Assembly: GCA_021810605.1 (NCBI GenBank)
Contig: JAJZIL010000008.1
Span: forward strand, 1 to 42,674
Direction of reading: 5' to 3'
DNA: 42,674 bases
Source of the DNA: a bacterium
GTDB lineage: Bacteria; Patescibacteriota; Dojkabacteria; JAKAPS01; JAJZLI01
Positions within the stretch are counted from its first letter, which is position 1. Each line of letters begins with the position of its first letter. The notes beneath the pieces were generated by a model, which worked only from the letters and a program-made list of their open reading frames with translations, made no database searches and was not told the DNA's origin. Position numbers and translations under genes: made by a program. Shown piece after piece: positions 1-42,674 of this stretch.

Positions 1-278
1 TTGTTTTTAAGTGTATTATCTTTTCAGTTATATTTGCAGCTCTAATACAACAGCTAGAAGCTAATATAATAGGACCTCAGGTTATGAAAAAGGTTATTGG
101 AATTAATCCTTTAATTGTTATCATTGCAATATTTATAGGATCTACTCTAGATGGACTTTTAGGTGCTCTAATTGCAATACCTATAGTTACAGTTCTACAA
201 CTTATTATATATGACATAATTGAATATGATCTTTTAGAAAATAAAAAACAAAATGATAATACACTTAAAAACAATTAA
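1..278 (+). CDS. AI-2E family transporter, C-terminal part
   Basis: Open from the window edge (codons in frame from base 3) to a TAA stop, so only about 91 C-terminal residues are present. The visible part holds a conserved stretch of the AI-2E/UPF0118 permease family: QQLEANIIGPQVM, then an IGINPLIV segment and a glycine-rich hydrophobic helix ending in AIPIVTVLQ. Family members are polytopic membrane exporters or ion antiporters; the substrate here cannot be told. The last 26 bases overlap the start of the downstream phosphoglucose isomerase, so the two are probably co-transcribed. The N-terminus lies outside the window. Confidence 0.85.
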   Translation, partial: VFKCIIFSVIFAALIQQLEANIIGPQVMKKVIGINPLIVIIAIFIGSTLDGLLGALIAIPIVTVLQLIIYDIIEYDLLENKKQNDNTLKNN

Positions 279-1086
279 TGGAGTTAGAATACAATGTAGT
301 GAGACTGAAAATAAGTTACTTTCAGTAAATGATGATGTATCTATATATAAAATTATTGATAGAGAACTATCTCAAATGCGAAGTGTTATTTTAAATGATC
401 AATTAGTATACCCAAAACTATTCTATACTGAATATTTTCATCTCTATAAAAATGAGCACTCTAATATTTTCAAAGATGAAAATATTAGACATGATATTAC
501 TATAATGTCTGGGAATTTAGCAGGAATAGAATTTATGAAAACATATGGACACTATCATGAAATATTAGATGGATCTGAACATGCTGCACCTGAAATTATT
601 GAGATTTTACATGGGAATGCAATAATACTTCTTCAAAAACCTAAAACTATAGATCGTAATAAAGAAGATGTAAAAACAATAGCAGATATTCTAGATTTTG
701 GAAATATTTCAGAAGTATCTATGTTTAAACTTAAAATGGGAGATACATTTGTAATTCCACCTTATTATGGTCATACAATAATAAACCAGAAATCTAGTGC
801 ATTAGTATTTTCAAGTCTAATATCTGCAAAAGCTAAAACAATATATAAAGGTATTTTTGAATATAAAGGAGCTTCTTACTATATAATTAAAAAAAATGCT
901 AAACAAGTATTCGTTCAAAACCCTAATTATAAATATGTTCCTAAAATAAAAAAACAGAAAAAATGGGCATATAATAACATCATAGATAATAAAAAAGGAT
1001 CTAGCTATCTTAATTTTGTAAATAATCCTAAAAATTATACATGGATTAATAATCCAGATACTATAAATTGGGAGCAATTTGCATAA
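253..1086 (+). CDS. Cupin-type (archaeal-like) glucose-6-phosphate isomerase
   Basis: 277 aa. It interconverts glucose-6-phosphate and fructose-6-phosphate in the cytoplasm. This is the metal-dependent cupin PGI known from Pyrococcus and Archaeoglobus, not the usual SIS-fold Pgi. Visible motifs are TYGHYH (His100 and His102, metal ligands), then APEIIEILHG with the expected Glu, and GDTFVIPPYYGHTI with the third His: the two cupin motifs in order. About 70 extra C-terminal residues, rich in Lys, Asn and Trp, have no recognised role. The ATG at 253 lies inside the upstream permease gene; there is no good alternative start and no Shine-Dalgarno sequence. The same reaction type appears in the glycolytic cluster at 10198-12227. 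The family call is fairly firm; activity is inferred. Confidence 0.85.
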   Translation: MIIHLKTINGVRIQCSETENKLLSVNDDVSIYKIIDRELSQMRSVILNDQLVYPKLFYTEYFHLYKNEHSNIFKDENIRHDITIMSGNLAGIEFMKTYGHYHEILDGSEHAAPEIIEILHGNAIILLQKPKTIDRNKEDVKTIADILDFGNISEVSMFKLKMGDTFVIPPYYGHTIINQKSSALVFSSLISAKAKTIYKGIFEYKGASYYIIKKNAKQVFVQNPNYKYVPKIKKQKKWAYNNIIDNKKGSSYLNFVNNPKNYTWINNPDTINWEQFA

Positions 1087-1258
1087 ATGATCTGTATTTT
1101 ATCAAACCTATCCTTTAATTCTATTGTATAAAAAAGATATTACAATACTTCTATAATTTATATTCCAATTCCCAGAATACCATCTTATATATTCACCTTT
1201 AAGTATATATATGTATTACCTATTCTTATTATTTGATAATATAAAAAATCTATTTCAT

Positions 1259-3259
1259 CTACTCTGAAGATGATGGAATAGCTTCTCCAGATGTACTACC
1301 CAAGAACTTAGCATCCCCAAATGTATATACTGATCCATTTGTAGTTATTATATAGTATCCTAATCCATCTGAAGATAATAGAAATGATGCAGGAGTCATT
1401 ACTGAAGGATTAGATATATTAAACATTGATCCATAGAACTTAGCATCTCCAAATGTGTATACTGCTCCATCTGCAGTTACTATATAATATCCTAAACCAT
1501 CTAAACTTATACCAAAAGCTACTGTAGTTCTATTCATAATTGCTGATGAAGGTATATTATATAATGATCCATAAAATTTAGCATCTCCAAATGTATATAC
1601 TGCTCCATCTTTTGTTACTAAATAATATCCTAACCCATCTGGAGTTGAAACAAGTGCTACTACAGTTTTATTCATAATTGCTGATGAAGGTATATTATAT
1701 AATGATCCATAGAATTTAGCATCTCCAAATGTATATACTGCTCCATCTTTTGTTACTATATAATACCCTAACCCATCTGGAGTTGCTACTATAGAGACTG
1801 GTGTTTTTACTGGAATATTAGGTATATTATATAATGATCCATAAAATTTAGCATTTCCAAATGTATATACTCCTCCATCAGAAGTTAATATATAATATCC
1901 TGAATCATTTGGTGTTTGAGAATATCCAATTCCTATCTTGGATGGAACATTATTAGGAACGTTATACATATCCCCATAATTATTAGATCCAAAAGGATAT
2001 AAATTACCATTTAACCCCAAAATACTATATGCAGGATTAGAGTTAGAGTTAGAGTTAGAACTAGAGTTAGAATTAGAGTTAGAGTTAGAACTAGAATTAG
2101 AACTAGAGTTAGAATTAGAACTAGAGTTAGAATTAGAATTAGAGTTAGAACTAGAATTAGAGTTAGAACTAGAGTTAGAATTAGAACTAGAACTAGAACT
2201 AGAATTAGATACTGAAATTTGTGAAAAATACATATAATCTGACATACTACTACTTCCAGAAGAATAAATCAGACCTTCAATCTCATATATATACCCATTA
2301 TATTTAACTGTATCAGAGAACTCTAGATTAGAAGGTAAATTTCCTACTAGAGACCAACTACCTAATTCCCCCGAAGATAAAATAGGAGCACTATATATAT
2401 TGGATGTAGAATTATTCCCAGGTATTGCTCCTCCCATTTCATACACATAACCTTGGGACTCAATAGATGTAGCACCATATAAAGACAAGGGAAGGGATGT
2501 TGTTGAAGACCAACTACCTAATTCCCCTGAAGATAAAATAGGAGCATAATATACACTTGATGTACCATTCCCAGAAACTTCTCCTCCAATTTCATATATA
2601 TAACCATCATATGCAATTGAGGTTAAATTATCTGTAGCATTATTAAGAGATGTTGTTGGAGTCCAACTACCTAATGCCCCTGAAGATAAAATAGGGGCAT
2701 AATATACATTAGATGTAGGAACAGAGGTAGAATTCCCAGAAACTTCTCCTCCAATTTCATATACATAACCATTATATTCAACTGATGTTGCATAATCTGT
2801 AGCATTAATAAGAGATGTTGTTGGAGACCAACTACCTAATTCCCCTGAAGATAAAATAGGGGCATAATATACATTAGATGTAGGAACAGATGTAGAATTC
2901 CCAGAAATATTTCCTCCAATTTCATATACATAACCATTATACTCAATTGATGTTGCACCTTCTACAGACTCAGGAAGAGATGTTGTTGGAGACCAACTAC
3001 CTAATCCCCCCGAAGATAGAATAGGGGCATAGTATACATTGGGTGTAAAAGTACCTCTACCATTAAAAAAACTCCCACCAATTTCATAAACATAGCCATT
3101 ATATGCAATTGACGTTGAATATGTTATACCACCAGAAGGGATAGCATTACCAGTAATATTAAAATTGAAAGTAGTACCTGCATATAATATATGTGTAAAT
3201 ATAAAATTAAAAATTAATAAAAAAAGAGAAAAAAATACAAAATTCTTAAAAAACTTCAT
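1259..3259 (-). CDS. Exported protein with two sets of six propeller-like repeats joined by a Ser/Asn linker
   Basis: 666 aa. It begins with a signal peptide (MKFF..., hydrophobic core to about residue 26, probable cleavage near LYAG). Residues about 35-345 hold six kelch-like repeats built around NGYVYEIGG and YYAPILSSGELGSWSPTTSL. Residues about 350-408 are almost pure Ser and Asn. Residues about 410-660 hold six repeats of about 46 residues built around GLGYYIVTKDGAVYTFGDA and FYGSLYNIP, a type I associate mainly with exported actinobacterial proteins. The natural reading is two six-bladed beta-propellers on a flexible tether, secreted or at the surface. No C-terminal anchor is seen. The kelch half has almost no Lys or Arg. 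Function is unknown; adhesion or glycan binding is only a guess. Confidence 0.8.
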   Translation of the reverse strand: MKFFKNFVFFSLFLLIFNFIFTHILYAGTTFNFNITGNAIPSGGITYSTSIAYNGYVYEIGGSFFNGRGTFTPNVYYAPILSSGGLGSWSPTTSLPESVEGATSIEYNGYVYEIGGNISGNSTSVPTSNVYYAPILSSGELGSWSPTTSLINATDYATSVEYNGYVYEIGGEVSGNSTSVPTSNVYYAPILSSGALGSWTPTTSLNNATDNLTSIAYDGYIYEIGGEVSGNGTSSVYYAPILSSGELGSWSSTTSLPLSLYGATSIESQGYVYEMGGAIPGNNSTSNIYSAPILSSGELGSWSLVGNLPSNLEFSDTVKYNGYIYEIEGLIYSSGSSSMSDYMYFSQISVSNSSSSSSSNSNSSSNSNSSSNSNSNSNSSSNSNSSSNSSSNSNSNSNSSSNSNSNSNPAYSILGLNGNLYPFGSNNYGDMYNVPNNVPSKIGIGYSQTPNDSGYYILTSDGGVYTFGNAKFYGSLYNIPNIPVKTPVSIVATPDGLGYYIVTKDGAVYTFGDAKFYGSLYNIPSSAIMNKTVVALVSTPDGLGYYLVTKDGAVYTFGDAKFYGSLYNIPSSAIMNRTTVAFGISLDGLGYYIVTADGAVYTFGDAKFYGSMFNISNPSVMTPASFLLSSDGLGYYIITTNGSVYTFGDAKFLGSTSGEAIPSSSE
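1290..1990 (-). repeat. Tandem 138-bp coding repeats (C-terminal propeller)
   Basis: Six units of about 135-138 bp encode the GYYIVTxDGAVYTFGDAKFYGS repeat of the exoprotein at 1259-3259. Two copies are nearly identical at the DNA level: 1533-1620 and 1671-1758 match over 88 bp with one visible mismatch, exactly 138 bp apart. That points to recent internal duplication or gene conversion. Confidence 0.85.
2036..2209 (-). repeat. Hexanucleotide tandem repeat encoding the Ser/Asn linker
   Basis: About 170 bp of AGTTAG / AACTAG / AATTAG hexamers on the plus strand, read on the minus strand as Ser and Asn codons. The 6-bp unit keeps the reading frame, so slippage would change linker length without breaking the protein. 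It separates the two repeat regions of the exoprotein. Confidence 0.9.
2270..3140 (-). repeat. Tandem kelch-like coding repeats (N-terminal propeller)
   Basis: Six repeats, typically about 165 bp, each encode NGYVYEIGG followed by YYAPILSSG(E/A)LGSW. The sequence is highly similar between copies (for example around 2510-2600, 2650-2760 and 2820-2940). The repeats are coding, in one frame and without regular spacers. Confidence 0.75.
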
Positions 3260-3471
3260 TCTTTTATAATATAAAATTATTAATAATATAATAATATCTT
3301 ATAAAAAAAATTACAAAAAAGCTCTAGATTGTCATATATAAGAATATTTTATTAGATAAAAAAATGATATGATTATATAATTTTATTTTTTCAAGTATTG
3401 AGTATAAGAATTTTGTGTATTATTAAATCAAAGATATTTATAAAATATAATTTCAGATAAATTATATCAAT

Positions 3472-3555
3472 TGCCTGGGAAAGGACTTGAACCTTCATGC
3501 TAAAAAATAGCACTAGCTCCTAAGGCTAGCGTGTCTACCATTTCACCACCCAGGC
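3472..3555 (-). tRNA. tRNA-Leu (anticodon UAG)
   Basis: 84 nt class II tRNA. The acceptor stem GCCTGGG pairs with CCCAGGC, with discriminator A. The anticodon stem CTAGC/GCTAG encloses loop CTTAGGA, giving anticodon TAG (reads CUA and probably other CUN codons). A long variable arm and the T-arm GGTTCAAGTCC are present. The 3' CCA is not encoded. Confidence 0.95.
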
Positions 3556-3604
3556 TTAAAACTAGTCTATTATAACTAATTTACAGATTATCAACAAGTG
3601 AGAT

Positions 3605-4369
3605 TTATAATTGATATATATATGATTCAACTTCAGGAGCCCATCCAGGATTAGGAGGACAATAAATAGGTTGCATTTGGTAAGGAGACTCATTCCCATA
3701 TGATGAAGCTATACCTTGAGCAATTGACTGAATTGCATCTGGCCAAGATGAAAAAGCTGCAAAACCATTAAATCCATAAGCTGACCCTGTCCAACCCCAA
3801 GCATTATAAGATAGAGCTCCATTGTAAGATTGTGGGATTACTCTTCCAAACCCTGATTCTACACCAGATATTCCAACTAATGTTTTCCAACTTATTCCAT
3901 ACATATTAGCATATTTTATAAAATCTGCTGCATATGGAGCCATTGGAGAACCATGTTCAATAAGAAAATTTGTAAGTATTGAAACATTAGCATTTGAAGT
4001 TGAAGTTATACTACCTTCTATTTCAGAATTCTTTGATGGAATAACTGCAGCAAGAATTCTAGCTTTATCTATCTGAGGATTTATAAGTTTTACCCCAGCG
4101 ATTCTATCAAGATTAGATGTACTGTTATTAGTAATTGTACTTACATTCTCAGCCATTACTAATTTCTGAGAAAAAGTATTACTAGCAGCATTTGAAATTG
4201 TTGTAAGAGGTTTTTTAAATATAAAAAATGATACTACTACTGCTATAGTAAAAAGTGAAACAAAAAAATAAATAACACTCCTGTTCACACCTTTAAATTT
4301 TTTTGGACTGTTATTTTTAAGGTTTGAGGTATAAGACGAAAGTTTATCCGAATTATTTAAAAAGTTCAT
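3605..4369 (-). CDS. Membrane-anchored lysozyme-like (peptidoglycan hydrolase) protein
   Basis: 254 aa. A short cytoplasmic N-terminus (about 30 residues, basic) is followed by one membrane segment at about 31-51, a Ser/Asn-rich extracellular stretch, and a C-terminal domain (about 130-254) with a glucosaminidase/lysozyme-like pattern. WKTLVGISGVESGFGR (Glu171 is the likely catalytic acid) is followed by YNAWGW, a GFAAFSSWPDAIQ region and a Trp-Ala-Pro-Glu-Val-Glu-Ser-Tyr tail. Such domains cut the glycan strand and would act outside the membrane in wall remodelling. Cleavage specificity cannot be read. No Shine-Dalgarno sequence; the gene stands alone between tRNA-Leu and the tldE/tldD pair. 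Confidence 0.75.
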   Translation of the reverse strand: MNFLNNSDKLSSYTSNLKNNSPKKFKGVNRSVIYFFVSLFTIAVVVSFFIFKKPLTTISNAASNTFSQKLVMAENVSTITNNSTSNLDRIAGVKLINPQIDKARILAAVIPSKNSEIEGSITSTSNANVSILTNFLIEHGSPMAPYAADFIKYANMYGISWKTLVGISGVESGFGRVIPQSYNGALSYNAWGWTGSAYGFNGFAAFSSWPDAIQSIAQGIASSYGNESPYQMQPIYCPPNPGWAPEVESYIYQL

Positions 4370-4402
4370 ATATATATATATTATATAGTTTTTTCTAAAA
4401 AA

Positions 4403-5758
4403 TCAAATAGCTTCTGAAACCGAAGACAAATTAAAATCTTCAACTACACAATATGGACAAATAACAGATGAAAGAAAACTGTCCCCAAACTCTCTAGGAG
4501 TTGATAAATAGGACTTTGAGAAAGAGGTAATATTCTCCAAAACCTTTATGGGAGATTGATTAAATCTAAAATTATTAATACTATATACAAACCTACCTTT
4601 CTCTATTTTATATACCCCATCCCTAGTAAGTCCTGTAAGAAGTCCAGTTATAGGATCCACTGATCTTATATACCAAAGATTATTTATATAAATTGCATTA
4701 TCAATATCCTTAATAAAATCTAAATATTCTTTATCAGATCCTTCTAGTATTAGATTTGATACAGTAGGAAGATTATTTTTATATTTCATTTTCTGATCAT
4801 AATACCTTGTAGATATTAAACCTTTAACTACTCCATTTTCTATAATATTCTGCTTTGAAAGAGATTGTCCTATATCAAATATAGGATTTACTCCAGAGGT
4901 ATCAAAAATTAAAAATGGAATTGATTTTATATCCTTTATAAAAGGATCTGTATATAGATTAATATATTCTGGAAATACTTTTTTGCCTAATAGATCTTTG
5001 AAAGGAGATCTTTTCTCATCAGCATCCTTAGCTAAAAGAAAGAAGCTCATATACATAAGTAAATCTCCTAAAGCTGAAGGAGATAGAACTACTTTATATC
5101 TACCAGGATCTAAATCTTTCTTTATACTAGTATATTTATAATCTTTTAACAGTTGTGTATATATATTTTTCAATAAATCTATATTACTCACTGAAGATAT
5201 ATCTGATCTCCAAACTGATCGAGTTAATTTATCATTTTTAATATTCATTGAATAAGAAAATCTAGGAATAGTAGTTCTCTTCAATAAGTTAACTGAATTG
5301 ATAATTGATATATTTGATATCTCTCCTGTAATATATCCAAAGATTTTTATTCTTTTATCCTTATTGAATATCAAATGTAGATAATCTTCAATTTCACTTA
5401 CTTCTTTTTCAAAATTTAAAGAATTTTCAGTAGAATCATCATATTTTTCATCTTCTATAAGTGGAGTATATTCTTCATTCTCTTCTGCCTCTAAAGCTAT
5501 TGAATAAGATTTCTTAATACATTTTATAACAGATTCTTCTGATAAATCTGTTGTAGAGGATACTCCAACTTTTTTATCAAGAATACTTGTAATTTCAACA
5601 AAAGAATTAGATGATACTCTATTTGATATAATCTTACTATCAGAAAAGCGTATATTATACTCAGAATTATCATATAAAATAGCATAATACTGAGCATCTT
5701 TTTTATTATCTTCCAGAATTTTTTTTAATTTTTCAATATTCATTACATTAATTTTCAT
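4403..5758 (-). CDS. tldE: TldE/PmbA-like partner subunit of the TldD peptidase
   Basis: 451 aa. TldE forms a heterodimer with TldD, a metalloprotease that trims unfolded or modified peptides; TldE itself has no metal site, and none is seen here. Recognition rests on overall pattern and context: it directly follows and overlaps tldD by 11 bp, with a DGVYKIEKGR motif and a region near residues 370-400 typical of the family. Two starts are possible, at 5758 and five codons later at Met6; the first gives the ATG overlap and is kept. The C-terminus has two Cys (CPYC) not usual for TldE; their role is unknown. Confidence 0.8.
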   Translation of the reverse strand: MKINVMNIEKLKKILEDNKKDAQYYAILYDNSEYNIRFSDSKIISNRVSSNSFVEITSILDKKVGVSSTTDLSEESVIKCIKKSYSIALEAEENEEYTPLIEDEKYDDSTENSLNFEKEVSEIEDYLHLIFNKDKRIKIFGYITGEISNISIINSVNLLKRTTIPRFSYSMNIKNDKLTRSVWRSDISSVSNIDLLKNIYTQLLKDYKYTSIKKDLDPGRYKVVLSPSALGDLLMYMSFFLLAKDADEKRSPFKDLLGKKVFPEYINLYTDPFIKDIKSIPFLIFDTSGVNPIFDIGQSLSKQNIIENGVVKGLISTRYYDQKMKYKNNLPTVSNLILEGSDKEYLDFIKDIDNAIYINNLWYIRSVDPITGLLTGLTRDGVYKIEKGRFVYSINNFRFNQSPIKVLENITSFSKSYLSTPREFGDSFLSSVICPYCVVEDFNLSSVSEAI

Positions 5759-7208
5759 TTTTTGTATTTAATACTTTAATATTTTCAAATAAAGAAATTG
5801 GAGCTCCATGAGATACCGGAGCTACTTGTGATGGTTGTCCTTTTCCACAATTAAATGCACCTTCTAGAGAATAGGTACTTTTCCCCCCAATCTCAATACA
5901 ACTTTTCCAAAAATCTTGTGTATTTGATTGATAAGCAAGATCTTTAATCATTCCTATAATTTTACCTGATTTTACTTCATAAAAAATATTTCCTGTAAAT
6001 TGAAAATTATATCTTTGCATATCTATACTCCAACTTCCATCTCCTAGAATATATATACCATCATTCATAATATTCAGCATATCGCCAAGTTTAAGATCTT
6101 TAGATTCATTTGGTAAAAGTGATACATTAGGCATTCTCTGTAGAGGAAAGGATGAATATGAATCTGCAAAAGAGCATCCATTAGAGTGATTCATTCCAGA
6201 GATAGATGCAATTTCTCTATTTGTCTGAAGATTCTCTAATACTCCATTTTTTATAATATCAAACTGAGTTGTCTTAACTCCTTCATCATCATATTTTATA
6301 CTAGCCAAACCATTTTTTTGATTTCTATCTCCTACTATATTTACTTTATCAGATCCATACACTAAATCGCCCATTCCAGAAACTGTTGCAAAAGATGATC
6401 CTGCATAATTTGCTTCATAAAGAAGTACTCTATCCATTTCAGTTGAATGTCCAATTGATTCATGAATTGTTAGCCACAGATTAGATGGATCAATTAAGAG
6501 ATTATATTTTCCTTCTTTAACTGATTTGGCTTTTGATTTTTCATATATATTCTCTGCTGCTTTTGGAATTTCTTCTTGAAATGGATAATTTTTAAAGTAC
6601 TCATAACCTTCTCCGACAGGTCTAGTATTGAGTTTTAAAGTTGTAAGTTCAGGAATAGTTTTATATAACATAAAATGAGGATATATTCTTGTTCTTTCTT
6701 GATATATATCGGAACCAGATGAATTTAGATAAAGTTTCTTTTCAAATACTTGAACAAGTGATGCATCAGAGAAATCTATATTTTTATATTTTAATAAATC
6801 ATTTTGTATTGATTTTATATATTGTATTTTTTCAGAGATAGGAGTATCAAAAGGATTTATTATAACAGACTGAATATCTTCATCTTTATAAATATCTTCT
6901 GTTGTTAAAGTAACTCTACCTTTAGGAAGACCTACCACCATATTTACTGCCTTAGAGAAAGCCTCCAGAATTGAGACCTTTGTTATAATATTTGATGAAG
7001 AAAATCCCCAATTACCATTCAAAAGTACCCTCACTGAAAATCCTTTACTTTCAAGATTATATATATTTTCCAAATTTAGATTTTTAAAATATATATTCTC
7101 TATTAAATCTTCTTGAAATCTTATTTCACAAAAATCTATTTTTTTTAAATTACTGGATTCCAAAAGAGATTTTGCATAATTTCTATAAGTGAATTTATCA
7201 AAAGGCAT
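5748..7208 (-). CDS. tldD: TldD metallopeptidase
   Basis: 486 aa from the chosen start. It is the catalytic subunit of TldD/TldE, a cytoplasmic zinc protease. HESIGH at residues 249-254 is the family HExxxH metal site, followed by EMD. The conserved Cys is in NCGKGQPSQVAPVSHG near the C-terminus. The frame stays open to 7262, but that extension reads MSRVRAPSSA, the known spurious translation of a tRNA 3' half; it lies inside tRNA-Gly. The first ATG outside the tRNA is at 7208 (MPFDKFTY), so I start there. It is followed by tldE in the same operon. No Shine-Dalgarno sequence is seen. Confidence 0.9.
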   Translation of the reverse strand: MPFDKFTYRNYAKSLLESSNLKKIDFCEIRFQEDLIENIYFKNLNLENIYNLESKGFSVRVLLNGNWGFSSSNIITKVSILEAFSKAVNMVVGLPKGRVTLTTEDIYKDEDIQSVIINPFDTPISEKIQYIKSIQNDLLKYKNIDFSDASLVQVFEKKLYLNSSGSDIYQERTRIYPHFMLYKTIPELTTLKLNTRPVGEGYEYFKNYPFQEEIPKAAENIYEKSKAKSVKEGKYNLLIDPSNLWLTIHESIGHSTEMDRVLLYEANYAGSSFATVSGMGDLVYGSDKVNIVGDRNQKNGLASIKYDDEGVKTTQFDIIKNGVLENLQTNREIASISGMNHSNGCSFADSYSSFPLQRMPNVSLLPNESKDLKLGDMLNIMNDGIYILGDGSWSIDMQRYNFQFTGNIFYEVKSGKIIGMIKDLAYQSNTQDFWKSCIEIGGKSTYSLEGAFNCGKGQPSQVAPVSHGAPISLFENIKVLNTKNEN

Positions 7209-7232
7209 TTTATGTAGATAGATAAATAAATT

Positions 7233-7305
7233 AGCAGAAGACGGGGCTCGAACCCGCGACAACTAGTTTGGAAAACTAGTACTCTACCAACTGAGTTACT
7301 TCTGC
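7233..7305 (-). tRNA. tRNA-Gly (anticodon UCC)
   Basis: 73 nt. The acceptor stem GCAGAAG pairs fully with CTTCTGC, with discriminator U as usual for tRNA-Gly. The palindromic anticodon stem ACTAGT/ACTAGT encloses loop TTTCCAA, giving anticodon TCC (reads GGA, a common Gly codon in this window). The T-arm CGGGTTCGAGCCCCG is present. CCA is not encoded. It lies 24 bp upstream of tldD on the same strand. Confidence 0.95.
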
Positions 7306-7328
7306 AACAGTATCTATTATATCAAAAA

Positions 7329-7856
7329 TTAACTACAGTTAGAAGTTGAGAATTTATTATATAACTTTAAAGAATTAAGAATATAATCAAATATCTGCAT
7401 TTTATCTGCGCTTTGAGAAACTAGAACTATGTTAAAGTTTTTAGCATAAAAATTAACACTTTTTGAATTTATACTTTCAACCCCTGTATATCCATATAAT
7501 GTAATATTTCTACCCTTATCATTTATATTATTATTACAAGAAAGATATACATTAACAGTAACAGATGATCCATTTAGTCCAAATGAAGCTATTTCTGACT
7601 GAGTAAGTTGATTCACATCAATAGCTTTCCAACCTGATGGATACTTAAAGCTAAATGATTTTTGTGGGCCAAATGTGCCATTAAAATTAGAATATACTAT
7701 ATTAACTGAGTTATTTTGAGATATGATATTTTTACTGTATGTAGAAGTATTTTTACTTCCTACATTCTGCAATTCCTGAGCATATATAGTTGTAATATAA
7801 AGTACAGCTATTATTACAAGAGAAAATAAAATTACAAATAAGACTTTCGATTTCAT
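7329..7856 (-). CDS. Small exported or membrane-anchored protein of unknown function
   Basis: 175 aa. The N-terminal hydrophobic segment (about residues 4-26) ends in YAQE, which could be a signal peptidase site or a membrane anchor. The rest is a polar Ser/Asn-rich domain. A SFSFKYPSGWKAI segment near residues 67-80 resembles the beta-strand plus YPxGW motif found in many small exported bacterial proteins (PsbP-like or lipoprotein-like), but no family is assigned. Two Cys, in SCNNN and at the very C-terminus, could form a disulfide; a VKOR/DUF929 pair is nearby. No operon partner. Confidence 0.65.
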   Translation of the reverse strand: MKSKVLFVILFSLVIIAVLYITTIYAQELQNVGSKNTSTYSKNIISQNNSVNIVYSNFNGTFGPQKSFSFKYPSGWKAIDVNQLTQSEIASFGLNGSSVTVNVYLSCNNNINDKGRNITLYGYTGVESINSKSVNFYAKNFNIVLVSQSADKMQIFDYILNSLKLYNKFSTSNCS

Positions 7857-7894
7857 ATAAATATAATATATCTTTTTATATATTTGATCAAGTA

Positions 7895-7929
7895 TAAAAA
7901 AAGAGGGACTATAAAATAGTCCCCTCTTT
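7895..7929 (-). terminator. Rho-independent terminator of the LPQTA surface-protein gene
   Basis: Read on the minus strand, AAAGAGGGGACTA and TAGTCCCTCTTT form a GC-rich stem with a one-base bulge and a short AT loop, followed by a run of T. It sits 23 bp downstream of the stop of the gene at 7952-10087. A weaker T run on the other side could let it act in both directions. Confidence 0.85.
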
Positions 7930-7951
7930 AAAATATTTTATACTACTTTTA

Positions 7952-10087
7952 TTAGAATACCATTACTGAAACTCCAATTGATAGTATTATTAATCCTGCT
8001 AATACAAATATATTTATAGGTGCAGTTCCTGCAGTTTGAGGTAATTGTTGTTGTGCAACAACAATTGGAGTTACAGGTTTTTGAGCGATACAGCTACTTG
8101 AAACAGCTACACTTGTTGTTACATTAAATTTCTGTCCTGCTGAATTTTGTAACCAACCAGTAACTGTATATTCATCAGTACCATTAGCACCTTGCCAAAT
8201 ATATTCTCCTAATTGAGCAGGTGTATTAGGAAGATTATATATAACATTTCCTGTTGTAGTATCTGTTATATATCCTGTGAAAATATCAGTACTTGAAACA
8301 TTGTTAGCCTGCCACTGAATAGTTAAATTATTAGTGGTATTATTTTCACAAACAAAAGATATAGAAGACATTATAGGAACTTGAGGTGTAATACACTGAC
8401 TTACACTAGAAGTTGAAGAAGTTATAGTATTACTCTTTCTATCATTTCCATTAATGTATCCAACTACCACATATTGGTCAGTAGAATTAGCACCATTCCA
8501 AATATAAGATAATTGAGATACTGGAGCTGTAAATGTAGCAACAGCATTTGTATTTGTTGTTGTATCATTAATAGTTCCATAGAATGTACCAGTTGTAGAG
8601 TTATCTTGACTAGTCCAACCTACTGCAAGATTTGATGATCCTGTTACACAACTTAAAGTTACAGTACTAAGTACTGGAGCTGTAACGTGATTTACACATT
8701 GATAAAAGTTTACATTTCCTGAAGATACAGTTGTACTTCCTCCAGAATATGAAAGAGTCAATGTTGCAGTATAGTTATCTTGAGTATTTTCTAAACTTTG
8801 TACAAATGAATTATATGTACCTGCTGCAATAGTTTCTGTAGGAAGAGTTGTTGCAACAGTATTTGTTGTAGTATCTGTAATATTACCAGTTATACTATCA
8901 CCACTTACAAAATTATCTGTACTCCATGTTATACCATTACATCCCATACTTACTGCTAATGTAGGAGTAGGTGTAGGTGTAGGTGTAGGTGTAGGTGTAG
9001 GAGTAGGTGTAGGTGTAGGTGTAGGTGTAGGTGTAGGAGTAGGTGTAGGTGTAGGAGTAGGTGTAGGTGTTGTATGTGACACACAGTTATAAAAGTTTAC
9101 ACTATCAGTCTGCGTATACATATTTTGTCCACCTCCATAAGTTACACCCAAATTCACATAGTAAGATATATTTGAGTTTTCTAGTGATGATACAAAATTA
9201 TTTACATTACCTGATGCAGTATTTGATCCAGAGATATATGAATATATAGATCCATTAGATGTATTTTTAACCTCACCACTAACAGTATCTCCATTTGTGA
9301 AATTTGAGATATTCCAATTAAGTCCACTACATGTTAATTTTGCTGATAATACAGGAACTACAGGTTTAACTACTGGTGCTGGAGGAGTTACACTTATTGT
9401 ATATACAGGAATAGATGTTCCATTTACAAGATTAATAGTTCTACTACCATTTGACTGGGTCCAATTAGAAGGTAACCCATTAAGATTATAATTCTCCGGA
9501 GAAAAAGCACAATCTAAAACCTGAACATATCTCATAGTAACTTCAGATCCATTACTATTCACTGATCTTGTAACTTCACCATTTAAATGACTACAACCAT
9601 AACCAGATGAACAGCTAAAAAGAGTACTATTTGTTGAATTACCTCCAACAGTATAATCTGGAAATACCTGATAAGTACTAGGAGCTTCTCCTGTAGATTT
9701 ATGGTAATTTAATATTGATAACTGATCTATATATGATCCAGGTGTTATATCTGTAGATTTTATTAAAGGATCTTGAAGAGAACTATTATATCCTGGATCC
9801 CAAGGAATTCCATTGTCCCAACCATTGTGACATTGAGCTGTTCTCATCGAAAGAGATAAAGAATTTGGAAGTGGTACTGATGAATTAGTTGATTGAACAA
9901 CAATTGCTACAGATGCAAAGTATGCAATATTTCCACTTAGCTTACAACTTGCAGCTGCATGTAGATTAACACTCGACTTATTTGCAAAAAAAGGATTTGA
10001 TGCAATAAGTGCAAGAAATATAATATTCAATGTTATAAATATAGTTATTATTAAATGACTATATTTTAATTTAAATTTCTTAAACAT
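7952..10087 (-). CDS. Large exported repeat protein with Thr-Pro linker and LPQTA-plus-membrane tail
   Basis: 711 aa. An N-terminal signal or membrane segment (about 10-30) ends near ANKSS/HAAA. Then come a globular region (to about 240), two similar Ig-like or beta-sandwich domains (about 245-335 and 378-470) separated by a pure Thr-Pro repeat (about 338-376), and two further related domains (about 475-570 and 575-670) with the pattern YIWxGAN(S/G)TD(Q/E)Y. The C-terminus has LPQTAG at 682-687 followed by one hydrophobic helix to the last residue. This looks like an LPxTG-type sorting signal but lacks the usual basic tail. Probably a surface or stalk protein. No ligand can be inferred. No sortase lies in the window. 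Confidence 0.8.
8961..9070 (-). repeat. Hexanucleotide tandem repeat encoding a Thr-Pro linker
   Basis: About 110 bp of GTAGGT/GTAGGA hexamers, read on the minus strand as alternating Thr and Pro codons. Copy number can change without frameshift. It forms an extended, rigid spacer between two domains of the surface protein. Confidence 0.9.
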
Positions 10088-10124
10088 GTTTATTTTGATA
10101 ATATAATTATTAACTTAATATGAC

Positions 10125-10154
10125 ATTCTAACACAAATCCCATAGAAAAATCAA
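10125..10154 (-). promoter_or_regulatory. Possible promoter of the LPQTA surface-protein gene
   Basis: On the minus strand, TTGATT (10154-10149) and TAGAAT (10130-10125, preceded by TGT) are 18 bp apart, about 38 bp before the start codon at 10087. Both boxes are near consensus, but the DNA is AT-rich and chance matches are common. Confidence 0.35.
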
Positions 10155-10197
10155 CAATACAATTACAAGTTGTCAAATATAATGTTAATATATAGAT

Positions 10198-10758
10198 ATG
10201 ATAGTCATAAATTTTCAAAATATAAAGACTCTGTACTCTGCAGAAAAATTCTTATATAGATTAGAAAAAGAGCAGTATGATATAGATAATATTATAATAA
10301 TACCAAGTATAATAGATATTAAGGATTTTAAAAATAAATTTAAATTTAAAATAGGAATACCTTATTCACAAAATAGTGAATATATTACAAAAAAAGACAT
10401 GAAAAATTTAAATTTATTCTATGCACTACTAAATCATAAAGATAATTTAATAGGATACAATAGTATGTATGAGGCTATAAAGAAGCTTAAAAATAGTAAT
10501 GTACGTACTATCACCTACTCTTACAATCCGAGTGAATATGATAAAGTAAGATCATTAGAGAGTGAATATATAGTAATAAAGACTAACAATATAAATAATA
10601 TTTCTAAATTTCCAATTGATACTAATGACAAAGTATTTATAGATTACAAATTTAAAAATTATAATGATATAGAAAAAATAGACAAATTTGGAATAAAAGG
10701 GTTTATAATAAAACCATACATTAAAGATTTTATTTTACTTAAAAATTATTATCTATGA
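10198..10758 (+). CDS. Triosephosphate isomerase homologue (archaeal type) without key catalytic residues
   Basis: 186 aa. It aligns by eye along its whole length with archaeal TpiA (about 225 aa). MIVINFQ matches AINFKTY, ALLNHKDN (His80) matches TLLNHSEN, YSYNPSEY matches CSNNPA, and YIVIKTNN matches YVAVEPPE. Triosephosphate isomerase interconverts dihydroxyacetone phosphate and glyceraldehyde-3-phosphate. Here the catalytic Lys is Gln7, the catalytic Glu position holds Lys128, and the phosphate-binding GAGIS-like turn has become DYKF; only the His remains. The protein is also about 40 residues short. It overlaps the GapN-like gene by 4 bp, a fitting metabolic neighbour. It is either a non-catalytic derivative (regulator, scaffold) or a decaying gene whose frame is still open. 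Homology is an inference from memory of the family. Confidence 0.65.
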   Translation: MIVINFQNIKTLYSAEKFLYRLEKEQYDIDNIIIIPSIIDIKDFKNKFKFKIGIPYSQNSEYITKKDMKNLNLFYALLNHKDNLIGYNSMYEAIKKLKNSNVRTITYSYNPSEYDKVRSLESEYIVIKTNNINNISKFPIDTNDKVFIDYKFKNYNDIEKIDKFGIKGFIIKPYIKDFILLKNYYL

Positions 10759-12227
10759 TTAAAGAATTTATAAGAAACAAAAAATTTGGATATTTGGTTG
10801 ATAACCAATGGATAATGACTTCTAAAACTAAAGATACTCTCTCTCCAATTGATGATACTCTAGTAGGGAAACTCCCATTGATGAATACTCAGCAAATTGA
10901 TGAATGTATAGAATCATCTTTTAAAGCTTTTGTATCTTGGAGAGATACTCCCATTAATTACAGAGTAAACATACTAAGAAATGCTGAAAAAATTATAAGA
11001 GAGGAGAGTGAGACTCTTGCAAACCTTATTGTTGAAGAGGTAGGGAAAGCATATTATGAATCACTTGATGAAGTTATACGTACAGCAGATATAATTAATT
11101 TCTATGCAGCAGAGGCTCAGAGAGTATTAGGAGAAGTCTTATACTCTGAATCATTCCCTGGATTTGGAAGAGAAAAAATTGCTATAACACAAAGAGTCCC
11201 ATTAGGAGTAGTTGTATCAATTCCACCATTCAATTATCCTCTAAATGAAACAATGCCTAAAATAATAGGAGCAATTCTAGCTGGAAATACAACTATACTA
11301 AAAGCTCCTAATCAAGGAGGAGTGGTTTGCATGGTGATAGGAGAAATTTTCAGAAGATCTGGATTAGATAAGGGAGTTTTAAATATAGTATCAGGAGATA
11401 ATGAAATAGCAGGAGATCATCTTTTAAAATCAGAAAAAATAAATGCATTAAATTTTACAGGAGGAACTAAAACAGCACTTCATATACAAAAAGTATTATC
11501 TCAAAGAGAAGTTGTTATCCCTACTATTCTTCTAGGATTAGGTGGAAAAGATGCATCTATCATTCTCTCTGATGCTAATATAGATATTGCAGCTGACAAA
11601 GTTGCAACTGGAGCATTCACATTTTCAGGACAAAGATGTACTGCAATAAAGAGAGTTTTGATTGATAACACTATTGCAGATGTATTTATAGAAAAACTTA
11701 TCAAAAAGATAAAAGATAAATTTATATTAGGAAATCCTAGAGATAGAAAGAATACTCTTGGTCCAGTAATTAATGATTCTACTGTAAACTATCTTCATAT
11801 CCTTAAAGCTGATGCTATAAAAAAGGGTGCAAAAGTTATACTTTCTGGAGAAGATGAAGGAAGATATATTTATCCAATAGTTTTAGATAATGTATCAGAA
11901 GATATGAGAATTGCATGGGAAGAACCTTTCTCTCCAATACTTCCTATAATAAGAGTTGAGAGTATTGAGAGAGCGATCGATATAGCTAATAGATCTGAAT
12001 ATGGATTGCAATCAAGTATTTTTACCAATGATATAGATAAAGCATTCTTAATTGCATCAAAATTAGAAGTTGGTAATGTACAGATTAATGGGAAGGATTC
12101 TAGAGGCCCAGATAATTTTCCATTTAATGGAGTAAAACAATCTGGAATTGGAAATATACAAGGAGCTAAATATTTAATAGAGTCTCTCACTAGAATTAAA
12201 ACTACAGTTCTAAATTTCAATAATTAA
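10755..12227 (+). CDS. gapN: GapN-like non-phosphorylating glyceraldehyde-3-phosphate dehydrogenase
   Basis: 490 aa, a full-length aldehyde dehydrogenase. GapN oxidises glyceraldehyde-3-phosphate to 3-phosphoglycerate with NADP, bypassing the ATP-making step. Subfamily marks are VIRTAD, PPFNYPLN (catalytic Asn), FSGQRCTAIKR with nucleophile Cys295 and its neighbouring Arg, EEPFSPILPIIRV, and the GapN tail QINGKDSRGPDNFPFNGVK followed by SGIG. The usual LELGGKDA motif reads LGLGGKDA: the catalytic Glu is Gly261 (codon GGA at 11535-11537, one base from GAA). That residue normally activates water for deacylation, so activity may be impaired or altered. The gene overlaps the TPI-like gene (ATGA) and is followed 5 bp later by uvrC. 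No Shine-Dalgarno sequence. Confidence 0.88.
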   Translation: MIKEFIRNKKFGYLVDNQWIMTSKTKDTLSPIDDTLVGKLPLMNTQQIDECIESSFKAFVSWRDTPINYRVNILRNAEKIIREESETLANLIVEEVGKAYYESLDEVIRTADIINFYAAEAQRVLGEVLYSESFPGFGREKIAITQRVPLGVVVSIPPFNYPLNETMPKIIGAILAGNTTILKAPNQGGVVCMVIGEIFRRSGLDKGVLNIVSGDNEIAGDHLLKSEKINALNFTGGTKTALHIQKVLSQREVVIPTILLGLGGKDASIILSDANIDIAADKVATGAFTFSGQRCTAIKRVLIDNTIADVFIEKLIKKIKDKFILGNPRDRKNTLGPVINDSTVNYLHILKADAIKKGAKVILSGEDEGRYIYPIVLDNVSEDMRIAWEEPFSPILPIIRVESIERAIDIANRSEYGLQSSIFTNDIDKAFLIASKLEVGNVQINGKDSRGPDNFPFNGVKQSGIGNIQGAKYLIESLTRIKTTVLNFNN

Positions 12228-12232
12228 TATTT

Positions 12233-13561
12233 ATGAGTGAGGAGATTAGTATATTTCAAAAAGATTTTTTAAAAAATCTACCTCTTACTCCAGGTTGTTA
12301 TCTATATAAAGACAAAGATAAAAAAATTATATATATAGGTAAAGCAAAAATTATAAGAAAAAGGGTTTCTCAATATTTTTCTAACACACTAGATTTAAAT
12401 TTAAAGACATTAAAAATGATTGAAAATTCAGTATCAGTATCTTATATCGAGACCGATAATGAATTAGAAGCATTAATATTAGAAAGTAATTTAATCAAAA
12501 AATATAAACCTAAATATAACATACTTCTAAAAGATGATAAAAGATATGCATGGATAAGAATTACAAATGATGAATTTCCTAAAATAGAGAGAGTTAGAGA
12601 AAAGATTAATGATGGATCTAAATATTTTGGTCCATATCCTTCTGGAAAAACTATAATAGCTTTACTGAGTAATCTTAGAAAAATATTCCCCTATAGAACA
12701 TGTAATCTTAAAATATATGAAAATCAAAAAATTACTAAATCAAGATTATGTATTTTTTATGATATAAATCTTTGTCCAGGACCTTGTGACTCATTAATAA
12801 GTAAAAAAGTTTATATGAAAAATATAAGAAATATTGATAAATTTTTATCTGGAGAAAAATATTCTATGGTAAAGAAAATTGAAAAGCAAATGCTTAGAGA
12901 AAGTAATAAAGAAAATTTTGAAAAAGCAGGAGAGTTAAAAAAACAAATTGACCAGATAAATTATATTACTCAGAACATAAAAGTTGATTTTGGAGATGAT
13001 GAGAATATATTTAAGAATAAAAAAGAAATTGATAACATTGCAGCTTTAAAAGAATTATTTGAAATAATTGGTGTAAAATATAAAACTGGTAGAGTTGAAT
13101 GTTATGATATATCTAATATACAAGGAAAATTTCCAGTATCATCAATGGTAGTTTTTAGAAAAGGTGATATGTCTCCTTCATATTATAGAAAATTTAAGAT
13201 AAGAAGTCAGGACACTCCAAATGATCCATTAATGATGGGAGAAACTCTCAGAAGAAGATTCACTCATAAAAACTATGATGAGAGCTTTTCAGAGATTCCT
13301 GATCTTATTATTGTAGATGGAGGAAAGACACAACTTAATTCTGGAGTAAGTATTTTAAAAGAGTTAGACTTAGATATTCCTATTGTAGGACTTGCAAAAA
13401 AAAGAGAGGAAATATTCAGGCCTGGAGAAAAGGATCCAATATTAATTGGATATCATGAAAGATCTCATCTACTGATAAGACGAATTCGGGATGAAGCTCA
13501 TAGATTTGCAATTACATTTCACAGAAAACTTCGATCAAAGGGTTTTATTAGCTCTAAATAA
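12233..13561 (+). CDS. uvrC: UvrC nuclease subunit lacking the C-terminal HhH domain
   Basis: 442 aa against about 600 in typical UvrC. UvrC makes both incisions in nucleotide excision repair. Present are the GIY-YIG nuclease (GCYLYKDKDKKIIYIGKAK, residues 21-39, then RKRVSQYF), a Cys-containing middle region, the UVR motif that contacts UvrB (FEKAGELKKQIDQI), and the RNase H-like 5' nuclease with Asp292 (CYDISN), Asp362 (IVDGGKTQLN) and RDEAHRFA (Asp420, His423). The protein stops just after [12 protein letters not shown], where the helix-hairpin-helix DNA-binding domain normally begins. The stop region overlaps the convergent VKOR gene by 27 bp, so no lost extension is hidden downstream. 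Confidence 0.93.
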   Translation: MSEEISIFQKDFLKNLPLTPGCYLYKDKDKKIIYIGKAKIIRKRVSQYFSNTLDLNLKTLKMIENSVSVSYIETDNELEALILESNLIKKYKPKYNILLKDDKRYAWIRITNDEFPKIERVREKINDGSKYFGPYPSGKTIIALLSNLRKIFPYRTCNLKIYENQKITKSRLCIFYDINLCPGPCDSLISKKVYMKNIRNIDKFLSGEKYSMVKKIEKQMLRESNKENFEKAGELKKQIDQINYITQNIKVDFGDDENIFKNKKEIDNIAALKELFEIIGVKYKTGRVECYDISNIQGKFPVSSMVVFRKGDMSPSYYRKFKIRSQDTPNDPLMMGETLRRRFTHKNYDESFSEIPDLIIVDGGKTQLNSGVSILKELDLDIPIVGLAKKREEIFRPGEKDPILIGYHERSHLLIRRIRDEAHRFAITFHRKLRSKGFISSK

Positions 13562-13963
13562 ATATTTATAAAGACTTATAAAAAATATACTGATTGCAAT
13601 AAGATGTATACTACTGCAATAAAGACATACTGAATGAATTAATCCAAACTCTATATAAAGAAGTGCTGCTACAATAAAAAGTGATATAGTTGATAGAATT
13701 AAGATTATAATATCAGTTTTTTTTATAAAAGATAGAACTATTAAAAGTATAAAATATAAAAGACCAAATATTGGAAGAGGAATACCAAAGAAGCTTGAAT
13801 AACTACTAGTAAGAACATTTGAACAATTTATAATCCCTACGTCTGGACAAGCTAAAGACATTGGGGAATAATGTACATATAAAAGATATATAGATATAAA
13901 GACAGCTATCAGAGATAGTATTGGAATACTATATTTTAGAGCATACGTTTTGAGGTTTTCCAT
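13535..13963 (-). CDS. Vitamin K epoxide reductase (VKOR) family thiol oxidoreductase
   Basis: 142 aa with four membrane segments (about 12-30, 60-80, 84-105 and 118-134). Bacterial VKOR reoxidises a DsbA-like partner and passes electrons to a quinone. The active-site pair is Cys113-Leu-Tyr-Cys116; the loop pair is Cys39 and Cys47 in [13 protein letters not shown], followed by the conserved Ser-rich FFGIPLP turn. It starts inside the upstream DUF929 gene (35-bp overlap), so the two are surely coupled. The call is firm from the Cys layout and topology. Confidence 0.92.
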
Positions 13964-14771
13964 TAGTTATTTGACAAATACTTTGGATTATTCTTCCTGC
14001 AGAAGATAATATCTTTACTGATAGACTACTTGTAGGTTTGTTATATATAGTATTTATAATACTAGTCCAATTCATACCCTTTAATGTAGCTGGAGAATAT
14101 TGAGCTCCTACTATTAAACCTTTATTTCCAATATCTATAAAAGGTATTGATCCTGCTGATGATTTTGCAATATATGGATATGAATCAAATTTTGAAAATA
14201 TACTATTTTCTATGCTTGTAGGAGTCTGAAGAGGAGTATAACCACCTTGAGAAGGGACATTAGTAGCAGTTTCAGTTGGAGTAAAAGATATATATCCTGA
14301 TGAATAAGAAAATTTATAAAATGTAAATGTAGGAGTTGATGGATAAACATCTATTGCTGATGATGTCATATAGTGAAGTGTATTAAATGTCCCAAATTTA
14401 GATAGTGCTATTACTAGTGCCCATCTCTCTGCAGCACAGAAAGGACAAAAATCTGCCCCTACATAAATAATCCTAGGCAAATTATCCTTTTCTATTGAAG
14501 GTTCACCAGTAATTGGTGTTACACTTGTTGCTGATGACTTTGATGATAATGCACTTTTTATATTGGATAATGATACATTCTCTAATTTACTTACGACACT
14601 AGGGGATACCTTTTTATTATCAAAACTTACAAGTTTATTTGTTACATTTGAAACACTATTTATAGAATTATTCGCAAAATATATTATTCCTATCATTATT
14701 ACTACCACAACTATTACTATTACTGTGAATATAATGTTGCTATTATTTCTTTCTTTATTATTTTTAGACAT
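13929..14771 (-). CDS. DUF929 family membrane-anchored thioredoxin-fold protein
   Basis: 280 aa. N-terminal membrane anchor at about 13-33, a Ser/Asn-rich spacer, then a thioredoxin-like domain from about residue 95. It begins [20 protein letters not shown] (Cys109 and Cys112 form the CxxC), followed by the DUF929 signature [18 protein letters not shown]. Two more conserved Cys are at 266 and 277 near the C-terminus. The family is best known from Sulfolobus and related archaea and some Actinobacteria. With VKOR encoded next in a 35-bp overlap, the likely job is oxidising Cys pairs in exported proteins outside the membrane, as DsbA does. That role is inferred from context. Confidence 0.88.
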
Positions 14772-14814
14772 AATAAGATGTTATCAAAAAAAAAATATAT
14801 ATACAATAGAATAA

Positions 14815-15711
14815 ATGGCAACTAATCATAAAAGTGAAAATGAAAAAAAAATACTAATAATAGGAGGTTCTGGATTTATTGGAAGAAATTCTATTATAAA
14901 ATTTACAGAGTATCATCTGGGAAAAATATTAAACCTAGATAAAGAGCCTTCAATTCTTGGTGTAAAAACTATATATATGAACCTTATGTACCCAATATTA
15001 TCATCAATAAGAAGATTTGCTCCAGACTATATAATCTATCTAGCATCTCTAAATGAGCATGAATCAGAAAATTTTAATATAGCATATAAGATTAATGTGA
15101 CTGGATTAGAATCTGTATTAGAGGAGTTAATTGATTATGAAGGACTAAAGAAATTTATATATATCTCTGATTACAAGTTATATACAGGAGAGATTCCTTT
15201 TAAAGAAGATTCTCAAATCAAGGTAGATTCTAATTATCTAAAAACAAAATATGAAGCAGAAAAAATTTGCTATAAATATATTAATGAGTTTGGATTTCCA
15301 ATAATAATATTTCGTGCATCTAATCTATATGGACCTTATGATAGAAAAAATCCAGATATAATTTATTCATATATATCTTCTGCATATGAAAATAAATTTA
15401 TTGAGGTTAGAGAGAATAATATCTATGATTATATTTATATTACTGATTTTATAAGAGCAATAATACTTTCTTTTGATACACTTTATACTGGAGCAATTAA
15501 TATAGGCTCTGGAAAAGGAGTAGAGAATATTAATATAGCAAAATATATTGCAAATAAACTAAATGTTGTGCTTAAGATAGATAATTCAACTTGTCTAGAA
15601 GAATATATAAATAATATTGAGAGTATAAAAAATGTATTATCCTGGAAACCTGAAATTTCTATTAATTTAGGAATTGATAAAACTATACTTTATTTTAAAT
15701 CATTAAGATAG
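14815..15711 (+). CDS. NAD-dependent epimerase/dehydratase (extended SDR)
   Basis: 298 aa. The N-terminal Rossmann motif is IIGGSGFIGRNS (about residues 15-26). The active-site YLKTK (YxxxK) lies near residue 140, followed by ASNLYGPYDRKNPD, typical of nucleotide-sugar epimerases. The likely substrate is a UDP- or dTDP-sugar for surface glycans; specificity cannot be read. It stands alone, divergent from the DUF929 gene, and its stop lies two bases from the end of the convergent mpl gene. Confidence 0.85.
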   Translation: MATNHKSENEKKILIIGGSGFIGRNSIIKFTEYHLGKILNLDKEPSILGVKTIYMNLMYPILSSIRRFAPDYIIYLASLNEHESENFNIAYKINVTGLESVLEELIDYEGLKKFIYISDYKLYTGEIPFKEDSQIKVDSNYLKTKYEAEKICYKYINEFGFPIIIFRASNLYGPYDRKNPDIIYSYISSAYENKFIEVRENNIYDYIYITDFIRAIILSFDTLYTGAINIGSGKGVENINIAKYIANKLNVVLKIDNSTCLEEYINNIESIKNVLSWKPEISINLGIDKTILYFKSLR

Positions 15712-15713
15712 AA

Positions 15714-17093
15714 TTACAAAGAATCTATATACTTATCCATCATTCCTTGAAAACTTCCTGAAGACATAAATAATATTATATCCTTTCCTTTATAAGAAGA
15801 CTCAATTGATTCAATAAGTGATATATTTGAAGAATATATAGTATTTTGAACATCAGATTTTACTACATTTACAATATCTTCACTATTTAATCTAGTATAC
15901 TCAGATAGAGAATTTTTTCTATATATATCAGTAACAATAACTTTATCTGAACTATTAAATATACCTTTATACCACTGTATTGTTTTTTTATCTCTAGAGC
16001 TTATTGAGTGTGGTTCAAATACTGAGATTATATTATATTCAGGAAAACTTTTTCTTACTGCATCAATTGAGGCTTTAATTTTATAAGGAGAGTGTGCAAA
16101 ATCATCTATAACAATAAGATTTTCTCTTCTATATCTAATCTCAAGTCTTCTTTTAGCACCTCTAAATTCTTTTACAGCTAAGAATAGTTTTTTATAATCT
16201 AGACCTAAATATAGGCATAGGCTTAACCCTGCAGTAAGATTGGAAATATTATGATCACCTATAAGTTGAGTTTCAAAATTATATTGTCCATTTATTACAA
16301 ATTCAATATAACCATGTTTATATAAGATAATTTTTCCATAATAATCAGATTTATCATTTTTAACAGAATATTTTATTATTTTTATATTATCAATAGGATA
16401 TATCTTTTGGGTACTTGAATCATCTTCATTTATAAATAATACTCCATTATTAGGAAGTTTTTCTACTAAAGATTTGAATGAATTTATATAGTCTGATTCT
16501 TGTGGGAACAGGTCTACATGATCCCAAAGAAGAGATGTAAGAATTAAATATTTTGGATCATAGTACATAAATTTAGATAATTTATCTGTTGGAGAGGCAT
16601 TATACTCATCTCCTTCAACTATTGAATACTTTGAATTAGTAATTCTCACACTTTTATCCATATCCAAAGATACTCCTCCAAACATATATGATGGATCCAG
16701 ATTAAGTTTAGAGAATATAAATGAGAGAAAGGAAGTGATTGTAGTTTTTCCATATTCCCCCACTACTACAATAGAATCTTTTTTTATAAGGTATTTTTGT
16801 AATACTTCTGGATATGATAGTATTGGAATATTTCTTTTTTTTGCTTCAATAAATTCTATATTTTTCTCACCGACTGCATTACCAAGCACAATAAAATCAA
16901 TATTTGATTGAATATGTTCTTTTTTATATCCGATTTGGATTTGCATATTGTTATTTTTAAGATATGTTGATATTGGAGGAAAGAAACCCTTATCTGAACC
17001 AGTTACAATAAACCCAATATTTTTAAGTTCTACAGCAATAGGAGCCATAGCACTCCCACATATACCTATAAAATGTACTCTATTTTTTTCCAT
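15714..17093 (-). CDS. mpl: Mpl/MurC-type Mur ligase
   Basis: 459 aa. N-terminal FIGICGSAMAPIA and GSDKGFFPP, P-loop GEYGKTTI (112-119), then EGDEYNASPTDKLSKFMYY and LLWDHVDLFP match Mpl (UDP-MurNAc:tripeptide ligase) more closely than MurC. Mpl recycles wall peptides; with no murC in this cluster it may serve as the L-Ala-adding MurC, a common inference for small bacteria. The usual GTHGKTT P-loop has Glu-Tyr in place of Thr-His; Lys116 is kept. Last gene of the dcw cluster; its start overlaps murE by 14 bp. Confidence 0.8.
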   Translation of the reverse strand: MEKNRVHFIGICGSAMAPIAVELKNIGFIVTGSDKGFFPPISTYLKNNNMQIQIGYKKEHIQSNIDFIVLGNAVGEKNIEFIEAKKRNIPILSYPEVLQKYLIKKDSIVVVGEYGKTTITSFLSFIFSKLNLDPSYMFGGVSLDMDKSVRITNSKYSIVEGDEYNASPTDKLSKFMYYDPKYLILTSLLWDHVDLFPQESDYINSFKSLVEKLPNNGVLFINEDDSSTQKIYPIDNIKIIKYSVKNDKSDYYGKIILYKHGYIEFVINGQYNFETQLIGDHNISNLTAGLSLCLYLGLDYKKLFLAVKEFRGAKRRLEIRYRRENLIVIDDFAHSPYKIKASIDAVRKSFPEYNIISVFEPHSISSRDKKTIQWYKGIFNSSDKVIVTDIYRKNSLSEYTRLNSEDIVNVVKSDVQNTIYSSNISLIESIESSYKGKDIILFMSSGSFQGMMDKYIDSL

Positions 17094-18318
17094 TATTTTT
17101 GATTTTTTTTAAAATATATTCTTTATCTGACCAAGGAATTTCTTTTCCTTTAATCGATAAAGATTTTTCATGTCCTTTTCCTAATACAGCAATAATATCA
17201 TTTTTTCTTGCTATCTTTAATGCGAAATCAATTGCTTCAGATCTTTTATCAATTTGAAAGATATTAATATCTTTTTTAAATAAATTGTCATTTATATTTT
17301 TTGTTATATCCATATATATCTCTGATTGATTATCAAAACGAGGATCATCTGCAGTTATTATTATAATATCAGAAAATAAAGATGCATTTTCCCCCATCAT
17401 TGGTCTTTTTATTTTATCCCTATCTCCAGGAGCTCCAAATATAGTAATTATTCTATTTTTCCCATTTTTTTTAAGATGAGATAGATTTTCTAAAATATTA
17501 TATATTGCATTAGCTGTATGAGCAAAATCTACTACTATAAGAGGATTTTTAGATATAACATCAAACCTTCCATTTATATATGGAGGATTAACTAGAGTAT
17601 TTTTTATACTATCTTCTGATATATCAAATTTTAAACATACAAATATAGCAAGCAGTGAATTTTGTATATTATACTCACCAAAAAGTGATGTTTTAAAAGA
17701 CATATTATAATCTAAACCCTTTATATCAAAACTTTTATCTGTAATATTATATGCTCTTATATCAGCACCTTTATTGTATATAGAATATGTAAAGTAATTT
17801 ATATCCTTAAATCTATTTGAAAGATATTCGAATGATTTTTTATCATCCATATTGATAACTGCAAAACCTTTATTTTTTAGATAATTCTTTAACTTAGATT
17901 TAGCATAGGCATATCTCTCCCAAGTTTTATGATAATCTAGATGATCTTCTGTTATATTAGTATATAGAATAGCATCAAATTTTAATCCTGCTATCCTATA
18001 TTGATCTATTGAATGAGATGTAGTTTCAATGATTATAAAATCATAATTTTTAAATTTTTTAAGATTTTTTCTTAAAGAATAAGTATCTAGAGTTGTAGTA
18101 TGAAGTCCAGTAGAGATAAAACCACCATTATATGATATCCCAATTGTTGTAAATACAGCTACAGATAAACCTTCATTTTTTATCATATCGTAAATCAGAG
18201 TTGAGACTGTAGTTTTTCCATCTGTTCCTGTAACAGCAATCAATTTAGCATGATATCTATCAAAAATAAATGGCAGAGTTGATATATGTGCTCGTAGAAA
18301 GTGATAAATTCTTTTCAT
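17080..18318 (-). CDS. murE: MurE-like UDP-N-acetylmuramoyl-tripeptide synthetase
   Basis: 412 aa, shorter than usual (about 480-500) because most of the N-terminal UDP-binding domain is replaced by about 25 residues. MurE adds the third peptide residue to UDP-MurNAc-dipeptide. Visible: VTGTDGKTTVSTL (P-loop at 31-37), ETTSHSIDQYR, TNITEDHLDYHKTWERYAYA with the carbamylated-Lys region, HTANAIYN, FGAPGDRD and GKGHEK near the end. The substrate-selecting DNPR motif of diaminopimelate enzymes reads DDPR, so the amino acid added is uncertain. It overlaps its neighbours by 4 bp (upstream) and 14 bp (downstream). Confidence 0.88.
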   Translation of the reverse strand: MKRIYHFLRAHISTLPFIFDRYHAKLIAVTGTDGKTTVSTLIYDMIKNEGLSVAVFTTIGISYNGGFISTGLHTTTLDTYSLRKNLKKFKNYDFIIIETTSHSIDQYRIAGLKFDAILYTNITEDHLDYHKTWERYAYAKSKLKNYLKNKGFAVINMDDKKSFEYLSNRFKDINYFTYSIYNKGADIRAYNITDKSFDIKGLDYNMSFKTSLFGEYNIQNSLLAIFVCLKFDISEDSIKNTLVNPPYINGRFDVISKNPLIVVDFAHTANAIYNILENLSHLKKNGKNRIITIFGAPGDRDKIKRPMMGENASLFSDIIIITADDPRFDNQSEIYMDITKNINDNLFKKDINIFQIDKRSEAIDFALKIARKNDIIAVLGKGHEKSLSIKGKEIPWSDKEYILKKIKNNGKK

Positions 18319-19091
18319 TTTATAAATTTTTCAAAAACTTTTTGAAAATCCCTATTAGGCATATAGAATTTCTCTAAACTAGATATAGCATTATGAAAAG
18401 TAATTCCATAAGCAATAGAGGTTAGAAGACATGCTACTAGAATTTTTGGATCTACATTTTTAAAATTATTTTGTATTTCTATGTGATTTTCATTATATGT
18501 TATATCTATATATTTTGAAGTAGGTTTATAAATTAAATCATTATTAGGATTTAATCCAAAACTTAATATCCTTTTAGAGAAATCAAATGTAATAATTTTT
18601 CGAGAAGTGGAATCTCCATCTATTATTACATATGCATCTTTTTTAGAATCTTTCATTATTTGGTCCTCATAAATTAGAGCTTTTTTAGTAACATCAAGAA
18701 GAAGAAATATATCTGAGTGTATGAACTCAGAATAATATTTAATAACACTAGCATTAAAAGTTGAGAGATTTAGTATGATAACTCTATCTTTATATTTCCT
18801 TGAAAAAATTAGTATAGGGAATTTTATCATTAGTAAGAAAAAACCCATTATGGTAAAATTTTCTTTATTTGATAGAATAAAGTATGAGACATCAAGATCT
18901 CTTTCAAAATCTACATAATTTCTAAATACATTTGATGAGTTATCTTTAAGAATTGTGTATATACATTCTACTGCAACATCTTGGTTATAGTTTCCAAAAA
19001 TAGTAATAAATTTAATTCTATTTTTAGAAACTATAAAATTTGAAGTTTTTGCAAGTATTTCTTTTATAATTTTTCTAAATAATTTTTTCAT
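18315..19091 (-). CDS. MurF-like protein without P-loop and C-terminal domain
   Basis: 258 aa, against about 450 for MurF. It sits between murA and murE with 4-bp overlaps on both sides. The pattern follows MurF: an N-terminal basic helix, then FITIFGNYNQDVAVECIYTI where MurF has the ATP-binding GITGSVGKTS; a region like the MurF central domain (IIDGDS, then KRILSFGLNPNNDLIY); and a helix matching the NALAAIAVG segment (ILVACLLTSIAYGITFHNAI), ending at PNRDFQKVF where MurF has GRM. The Gly-Lys-Thr of the P-loop is absent and the C-terminal domain is missing. It is unlikely to bind ATP as a ligase does. It could be a pseudo-enzyme subunit or a remnant; another MurF may be encoded elsewhere. 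Homology is inferred from pattern and position. Confidence 0.6.
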   Translation of the reverse strand: MKKLFRKIIKEILAKTSNFIVSKNRIKFITIFGNYNQDVAVECIYTILKDNSSNVFRNYVDFERDLDVSYFILSNKENFTIMGFFLLMIKFPILIFSRKYKDRVIILNLSTFNASVIKYYSEFIHSDIFLLLDVTKKALIYEDQIMKDSKKDAYVIIDGDSTSRKIITFDFSKRILSFGLNPNNDLIYKPTSKYIDITYNENHIEIQNNFKNVDPKILVACLLTSIAYGITFHNAISSLEKFYMPNRDFQKVFEKFIK

Positions 19092-20380
19092 ATTTTCAAT
19101 CTTTTAACATTACCATTGAGTCTAGTTAGAATTTTTTCTATATTTGGATATCCTCTGTCTATATTTTCAATTCCTGTAAGGACGCTTGTTCCTGAAGCAG
19201 CAAGCATAGCAGATAGATATGCTACTCCTGAACGTATATCTCTTGATACTATATTTGCATGATGTAGCTTTGTTATTCCTTTAACTAAAATTCTATGAGT
19301 ATCTAATATAGTAAATTCTGCACCCATTTTTTTCAATTCTACTACAAAATCCAATCTATTTTCGTACATCTTTTCAAAGAACATTACTTCCCCTTTAACT
19401 TGTGTAGATAATGATATCATTAAAGAGAGAAGATCTGTAGGAAATGCTGGATAAGGCTGGGTATATATACCTAAATTCCCAAACCCCATATCCTTTTTAT
19501 AGAATAAATCTTGGTCTTTAAATATCTCAATACTATTTTCACTCAGAGAATATTTAATATTGAACATATCAAATACATAAAAAATTGATTTCATAACAGA
19601 GGTATCTATATTCTCAATTTTAATTGACCCTTTTGACATTAATGCGAAAACTATATATGTTGAAGCTTCAATACTATCTGAGGATATACTCAATTCTACA
19701 CCTAAAAGATTAAGATTACCTTTAATTCTTAAAATATTAGTACCTATACCTTCAATTAATACTCCCATTTTTGTAAGCATAATACATAGGTCTTTGACAT
19801 GAGGTTCACATGCAGCATTTTCAATTACAGATTCTCCATCTATAACAGAGCATAGCATCACAAGATTTTCAGTAGCTGTAACAGATGGCTCATATAGAAA
19901 GATATTATTTTCTTTTAGATCACCATTAATATTAAAAGTAGAATCTTTAAAATCAATATTTAATCCTAATTTTCTAAATCCAGAAAAATGAGCTGATAGA
20001 TCTCTGCTTCCTATTTTATCTCCACCTGGATATACAAAAGATATATTTTTAAATCGATAAATTAGTGGTGCAATTAAAAGCACAGAGCCTCTCATTTTTT
20101 TTATATTTTCAAATATAATCTTTTCCTTATCTTTATCTAGAGATAAATTCTTATTAGTGATTTGAACTTTTGTAGAGGATAGGTATTTTATATCTGAGCC
20201 TAGAGTTTTGAGAATTTTAAAAAGTACTCTTGCATCTAATATTTTAGGGACGTTCTCGATAATACAAGGTTTATCGGTTAAAAGAGTAGCACATATAATA
20301 GGAATAAAGTTATTTTTTCCACCTAAAAGATTGACTGTACCAGACAAAGGATGATCTCCTTCTACTATAAATTTATACAT
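19088..20380 (-). CDS. murA: UDP-N-acetylglucosamine 1-carboxyvinyltransferase (MurA), Asp variant
   Basis: 430 aa, full length. It catalyses the first committed step of peptidoglycan synthesis, transferring enolpyruvate from PEP to UDP-GlcNAc in the cytoplasm. GGKNNFIPI holds Lys22. The mobile loop reads PGGDKIGSRD: Asp121 replaces the usual Cys115 (E. coli numbering). YPAFPTDLLSLM carries the catalytic Asp, and SRDIRSGVAY the conserved Arg. The Cys-to-Asp form is known from Mycobacterium and Chlamydia and gives inherent fosfomycin resistance. It lies 41 bp after ftsI and overlaps the MurF-like gene by 4 bp. No Shine-Dalgarno sequence. Confidence 0.93.
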   Translation of the reverse strand: MYKFIVEGDHPLSGTVNLLGGKNNFIPIICATLLTDKPCIIENVPKILDARVLFKILKTLGSDIKYLSSTKVQITNKNLSLDKDKEKIIFENIKKMRGSVLLIAPLIYRFKNISFVYPGGDKIGSRDLSAHFSGFRKLGLNIDFKDSTFNINGDLKENNIFLYEPSVTATENLVMLCSVIDGESVIENAACEPHVKDLCIMLTKMGVLIEGIGTNILRIKGNLNLLGVELSISSDSIEASTYIVFALMSKGSIKIENIDTSVMKSIFYVFDMFNIKYSLSENSIEIFKDQDLFYKKDMGFGNLGIYTQPYPAFPTDLLSLMISLSTQVKGEVMFFEKMYENRLDFVVELKKMGAEFTILDTHRILVKGITKLHHANIVSRDIRSGVAYLSAMLAASGTSVLTGIENIDRGYPNIEKILTRLNGNVKRLKI

Positions 20381-20421
20381 ATAGAAAAAATTATCGCAAA
20401 AAAAAGACTAATTATCAAGTT

Positions 20422-22143
20422 TTATGAAGCAATTCCAAAGTAAGGAAATAATTTAGATGCTATTGCACCCCACTCCACACAAGCTGTAGTGGCTGCATAA
20501 TACTGATTCAGTAATGGTTTATGTGGAGAATTCATCATAGTAAGCAGTATAAATTTAGGATTATTAGCAGGAGCATAAGCTACATATGTCATAACATAAT
20601 TGGTTGTACTATATTGTCCTGGATGTTTTTTAGAAGGCATTTGTGCAGAGCCAGTTTTACCTGCAATAATAGGCATATATGCTTCTACACCTTCTTGATG
20701 TAGAGCCCAATTAGGTTCTCCCTGAGTTGTTCCAATAAGCATAGTATTAATTTCTGATGCAACAGTAGATGATATTGGGTTATACAATACTTTTGGAGTA
20801 AAATTTTCAGTTTTTCCAGATGAATTTGTAAGACTTTGTACAATATATGGTTGCATAATTTTTCCTCCATTTGCAGGAGCATCATATGCATCTATGATCT
20901 GAAGTGGAGATACTGATACAAATTGTCCAAATGAGTCAGTTGCAAGATTTGATTCATTCCAACTTTGATAAGGTGGTATATTTGCGGTTTCTTCTCCTTG
21001 AAGAGTTATACCTGTTAAACTTCCAAACCCAAATTTTTTAGAAAAATTATACATTATTTTTGATGATAGATATTTAGTTGACACAATACTAGCACCAACA
21101 TTTGATGATAGAAGTAATATTCTACCAAGATTCATTACTCCATCTGGCTGTTTATTCCAGTTGTATATATTTTGACCACCTACACTAAATACTCCTGTAG
21201 AATCGTTCACAGTAGTAGAAGGAGTCATAGCTCCAGTTTGAAGTGCTGCTGCAACAGTTATAAGTTTACCCACTGAGCCAGGTTCATATATAAAAGAAAT
21301 TGCATTATTTTGAAAATTAGCATATTTATATTGCCAATAGGTATTAGGGTTAAAGTTAGGATAACTTGCCATAGCAAGAATTGCACCAGTTTTAGGATCC
21401 ATTACAATAGCAGCACCTGAAGATGCATCTTCTTTTTTAGACCAATAATCTACATTTTGAGAAACTATTTGTTGTATAGTAGGATTAACAGTTAGTTTTA
21501 TAGTATCTCCATTTTTAGGTGGAACAAATTGATAATTTTGAGACAGTAATGGAATTCCTGATGCAGATTCAATTCCTTTTGAATATCCAGCTGTACCTAC
21601 TAAAGATCCATTAAAGTATCCTTCTACTCCATAAAATCCACTAACCTGCCCCTGATAATCTCTACCAAGAAAACCTAGTATATGTGCAAATAATTGTTGA
21701 TTAGGATAATAACGCTGTTCATATGGTTCAAAGGTTAAGGATGCAATATTAGAGAGCTTATTCTTCTGTGATATACTTATATCAGAAGAGAGTTTTACCC
21801 AAACAAGTTTACTCTTAAAAAGAGATTCAAGATAGTTTTTCTTTATCCCAAGTACAGAATGTATTTCATTTTCAAAATTTTTCTGATTAACTACATTATT
21901 TAGTGAGACATAAACACTATATACAGGAGTATTATCAGCTAGAATACTTCCAGTAGAACTTTCAATAATACCTCTTAGAGGCGGCATATTATTTATAAAG
22001 GTATTTTCAGCAGCTGCCTCAATAGAATAACGAGTATTATTTAATACCTGAAGGTTAAAGAGCTTAAATATTAAGACAAAGAAAGCTAATGATATAAGAA
22101 TAATTAAGAAAAAAGTTTTTTTCTTAAATAAATCATTGCTCAT
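20422..22143 (-). CDS. ftsI: FtsI/PBP2-type division transpeptidase
   Basis: 573 aa. Class B penicillin-binding protein that cross-links septal peptidoglycan on the outer side of the membrane. One N-terminal membrane helix (about 11-30), a dimerisation domain (about 50-215), then the transpeptidase: SVGK (Ser290 nucleophile, Lys293), SSN (346-348) and KTGSAQ (Lys496). No PASTA domains. Position in the dcw cluster after an FtsL-like gene (4-bp overlap) supports the division-specific FtsI role rather than an elongation PBP2. Confidence 0.92.
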   Translation of the reverse strand: MSNDLFKKKTFFLIILISLAFFVLIFKLFNLQVLNNTRYSIEAAAENTFINNMPPLRGIIESSTGSILADNTPVYSVYVSLNNVVNQKNFENEIHSVLGIKKNYLESLFKSKLVWVKLSSDISISQKNKLSNIASLTFEPYEQRYYPNQQLFAHILGFLGRDYQGQVSGFYGVEGYFNGSLVGTAGYSKGIESASGIPLLSQNYQFVPPKNGDTIKLTVNPTIQQIVSQNVDYWSKKEDASSGAAIVMDPKTGAILAMASYPNFNPNTYWQYKYANFQNNAISFIYEPGSVGKLITVAAALQTGAMTPSTTVNDSTGVFSVGGQNIYNWNKQPDGVMNLGRILLLSSNVGASIVSTKYLSSKIMYNFSKKFGFGSLTGITLQGEETANIPPYQSWNESNLATDSFGQFVSVSPLQIIDAYDAPANGGKIMQPYIVQSLTNSSGKTENFTPKVLYNPISSTVASEINTMLIGTTQGEPNWALHQEGVEAYMPIIAGKTGSAQMPSKKHPGQYSTTNYVMTYVAYAPANNPKFILLTMMNSPHKPLLNQYYAATTACVEWGAIASKLFPYFGIAS

Positions 22144-22421
22144 TTTGAAGATACGTTAAAACTATATGAGTTAGAAGGTACATAGTTAACTTTTCCGTTT
22201 GCACTATTTCCTTTAAGACTTAGAATTGATTGATTTGAAGATATTTCTCCTTGCAGATTTTGATTTTTAATATTATATGAATTGTATTCTGATACTAAAT
22301 TTTGAACAGAGTAATTATATGAATCAATATTATTCATAAGATATAACTGTCCTACAACTATTAAAAATAGTGTAAAGATTAGTGTTATTAATAATTTGTT
22401 AGATTTATTATTTTTTTTCAT
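22140..22421 (-). CDS. ftsL: FtsL-like small division protein
   Basis: 93 aa. A short basic cytoplasmic N-terminus (KKNNKSNK), one membrane helix (about 10-31), then an extracytoplasmic stretch that could form a coiled coil followed by a Ser/Asn-rich tail. Sequence alone would not identify it; the call rests on size, topology and position between rsmH (14-bp overlap) and ftsI (4-bp overlap), the standard place for FtsL. Confidence 0.7.
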   Translation of the reverse strand: MKKNNKSNKLLITLIFTLFLIVVGQLYLMNNIDSYNYSVQNLVSEYNSYNIKNQNLQGEISSNQSILSLKGNSANGKVNYVPSNSYSFNVSSK

Positions 22422-23313
22422 ATACTCTCATTTTTGCAGATCTTGCCCTCCTATTTTTTGAAATTTCTTCCTCTGTAGGATAGACAGGTTTTTTATACAA
22501 AGATATAAAATTATCATTGTGGAGAAAATAGTTTTTTACAATTCTATCCTCTCCAGAATGATAAGTTAAAAATACTACTCTACCGCCACTCTCAAGAATA
22601 TCAGGCAAAAGAAGCAGAGAATCACTCAAAACGCCCAACTCATTGTTGACCTTGATTCTTAATGCCTGAAATATTCTTGATACATGACGATAGAGATAAG
22701 CTTGACCTCTTATACTTCTTCTAACTATTTCTACCAATTCAGAAGACTTTTCAATACTTTTCATCTTTCTTCTTTTCACTATATTCCTCGCTATTTCCTT
22801 TGAAAATGGTTCTTCTGAATATATTTTAAATATGTTATACAACTCTTTTTCATACAATCCATTTATAAGGTCTCGGGCAGTAACTTTCAATCTTTTATCC
22901 ATTCTCATATCTAGATTTGAATCATACATATAGCTAAAACCTTTTTTAGGATTATCTATTTGAAAGGATGAGACCCCTAAATCATATACTATTCCATTCA
23001 GTTTATTCACTTGAATATCCTTTATTACCTCCTTTAGTTTTGAAAAATTTTCATTTACTAGATTTACAGTTTTATCTTCAAAAACAAAACTATTCTTATC
23101 TATATTAGTGCTATACTTTACTTTAAATTCTGATTTAAAATAATCTATAGCATCTGTATCAATATCTAGACTTATCAAAACTCCTTTATTAAGTTTTTTT
23201 AATATTTCAAAACTCACACTACCTCCACCCAAAGTTGCATCACAATAAACTCCATCCTGTTTAATATCAAGCTCATTTATTATATTTTGTAAAAGAACAG
23301 TGTCATGATACAT
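22408..23313 (-). CDS. rsmH: 16S rRNA (cytosine1402-N4)-methyltransferase RsmH
   Basis: 301 aa. Methylates C1402 in the ribosomal P site using S-adenosylmethionine. Family marks: VLLQNIINEL near the start, DATLGGGSVSFEIL (SAM-binding), YDLGVSSFQID with the following KGFSYM and DMRMD, HVSRIFQALRIKVNNEL, and TYHSGEDRIVKNYF. RsmI (30829-31494), which modifies the 2'-O of the same nucleotide, is also in this window. It overlaps mraZ by 11 bp, so the two are translationally coupled. Confidence 0.95.
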   Translation of the reverse strand: MYHDTVLLQNIINELDIKQDGVYCDATLGGGSVSFEILKKLNKGVLISLDIDTDAIDYFKSEFKVKYSTNIDKNSFVFEDKTVNLVNENFSKLKEVIKDIQVNKLNGIVYDLGVSSFQIDNPKKGFSYMYDSNLDMRMDKRLKVTARDLINGLYEKELYNIFKIYSEEPFSKEIARNIVKRRKMKSIEKSSELVEIVRRSIRGQAYLYRHVSRIFQALRIKVNNELGVLSDSLLLLPDILESGGRVVFLTYHSGEDRIVKNYFLHNDNFISLYKKPVYPTEEEISKNRRARSAKMRVYEKK

Positions 23314-23737
23314 CTAACCTTGACAATTCATCAGCTATATTTGCGCCATTATCTCTAAGATAATTTTCTCTTTCCTTCCATTTGCTACTACTCCAAACCT
23401 CTATCCATGAAACTAAACCTAAGAAAGAAACTTCACTCTCAAGATAAGCATGTGAGATAAGAGCTTGTGGTATAACAAATCTTCCTTGATCATCTAAAAT
23501 AACCTCTGAAGCTGATCCTAAAATAAAACGGGATGTATCTCTAGCACTTGTTATTGTAAAAGGTCTATTAGTTATGTCTTTAATTATCAATTCCCACCTA
23601 TTTTCAGGTACTAGTATTAAACAATTTTCATATCCTTTAGTTATAATAATTTTTTCTCCAATCTCAGATCTAAACTTCTTAGGCATTGCTACCCTATTTT
23701 TCTCTTGTAATTTAGATGTATATTCTCCTATTAACAT
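23303..23737 (-). CDS. mraZ: Transcriptional regulator MraZ
   Basis: 144 aa, two SpoVT-AbrB-like halves, each with the DxxxR-type motif: LQEKNRVAMPKKFR and LDDQGRFVIPQAL. MraZ binds repeated boxes upstream of its own gene and controls the dcw cluster. First gene of the cluster. Three direct GTGGTGAAAA repeats lie 20 bp before the ATG, preceded by a consensus-like promoter. No Shine-Dalgarno sequence; the leader is about 50 nt. Confidence 0.95.
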   Translation of the reverse strand: MLIGEYTSKLQEKNRVAMPKKFRSEIGEKIIITKGYENCLILVPENRWELIIKDITNRPFTITSARDTSRFILGSASEVILDDQGRFVIPQALISHAYLESEVSFLGLVSWIEVWSSSKWKERENYLRDNGANIADELSRLDVS

Positions 23738-23756
23738 AAATTATTTATAAATAAAC

Positions 23757-23786
23757 TTTCACCACTTTTCACCACTTTTCACCACA
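23757..23786 (-). promoter_or_regulatory. MraZ operator: three direct 10-bp repeats
   Basis: On the minus strand the unit AAAGTGGTGA occurs three times at 10-bp spacing, 20 bp before mraZ. The last copy is nearly perfect. AAAGTGG-type repeats are the boxes recognised by MraZ in Mollicutes, and direct repeats at about one helical turn fit an oligomeric ring binding one face. The boxes lie just downstream of the promoter below, so binding should repress. Confidence 0.85.
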
Positions 23787-23795
23787 ACTGTTTTA

Positions 23796-23824
23796 AATAT
23801 AATACTTGTTTATTTTTCTGTCAA
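23796..23824 (-). promoter_or_regulatory. Sigma-70-type promoter of the dcw cluster
   Basis: On the minus strand, a perfect TTGACA (23824-23819) and TATATT (23801-23796) are separated by exactly 17 bp. Expected start of transcription is near 23789, directly before the MraZ boxes. It is the best promoter in the window. Confidence 0.8.
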
Positions 23825-23888
23825 GGAAATAGGAATATATATCTTTAATATAGGATAATTTATATGTATAAAATTATATATATTTAAA

Positions 23889-23917
23889 TTTACTTATAAT
23901 ATTAATTAATATATAAT
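23889..23917 (+). promoter_or_regulatory. Possible promoter of the ybjQ-exonuclease pair
   Basis: TTTACT (23889-23894) and TATAAT (23912-23917) with a 17-bp spacer, about 30 bp before the ATG at 23947. The surrounding DNA is nearly pure A/T, so a chance match is possible. Confidence 0.45.
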
Positions 23918-23946
23918 TAATCATAATTATTTTATATATTTTTTTT

Positions 23947-24309
23947 ATGAACATTAATAATTCATCCTTATCTAATTTCGATCATTCAATGGTAACAACT
24001 GCTTTCTATATAGATGGATATAAAATAGACAAAAATCTAGGTTTAGTTAAAAGAATAATAGTTAGATCTAGAAGTATTATTGGTAATATTGGAGCTGGAA
24101 TCCAGATATTATTTGGAGGTAATATAACTATATATACACAAATGTGTGAAAAAACTAGAGATGAAGCATATACTCTCATGTGTAAACATGCATCTGATAT
24201 TGGTGGAAATGCTATTATAGCTGTTCAGTATGACACAAATGAAATTGCACAAGGTATTTCGGAAGTACTCTGTTATGGTACAGCAGTTGTAGTATCAAAA
24301 GTAGAATGA
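23947..24309 (+). CDS. YbjQ family (heavy-metal-binding-like) protein
   Basis: 120 aa. Matches the small YbjQ/DUF74 family: an N-terminal strand with the G.VKRIIVRSRSIIGNIGAG pattern, a middle helix around EKTRDEAYTLMCKHASDIG, and a GNAIIAVQYD strand with a C-terminal YGTAVVV. Family members form pentamers; a role in metal binding is suggested but weakly proven. An ATGA overlap links it to the exonuclease gene. The ATG at 23947 is the first in frame; a second Met at residue 15 would remove a short leader and is also possible. Confidence 0.8.
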   Translation: MNINNSSLSNFDHSMVTTAFYIDGYKIDKNLGLVKRIIVRSRSIIGNIGAGIQILFGGNITIYTQMCEKTRDEAYTLMCKHASDIGGNAIIAVQYDTNEIAQGISEVLCYGTAVVVSKVE

Positions 24310-24899
24310 TTGTAGTTGATGTAGAAACAAGTGGACTCGATCCTAAAGAGAATTCAATAATAAGCATAGGTGCTATAAATTTTATAAATACTAACCAAAG
24401 ATTCTATGCAGAATGTAATATTTTTAATGGAGCTATTATAAATATTGATTCATTAAAAATAAATGGATTTGAGAAAAACCAAATTGTTGATAATAAAGAT
24501 AAAAAGAGTTTAAGAGAGATAATTATAGAATTTTCATCTTGGGTAAAGAACCAAAATACAGAAAAAATTATAGCAGGACAGAATCCTGCATTTGATAGGG
24601 ACTTTCTAATACATTCTTTTGAAATGAATCAATTAAATTTTCCTTTTACATTTAGAACATTTGATTTAAATACTCTTTGTATTAATTATGTGATACAGAA
24701 AAAAATTGATATAAAAATATCTACACTTAATACAAATAGAATATATAATATACTTGGTATGCCTCCTGAACCTAATCCTCATAATGCTCTTACAGGGGCT
24801 ATAATGGAAACAGAAGCTTTTAATAGACTACTATATGGGAAAAATATTATAGAAGACTTTAAAAACTACCCTATTCCTGACAATTTACTCATATCTTAA
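24306..24899 (+). CDS. DnaQ-like 3'-5' exonuclease (DEDDh superfamily)
   Basis: 197 aa. Exo I motif VVDVETSGLD (Asp5, Glu7), Exo II AGQNPAFDRDFL (Asp97) and Exo III with PHNALTGA (His159). The final Asp of the DEDDh set, expected five residues after the His, is Gly164. Such enzymes remove nucleotides from DNA or RNA ends; a stand-alone protein of this size may be a proofreading or RNA-trimming nuclease. Loss of one metal ligand could reduce activity, or a nearby Glu (ME at 167-168 or Glu170) may substitute. The start overlaps ybjQ; the last 15 bp overlap the convergent ABC gene. Confidence 0.82.
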   Translation: MIVVDVETSGLDPKENSIISIGAINFINTNQRFYAECNIFNGAIINIDSLKINGFEKNQIVDNKDKKSLREIIIEFSSWVKNQNTEKIIAGQNPAFDRDFLIHSFEMNQLNFPFTFRTFDLNTLCINYVIQKKIDIKISTLNTNRIYNILGMPPEPNPHNALTGAIMETEAFNRLLYGKNIIEDFKNYPIPDNLLIS

Positions 24900-26882
24900 A
24901 GCATCTATTGGGTTCATCTTAGATGCCTTAGAAGATGGATATAAACCTGCAAGAACAGATATCACTATCCCAAATAAAAATACTGCAAAATAGAAATACA
25001 AAGGTGATGAGAATAAGGTAATTGATGATCCTCCTGATGCTTTTATAAAGATGTCTATAACATAATTAAGGATACTTATTACTATAATTCCTATAACTAA
25101 TCCGAAAATTCCACCAATTGCACCAATAACAACAGTCTCAAAAACAAAGAGATTTCTTACATCTGATCTTTTTGCTCCAATAGCTTTTAGAATTCCTATT
25201 TCTCTTGTCCTCTCTAAAATTTCCATCAACATTATTACAAGAATCATTATTGCAGATACAACAAGAGAAATTCCACCTATAATACCAAGAATACTATCAA
25301 CTATTAAGAATGGTGTATTTAGCTCAGAAATAACACTTTCAAGAGTTTGAGTACCATACCCTTTATTAGAGATACTGTTTGCTATAGAAGATACATTATT
25401 AGTATTATTTGAAAGTACAGTAATATAACTAAATTTAGGATTTTTAACATTCTCTAGAAGTTTACTCCAAACTATTGACTGATTATATGAGATATATGAT
25501 AAATCTCCACTAGTAATACCCACAATCTTAATTTTAAATGTTTCTGGATTTGTATATAGACTAGTAGGAGTTGCACTAGTACTTCTGGATTTTAAACTTC
25601 CACCAGTAGGACCAACGGCAAGATTAACATAACTTCCAATTAATGTTTTTATATTTTTAACCCCTAAATTTTGAGCTACAGCTTTCTGAATTAATAATCC
25701 TCCATTGCTACCTTGAGGAATTTTTCCTGTAGTAACAGAATTTACTATATTACTATCTATGTATTTATTCGGAGATAGTGATTCTATAAATATCTCACTT
25801 TTATTATTTTTATATACCAGATTTCCTAAAAAAGTACTTTCACCCCAATCAGCCTTTACATTTTTAATTTTTGAAAAAGATGATACTGTTGATAAATCTA
25901 GTGTTTTCTGATTTGAGGATGATGTAGTGCTAGGTGAGAATGAAAAATTAGAATTTTTACTTGGTGTTACTGTAATAGTATTAGTAGAGATTATAGAAGA
26001 TAACCCTTGTTCAAGATTAGCTTTAAGCCCAAATCCAAAAGAGAGTAATATTATAAGCATAGCAACCCCAATTCCTATACCAAATGCTGTAAGAAGATTT
26101 CTCAATTTATTTTGAAAAATATTATCTTTAGCTCTTCTTATTAATTCCGAAAATTTAATATTTTTATTTTTAAACTTACTATCTTTAATTTCTTTTTCTT
26201 TAAAATTTTTCTTATCTACTTTTACAATTGAACCATCTACAAAAGATATTACAAAAGGAGAATCTTCAACAAGATCTTTATTATGAGTAACCATTATTAC
26301 AGTCTTTCCCTCTTTTACTAAATCTTTTAGTATACTCATTACTTCATCACCATTTTTAGAATCTAGATTTCCAGTTGGCTCATCTGCAAGAATAATATCA
26401 GGATTATTCATTAGGGCCCTGGCTATTGCAACTCTTTGTTTTTGTCCTCCTGAAAGATTTGATACTTTAAGATCAAATTTATCTATAATATTAACTTTTT
26501 CTAATAGTTCTTTTGCTTTTTTTCTAGAGACAGATGCACTTAATCCAGAAAATATTGCAGGTGTCATAACATTCTCTATAACTGTTAGAGATTCAATAAG
26601 ATAAAATGATTGAAATACAAAACCTATTTTATTTCTTCTGAAATAAGAGAGTTCATTGGTAGAAAGAGTTGAAATATCTATATTATCTATAGTTATATTA
26701 CCTTTAGTAGGTCTATCCATACCACCTACGATATGCATAAATGTACTTTTTCCTGAACCAGATGGACCTAAAACACCTACAAAAATACCTTGTGGAATCT
26801 CTATATTTACATCTTTAAGTGCAAAAAAATCAGTACCATCACCTAACTTATAATCCTTAGACAGATTCTCTACTTTAATCAT
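24885..26882 (-). CDS. MacB-like ABC exporter (ATPase fused to FtsX-type permease)
   Basis: 665 aa. The ATPase domain (1-225) has Walker A GPSGSGKST, signature LSGGQKQRVAIARAL, Walker B IILADEPTGNLD and the His switch VTHN. The permease (about 250-665) has one membrane helix at about 263-288, a large extracytoplasmic domain (about 290-535, Ser/Asn-rich), then three helices near 545-570, 595-620 and 635-655. This is the MacB/LolCD type that moves lipoproteins, peptides or macrolides by mechanotransmission. No membrane-fusion partner is adjacent. An AAAGGAG ribosome-binding site, rare in this window, precedes the start. Confidence 0.92.
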   Translation of the reverse strand: MIKVENLSKDYKLGDGTDFFALKDVNIEIPQGIFVGVLGPSGSGKSTFMHIVGGMDRPTKGNITIDNIDISTLSTNELSYFRRNKIGFVFQSFYLIESLTVIENVMTPAIFSGLSASVSRKKAKELLEKVNIIDKFDLKVSNLSGGQKQRVAIARALMNNPDIILADEPTGNLDSKNGDEVMSILKDLVKEGKTVIMVTHNKDLVEDSPFVISFVDGSIVKVDKKNFKEKEIKDSKFKNKNIKFSELIRRAKDNIFQNKLRNLLTAFGIGIGVAMLIILLSFGFGLKANLEQGLSSIISTNTITVTPSKNSNFSFSPSTTSSSNQKTLDLSTVSSFSKIKNVKADWGESTFLGNLVYKNNKSEIFIESLSPNKYIDSNIVNSVTTGKIPQGSNGGLLIQKAVAQNLGVKNIKTLIGSYVNLAVGPTGGSLKSRSTSATPTSLYTNPETFKIKIVGITSGDLSYISYNQSIVWSKLLENVKNPKFSYITVLSNNTNNVSSIANSISNKGYGTQTLESVISELNTPFLIVDSILGIIGGISLVVSAIMILVIMLMEILERTREIGILKAIGAKRSDVRNLFVFETVVIGAIGGIFGLVIGIIVISILNYVIDIFIKASGGSSITLFSSPLYFYFAVFLFGIVISVLAGLYPSSKASKMNPIDALRYE

Positions 26883-26891
26883 ATATTATTT

Positions 26892-26898
26892 CTCCTTT
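26892..26898 (-). promoter_or_regulatory. Strong Shine-Dalgarno site of the MacB-like gene
   Basis: AAAGGAG on the minus strand, 9 bp before the ATG at 26882. Most other genes here have no such site, so this fixes the start and shows that the organism can use the signal. Confidence 0.75.
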
Positions 26899-26947
26899 AC
26901 TCCAATATAGTGTACTAAATTAAAGTGAAGTTTATATTAAAAATTTA

Positions 26948-27397
26948 TTAAATATCTGTTTTATTAAGATTATCTTTATACAATTTTAAACCTATATATG
27001 AGAATAGAATTGATACAAGAATATCAAATATAATAGCAATTACTAATGATACTATAACTATTATCATATAGGTAGTATATGGAAGTTTATAAGATGCACC
27101 TTTAATAGTTTTCTCTATATATGGTTTTGAAACTATAAAATTTATAACCTCAATTACAAAAGCAGTAAAACCAGAAGTTAAAGATGAAAAAGAAAAAATC
27201 TTTTTAAGGCTTTCTCCATTCTCTTTCATTTTCAAACCAGAAAATATAAAGAATCCTATAAAAAAGATAAGCTCTATAAATACTAATATTCCAGAATCTA
27301 GGGTCCTATTTCCTAATATAAATAATAAAACAGATAGTATAATGGAAACCACAAAGAAAATAAGAAAAAAATTTATCTTAGAAAACTTTACATTCAT
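26948..27397 (-). CDS. Small membrane protein, unknown
   Basis: 149 aa, about four membrane helices (about 8-26, 34-53, 72-90 and 106-140) with basic loops. The pattern resembles small DUF4199-like membrane proteins but no motif supports a name. It is followed 65 bp later by the MacB-like gene on the same strand. Could be an accessory membrane protein; function unknown. Confidence 0.6.
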   Translation of the reverse strand: MNVKFSKINFFLIFFVVSIILSVLLFILGNRTLDSGILVFIELIFFIGFFIFSGLKMKENGESLKKIFSFSSLTSGFTAFVIEVINFIVSKPYIEKTIKGASYKLPYTTYMIIVIVSLVIAIIFDILVSILFSYIGLKLYKDNLNKTDI

Positions 27398-27463
27398 CTG
27401 AAATTATTTTACACTCAATTTCAAAAAGAATCAACTATACCTACCACAACAGGAAGAAATAAT

Positions 27464-28033
27464 TTAATTAGTTCTATTATATAGATAGATACCTACTCTT
27501 TTAGAAATCCTTTCTTTTAATGTCTTCTTTCTAGACAATTTCTCTGATGCTTTTTTCATTTCTTCCAACATTAATATAGAGCTTTCTTGATTTAACTCCT
27601 CCATTTCTAATCTATTCATTATATAATTAATTTTGAATATTGAATCTTTTTGATCTTCTTTCTTTTTTCCAGAAAATAAAACTATTTTAAAATTACGATG
27701 ATGTAGATTAATATTATTATCTGAGAACAAACCCAATAAAATAATATTAAAATCAGGATGTTCAATAATAATTAAGCGCTTTGAAAAAATAATATCTCTT
27801 CTTATATTTTTATAATAAACATCTGTTATATGTGAATAGTAATTTGTAGGTAAAGGTCTAGATACATCTATTTCTCTAGAAACACTATTTACAACTGTTT
27901 GTAAAAATGGATTAATATTAGAATCTTCAGGAATCAAAACCTCTCTTTCAGAACTAATATTATTAACTAAACTATTTATAATATCAGTATTATCAAAGCT
28001 TCTTTCTTTATTTCCAAAATCTTTTTCTACCAT
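27464..28033 (-). CDS. Hypothetical cytoplasmic protein, unknown
   Basis: 189 aa, soluble, not recognised. The N-terminal 70 residues are acidic and polar. The middle has two hydrophobic beta-like stretches (SKRLIIIEHPDFNIILLGLF and HRNFKIVLFSGKKK), and the C-terminal third is a charged helix (EELNQESS to LKERISKR) that may form a coiled coil. The pattern of a strand, a loop with His, and a long helix weakly recalls PTS EIIA-like folds, but without a clear motif. It stands 67 bp upstream of the small membrane protein. Confidence 0.6.
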   Translation of the reverse strand: MVEKDFGNKERSFDNTDIINSLVNNISSEREVLIPEDSNINPFLQTVVNSVSREIDVSRPLPTNYYSHITDVYYKNIRRDIIFSKRLIIIEHPDFNIILLGLFSDNNINLHHRNFKIVLFSGKKKEDQKDSIFKINYIMNRLEMEELNQESSILMLEEMKKASEKLSRKKTLKERISKRVGIYLYNRTN

Positions 28034-28136
28034 TATATTTTAAATAATTCTACTTTTTCAAATTTTAACATATCTAGAGATATATACAATATATATAGAT
28101 TTTTGCTTATTATTTTAATCCCTTTAATATACATAA

Positions 28137-28161
28137 TAATAAGTGATATAATAACTTATTA
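28137..28161. promoter_or_regulatory. Inverted repeat around a TATAAT box
   Basis: TAATAAGT and ACTTATTA (8-bp perfect arms) flank a 9-bp centre that holds most of TATAAT (28147-28152), ending 5 bp before the ATG at 28166. It could be an operator over a -10 box with a very short leader. AT-rich arms make chance likely. Confidence 0.3.
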
Positions 28162-28165
28162 AAAT

Positions 28166-28888
28166 ATGTTTGTAAAAAATATAGACTATATAATACTACT
28201 TAATCTACTATTCATAGTAGTATTAATTACTTCTGAATATATTTTCCCTAAAATAGAAAATGAAAAAAATAAAGAATATTTAAGAAAATTAGTACATTTT
28301 GAAACTGCAATACTTTTTATAGTAGCTACTTTTTTACTTAATCAAGAATTTTTTATTATTTTAGTTACAGAATCTTTAATCTCAGTTATTGCATCAAAAT
28401 ATTTACATATATTTCATGCTCTAAATGATAGTAGAAGGAAGAAAGCTAATTGGGGAGGTATATTTTTTTCAATTGCTCTTATTATAATATCACTTCTATT
28501 TTATAATAATACATTTTTAATAAGAGAGGCTTTATTTATAACTGGTATATCTGATTCCCTTGCAGCTTTTGCAGGAATGAACATTCCTGTAAAGGAGTAT
28601 AATATACTTAATGATAATAAATCTTATATGGGAAGTTTTATATTTTTAGTAACATCTAGTTTTATATTTCTAGGATCAAATATAGGATTATTAGTCTCAA
28701 TTATTCTCTCATTAATACTTACTATAACAGAAGCCATATCATATAATGGATCTGATAATTTCACACTTCTTTTGATTACACCATTTATACTTATTGCAGG
28801 AGAATTAAATGATTTAATTATACTTGTAGCTTTTGTAGTAATATTTATTCTTTTATATTTATTCCCACTTAAAAAATATAACATTTAG
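28166..28888 (+). CDS. Dolichol/phytol-kinase-like (CTP-dependent) membrane protein
   Basis: 240 aa, seven or so membrane helices. Motifs of the SEC59/DGK1/VTE5 and cytidylyltransferase-like group: YLRKLVHFETAI near residue 39, ISDSLAAFAGMNI (usual GDxxA), DNKSYMGSFIFL (usual KSxxGS), and EAISYNGSDNFTL (usual EaxSxxGxDNxxxP). Such enzymes phosphorylate polyprenols or lipid alcohols; here a role in lipid carrier recycling for glycans is a reasonable guess. Gly of the GD motif is replaced by Ile-Ser. The last 30 bp overlap the convergent ABC permease gene. Confidence 0.75.
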   Translation: MFVKNIDYIILLNLLFIVVLITSEYIFPKIENEKNKEYLRKLVHFETAILFIVATFLLNQEFFIILVTESLISVIASKYLHIFHALNDSRRKKANWGGIFFSIALIIISLLFYNNTFLIREALFITGISDSLAAFAGMNIPVKEYNILNDNKSYMGSFIFLVTSSFIFLGSNIGLLVSIILSLILTITEAISYNGSDNFTLLLITPFILIAGELNDLIILVAFVVIFILLYLFPLKKYNI

Positions 28889-30052
28889 AATAAAGAATAT
28901 AACAACCCATACAGCCATACCAATAATATCATTATGGATTGTTAAAAGAGAATACCCATGATCATAAATACCTCTAAGTGCATTAGCAAGAAAAGTTAGT
29001 GGAAATAGATTAACTATATTCTGAAGCCAAGAAGGTAGATCACTTACTGAAAAAAATACTCCTGATAAGAATAACATTGGAAGTGTTATCAGGTTAGCAA
29101 TTGGAAATACTGTTGCAGTTTTATTAGAAATTGTTGATATAATAAGACCTAATGTTACAAACATTAATGAACCTAGAATTATTACTACACTTAAATTCAC
29201 AAATCCAATAGTACCACCCACTGGTAGTACATTAAGAAAGACTGCTGCTATAACTATTAAAATTGCTATTTGAATAAGTCCAAATATTAATCTTGTTAAA
29301 GTTAAAGATGCAATAAAATCTGATTTTGTAAGAGGTGTTACAGATAACCTTCTTAATACTCCTAGCTCTTTATAGTTAACAATAATATTTATAACAGCAA
29401 ATATAATCCCCTGCATTAATGATAGAGCAAGAACTCCTGGGATAAGGAAATCTATATAACTATTTTCTTCTTTTCCACTTGTAAGAAGTGTTTGAGAATA
29501 AGAAAATGGAATAGAAACATTTGTACTAGTTAGTGTGCTTTTTAGTACATTATACTTAAAGCTAGATATAAATAATTCTGCATAAGCTATATTAGAAGAG
29601 AACTTATTAGCATAAAAAGATATTTTATAATGAGGAATCTTACTTACACCAATAAATTGAGGACATGCATATCCTACACGACATTTAGGTAATATTGGTT
29701 GGATACTTGATACTTGTGTTACATACATTAAAAGATCTATGTTGTTATTCTTTATTTGGCTTTCACCATCAGATAAACTAGATACTTTTGATACTTTAAC
29801 ATTTCCAGATTTTTTTAGCTCCTTTATAATATTATTCTCAACAACTGATACCGAAGTATTTTTTACATTAGAGATAGATTTACTATTTCCTGTAATAACA
29901 GCTATATTAAGTTTTGGTGCATTAGAATTATTAAAAAATCCAAAAGCAAGAATAATTGCAACTGGAAACATAAATGACATAAATAAAGCAAATCTATTTC
30001 TAAATGTCATTTTTAAACTTGCGATTGTAAAATTGTATACTCTTTTTATCAT
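28859..30052 (-). CDS. ABC-2 type transporter permease
   Basis: 397 aa. One N-terminal membrane helix (about 23-42), a large extracytoplasmic domain with two Cys (CRVGYACPQ), then five membrane helices from about 205 to the end, with a conserved amphipathic segment YKELGVLRRLSVTPL, typical of ABC-2 exporters of the DrrB/YhgE type. Paired with the ATPase gene 5 bp upstream. Substrate unknown (drug, lipid or polysaccharide). The C-terminus overlaps the convergent kinase-like gene. Confidence 0.9.
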   Translation of the reverse strand: MIKRVYNFTIASLKMTFRNRFALFMSFMFPVAIILAFGFFNNSNAPKLNIAVITGNSKSISNVKNTSVSVVENNIIKELKKSGNVKVSKVSSLSDGESQIKNNNIDLLMYVTQVSSIQPILPKCRVGYACPQFIGVSKIPHYKISFYANKFSSNIAYAELFISSFKYNVLKSTLTSTNVSIPFSYSQTLLTSGKEENSYIDFLIPGVLALSLMQGIIFAVINIIVNYKELGVLRRLSVTPLTKSDFIASLTLTRLIFGLIQIAILIVIAAVFLNVLPVGGTIGFVNLSVVIILGSLMFVTLGLIISTISNKTATVFPIANLITLPMLFLSGVFFSVSDLPSWLQNIVNLFPLTFLANALRGIYDHGYSLLTIHNDIIGMAVWVVIFFILNVIFFKWE

Positions 30053-30057
30053 AATAT

Positions 30058-30813
30058 TTAATCTCTTAAATTTTTACCAGTTAAATCAATAAATACATCT
30101 TCTAAATTTGCTCTTTCATCTGCAACAACCTTTTTAACAAAACCTTTTGAAATAAGCTCTTGAATAAGTTCCTTAGGTGTACCCATTTTCAATATTTTAC
30201 CGGAATCCATAACAGCTACTCTATCAGCCAAATATTCAGCTTCATCCATGAAATGTGTTGTAAGAATTATAGTTTTACCTTTTTTCTTTAGCCCAGATAC
30301 AATATCCCAAAGATGTCTCCTAGATTGAGGATCTAATCCAGTAGTTGGTTCATCTAAAAATAATACTTTTGGATCATTAATTAAAGCTAGAGCAATAGTG
30401 AATCTCTGTTTTTGTCCCCCTGACATATCTTTAAATTTTGTTTTTGATTTCTCTGTCAATGTTACCTCTGCTAGAAAATCTAGAGGATTAATTTTAATAT
30501 TAAAAAAACTTGCAAACAGATTAAGTATTTCTGATAAACTTAGATCATCAAAAAAATTATTACTCTGAAGTGATACTCCTATTATATTTTGAAGTTCATG
30601 ATTATTTTGACTAACTTTAATACCTTCAATAAAAGCTTCTCCTTCATCAATTTTTGTAATACCTTCAAGCATTTCAACTGTTGTAGTTTTACCAGCACCA
30701 TTAGGACCAAGAAGACCAAAAACTTCTCCTTTCTCTACAGAAAAACTAACACCCGCAACAGCAACTAGATCTTTATAATTCTTTTTTATATCTTTAACTT
30801 CTATAACAGACAT
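30058..30813 (-). CDS. ABC transporter ATP-binding protein (DrrA/CcmA type)
   Basis: 251 aa. Walker A GPNGAGKTT, a Q-loop near SLQSNNF, signature MSGGQKQRFTIALALI, Walker B VLFLDEPTTGLD, switch TTHFMDEAEYLADR, and a short C-terminal extension. Drives the ABC-2 permease encoded next. A short AAGGAT lies too close to the start to serve as a ribosome-binding site. Likely transcribed from glyS. Confidence 0.93.
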   Translation of the reverse strand: MSVIEVKDIKKNYKDLVAVAGVSFSVEKGEVFGLLGPNGAGKTTTVEMLEGITKIDEGEAFIEGIKVSQNNHELQNIIGVSLQSNNFFDDLSLSEILNLFASFFNIKINPLDFLAEVTLTEKSKTKFKDMSGGQKQRFTIALALINDPKVLFLDEPTTGLDPQSRRHLWDIVSGLKKKGKTIILTTHFMDEAEYLADRVAVMDSGKILKMGTPKELIQELISKGFVKKVVADERANLEDVFIDLTGKNLRD

Positions 30814-30828
30814 ATCCTTGTCATGCTA

Positions 30829-31494
30829 TCAATTATCAATTAAAATTGCAATAGAGATTTCTCCTTTTATAGTTACCCTACTTACAAATTTTTCATATAC
30901 TGAAAGTATATCTCCAGATATAATTTCTTCATGTAATTTTGAGATTTCTCTACATACAGTTATTTGGGATTGAGGGAAATTATCCAATATAAATTTTAGT
31001 GTTTTTATTATCCTATGAGGAGATTCAAAAAATATTGTTGTAGTACCAGAGTATTTTAATAATTCCTCTTTTAGTTTCCCTTGTTTTTTAGATAAAAAAC
31101 CTATAAATACAAAGTTATTTGATGGAAGTGCTGAGTATATTAGTGTAGGAAGAATACTTGATGCACCAAGAAGTACAGTATACTTTAACCCTTCATTTTT
31201 AATAGCCCTTATAAGTTTATATCCAGGATCTGAAATTGTTGGATATCCAGCATCAGAAACTATACCTATTCTTTGTCCAATTTTAAGAAGAGATATCACT
31301 TCAGGAATAATTCTAGATTCATTATAATCTACATATTTTTTTAATTTTATCCCAGTTATATTAAACTTTAAGAGAAGATTATTTGTATTTTGAGTATTTT
31401 CACAATAGAGTAAATCTAGAGAATTTATGGTATCTATTGCTCTTTTAGTTATATCATCTAGATTTCCAATTGGTGTAGGAATTACAAAAAACAT
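30829..31494 (-). CDS. rsmI: 16S rRNA (cytidine1402-2'-O)-methyltransferase RsmI
   Basis: 221 aa, tetrapyrrole-methylase fold. FVIPTPIGNLDDITKRA, YCENTQNTNNLL (usual EDTRxT altered), VSDAGYPTISDPG and FIGFLSKKQGK are family marks. Shorter than many RsmI (about 280), lacking the C-terminal extension. Works on the same nucleotide as RsmH. Its start overlaps glyS by 13 bp. Confidence 0.9.
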   Translation of the reverse strand: MFFVIPTPIGNLDDITKRAIDTINSLDLLYCENTQNTNNLLLKFNITGIKLKKYVDYNESRIIPEVISLLKIGQRIGIVSDAGYPTISDPGYKLIRAIKNEGLKYTVLLGASSILPTLIYSALPSNNFVFIGFLSKKQGKLKEELLKYSGTTTIFFESPHRIIKTLKFILDNFPQSQITVCREISKLHEEIISGDILSVYEKFVSRVTIKGEISIAILIDN

Positions 31495-32837
31495 TTATCT
31501 ATATATTCATTTATATTATCTATATTAACTCTAACCTGTTCCATACTATCTCTATCCCTTATTGTAACAGTGTTATCTATGGAAGAATCATTATCAATTG
31601 TTATACACAGAGGTGTTCCTATTTCATCTTGTCTTCTATATCTTTTCCCTATTGACCCAGTAGAATCATATGTACATCTATATTTCCACCTAAGATTAGA
31701 ATACAGATTTTGAGAAATATTATTTATTTTCTCATCTTTCCCAATTAAAGGAAATATTGCTAATTGGTAGGGTGCTATTCTGTGAGATAAAGATAGTACA
31801 ATTCTTTTATCATTTCCTATAATCTCTTCTTTATATCCGTTTGAGAGAATAGCTAGAAATAATCGACCTAAACCTACTGATGGTTCAATAACAAATGGGA
31901 CTATATTAGTTTTACTTTCTTCATCAAAATAATGAAGTTTTTTCCCAGATAGATTGGAATGTGAAGTAAGATCATAATCTGATCTATTAGCAAAAGATTG
32001 TAATTCTTTAAATCCAAAAGGATAATTAAAATATATATCTACTGTTCTTTTAGAGTAATGAGCTCTTTGAGTCTCATTAAGTTCTACTTTCTTTAAATTC
32101 TCTTTTTTTATACCTATTTTTTTATACCATTCTTCAAAAAGATTTAACCAATATTCAAAATCTTTATCTGCATTATCTTCTTTAGTAAAGTACTCTATCT
32201 CCATTTGTTCAAACTCTAGAGTTCTAAAAATAAAATTTCCAGGAGTTATTTCATTTCTAAATGATTTTCCTATCTGAGCAACACCAAAAGGAAGTTTTAA
32301 TCTAGTACTTTTAATAATATTATCAAAATTAGTAAAAATACCTTGGCAAGTTTCAGGTCTTAAGTAAACAGTATCAGATGATACATCAACAGGACCAAGT
32401 TTAGTATTAAACATTAGGTTAAAATTTTTAACTTGGCTAAGCACACCCGCAGTAATAGGACATTTAATATTATTCTCATTTATAATTTTATCAATCTCTT
32501 CAGCACTTCTACCATCAACATCAATTCCTAATTTATCTTCTATAAGATTATCTGCTCTAAACCTTTTATGACAATCTAGACATTCCACCATTGGATCAGA
32601 AAATTTTGTCAGATGTCCAGATGCATCCCAAACACTAGAATTTTGAATAATAGCACTATCAATAAGAATCATATCATCTCTAGAAAAGACAAATTCTTTT
32701 AACCATTCATTCTTTATATTCTCTTTCATAATTGAACCTAGAGGACCATAATCCCAAGAATTTGCTAAACCTCCATATATATCAGATGCAGGATATACAA
32801 AACCACGTCTTTTTGATAATGAAACTAAACTATCCAT
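31482..32837 (-). CDS. glyS: Glycyl-tRNA synthetase (alpha2 type)
   Basis: 451 aa, the single-chain class II enzyme (archaeal, eukaryotic and Gram-positive type), not the alpha/beta form. Motifs: RRGFVYPASDIYGGLANSWD, VWDASGHLTKFSDPMVECLD, then CHKRFRADN; motif 2 FRNEITPGNFIFRTLEFEQM; motif 3 EPSVGLGRLFLAIL; C-terminal anticodon-binding domain. Charges tRNA-Gly such as the UCC tRNA at 7233. Heads the glyS-rsmI-ABC operon. No Shine-Dalgarno sequence. Confidence 0.95.
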   Translation of the reverse strand: MDSLVSLSKRRGFVYPASDIYGGLANSWDYGPLGSIMKENIKNEWLKEFVFSRDDMILIDSAIIQNSSVWDASGHLTKFSDPMVECLDCHKRFRADNLIEDKLGIDVDGRSAEEIDKIINENNIKCPITAGVLSQVKNFNLMFNTKLGPVDVSSDTVYLRPETCQGIFTNFDNIIKSTRLKLPFGVAQIGKSFRNEITPGNFIFRTLEFEQMEIEYFTKEDNADKDFEYWLNLFEEWYKKIGIKKENLKKVELNETQRAHYSKRTVDIYFNYPFGFKELQSFANRSDYDLTSHSNLSGKKLHYFDEESKTNIVPFVIEPSVGLGRLFLAILSNGYKEEIIGNDKRIVLSLSHRIAPYQLAIFPLIGKDEKINNISQNLYSNLRWKYRCTYDSTGSIGKRYRRQDEIGTPLCITIDNDSSIDNTVTIRDRDSMEQVRVNIDNINEYIDKCFL

Positions 32838-32925
32838 AGGTCTTTATTCTATCTAAAAACTTTATTAAAAACAAATTTTTAATACTACTTGCAAAAAAAT
32901 ATATATTTATGATAACATTCAAACA

Positions 32926-32957
32926 GTTAGATATCCTAATTGTTAGATAACCTAATT
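32926..32957. promoter_or_regulatory. Two tandem 16-bp dyads upstream of the RND exporter
   Basis: GTTAGATATCCTAATT (32926-32941) is followed directly by GTTAGATAACCTAATT (32942-32957), one mismatch apart. Each unit carries TTAG-N5-CTAA, a short inverted repeat. The pair ends 6 bp before the ATG. This looks like a double operator for a dimeric repressor, as expected for an efflux gene, but no regulator gene is next to it. Confidence 0.5.
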
Positions 32958-32963
32958 TAAACT

Positions 32964-35963
32964 ATGATTGAGAAAATAGTATCATTTTCATTAAAAAATA
33001 AAGTATTAATATTCATAATATTAATATTTTTAGTATTATTTGGAGCTTATGCATATATAGTTGCTGATAGAGAAGTATTCCCTAATGTTAATTTAGATAC
33101 ATTGATCATACAGGCATCATACCCTAATGCAAATGCATCTGAAGTTTATAATAATTTAACTAGTCCTATATATAATTCAATAAAATCAATTAACGGAATC
33201 CAGACAATACAGGAAAATGCTAATAATGGATTTACAACCCTTATAGTAACTTCTAACTATGGAGTTGATCAAAATAGTCTAGAACAACAATTAAACCAAG
33301 ATATACAGTCAGTAAAACTTCCAAGTGGAGTAAATCCTCCTCAAGTATCTCAATTTAATTTTACAGATCTTCCTATACTAGAAATATCTTTACATGGGAC
33401 AGGATATCAAAAATATGCAATGAATACCCTTATTCCAGATTTAAATAATATATCTGGAGTATCTCAAGTACTATATTATGGAAATACTACAAGAGAATTA
33501 CATATTAATGTGAATTATTCTAAATTAAAACAATATAATATCTCATATACAAATTTTATAAATATAATAAAATCTTTTGATATCTCTAGTTCAATTGGAA
33601 CTGTTAATAGCTCAAATAATATATCTCGAGCATTAACTATATATTCTAACATTGGAAGTATTAATTCTCTTAATAATGCAGTTATAGGAACATATCAGGG
33701 AATCCCAGTAAAACTCTCTAAAGTTGCTAATACAAAAATAGTTGAAGAATATAGAAATCAGATAGTCAGTACAAATGGTAAAAAATCAATTGTCATATCC
33801 ATAACAGGACAGCAAAATATAAATACTATTACAACAATTCAATCATTAATAGGAAAAATTAACTCAACACTCCCAAAAGGAGTTCACTACACAACACTAA
33901 GTAATGATACACAAACAATAAATAGTACTATTTCAGGAATAGTTGATGAAACTCTTCAAGGAATAATACTTGCTATAATAATAATATTCATATTCTTAAG
34001 AAGTTCTAATACTACATTAATAGCTTCCCTTTCAATTCCAATATCATTCTTTTTTGCTTTAAGTTTAATGAATCTACAAAATATTACATTTAATATAATG
34101 TCTCTATCTGGATTATCAGTTGCACTTGGAAGAATTGTAGATGATAGTATTGTTGTAATTGAAAATATATTTAGACATGTATCTGAAAACAAAAATCCAG
34201 ATGAAAATGTAATAATATCTTCAGTAAAAGAAGTAGGTGGAGCAATAACATCTTCTACCCTTACAACAATAGGAGTATTTCTCCCTATTGCTTTTGTAGG
34301 AGGAATAACAAGTTCATTCTTTAATCCTTTTGCATTTACTGCTGTATCTGCATTAATTGCCTCATTATTTACAGCAATAATAGTAATTCCTCTATTTAGT
34401 AAGATGTTCTTATTAAGAAAGAATGCTAAACAGATAAAAGAAAAAGAGTTTTTCCTTTCAAAATATTATAAAATATTACTTGAATATTCTCTGAAACATA
34501 AATTATATACAATATTAATAACTTTTATTTTAGTTATTGCATCTCTATTCTTAATAAATCATATACAAACTGGGTTTATACCCTCTCCTCAACAACCTGA
34601 TGCAATAATAACAGGATCTCTCCCTATTGGAACAGATCAAAAATCAACAGAAGCTGTAACAGAAAAGATTACTAATTATCTTAGTGGAATAAATACTCTT
34701 TCATCATATACAGTTCAAGTTGGAGCAACATCATCTGCAAAAAGTCTTAATTCATCAGTCGGAGGATTATCTCAAAATAATACATTCCAAATATATTTAG
34801 CTTTTAATAGTTCTAATAATATTAATAGTATAATAAGTAATATAGAAAATTATGATAATAAAATAAAAAATCTGAATTCTCAAGTTAATCTACTTTCAGC
34901 AGTTGGAAATCTAAATACTGTATCTTTAACAATTAATTCTAATTCACAAACAAAACTATATAATGCAAATAAATATTTGATGAATAAATTAAAGGGTATA
35001 AAGAATTTATCAAATTTATCTTCAAATCTTAATAATGATACTTATCAGAAAGAAATTATATTAAATAATAAAAAGCTTAATCAAAATGGATTAACTTCAG
35101 ATCAAGTATTAGAAGAAATTGCCCCATACTTCATACCTCAGAATATATCTGGATATACAGTTGGGAATAATAGTTATAGTACTTATATATATATTAATAA
35201 TCTTCCAAATCTTAATAATATAACTATAACTAATTTATTTGGAAAAAGTATACCTTTATCATCTATAGCATCAATCCAAAATAAACCATATACATCAAGC
35301 ATAACATATCAAAATGGGATAAGAGCTGCTAATATAAATGCATTGATATCTTCTGGAGATACACAGAGTATAAATAATAAAATAAATAATTTATCAGATA
35401 CTACAGTAAAGAAATATGGAGTTAGTATTACAAATCAAGGATCATCTTCTACTCAAACTTCATCTTTTAATTCATTATATGAGGCAATGGGTATATCTAT
35501 ATTCATAGTACTTATAATTATGATTGCAACATTCTCATCTCTTGCAGAACCTATTGCAATACTATTCTCTCTTCCTGTCACTATTATAGGTATTTTAGTA
35601 GGATTATATATAACTCGATCTACACTAAACCTTCCAGCTCTTATAGGAGCATTAATGCTTATTGGTATAGTTGTAACAAATGCTATAGTTTTACTCACAA
35701 AAGTAAGACAGAATATTGATGATGGAATGAGTATTCATGATGCATTAATAGAAGGTGGAAGAATAAGATTAAGACCTATACTTATGACTGCTATAACAAC
35801 AATATTTGCTCTACTTCCATTAGCATTATTTGCATCTTCTGCAACTTTAATAGGACAATCACTTGCTATAACAGTAATAGGAGGATTATTTAGTTCAACA
35901 TTCCTCACTCTTATAATAGTTCCTGTGATATATGCTTCAATAAAAAAAGAAAAGATAGATTAA
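32964..35963 (+). CDS. RND family efflux transporter (AcrB/SwrC-like)
   Basis: 999 aa, twelve membrane helices with two large periplasmic-type loops. SFSLKNKVLIF starts helix 1, and ADREVFPNV follows it. Helix 4 contains GRIVDDSIVVIEN with the proton-relay Asp pair; helix 10 has GIVVTNAIVLLTKV, where AcrB's Lys is Thr, as in Gram-positive SwrC-like pumps. RLRPILMTAITTI follows. Loops are rich in Asn and Ser. It may export lipids or drugs. No membrane-fusion or outer-membrane partner lies nearby, in keeping with a single-membrane cell. The stop overlaps recO by 4 bp. Confidence 0.92.
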   Translation: MIEKIVSFSLKNKVLIFIILIFLVLFGAYAYIVADREVFPNVNLDTLIIQASYPNANASEVYNNLTSPIYNSIKSINGIQTIQENANNGFTTLIVTSNYGVDQNSLEQQLNQDIQSVKLPSGVNPPQVSQFNFTDLPILEISLHGTGYQKYAMNTLIPDLNNISGVSQVLYYGNTTRELHINVNYSKLKQYNISYTNFINIIKSFDISSSIGTVNSSNNISRALTIYSNIGSINSLNNAVIGTYQGIPVKLSKVANTKIVEEYRNQIVSTNGKKSIVISITGQQNINTITTIQSLIGKINSTLPKGVHYTTLSNDTQTINSTISGIVDETLQGIILAIIIIFIFLRSSNTTLIASLSIPISFFFALSLMNLQNITFNIMSLSGLSVALGRIVDDSIVVIENIFRHVSENKNPDENVIISSVKEVGGAITSSTLTTIGVFLPIAFVGGITSSFFNPFAFTAVSALIASLFTAIIVIPLFSKMFLLRKNAKQIKEKEFFLSKYYKILLEYSLKHKLYTILITFILVIASLFLINHIQTGFIPSPQQPDAIITGSLPIGTDQKSTEAVTEKITNYLSGINTLSSYTVQVGATSSAKSLNSSVGGLSQNNTFQIYLAFNSSNNINSIISNIENYDNKIKNLNSQVNLLSAVGNLNTVSLTINSNSQTKLYNANKYLMNKLKGIKNLSNLSSNLNNDTYQKEIILNNKKLNQNGLTSDQVLEEIAPYFIPQNISGYTVGNNSYSTYIYINNLPNLNNITITNLFGKSIPLSSIASIQNKPYTSSITYQNGIRAANINALISSGDTQSINNKINNLSDTTVKKYGVSITNQGSSSTQTSSFNSLYEAMGISIFIVLIIMIATFSSLAEPIAILFSLPVTIIGILVGLYITRSTLNLPALIGALMLIGIVVTNAIVLLTKVRQNIDDGMSIHDALIEGGRIRLRPILMTAITTIFALLPLALFASSATLIGQSLAITVIGGLFSSTFLTLIIVPVIYASIKKEKID

Positions 35964-36667
35964 ATATTAAGATAAACTGTTGATTTTATCTTAGATGAGA
36001 AAAAATTTTCTGTAAATAATATAAGGTAAAATAAAGCTTCCTTAAGGTTAATATCATCTATACTAAATTTCACTTTATTCTTATCAATATCAAACATCGA
36101 TAAATATTTTAAAAGTTTTATAGTAGTATTATCTATATTACTCTCAGAAAAATTAGTACATCTCAAATGAGATAACCCTTCTGATGATATTATAATCTTA
36201 TTAGTATTACTCAATTCTTCACCGCAAATATTACAGATATAGAGATCAATAAATACACCTTCATAATAAAGCATTTTCTCTAAAAATAAACATAGATACA
36301 ATTTAGGAGTATTTTCTAAATGTTTTATACAAAAGATAAGAGTATTATAAATTAAACTCTCATCTGTAGAATCTCTCTGAATTTTTAAAACAACTTCTAA
36401 CAAAAAAAGTATATAAAAAGAATTAGTCTCTTTTATATTTGCAAAGGAATTTTTGATTATAACTGTAGTAAGAATATCTAGCCCCTTAGTCTTAACTTTA
36501 TTATAAGATATAAGATTCCCTATATCTAAAAGATTTTGCCTTTTTCCATTTTTAACACTTTTAGCAATCAAAGAAATTTTTCCTGTTCGAGTAAAAAGAG
36601 TCAGAATTTTATCATTATCTTTATAATCAGTTGATCTTAAAATTATACCTTCATATAAATTATGCAT
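35960..36667 (-). CDS. recO: DNA repair protein RecO
   Basis: 235 aa. N-terminal OB fold (LYEGIILRSTDYKDNDKILT, then FTRTGKISLIAKSVKNGKR), helical middle, and a C-terminal zinc site with CNICG and a later Cys in LRC. RecO loads RecA in the RecFOR pathway. It directly follows the DUF4012 gene, without a gap, at the end of a glycan operon, an unusual home. Convergent with the RND gene. Confidence 0.88.
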   Translation of the reverse strand: MHNLYEGIILRSTDYKDNDKILTLFTRTGKISLIAKSVKNGKRQNLLDIGNLISYNKVKTKGLDILTTVIIKNSFANIKETNSFYILFLLEVVLKIQRDSTDESLIYNTLIFCIKHLENTPKLYLCLFLEKMLYYEGVFIDLYICNICGEELSNTNKIIISSEGLSHLRCTNFSESNIDNTTIKLLKYLSMFDIDKNKVKFSIDDINLKEALFYLILFTENFFSSKIKSTVYLNI

Positions 36668-38536
36668 TTATAGATTTATTGTAGTATTAGAAGTAATATA
36701 GATAGATTTATAAAAACTTCCATATCTTACATTTAACCATTCTCCTTTTATTCCTGCTTCTTTCTGAAATATTAATTTACTTAATGATATGTTCTTTGGT
36801 AGCATATATGTATACGTCAATGTCCCTTTTGCAGGGGGATCATATTTAGATAAACGAGGTTTAATTGTGATATGATTTCCAAAAACAGTTTTATTAACAG
36901 TTGTATTTAGATAATCTTGAGTAAATCCATTAGTACCTGACATTGAGACTAATTTAGATCCCTGAGGGGTATACATTCTAACCCAAGAAAGATAAGGTCC
37001 TACTAACCAATCATCATATACTGCTGGATTTACCCAAGTTACAGAAACTGATTGTTCATATCCTGTAGCAACCTTTTGAATATTAACATTAACAGTTTCT
37101 CCCATAAAATAATTATCCTTAGCACCTGCAAGATTAGCTTCAACAACTTGGAGATAATCGTACTTATTTGATTTAGGAATTGTACCTCCCCAACCATACT
37201 GAGTAACAAGATTTTCAGCTTTAGGATTATTAAAATATAGAAGTACTTGTTTTTGATTAAGATTATTTATCATAACATTTAAAACCTTAAATACCTGATT
37301 TCCAGTAGAGTGGAAAACCTTTGAAATAAGTTCATGCATCATTATAGATATAAAATCTTTTCTTTCTTGTTGAGGTAACCCGGATTTTTCTGCCATATAC
37401 TCCATATAATAATTAGCATTACTTCCTGTTAAAACTAGATTATTACCATACACAGATGGCATAGTAATTCCTCCAACTGCATTTATAAGTTGATCTACAA
37501 ACCAAGTATCAATAAATATTACACCATCAATCTGAGGTGCATTATTTATCGAATTATAAAATTTATATATATTTGAAACTGACTCTGGGACATCTGGAGA
37601 AGTATTTGCATCTCTTAGTGCCCAATAATATGTACCGTTATAAACATATAGAGGTCTTGGAGCAACAGGTTTATAATGTATAACATTTGCTATATTATAT
37701 ATATTCTCTGCACTAATAGAACCCAGATTTCCATTATTAAAATTAACAAAACCAAATGCTGTCATAAATCCTCCAGTTGGTCTAATTTCTCCACTATTCT
37801 CAAACATTAAAAGATATTTTTCTGGATTTGGAACACCAAGTATACTTTCTAGTACAGAAGTAGAATTGTATATTGTAGGAAGGGCTGTGATAACACCTGC
37901 AAAAGTCTTTTTTAATCCTGATATATTATATTTTTTATTTATAGATGAAGGAACATATGCTATATTTACCTTCTGTATATAACTATTAGCTTTACTAAAA
38001 TCTGGATATGCTTTTTTAAGTAAGGGTGATATTTGAGGAAGTGATTTTACTATATCATAAATCTTTTGCTTTCCAGTTGTTGAATATGCTTTTTTTGACT
38101 CACTAGTAGTATATCCAAATAATGGTGCTATATTATTTATACCACTTTCTACATCACTAAAACCTTCAATTGCATAATAACCAGAATAAATAAGGTTATA
38201 ACCTAATGAATAATAATTATTTAAAATAGGAATATAGTTCATATAACCTAAAGTACCAATCTCACTTCTCATATTGGATAAACTAGTTTTTAAAGTAGGA
38301 ATTTGAGTCTCTATACCAGATAAATCTTTTTTTGATTTATAATAATTAAGCAGAGTCAATGCACTCTTAGCTTTATCATAGTTATTTTTTAAACTCAATC
38401 CAGGAGATAATAAAAAGAAATAACCCAAGATAAGAAGTATCAATACCACAGGAATAGTAATTTGAAACCACAACTCTTTATAAATTGGATTCTTTTTATG
38501 AGACTTATTGTACTTATCAAGGCTTATTACAGTCAT
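36668..38536 (-). CDS. DUF4012 family membrane-anchored protein
   Basis: 622 aa. Cytoplasmic N-terminus of about 26 basic residues, one membrane helix (about 27-48), then a large outside domain. DUF4012 marks: NSGEIRPTGGFMTAFGFVNF, and later IDGVIFIDTWFVDQLINAVG. The family is found in Patescibacteria and Gram-positives, often beside polysaccharide genes; its role is unproven, but LytR-like or glycan-attachment functions are suggested. It overlaps the sugar transferase gene by one base. Confidence 0.9.
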   Translation of the reverse strand: MTVISLDKYNKSHKKNPIYKELWFQITIPVVLILLILGYFFLLSPGLSLKNNYDKAKSALTLLNYYKSKKDLSGIETQIPTLKTSLSNMRSEIGTLGYMNYIPILNNYYSLGYNLIYSGYYAIEGFSDVESGINNIAPLFGYTTSESKKAYSTTGKQKIYDIVKSLPQISPLLKKAYPDFSKANSYIQKVNIAYVPSSINKKYNISGLKKTFAGVITALPTIYNSTSVLESILGVPNPEKYLLMFENSGEIRPTGGFMTAFGFVNFNNGNLGSISAENIYNIANVIHYKPVAPRPLYVYNGTYYWALRDANTSPDVPESVSNIYKFYNSINNAPQIDGVIFIDTWFVDQLINAVGGITMPSVYGNNLVLTGSNANYYMEYMAEKSGLPQQERKDFISIMMHELISKVFHSTGNQVFKVLNVMINNLNQKQVLLYFNNPKAENLVTQYGWGGTIPKSNKYDYLQVVEANLAGAKDNYFMGETVNVNIQKVATGYEQSVSVTWVNPAVYDDWLVGPYLSWVRMYTPQGSKLVSMSGTNGFTQDYLNTTVNKTVFGNHITIKPRLSKYDPPAKGTLTYTYMLPKNISLSKLIFQKEAGIKGEWLNVRYGSFYKSIYITSNTTINL

Positions 38537-39189
38537 CAGTATGCACCTTTCCTAGAAAATACTACAAAAGGAGTTTTTAATAATATTAAGAAATAATTTT
38601 TTATTGAACACTCACTTGCATATTCTAAATCAATTTTAATTCTTTTGTCAAAAGGAATTTCTGAACGCCCAGATACCTGCCATACACCTGTAATTCCAGG
38701 TTTTATAGAAGTTATGATTTCTATATCTTTTTTAAATTTTCTATCTCTAGAGATATAATATTCTAGCTCATCAAAATAGTATGCTCTGGGACCGACAAGA
38801 CTCATATCTCCTTTTAATACATTAAAAAACTGAGGTAATTCGTCTAAACTATACTTACGAATAAATTTTCCTACTTTTGTAACTCTAGGATCATTTTTAA
38901 GTTTATAATTATTTTTTTTGTATTCCATATAAAATTTTTTAAAACGCTTATCTGTTTTTAAAAGTGTATGTGCATTTTGTATCATCGATCTAAATTTATA
39001 AAATTTAAAAGGAGAATAATTCAAACCTACTCTTTCAGGTGTATCAGCAAAAATAGGACCCTTAGAATCAATTTTAATAGCAATTGCAATAATTATCATT
39101 AACCAAGAAAATATTATAATCGCAAATAAAGATCCTATAATATCAAAGAATCTTATTGTTATCCTGTAAAACATATACTGTTTACGCAT
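38536..39189 (-). CDS. Undecaprenyl-phosphate sugar phosphotransferase (bacterial sugar transferase)
   Basis: 217 aa. One N-terminal membrane segment (about 12-36), then the catalytic domain with KFYKFRSMIQNA, DPRVTKVGKFIRKYSLDELP, LKGDMSLVGPRA and KPGITGVWQVSGRS. The enzyme attaches the first sugar-1-phosphate to the lipid carrier and starts glycan assembly. It is the short WcaJ/PglC-like form without the large N-terminal membrane region. Overlaps its upstream GT4 gene by 8 bp. Confidence 0.93.
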   Translation of the reverse strand: MRKQYMFYRITIRFFDIIGSLFAIIIFSWLMIIIAIAIKIDSKGPIFADTPERVGLNYSPFKFYKFRSMIQNAHTLLKTDKRFKKFYMEYKKNNYKLKNDPRVTKVGKFIRKYSLDELPQFFNVLKGDMSLVGPRAYYFDELEYYISRDRKFKKDIEIITSIKPGITGVWQVSGRSEIPFDKRIKIDLEYASECSIKNYFLILLKTPFVVFSRKGAY

Positions 39190-40255
39190 TAGATAAAATA
39201 TTTATTAAATTATAATTAAAATTTTCCTTAGAAAAACGTAAACTATTCTTTCTACACTCAAACTTATCTATATCTGAACTATCAAAGTTTTTAATGATTT
39301 TCTCTAATTCTAATTCATTTTCAAAAAAATACCCAGTTTTGTTTTCTAGAATACTTTCTAAAACTCCATCTTTTCTTAATGCTATAACGCATTTTCCACA
39401 TGCTTGAGCTTCAATTGGAGTCAACCCAAAATCTTCTGCTCCAGGAAAAATTAAAGCTTGAGATTTATTCATCAACTTGATCATAGATTTATCATCTATA
39501 TTACCATAAAATTTTATATATCTTTTATCTGAAATACTCTCTAGATATTTTCTATACTTCCCATCACCTATTATATCAAGTCTTTTTCCAATTCTATTGA
39601 ATACTTTTATAGCTGTCTGTATGTTTTTATATTTTTCTAATCTTGAAACTATCAAAAAATTCCCATTATCTGAAAAATCTTTTGTCATATTAAATTTATC
39701 TGTATCAACAAATGGATAAAGTATCCTACTATCTTTTCTATAAAATTTTAAAATTCTTAATCTTACAGTATTAGAATTTGATATTATATTATCTAAACTT
39801 TGAGCTGAATAGAAATCTTTCAGTCTTAAATAGTTATTTATTATTTCTAATGGGAATTTATATTTTATTCTATCTTGTGTAGAATTGGGCATATTCCATA
39901 AAAATCTTGGGGGAGTAAGAATATATGAGATATGTTTAACAGAACCTGTATTTATATCCTTTGCAAAACCAGATGTGAGAGAAAGAATCAAATCATATTC
40001 AGAAAAAGAAAAATTTTCAAAAGAAATAGGGTAGAAAGGAACTCCAAATGAAGACATCTTTCTTAAAAATCTACTATTTTTTGATTCAATTATATTATAT
40101 TTCTGAAAACTATCAGGAAGATTTTCTTTGATATAATAGGTAGTAAATATATCTGCATCAGGGAACAAATCCATTATACCTTCAAGCTGTCTTTCTAATC
40201 CACCATAAACTTTAAGGAAATCTGTTACTATTGCTATTTTAATCTTTTTTTCCAT
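39182..40255 (-). CDS. GT4 family glycosyltransferase
   Basis: 357 aa. GT-B fold: N-terminal IAIVTDFLKVYGGLERQLEG, C-terminal nucleotide-sugar site FLIVSRLEKYKN and PGAEDFGLTPIEAQACGK with the family's EDFG and E. Adds a sugar to a lipid-linked glycan. Paralogue of the gene just upstream, which it overlaps by 22 bp; the two probably arose by duplication. Donor and linkage cannot be inferred. Confidence 0.9.
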   Translation of the reverse strand: MEKKIKIAIVTDFLKVYGGLERQLEGIMDLFPDADIFTTYYIKENLPDSFQKYNIIESKNSRFLRKMSSFGVPFYPISFENFSFSEYDLILSLTSGFAKDINTGSVKHISYILTPPRFLWNMPNSTQDRIKYKFPLEIINNYLRLKDFYSAQSLDNIISNSNTVRLRILKFYRKDSRILYPFVDTDKFNMTKDFSDNGNFLIVSRLEKYKNIQTAIKVFNRIGKRLDIIGDGKYRKYLESISDKRYIKFYGNIDDKSMIKLMNKSQALIFPGAEDFGLTPIEAQACGKCVIALRKDGVLESILENKTGYFFENELELEKIIKNFDSSDIDKFECRKNSLRFSKENFNYNLINILSNA

Positions 40256-41331
40256 AAATCTTCTACTGTATTTTTTATACTCTTTCTAAAAATATCCTCT
40301 GAAAATCTTTTTGCAGAATTCCTACAATCCTTTTCACTAAAAGATAAAGTCTCAAATTTATCTATTGTACTACTAAGAGAAATTTCATTTTGATTATCAA
40401 AAAACAATCCATTTTTACCTTCTACTACACTCTCTAATACCCCTCCTTTAGAATATGCTATTACAGGTTTTCCACATGCAAGTGCCTCTACAGGAGTTAT
40501 TCCAAAATCTTCTTTTTGTGGGTAAATCAAAGCAATACATCTTCGATATTGATCTAAAAGATCACTATCTTCAATATTTTCTAGAAATTTAATATTCTCT
40601 TTGGATAAACCTTTTAGATAATCTATATATTCTCTATCTCCATTACCAACAATATGAACTTCTTTTCCAGATTTATTAAATGATTCAATAATAATATCAA
40701 TTCTTTTCCATTCAACAATCCTTCCAACATAAAGATAAAAATCTTTTGATAAATTTTTCAATGTTAAATATTTATTAATCTCCACAGGAGGATATATAAC
40801 AATACTATCTCTATTATAAAATTTCTTAATTCTCTCTTTTGTATATTCAGAATTTGCAATAAAATAATCTACTCTTTGAGCTGCTGCATAATCCCAAACT
40901 CTTAGATAAGATACTATAAAAGGAAGAACTAGACCTTGTAAAAAAGATACCTTCTGCATCTTTATATAATCATTGTAATCCCATATATATCTTGAGGGAG
41001 AATGCATATAACATATATGCATTGTACTAGGGGATGTAATTATCCCATGTGCAAACCTAGAAGAAGAAGATATGACTATATCATAATCATCAAAATTAAG
41101 TGTCTCAAAAATAATAGGATATAGAAAAAAAAGTTTTTTTGAATACTTCTTCATAAATTTATATTTTTGAAAACGAGAGGTTTTAAGATTTTTAAAAATT
41201 TTTAAATTTAAACTATTTGATATAGAAGTTATAATATCTGCTTTTGGATAAATTTCAGATAAAGAATAGACTACTTTCTCTGCACCCCCAAATTTTTGCA
41301 TAAAATCATCATGTACTATTGCATATTTCAT
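40234..41331 (-). CDS. GT4 family glycosyltransferase
   Basis: 365 aa. Same layout as the gene after it: YAIVHDDFMQKFGGAEKVVY, LYVGRIVEWKRIDII, then PQKEDFGITPVEALACGKPV and a GGVLESV loop. WbaZ-like glycosyltransferases (SISNSLNL-type acceptor region) share this form. First gene of the recO-terminated glycan operon. Divergent from galE, 41 bp away; no Shine-Dalgarno sequence. Confidence 0.9.
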   Translation of the reverse strand: MKYAIVHDDFMQKFGGAEKVVYSLSEIYPKADIITSISNSLNLKIFKNLKTSRFQKYKFMKKYSKKLFFLYPIIFETLNFDDYDIVISSSSRFAHGIITSPSTMHICYMHSPSRYIWDYNDYIKMQKVSFLQGLVLPFIVSYLRVWDYAAAQRVDYFIANSEYTKERIKKFYNRDSIVIYPPVEINKYLTLKNLSKDFYLYVGRIVEWKRIDIIIESFNKSGKEVHIVGNGDREYIDYLKGLSKENIKFLENIEDSDLLDQYRRCIALIYPQKEDFGITPVEALACGKPVIAYSKGGVLESVVEGKNGLFFDNQNEISLSSTIDKFETLSFSEKDCRNSAKRFSEDIFRKSIKNTVEDLWKKRLK

Positions 41332-41372
41332 AATATGATTATATCATTTAAAATACATTATTAAAAAGAATT

Positions 41373-42368
41373 ATGAGTACATCAAAACAGATTTTGGTTC
41401 TTGGAGGAGCTGGATATATAGGATCTCATACAATAGATCTTTTAGAACGATCTGGATATAGCATTATCGTATTAGATAATCTATACTCTGGACATAAAAA
41501 ATCACTTAGCAAGAATATCCAATTTGAGAAAAATGATATTTCAAAAAATAATCTCTCAGATATATCAGATAAATATGGGGAAATTTCTGGAATAATACAT
41601 TTTGCAAGCTTTATAGAAGTTGGAGAATCTATGAAAGACCCTTATAAATATATCAGTAATAATATTGATCGATCTACCGATGTTATGGAATTTATGAAAA
41701 ATAGGGGAATAAGAAATATTGTGTTTTCTTCTTCTGCCGCAGTCTATGGAAAAGACTATAAAGATAAACTGAAAGAAAGCTATATTAAAAAACCTATTAA
41801 TGTCTACGGATATACAAAATCAGTAGTAGAGGATCTACTTTCTTTTTATGATGAAATTTATGGAATAAAATCTATATCTCTAAGATATTTTAATGCATCT
41901 GGGGCATCTCATTTTAAAAATATTGGAGAAGACCATCCTAATGAAACTCATCTTATACCACTTATTATAAAAACTGCCCTCGGATTGAGAGAAAAGATTA
42001 TGATATATGGAGATGATTATAATACTCCAGATGGCACTTGTATAAGAGATTATATACATGTCGATGATCTTGCTCAAGCACATCTACTCTCTTTAGAACA
42101 TCTAATCAATGGAGGAGACAGTGATGTATTTAATTTAGGTGGATCTAGAGGATATTCTGTAAAAGAGATAATTGAAACAACTCAGAATATTACAAATCTT
42201 CATGTTAATAAAGAAATCACTCAAAGAAGAGAAGGTGACCCTGATATACTTATTGCAGACTATAGTAAGATACAAAAAAAACTAAAATGGGAACCAAAGT
42301 ATGAAGTAGATGATATAATACAGACTGCTTTTAATTGGCATAAAAATAATCCAGATGGATTTAATTAA
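41373..42368 (+). CDS. galE: UDP-glucose 4-epimerase
   Basis: 331 aa, full length. LVLGGAGYIGSHTIDLL (NAD site), VLDNLYSGHKKSL, FSSSAAVYG, VYGYTKSVVED (catalytic YxxxK) and LRYFNASGA, then GTCIRDYIHVDDLAQAH are typical of GalE. Makes UDP-galactose for surface glycans, fitting the neighbouring glycosyltransferases. Followed 3 bp later by another glycosyltransferase gene. Confidence 0.94.
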   Translation: MSTSKQILVLGGAGYIGSHTIDLLERSGYSIIVLDNLYSGHKKSLSKNIQFEKNDISKNNLSDISDKYGEISGIIHFASFIEVGESMKDPYKYISNNIDRSTDVMEFMKNRGIRNIVFSSSAAVYGKDYKDKLKESYIKKPINVYGYTKSVVEDLLSFYDEIYGIKSISLRYFNASGASHFKNIGEDHPNETHLIPLIIKTALGLREKIMIYGDDYNTPDGTCIRDYIHVDDLAQAHLLSLEHLINGGDSDVFNLGGSRGYSVKEIIETTQNITNLHVNKEITQRREGDPDILIADYSKIQKKLKWEPKYEVDDIIQTAFNWHKNNPDGFN

Positions 42369-42371
42369 TTT

Positions 42372-42674
42372 ATGAAATATATAGGAATTGATTTTAGAGA
42401 AATTGGAGAAAAAGAAACTGGTATTGGAAATTATACTAAGAGCATAGCATCCGAAATTATCAAGCAAGACAAAAACAACATATACTATTTCATATTTAAT
42501 AGAAACTCAATTTATGAAAGATATAAATTAATATATAAGAAAAATAAGAATATTAAGGTAGTTGCTATTAAATCAAGAACTAAGAGTATATTTTCAGAAT
42601 TTAGTCTACAAAAAGAACTTAATCGATTAAAATTAGATATATTTTGGACTCATATATGGGGGAGTATTTATTTT
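42372..42674 (+). CDS. Glycosyltransferase (GT4-like), N-terminal part
   Basis: Starts at ATG 42372, three bases after galE, and runs open to the window edge: 101 codons visible. The N-terminus reads MKYIGIDFREIGEKETGIGN, then YTKSIASEII, the G-I-G-x-Y-T pattern of the first beta-alpha unit of GT4 glycosyltransferases. Likely works with galE and the divergent glycan operon. The catalytic half lies outside the window. Confidence 0.75.
   Translation, partial: MKYIGIDFREIGEKETGIGNYTKSIASEIIKQDKNNIYYFIFNRNSIYERYKLIYKKNKNIKVVAIKSRTKSIFSEFSLQKELNRLKLDIFWTHIWGSIYF

Follow-up and report, generated by a model that had tools for sequence, protein, structure and literature searches.

A triosephosphate isomerase-derived barrel protein encoded upstream of gapN in a family of small-genome bacteria

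Triosephosphate isomerase (TPI) is a textbook enzyme and is nearly universal. The closest described relatives of the protein analyzed here are the archaeal-type short TPIs (PRK04302/NF003302 in NCBIfam, PF00121 in Pfam), represented by the enzymes of M. jannaschii (2h6r), P. woesei (1hg3) and Ca. Roizmanbacteria (7r9b). The protein, which we call pseudo-TIM, has the same (beta/alpha)8 fold, shares the motif residues N5, N79 and D40, and occupies the operon slot in which a sister family encodes an intact TPI. It differs in its length of 181–193 residues (about 220 in the archaeal-type enzymes), in the loss of the catalytic Lys, His and Glu set, the lid loop and the phosphate-binding loops, and in four new invariant residues at the mouth of the barrel.

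Pseudoenzymes encoded beside an active enzyme, and supporting it, are likewise dead folds retained under selection next to an enzyme of a related pathway. As a repurposed or pseudo-enzyme, the pseudo-TIM belongs to a kind already known; the TPI-derived case is new within the open-access literature searched, in which no description of such a TPI-derived pseudoenzyme was found (subscription journals were outside the search). Class I aldolases also adopt the TIM-barrel fold, and their Schiff-base Lys is structurally conserved; the fructose-bisphosphate aldolase of T. tenax uses Tyr146 and Lys177 (PMC2728841, PMC4881948). The roles of the Cys, Asn and Glu of hydrolytic aldehyde dehydrogenases are established, with Glu268 acting as the base to activate the deacylating water; in RlGabD, a related enzyme, replacement of the equivalent Glu lowers the activity 63,000-fold (PMC10599462).

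The pseudo-TIM gene, its surroundings and its ancestry

The window, the whole stretch of 42,674 nucleotides that was analyzed, has 27% GC and carries mraZ, rsmH, Mur-type and uvrC genes. The mraZ, rsmH and Mur-type genes rule out an archaeal or DPANN origin. The host, a bacterium, has a small genome resembling those of Patescibacteria (0.75 Mb, 96% complete). The habitat of its family is probably acid mine drainage, as the naming style of the bins and a survey of acid mine drainage sediments (PMC12153355) suggest.

The pseudo-TIM is encoded at 10198–10758 on the plus strand by an intact frame of 186 codons. The next gene, at 10755–12227 on the plus strand, encodes a GapN-like aldehyde dehydrogenase of 490 residues, and the stop and start of the two frames overlap in an ATGA at 10755–10758. 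The ORF coordinates thus agree with an earlier sequence-only reading, which had noted 186 intact codons and an ATGA linking them to a GapN-like gene. Downstream lies uvrC (12233–13561, plus strand), a conserved neighbor. The other side of the operon is occupied, across the family, by a divergent gene whose surface-type product contains a long Thr-Pro repeat (7952–10087, minus strand). Other minus-strand genes nearby are also kept in relatives: a VKOR and DUF929 pair (13535–14771), possibly concerned with disulfide chemistry, and two adjoining TldD/PmbA-like protease genes (4403–7262), for which the Pfam match was checked on one copy from a relative (L021 of G001).

Taken singly, the pseudo-TIM of the window resembles TPI weakly. 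The archaeal TPI model PRK04302 of NCBIfam matches it with E=0.0025, far under the cut-off (17.6 bits against a cut-off of 132 for NF003302), and a sequence search gives E=0.12 for the TPI structure 1hg3. A search of the host genome with Pfam TIM (PF00121) yielded no match, the pseudo-TIM included. One further Pfam match, to DUF7138, covers 43 residues and stays below the cut-off (E=0.012); it was dismissed as chance. Three orthologues in the family exceed the PF00121 cut-off, with 34 bits (G005), 31 bits (G006) and 24 bits (G004). The AlphaFold2 model, computed from an alignment of 13 sequences, is a complete (beta/alpha)8 barrel with a pLDDT of 88.3 and a pTM of 0.86. The best 15 fold matches of this model in the PDB are all archaeal TPIs, with 2h6r at E=1.5e-10. 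Because the Pfam scores of the orthologues, the predicted barrel and the fold matches agree, homology of the pseudo-TIM to the short archaeal-type TPI is settled. The TPI fold had been claimed from the letters of the gene, and structure prediction, proposed as its check, returned a TIM barrel and no other fold.

In every genome with a pseudo-TIM, the gene lies directly upstream of gapN. The two genes overlap by 4–20 nt in five of the six family genomes that have both and are separated by a 42-nt gap in the sixth (G004). In the sister family, which belongs to the same order (G040 and G041), the position directly ahead of this gapN is taken by an intact TPI gene, at spacings of 3 and 9 nt; in G041, uvrC also follows gapN, with one further gene between. 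One congener of the host (G002) has kept gapN and lost the pseudo-TIM, leaving 252 bp between gapN and the divergent surface gene (L042:2970-3222). In this interval a five-codon ORF, ATGACTACAGAGACATGA, overlaps the gapN start and keeps an ATGA-type coupling; it could be chance.

In the TPI tree the pseudo-TIMs form one clade (100/100) whose neighbors are not resolved, its placement being hampered by the long stem and the biased composition of the pseudo-TIMs. Since the tree does not place the pseudo-TIMs beside the TPIs of the sister family, their orthology rests on synteny, from which we infer descent from the TPI of the same operon slot. A complete tpiA elsewhere in the genome and in close relatives had been named as something to look for; the profile search found none in the host genome or in the other seven genomes of the family.

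Losses and gains at the barrel mouth

The residues of six pseudo-TIM copies were compared in an alignment with 29 intact TPIs from across the phylum, all 29 of which have the catalytic Lys, His and Glu. In the window's copy, Gln7 occupies the catalytic Lys site of strand 1, His80 the catalytic His site and Lys128 the catalytic Glu site, so the replacements of Lys and Glu read from the single sequence hold in the alignment. The Lys position is Q/N/G/K/H/H in the six copies, and the Glu position in strand 6 is Lys in every one. The sequence-only reading also stated that only His80 remains. This residue is indeed present in the window's copy; the position, which follows strand 4, is H/T/D/S/S/S across the six, and because of this variation His80 appears to be a chance survivor in one species.

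The remaining TPI elements are gone as well. The lid/loop-6 region has lost about 15 residues, the GAG motif of loop 7 is replaced by Asp-Tyr/Ile-x, confirming the suspected loss of the phosphate turn, and the 8 residues after strand 8 that form the loop-8 phosphate site are missing, in each case in all six copies. By established TPI chemistry, the predicted protein is excluded from TPI activity on mechanistic grounds. The label non-catalytic, which had been attached to it, is apt for TPI chemistry only, and the protein may have a new activity.

The gene is intact in six of the eight family genomes, the host's own included, over four genera. Six intact orthologues rule out a recent pseudogene or a sequencing error, and the relatives, which might have kept the Lys and Glu, also lack the catalytic set. 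Protein identity among the family copies falls to 31%. Identity to the window's copies is 31–50% for the pseudo-TIM and 57–66% for GapN, showing that the pseudo-TIM evolves faster. Rates were estimated with YN00 from the closest pair only (G005/G006), synonymous sites being saturated in the distant pairs. In this pair the pseudo-TIM gene has dN 0.075, dS 0.53 and dN/dS 0.14, and gapN has dN 0.044, dS 0.56 and dN/dS 0.08. The dN/dS comparison that had been suggested as a check therefore indicates purifying selection on the pseudo-TIM.

The C-terminal mouth of a TIM barrel is its catalytic face. Invariant positions of the pseudo-TIM make up 12 of the 32 on this face and 11 of the 154 elsewhere (Fisher p=3.5e-5, an indicative value, as the face was defined after the invariant list was seen). 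Four of the invariant residues, Tyr107, Tyr109, Lys128 and Asp149, are found in all six pseudo-TIMs and in none of the 29 intact TPIs at those sites; Asn5 and Asn79 are invariant and ancestral. The model and the alignment place Tyr109 after strand 5, Lys128 after strand 6 and Asp149 after strand 7. Added up over its branches, the pseudo-TIM clade has undergone about 4.6 changes per site, so it is unlikely that four free sites would have stayed unchanged by chance. The concentration of conserved positions on one face, together with the four derived invariants, argues against simple decay. The new residues could also simply fill an emptied barrel.

The partner GapN and the pathway around it

The best match of the GapN-like product is S. 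mutans GapN (1euh/2esd), with E about 1e-120, and GapN structures fill the first eleven places among its PDB matches. Catalytic Cys295 (Cys302 of the described enzyme) and Asn160 (Asn169) are kept. Also conserved are R109, Y161, R294 and R450, equivalent to R103, Y155, R283 and R437 of S. mutans, which we take to be the residues that bind the substrate phosphate. The general base is missing: each of the nine GapNs in the order has Gly in place of Glu268 (Gly261 in the window), and all eight outgroups have the Glu. This oddity adds to those of the pseudo-TIM and had escaped the sequence-only reading. The same site is altered in 2esd, a laboratory mutant of S. mutans GapN, whereas the Gly of the order's GapNs is natural. 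A new Glu (Glu165 in the window) appears at S. mutans position 159 in all nine order GapNs (10755–12227 and L036-L044), where the eight outgroups have Leu. A short insertion of about five residues precedes Gly261 in all seven family GapNs, that of G002 included, and is absent from the sister family and the outgroups.

Position 159 of S. mutans GapN presumably corresponds to Met174 of ALDH2. Met174 is a residue of the substrate tunnel that touches bound ligands (PMC10650273). Among possible sites of a relocated general base, Glu165 is the foremost candidate, on the strength of a correlation between the two substitutions. The GapN of the order probably works despite the loss of Glu268, because nothing else was found to connect aldolase/TPI with enolase in the sister family, which has neither GAPDH nor PGK; a ferredoxin-dependent glyceraldehyde-3-phosphate oxidoreductase is a possible alternative bridge there. 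Since Glu268 is gone, a phosphorylating and a CoA-transferring GapN were considered. The former is unlikely, as the searches turned up no PGK for the 1,3-bisphosphoglycerate that it would make. A GapN without Glu268 runs counter to a rule of the mechanism by which hydrolytic aldehyde dehydrogenases work, and a compensating base, for which Glu165 is the candidate, or a new route of deacylation is predicted for the order.

The pathway around GapN was surveyed by profile searches run with positive controls in well-known genomes. GAPDH and PGK were absent from the ten genomes of the order; the sole PGK match (27 bits, G040) sits in a MutS-like ORF and was discounted. The sister family keeps a PF01791 aldolase and enolase, and neither was found in any of the eight family genomes, the aldolase search covering the PF01791 family. 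Transketolase is present in all family genomes, split in the copies examined, and phosphoketolase in four of the eight. These routes would yield glyceraldehyde-3-phosphate and not dihydroxyacetone phosphate. In a family without the PF01791 aldolase and lower glycolysis, the isomerase would thus be dispensable. In the host genome (contig 18, L069:90-3494), a MOFRL gene of the glycerate kinase type lies beside a split transketolase and an FAD-binding (PF01565) oxidase-like gene, in a genome in which no enolase was found.

Proposed repurposing of the barrel and its rivals

We favor the explanation that the TPI barrel was repurposed as the operon partner of GapN, with a rebuilt pocket, and put its probability at roughly 0.5. 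The ancestor would have had a working archaeal-type TPI in a tpiA-gapN operon, an arrangement that survives in the sister family. The family would have lost fructose-bisphosphate aldolase and lower glycolysis, leaving no dihydroxyacetone phosphate to isomerize, and the parts needed for isomerization (Lys, His, Glu, lid and phosphate loops) would have been lost afterwards. The barrel would have been kept and its old active-site mouth rebuilt with invariant Tyr107, Tyr109, Lys128 and Asp149 beside ancestral Asn5 and Asn79. Made by translation coupled to that of GapN, the pseudo-TIM would most likely assist GapN as a subunit or accessory, its pocket holding a ligand or a segment of GapN, and would tune the folding, activity or substrate delivery of the dehydrogenase. 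GapN would oxidize the glyceraldehyde-3-phosphate supplied by transketolase, and by phosphoketolase in some members, to yield NADPH.

A GapN partner was one of three options offered by the sequence-only reading, and with the adjacency and overlap of the genes it is the best fit of the three. Against the partnership, it is dispensable at least in the congener with gapN alone, and the pseudo-TIM evolves faster than GapN.

The main rival is slow decay, in which a TPI made useless by the loss of its pathway is kept mainly through translational coupling to gapN and is on its way out. Decay would agree with the disappearance of glycolysis from the family, the fast evolution of the protein, the free variation at the catalytic Lys and His sites, and the complete loss in G002, where just a five-codon ORF covers the gapN start. 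Six intact frames in four genera at identities down to 31%, a dN/dS of 0.14 and a confidently predicted complete barrel speak against it, and it leaves the four derived invariants unexplained across a clade with so many changes per site. The option of a decaying enzyme is weakened by the purifying selection and by the new invariants at the catalytic face, and we consider it rather unlikely.

A new enzyme is more doubtful. Lys128 and the Tyr of strand 5 would form a Schiff-base site like that of class I aldolases, and the protein would make or cleave a sugar phosphate or another carbonyl compound and pass an aldehyde to GapN. The barrel, the Lys after strand 6 and the Tyr after strand 5 match the T. 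tenax aldolase by position, assuming that its Tyr and Lys lie on the same strands; Asp149 after strand 7 is also invariant, and the PF01791 aldolase kept by the sister family has been lost in this one. However, the phosphate-binding loops of strands 6–8 are gone, strand 1 has Asn5 and Gln7 and no Asp, and no sequence relationship to any aldolase family was detected, the pseudo-TIM locus having no PF01791 match. A combined version, in which a TPI converted to a Lys128 Schiff-base carbonyl enzyme feeds a GapN whose base moved from 268 to the tunnel (ALDH2 position 174), is a long shot. If true, it would be a two-gene catalytic rewiring that replaces lower glycolysis in a bacterial family.

A metabolite sensor that controls GapN on binding glyceraldehyde-3-phosphate or a different phosphate ester would suit the adjoining, overlapping genes and the conserved polar pocket, yet it is improbable, all three phosphate-binding elements of TPI having been deleted or replaced; the triose phosphate sensor of the sequence-only reading is weakened accordingly. 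Least probable is a leader whose translation alone matters, opening the gapN start, as the overlaps in five of six relatives and the mini-ORF of G002 would allow, since selection acts on the pseudo-TIM protein and G004 has a gap and no overlap.

Repurposing of the barrel as a partner of GapN would mean that selection has maintained a TPI fold stripped of all its catalytic elements, with new invariant residues where the active site used to be, a clear case of natural enzyme repurposing, which can be tested with two small genes.
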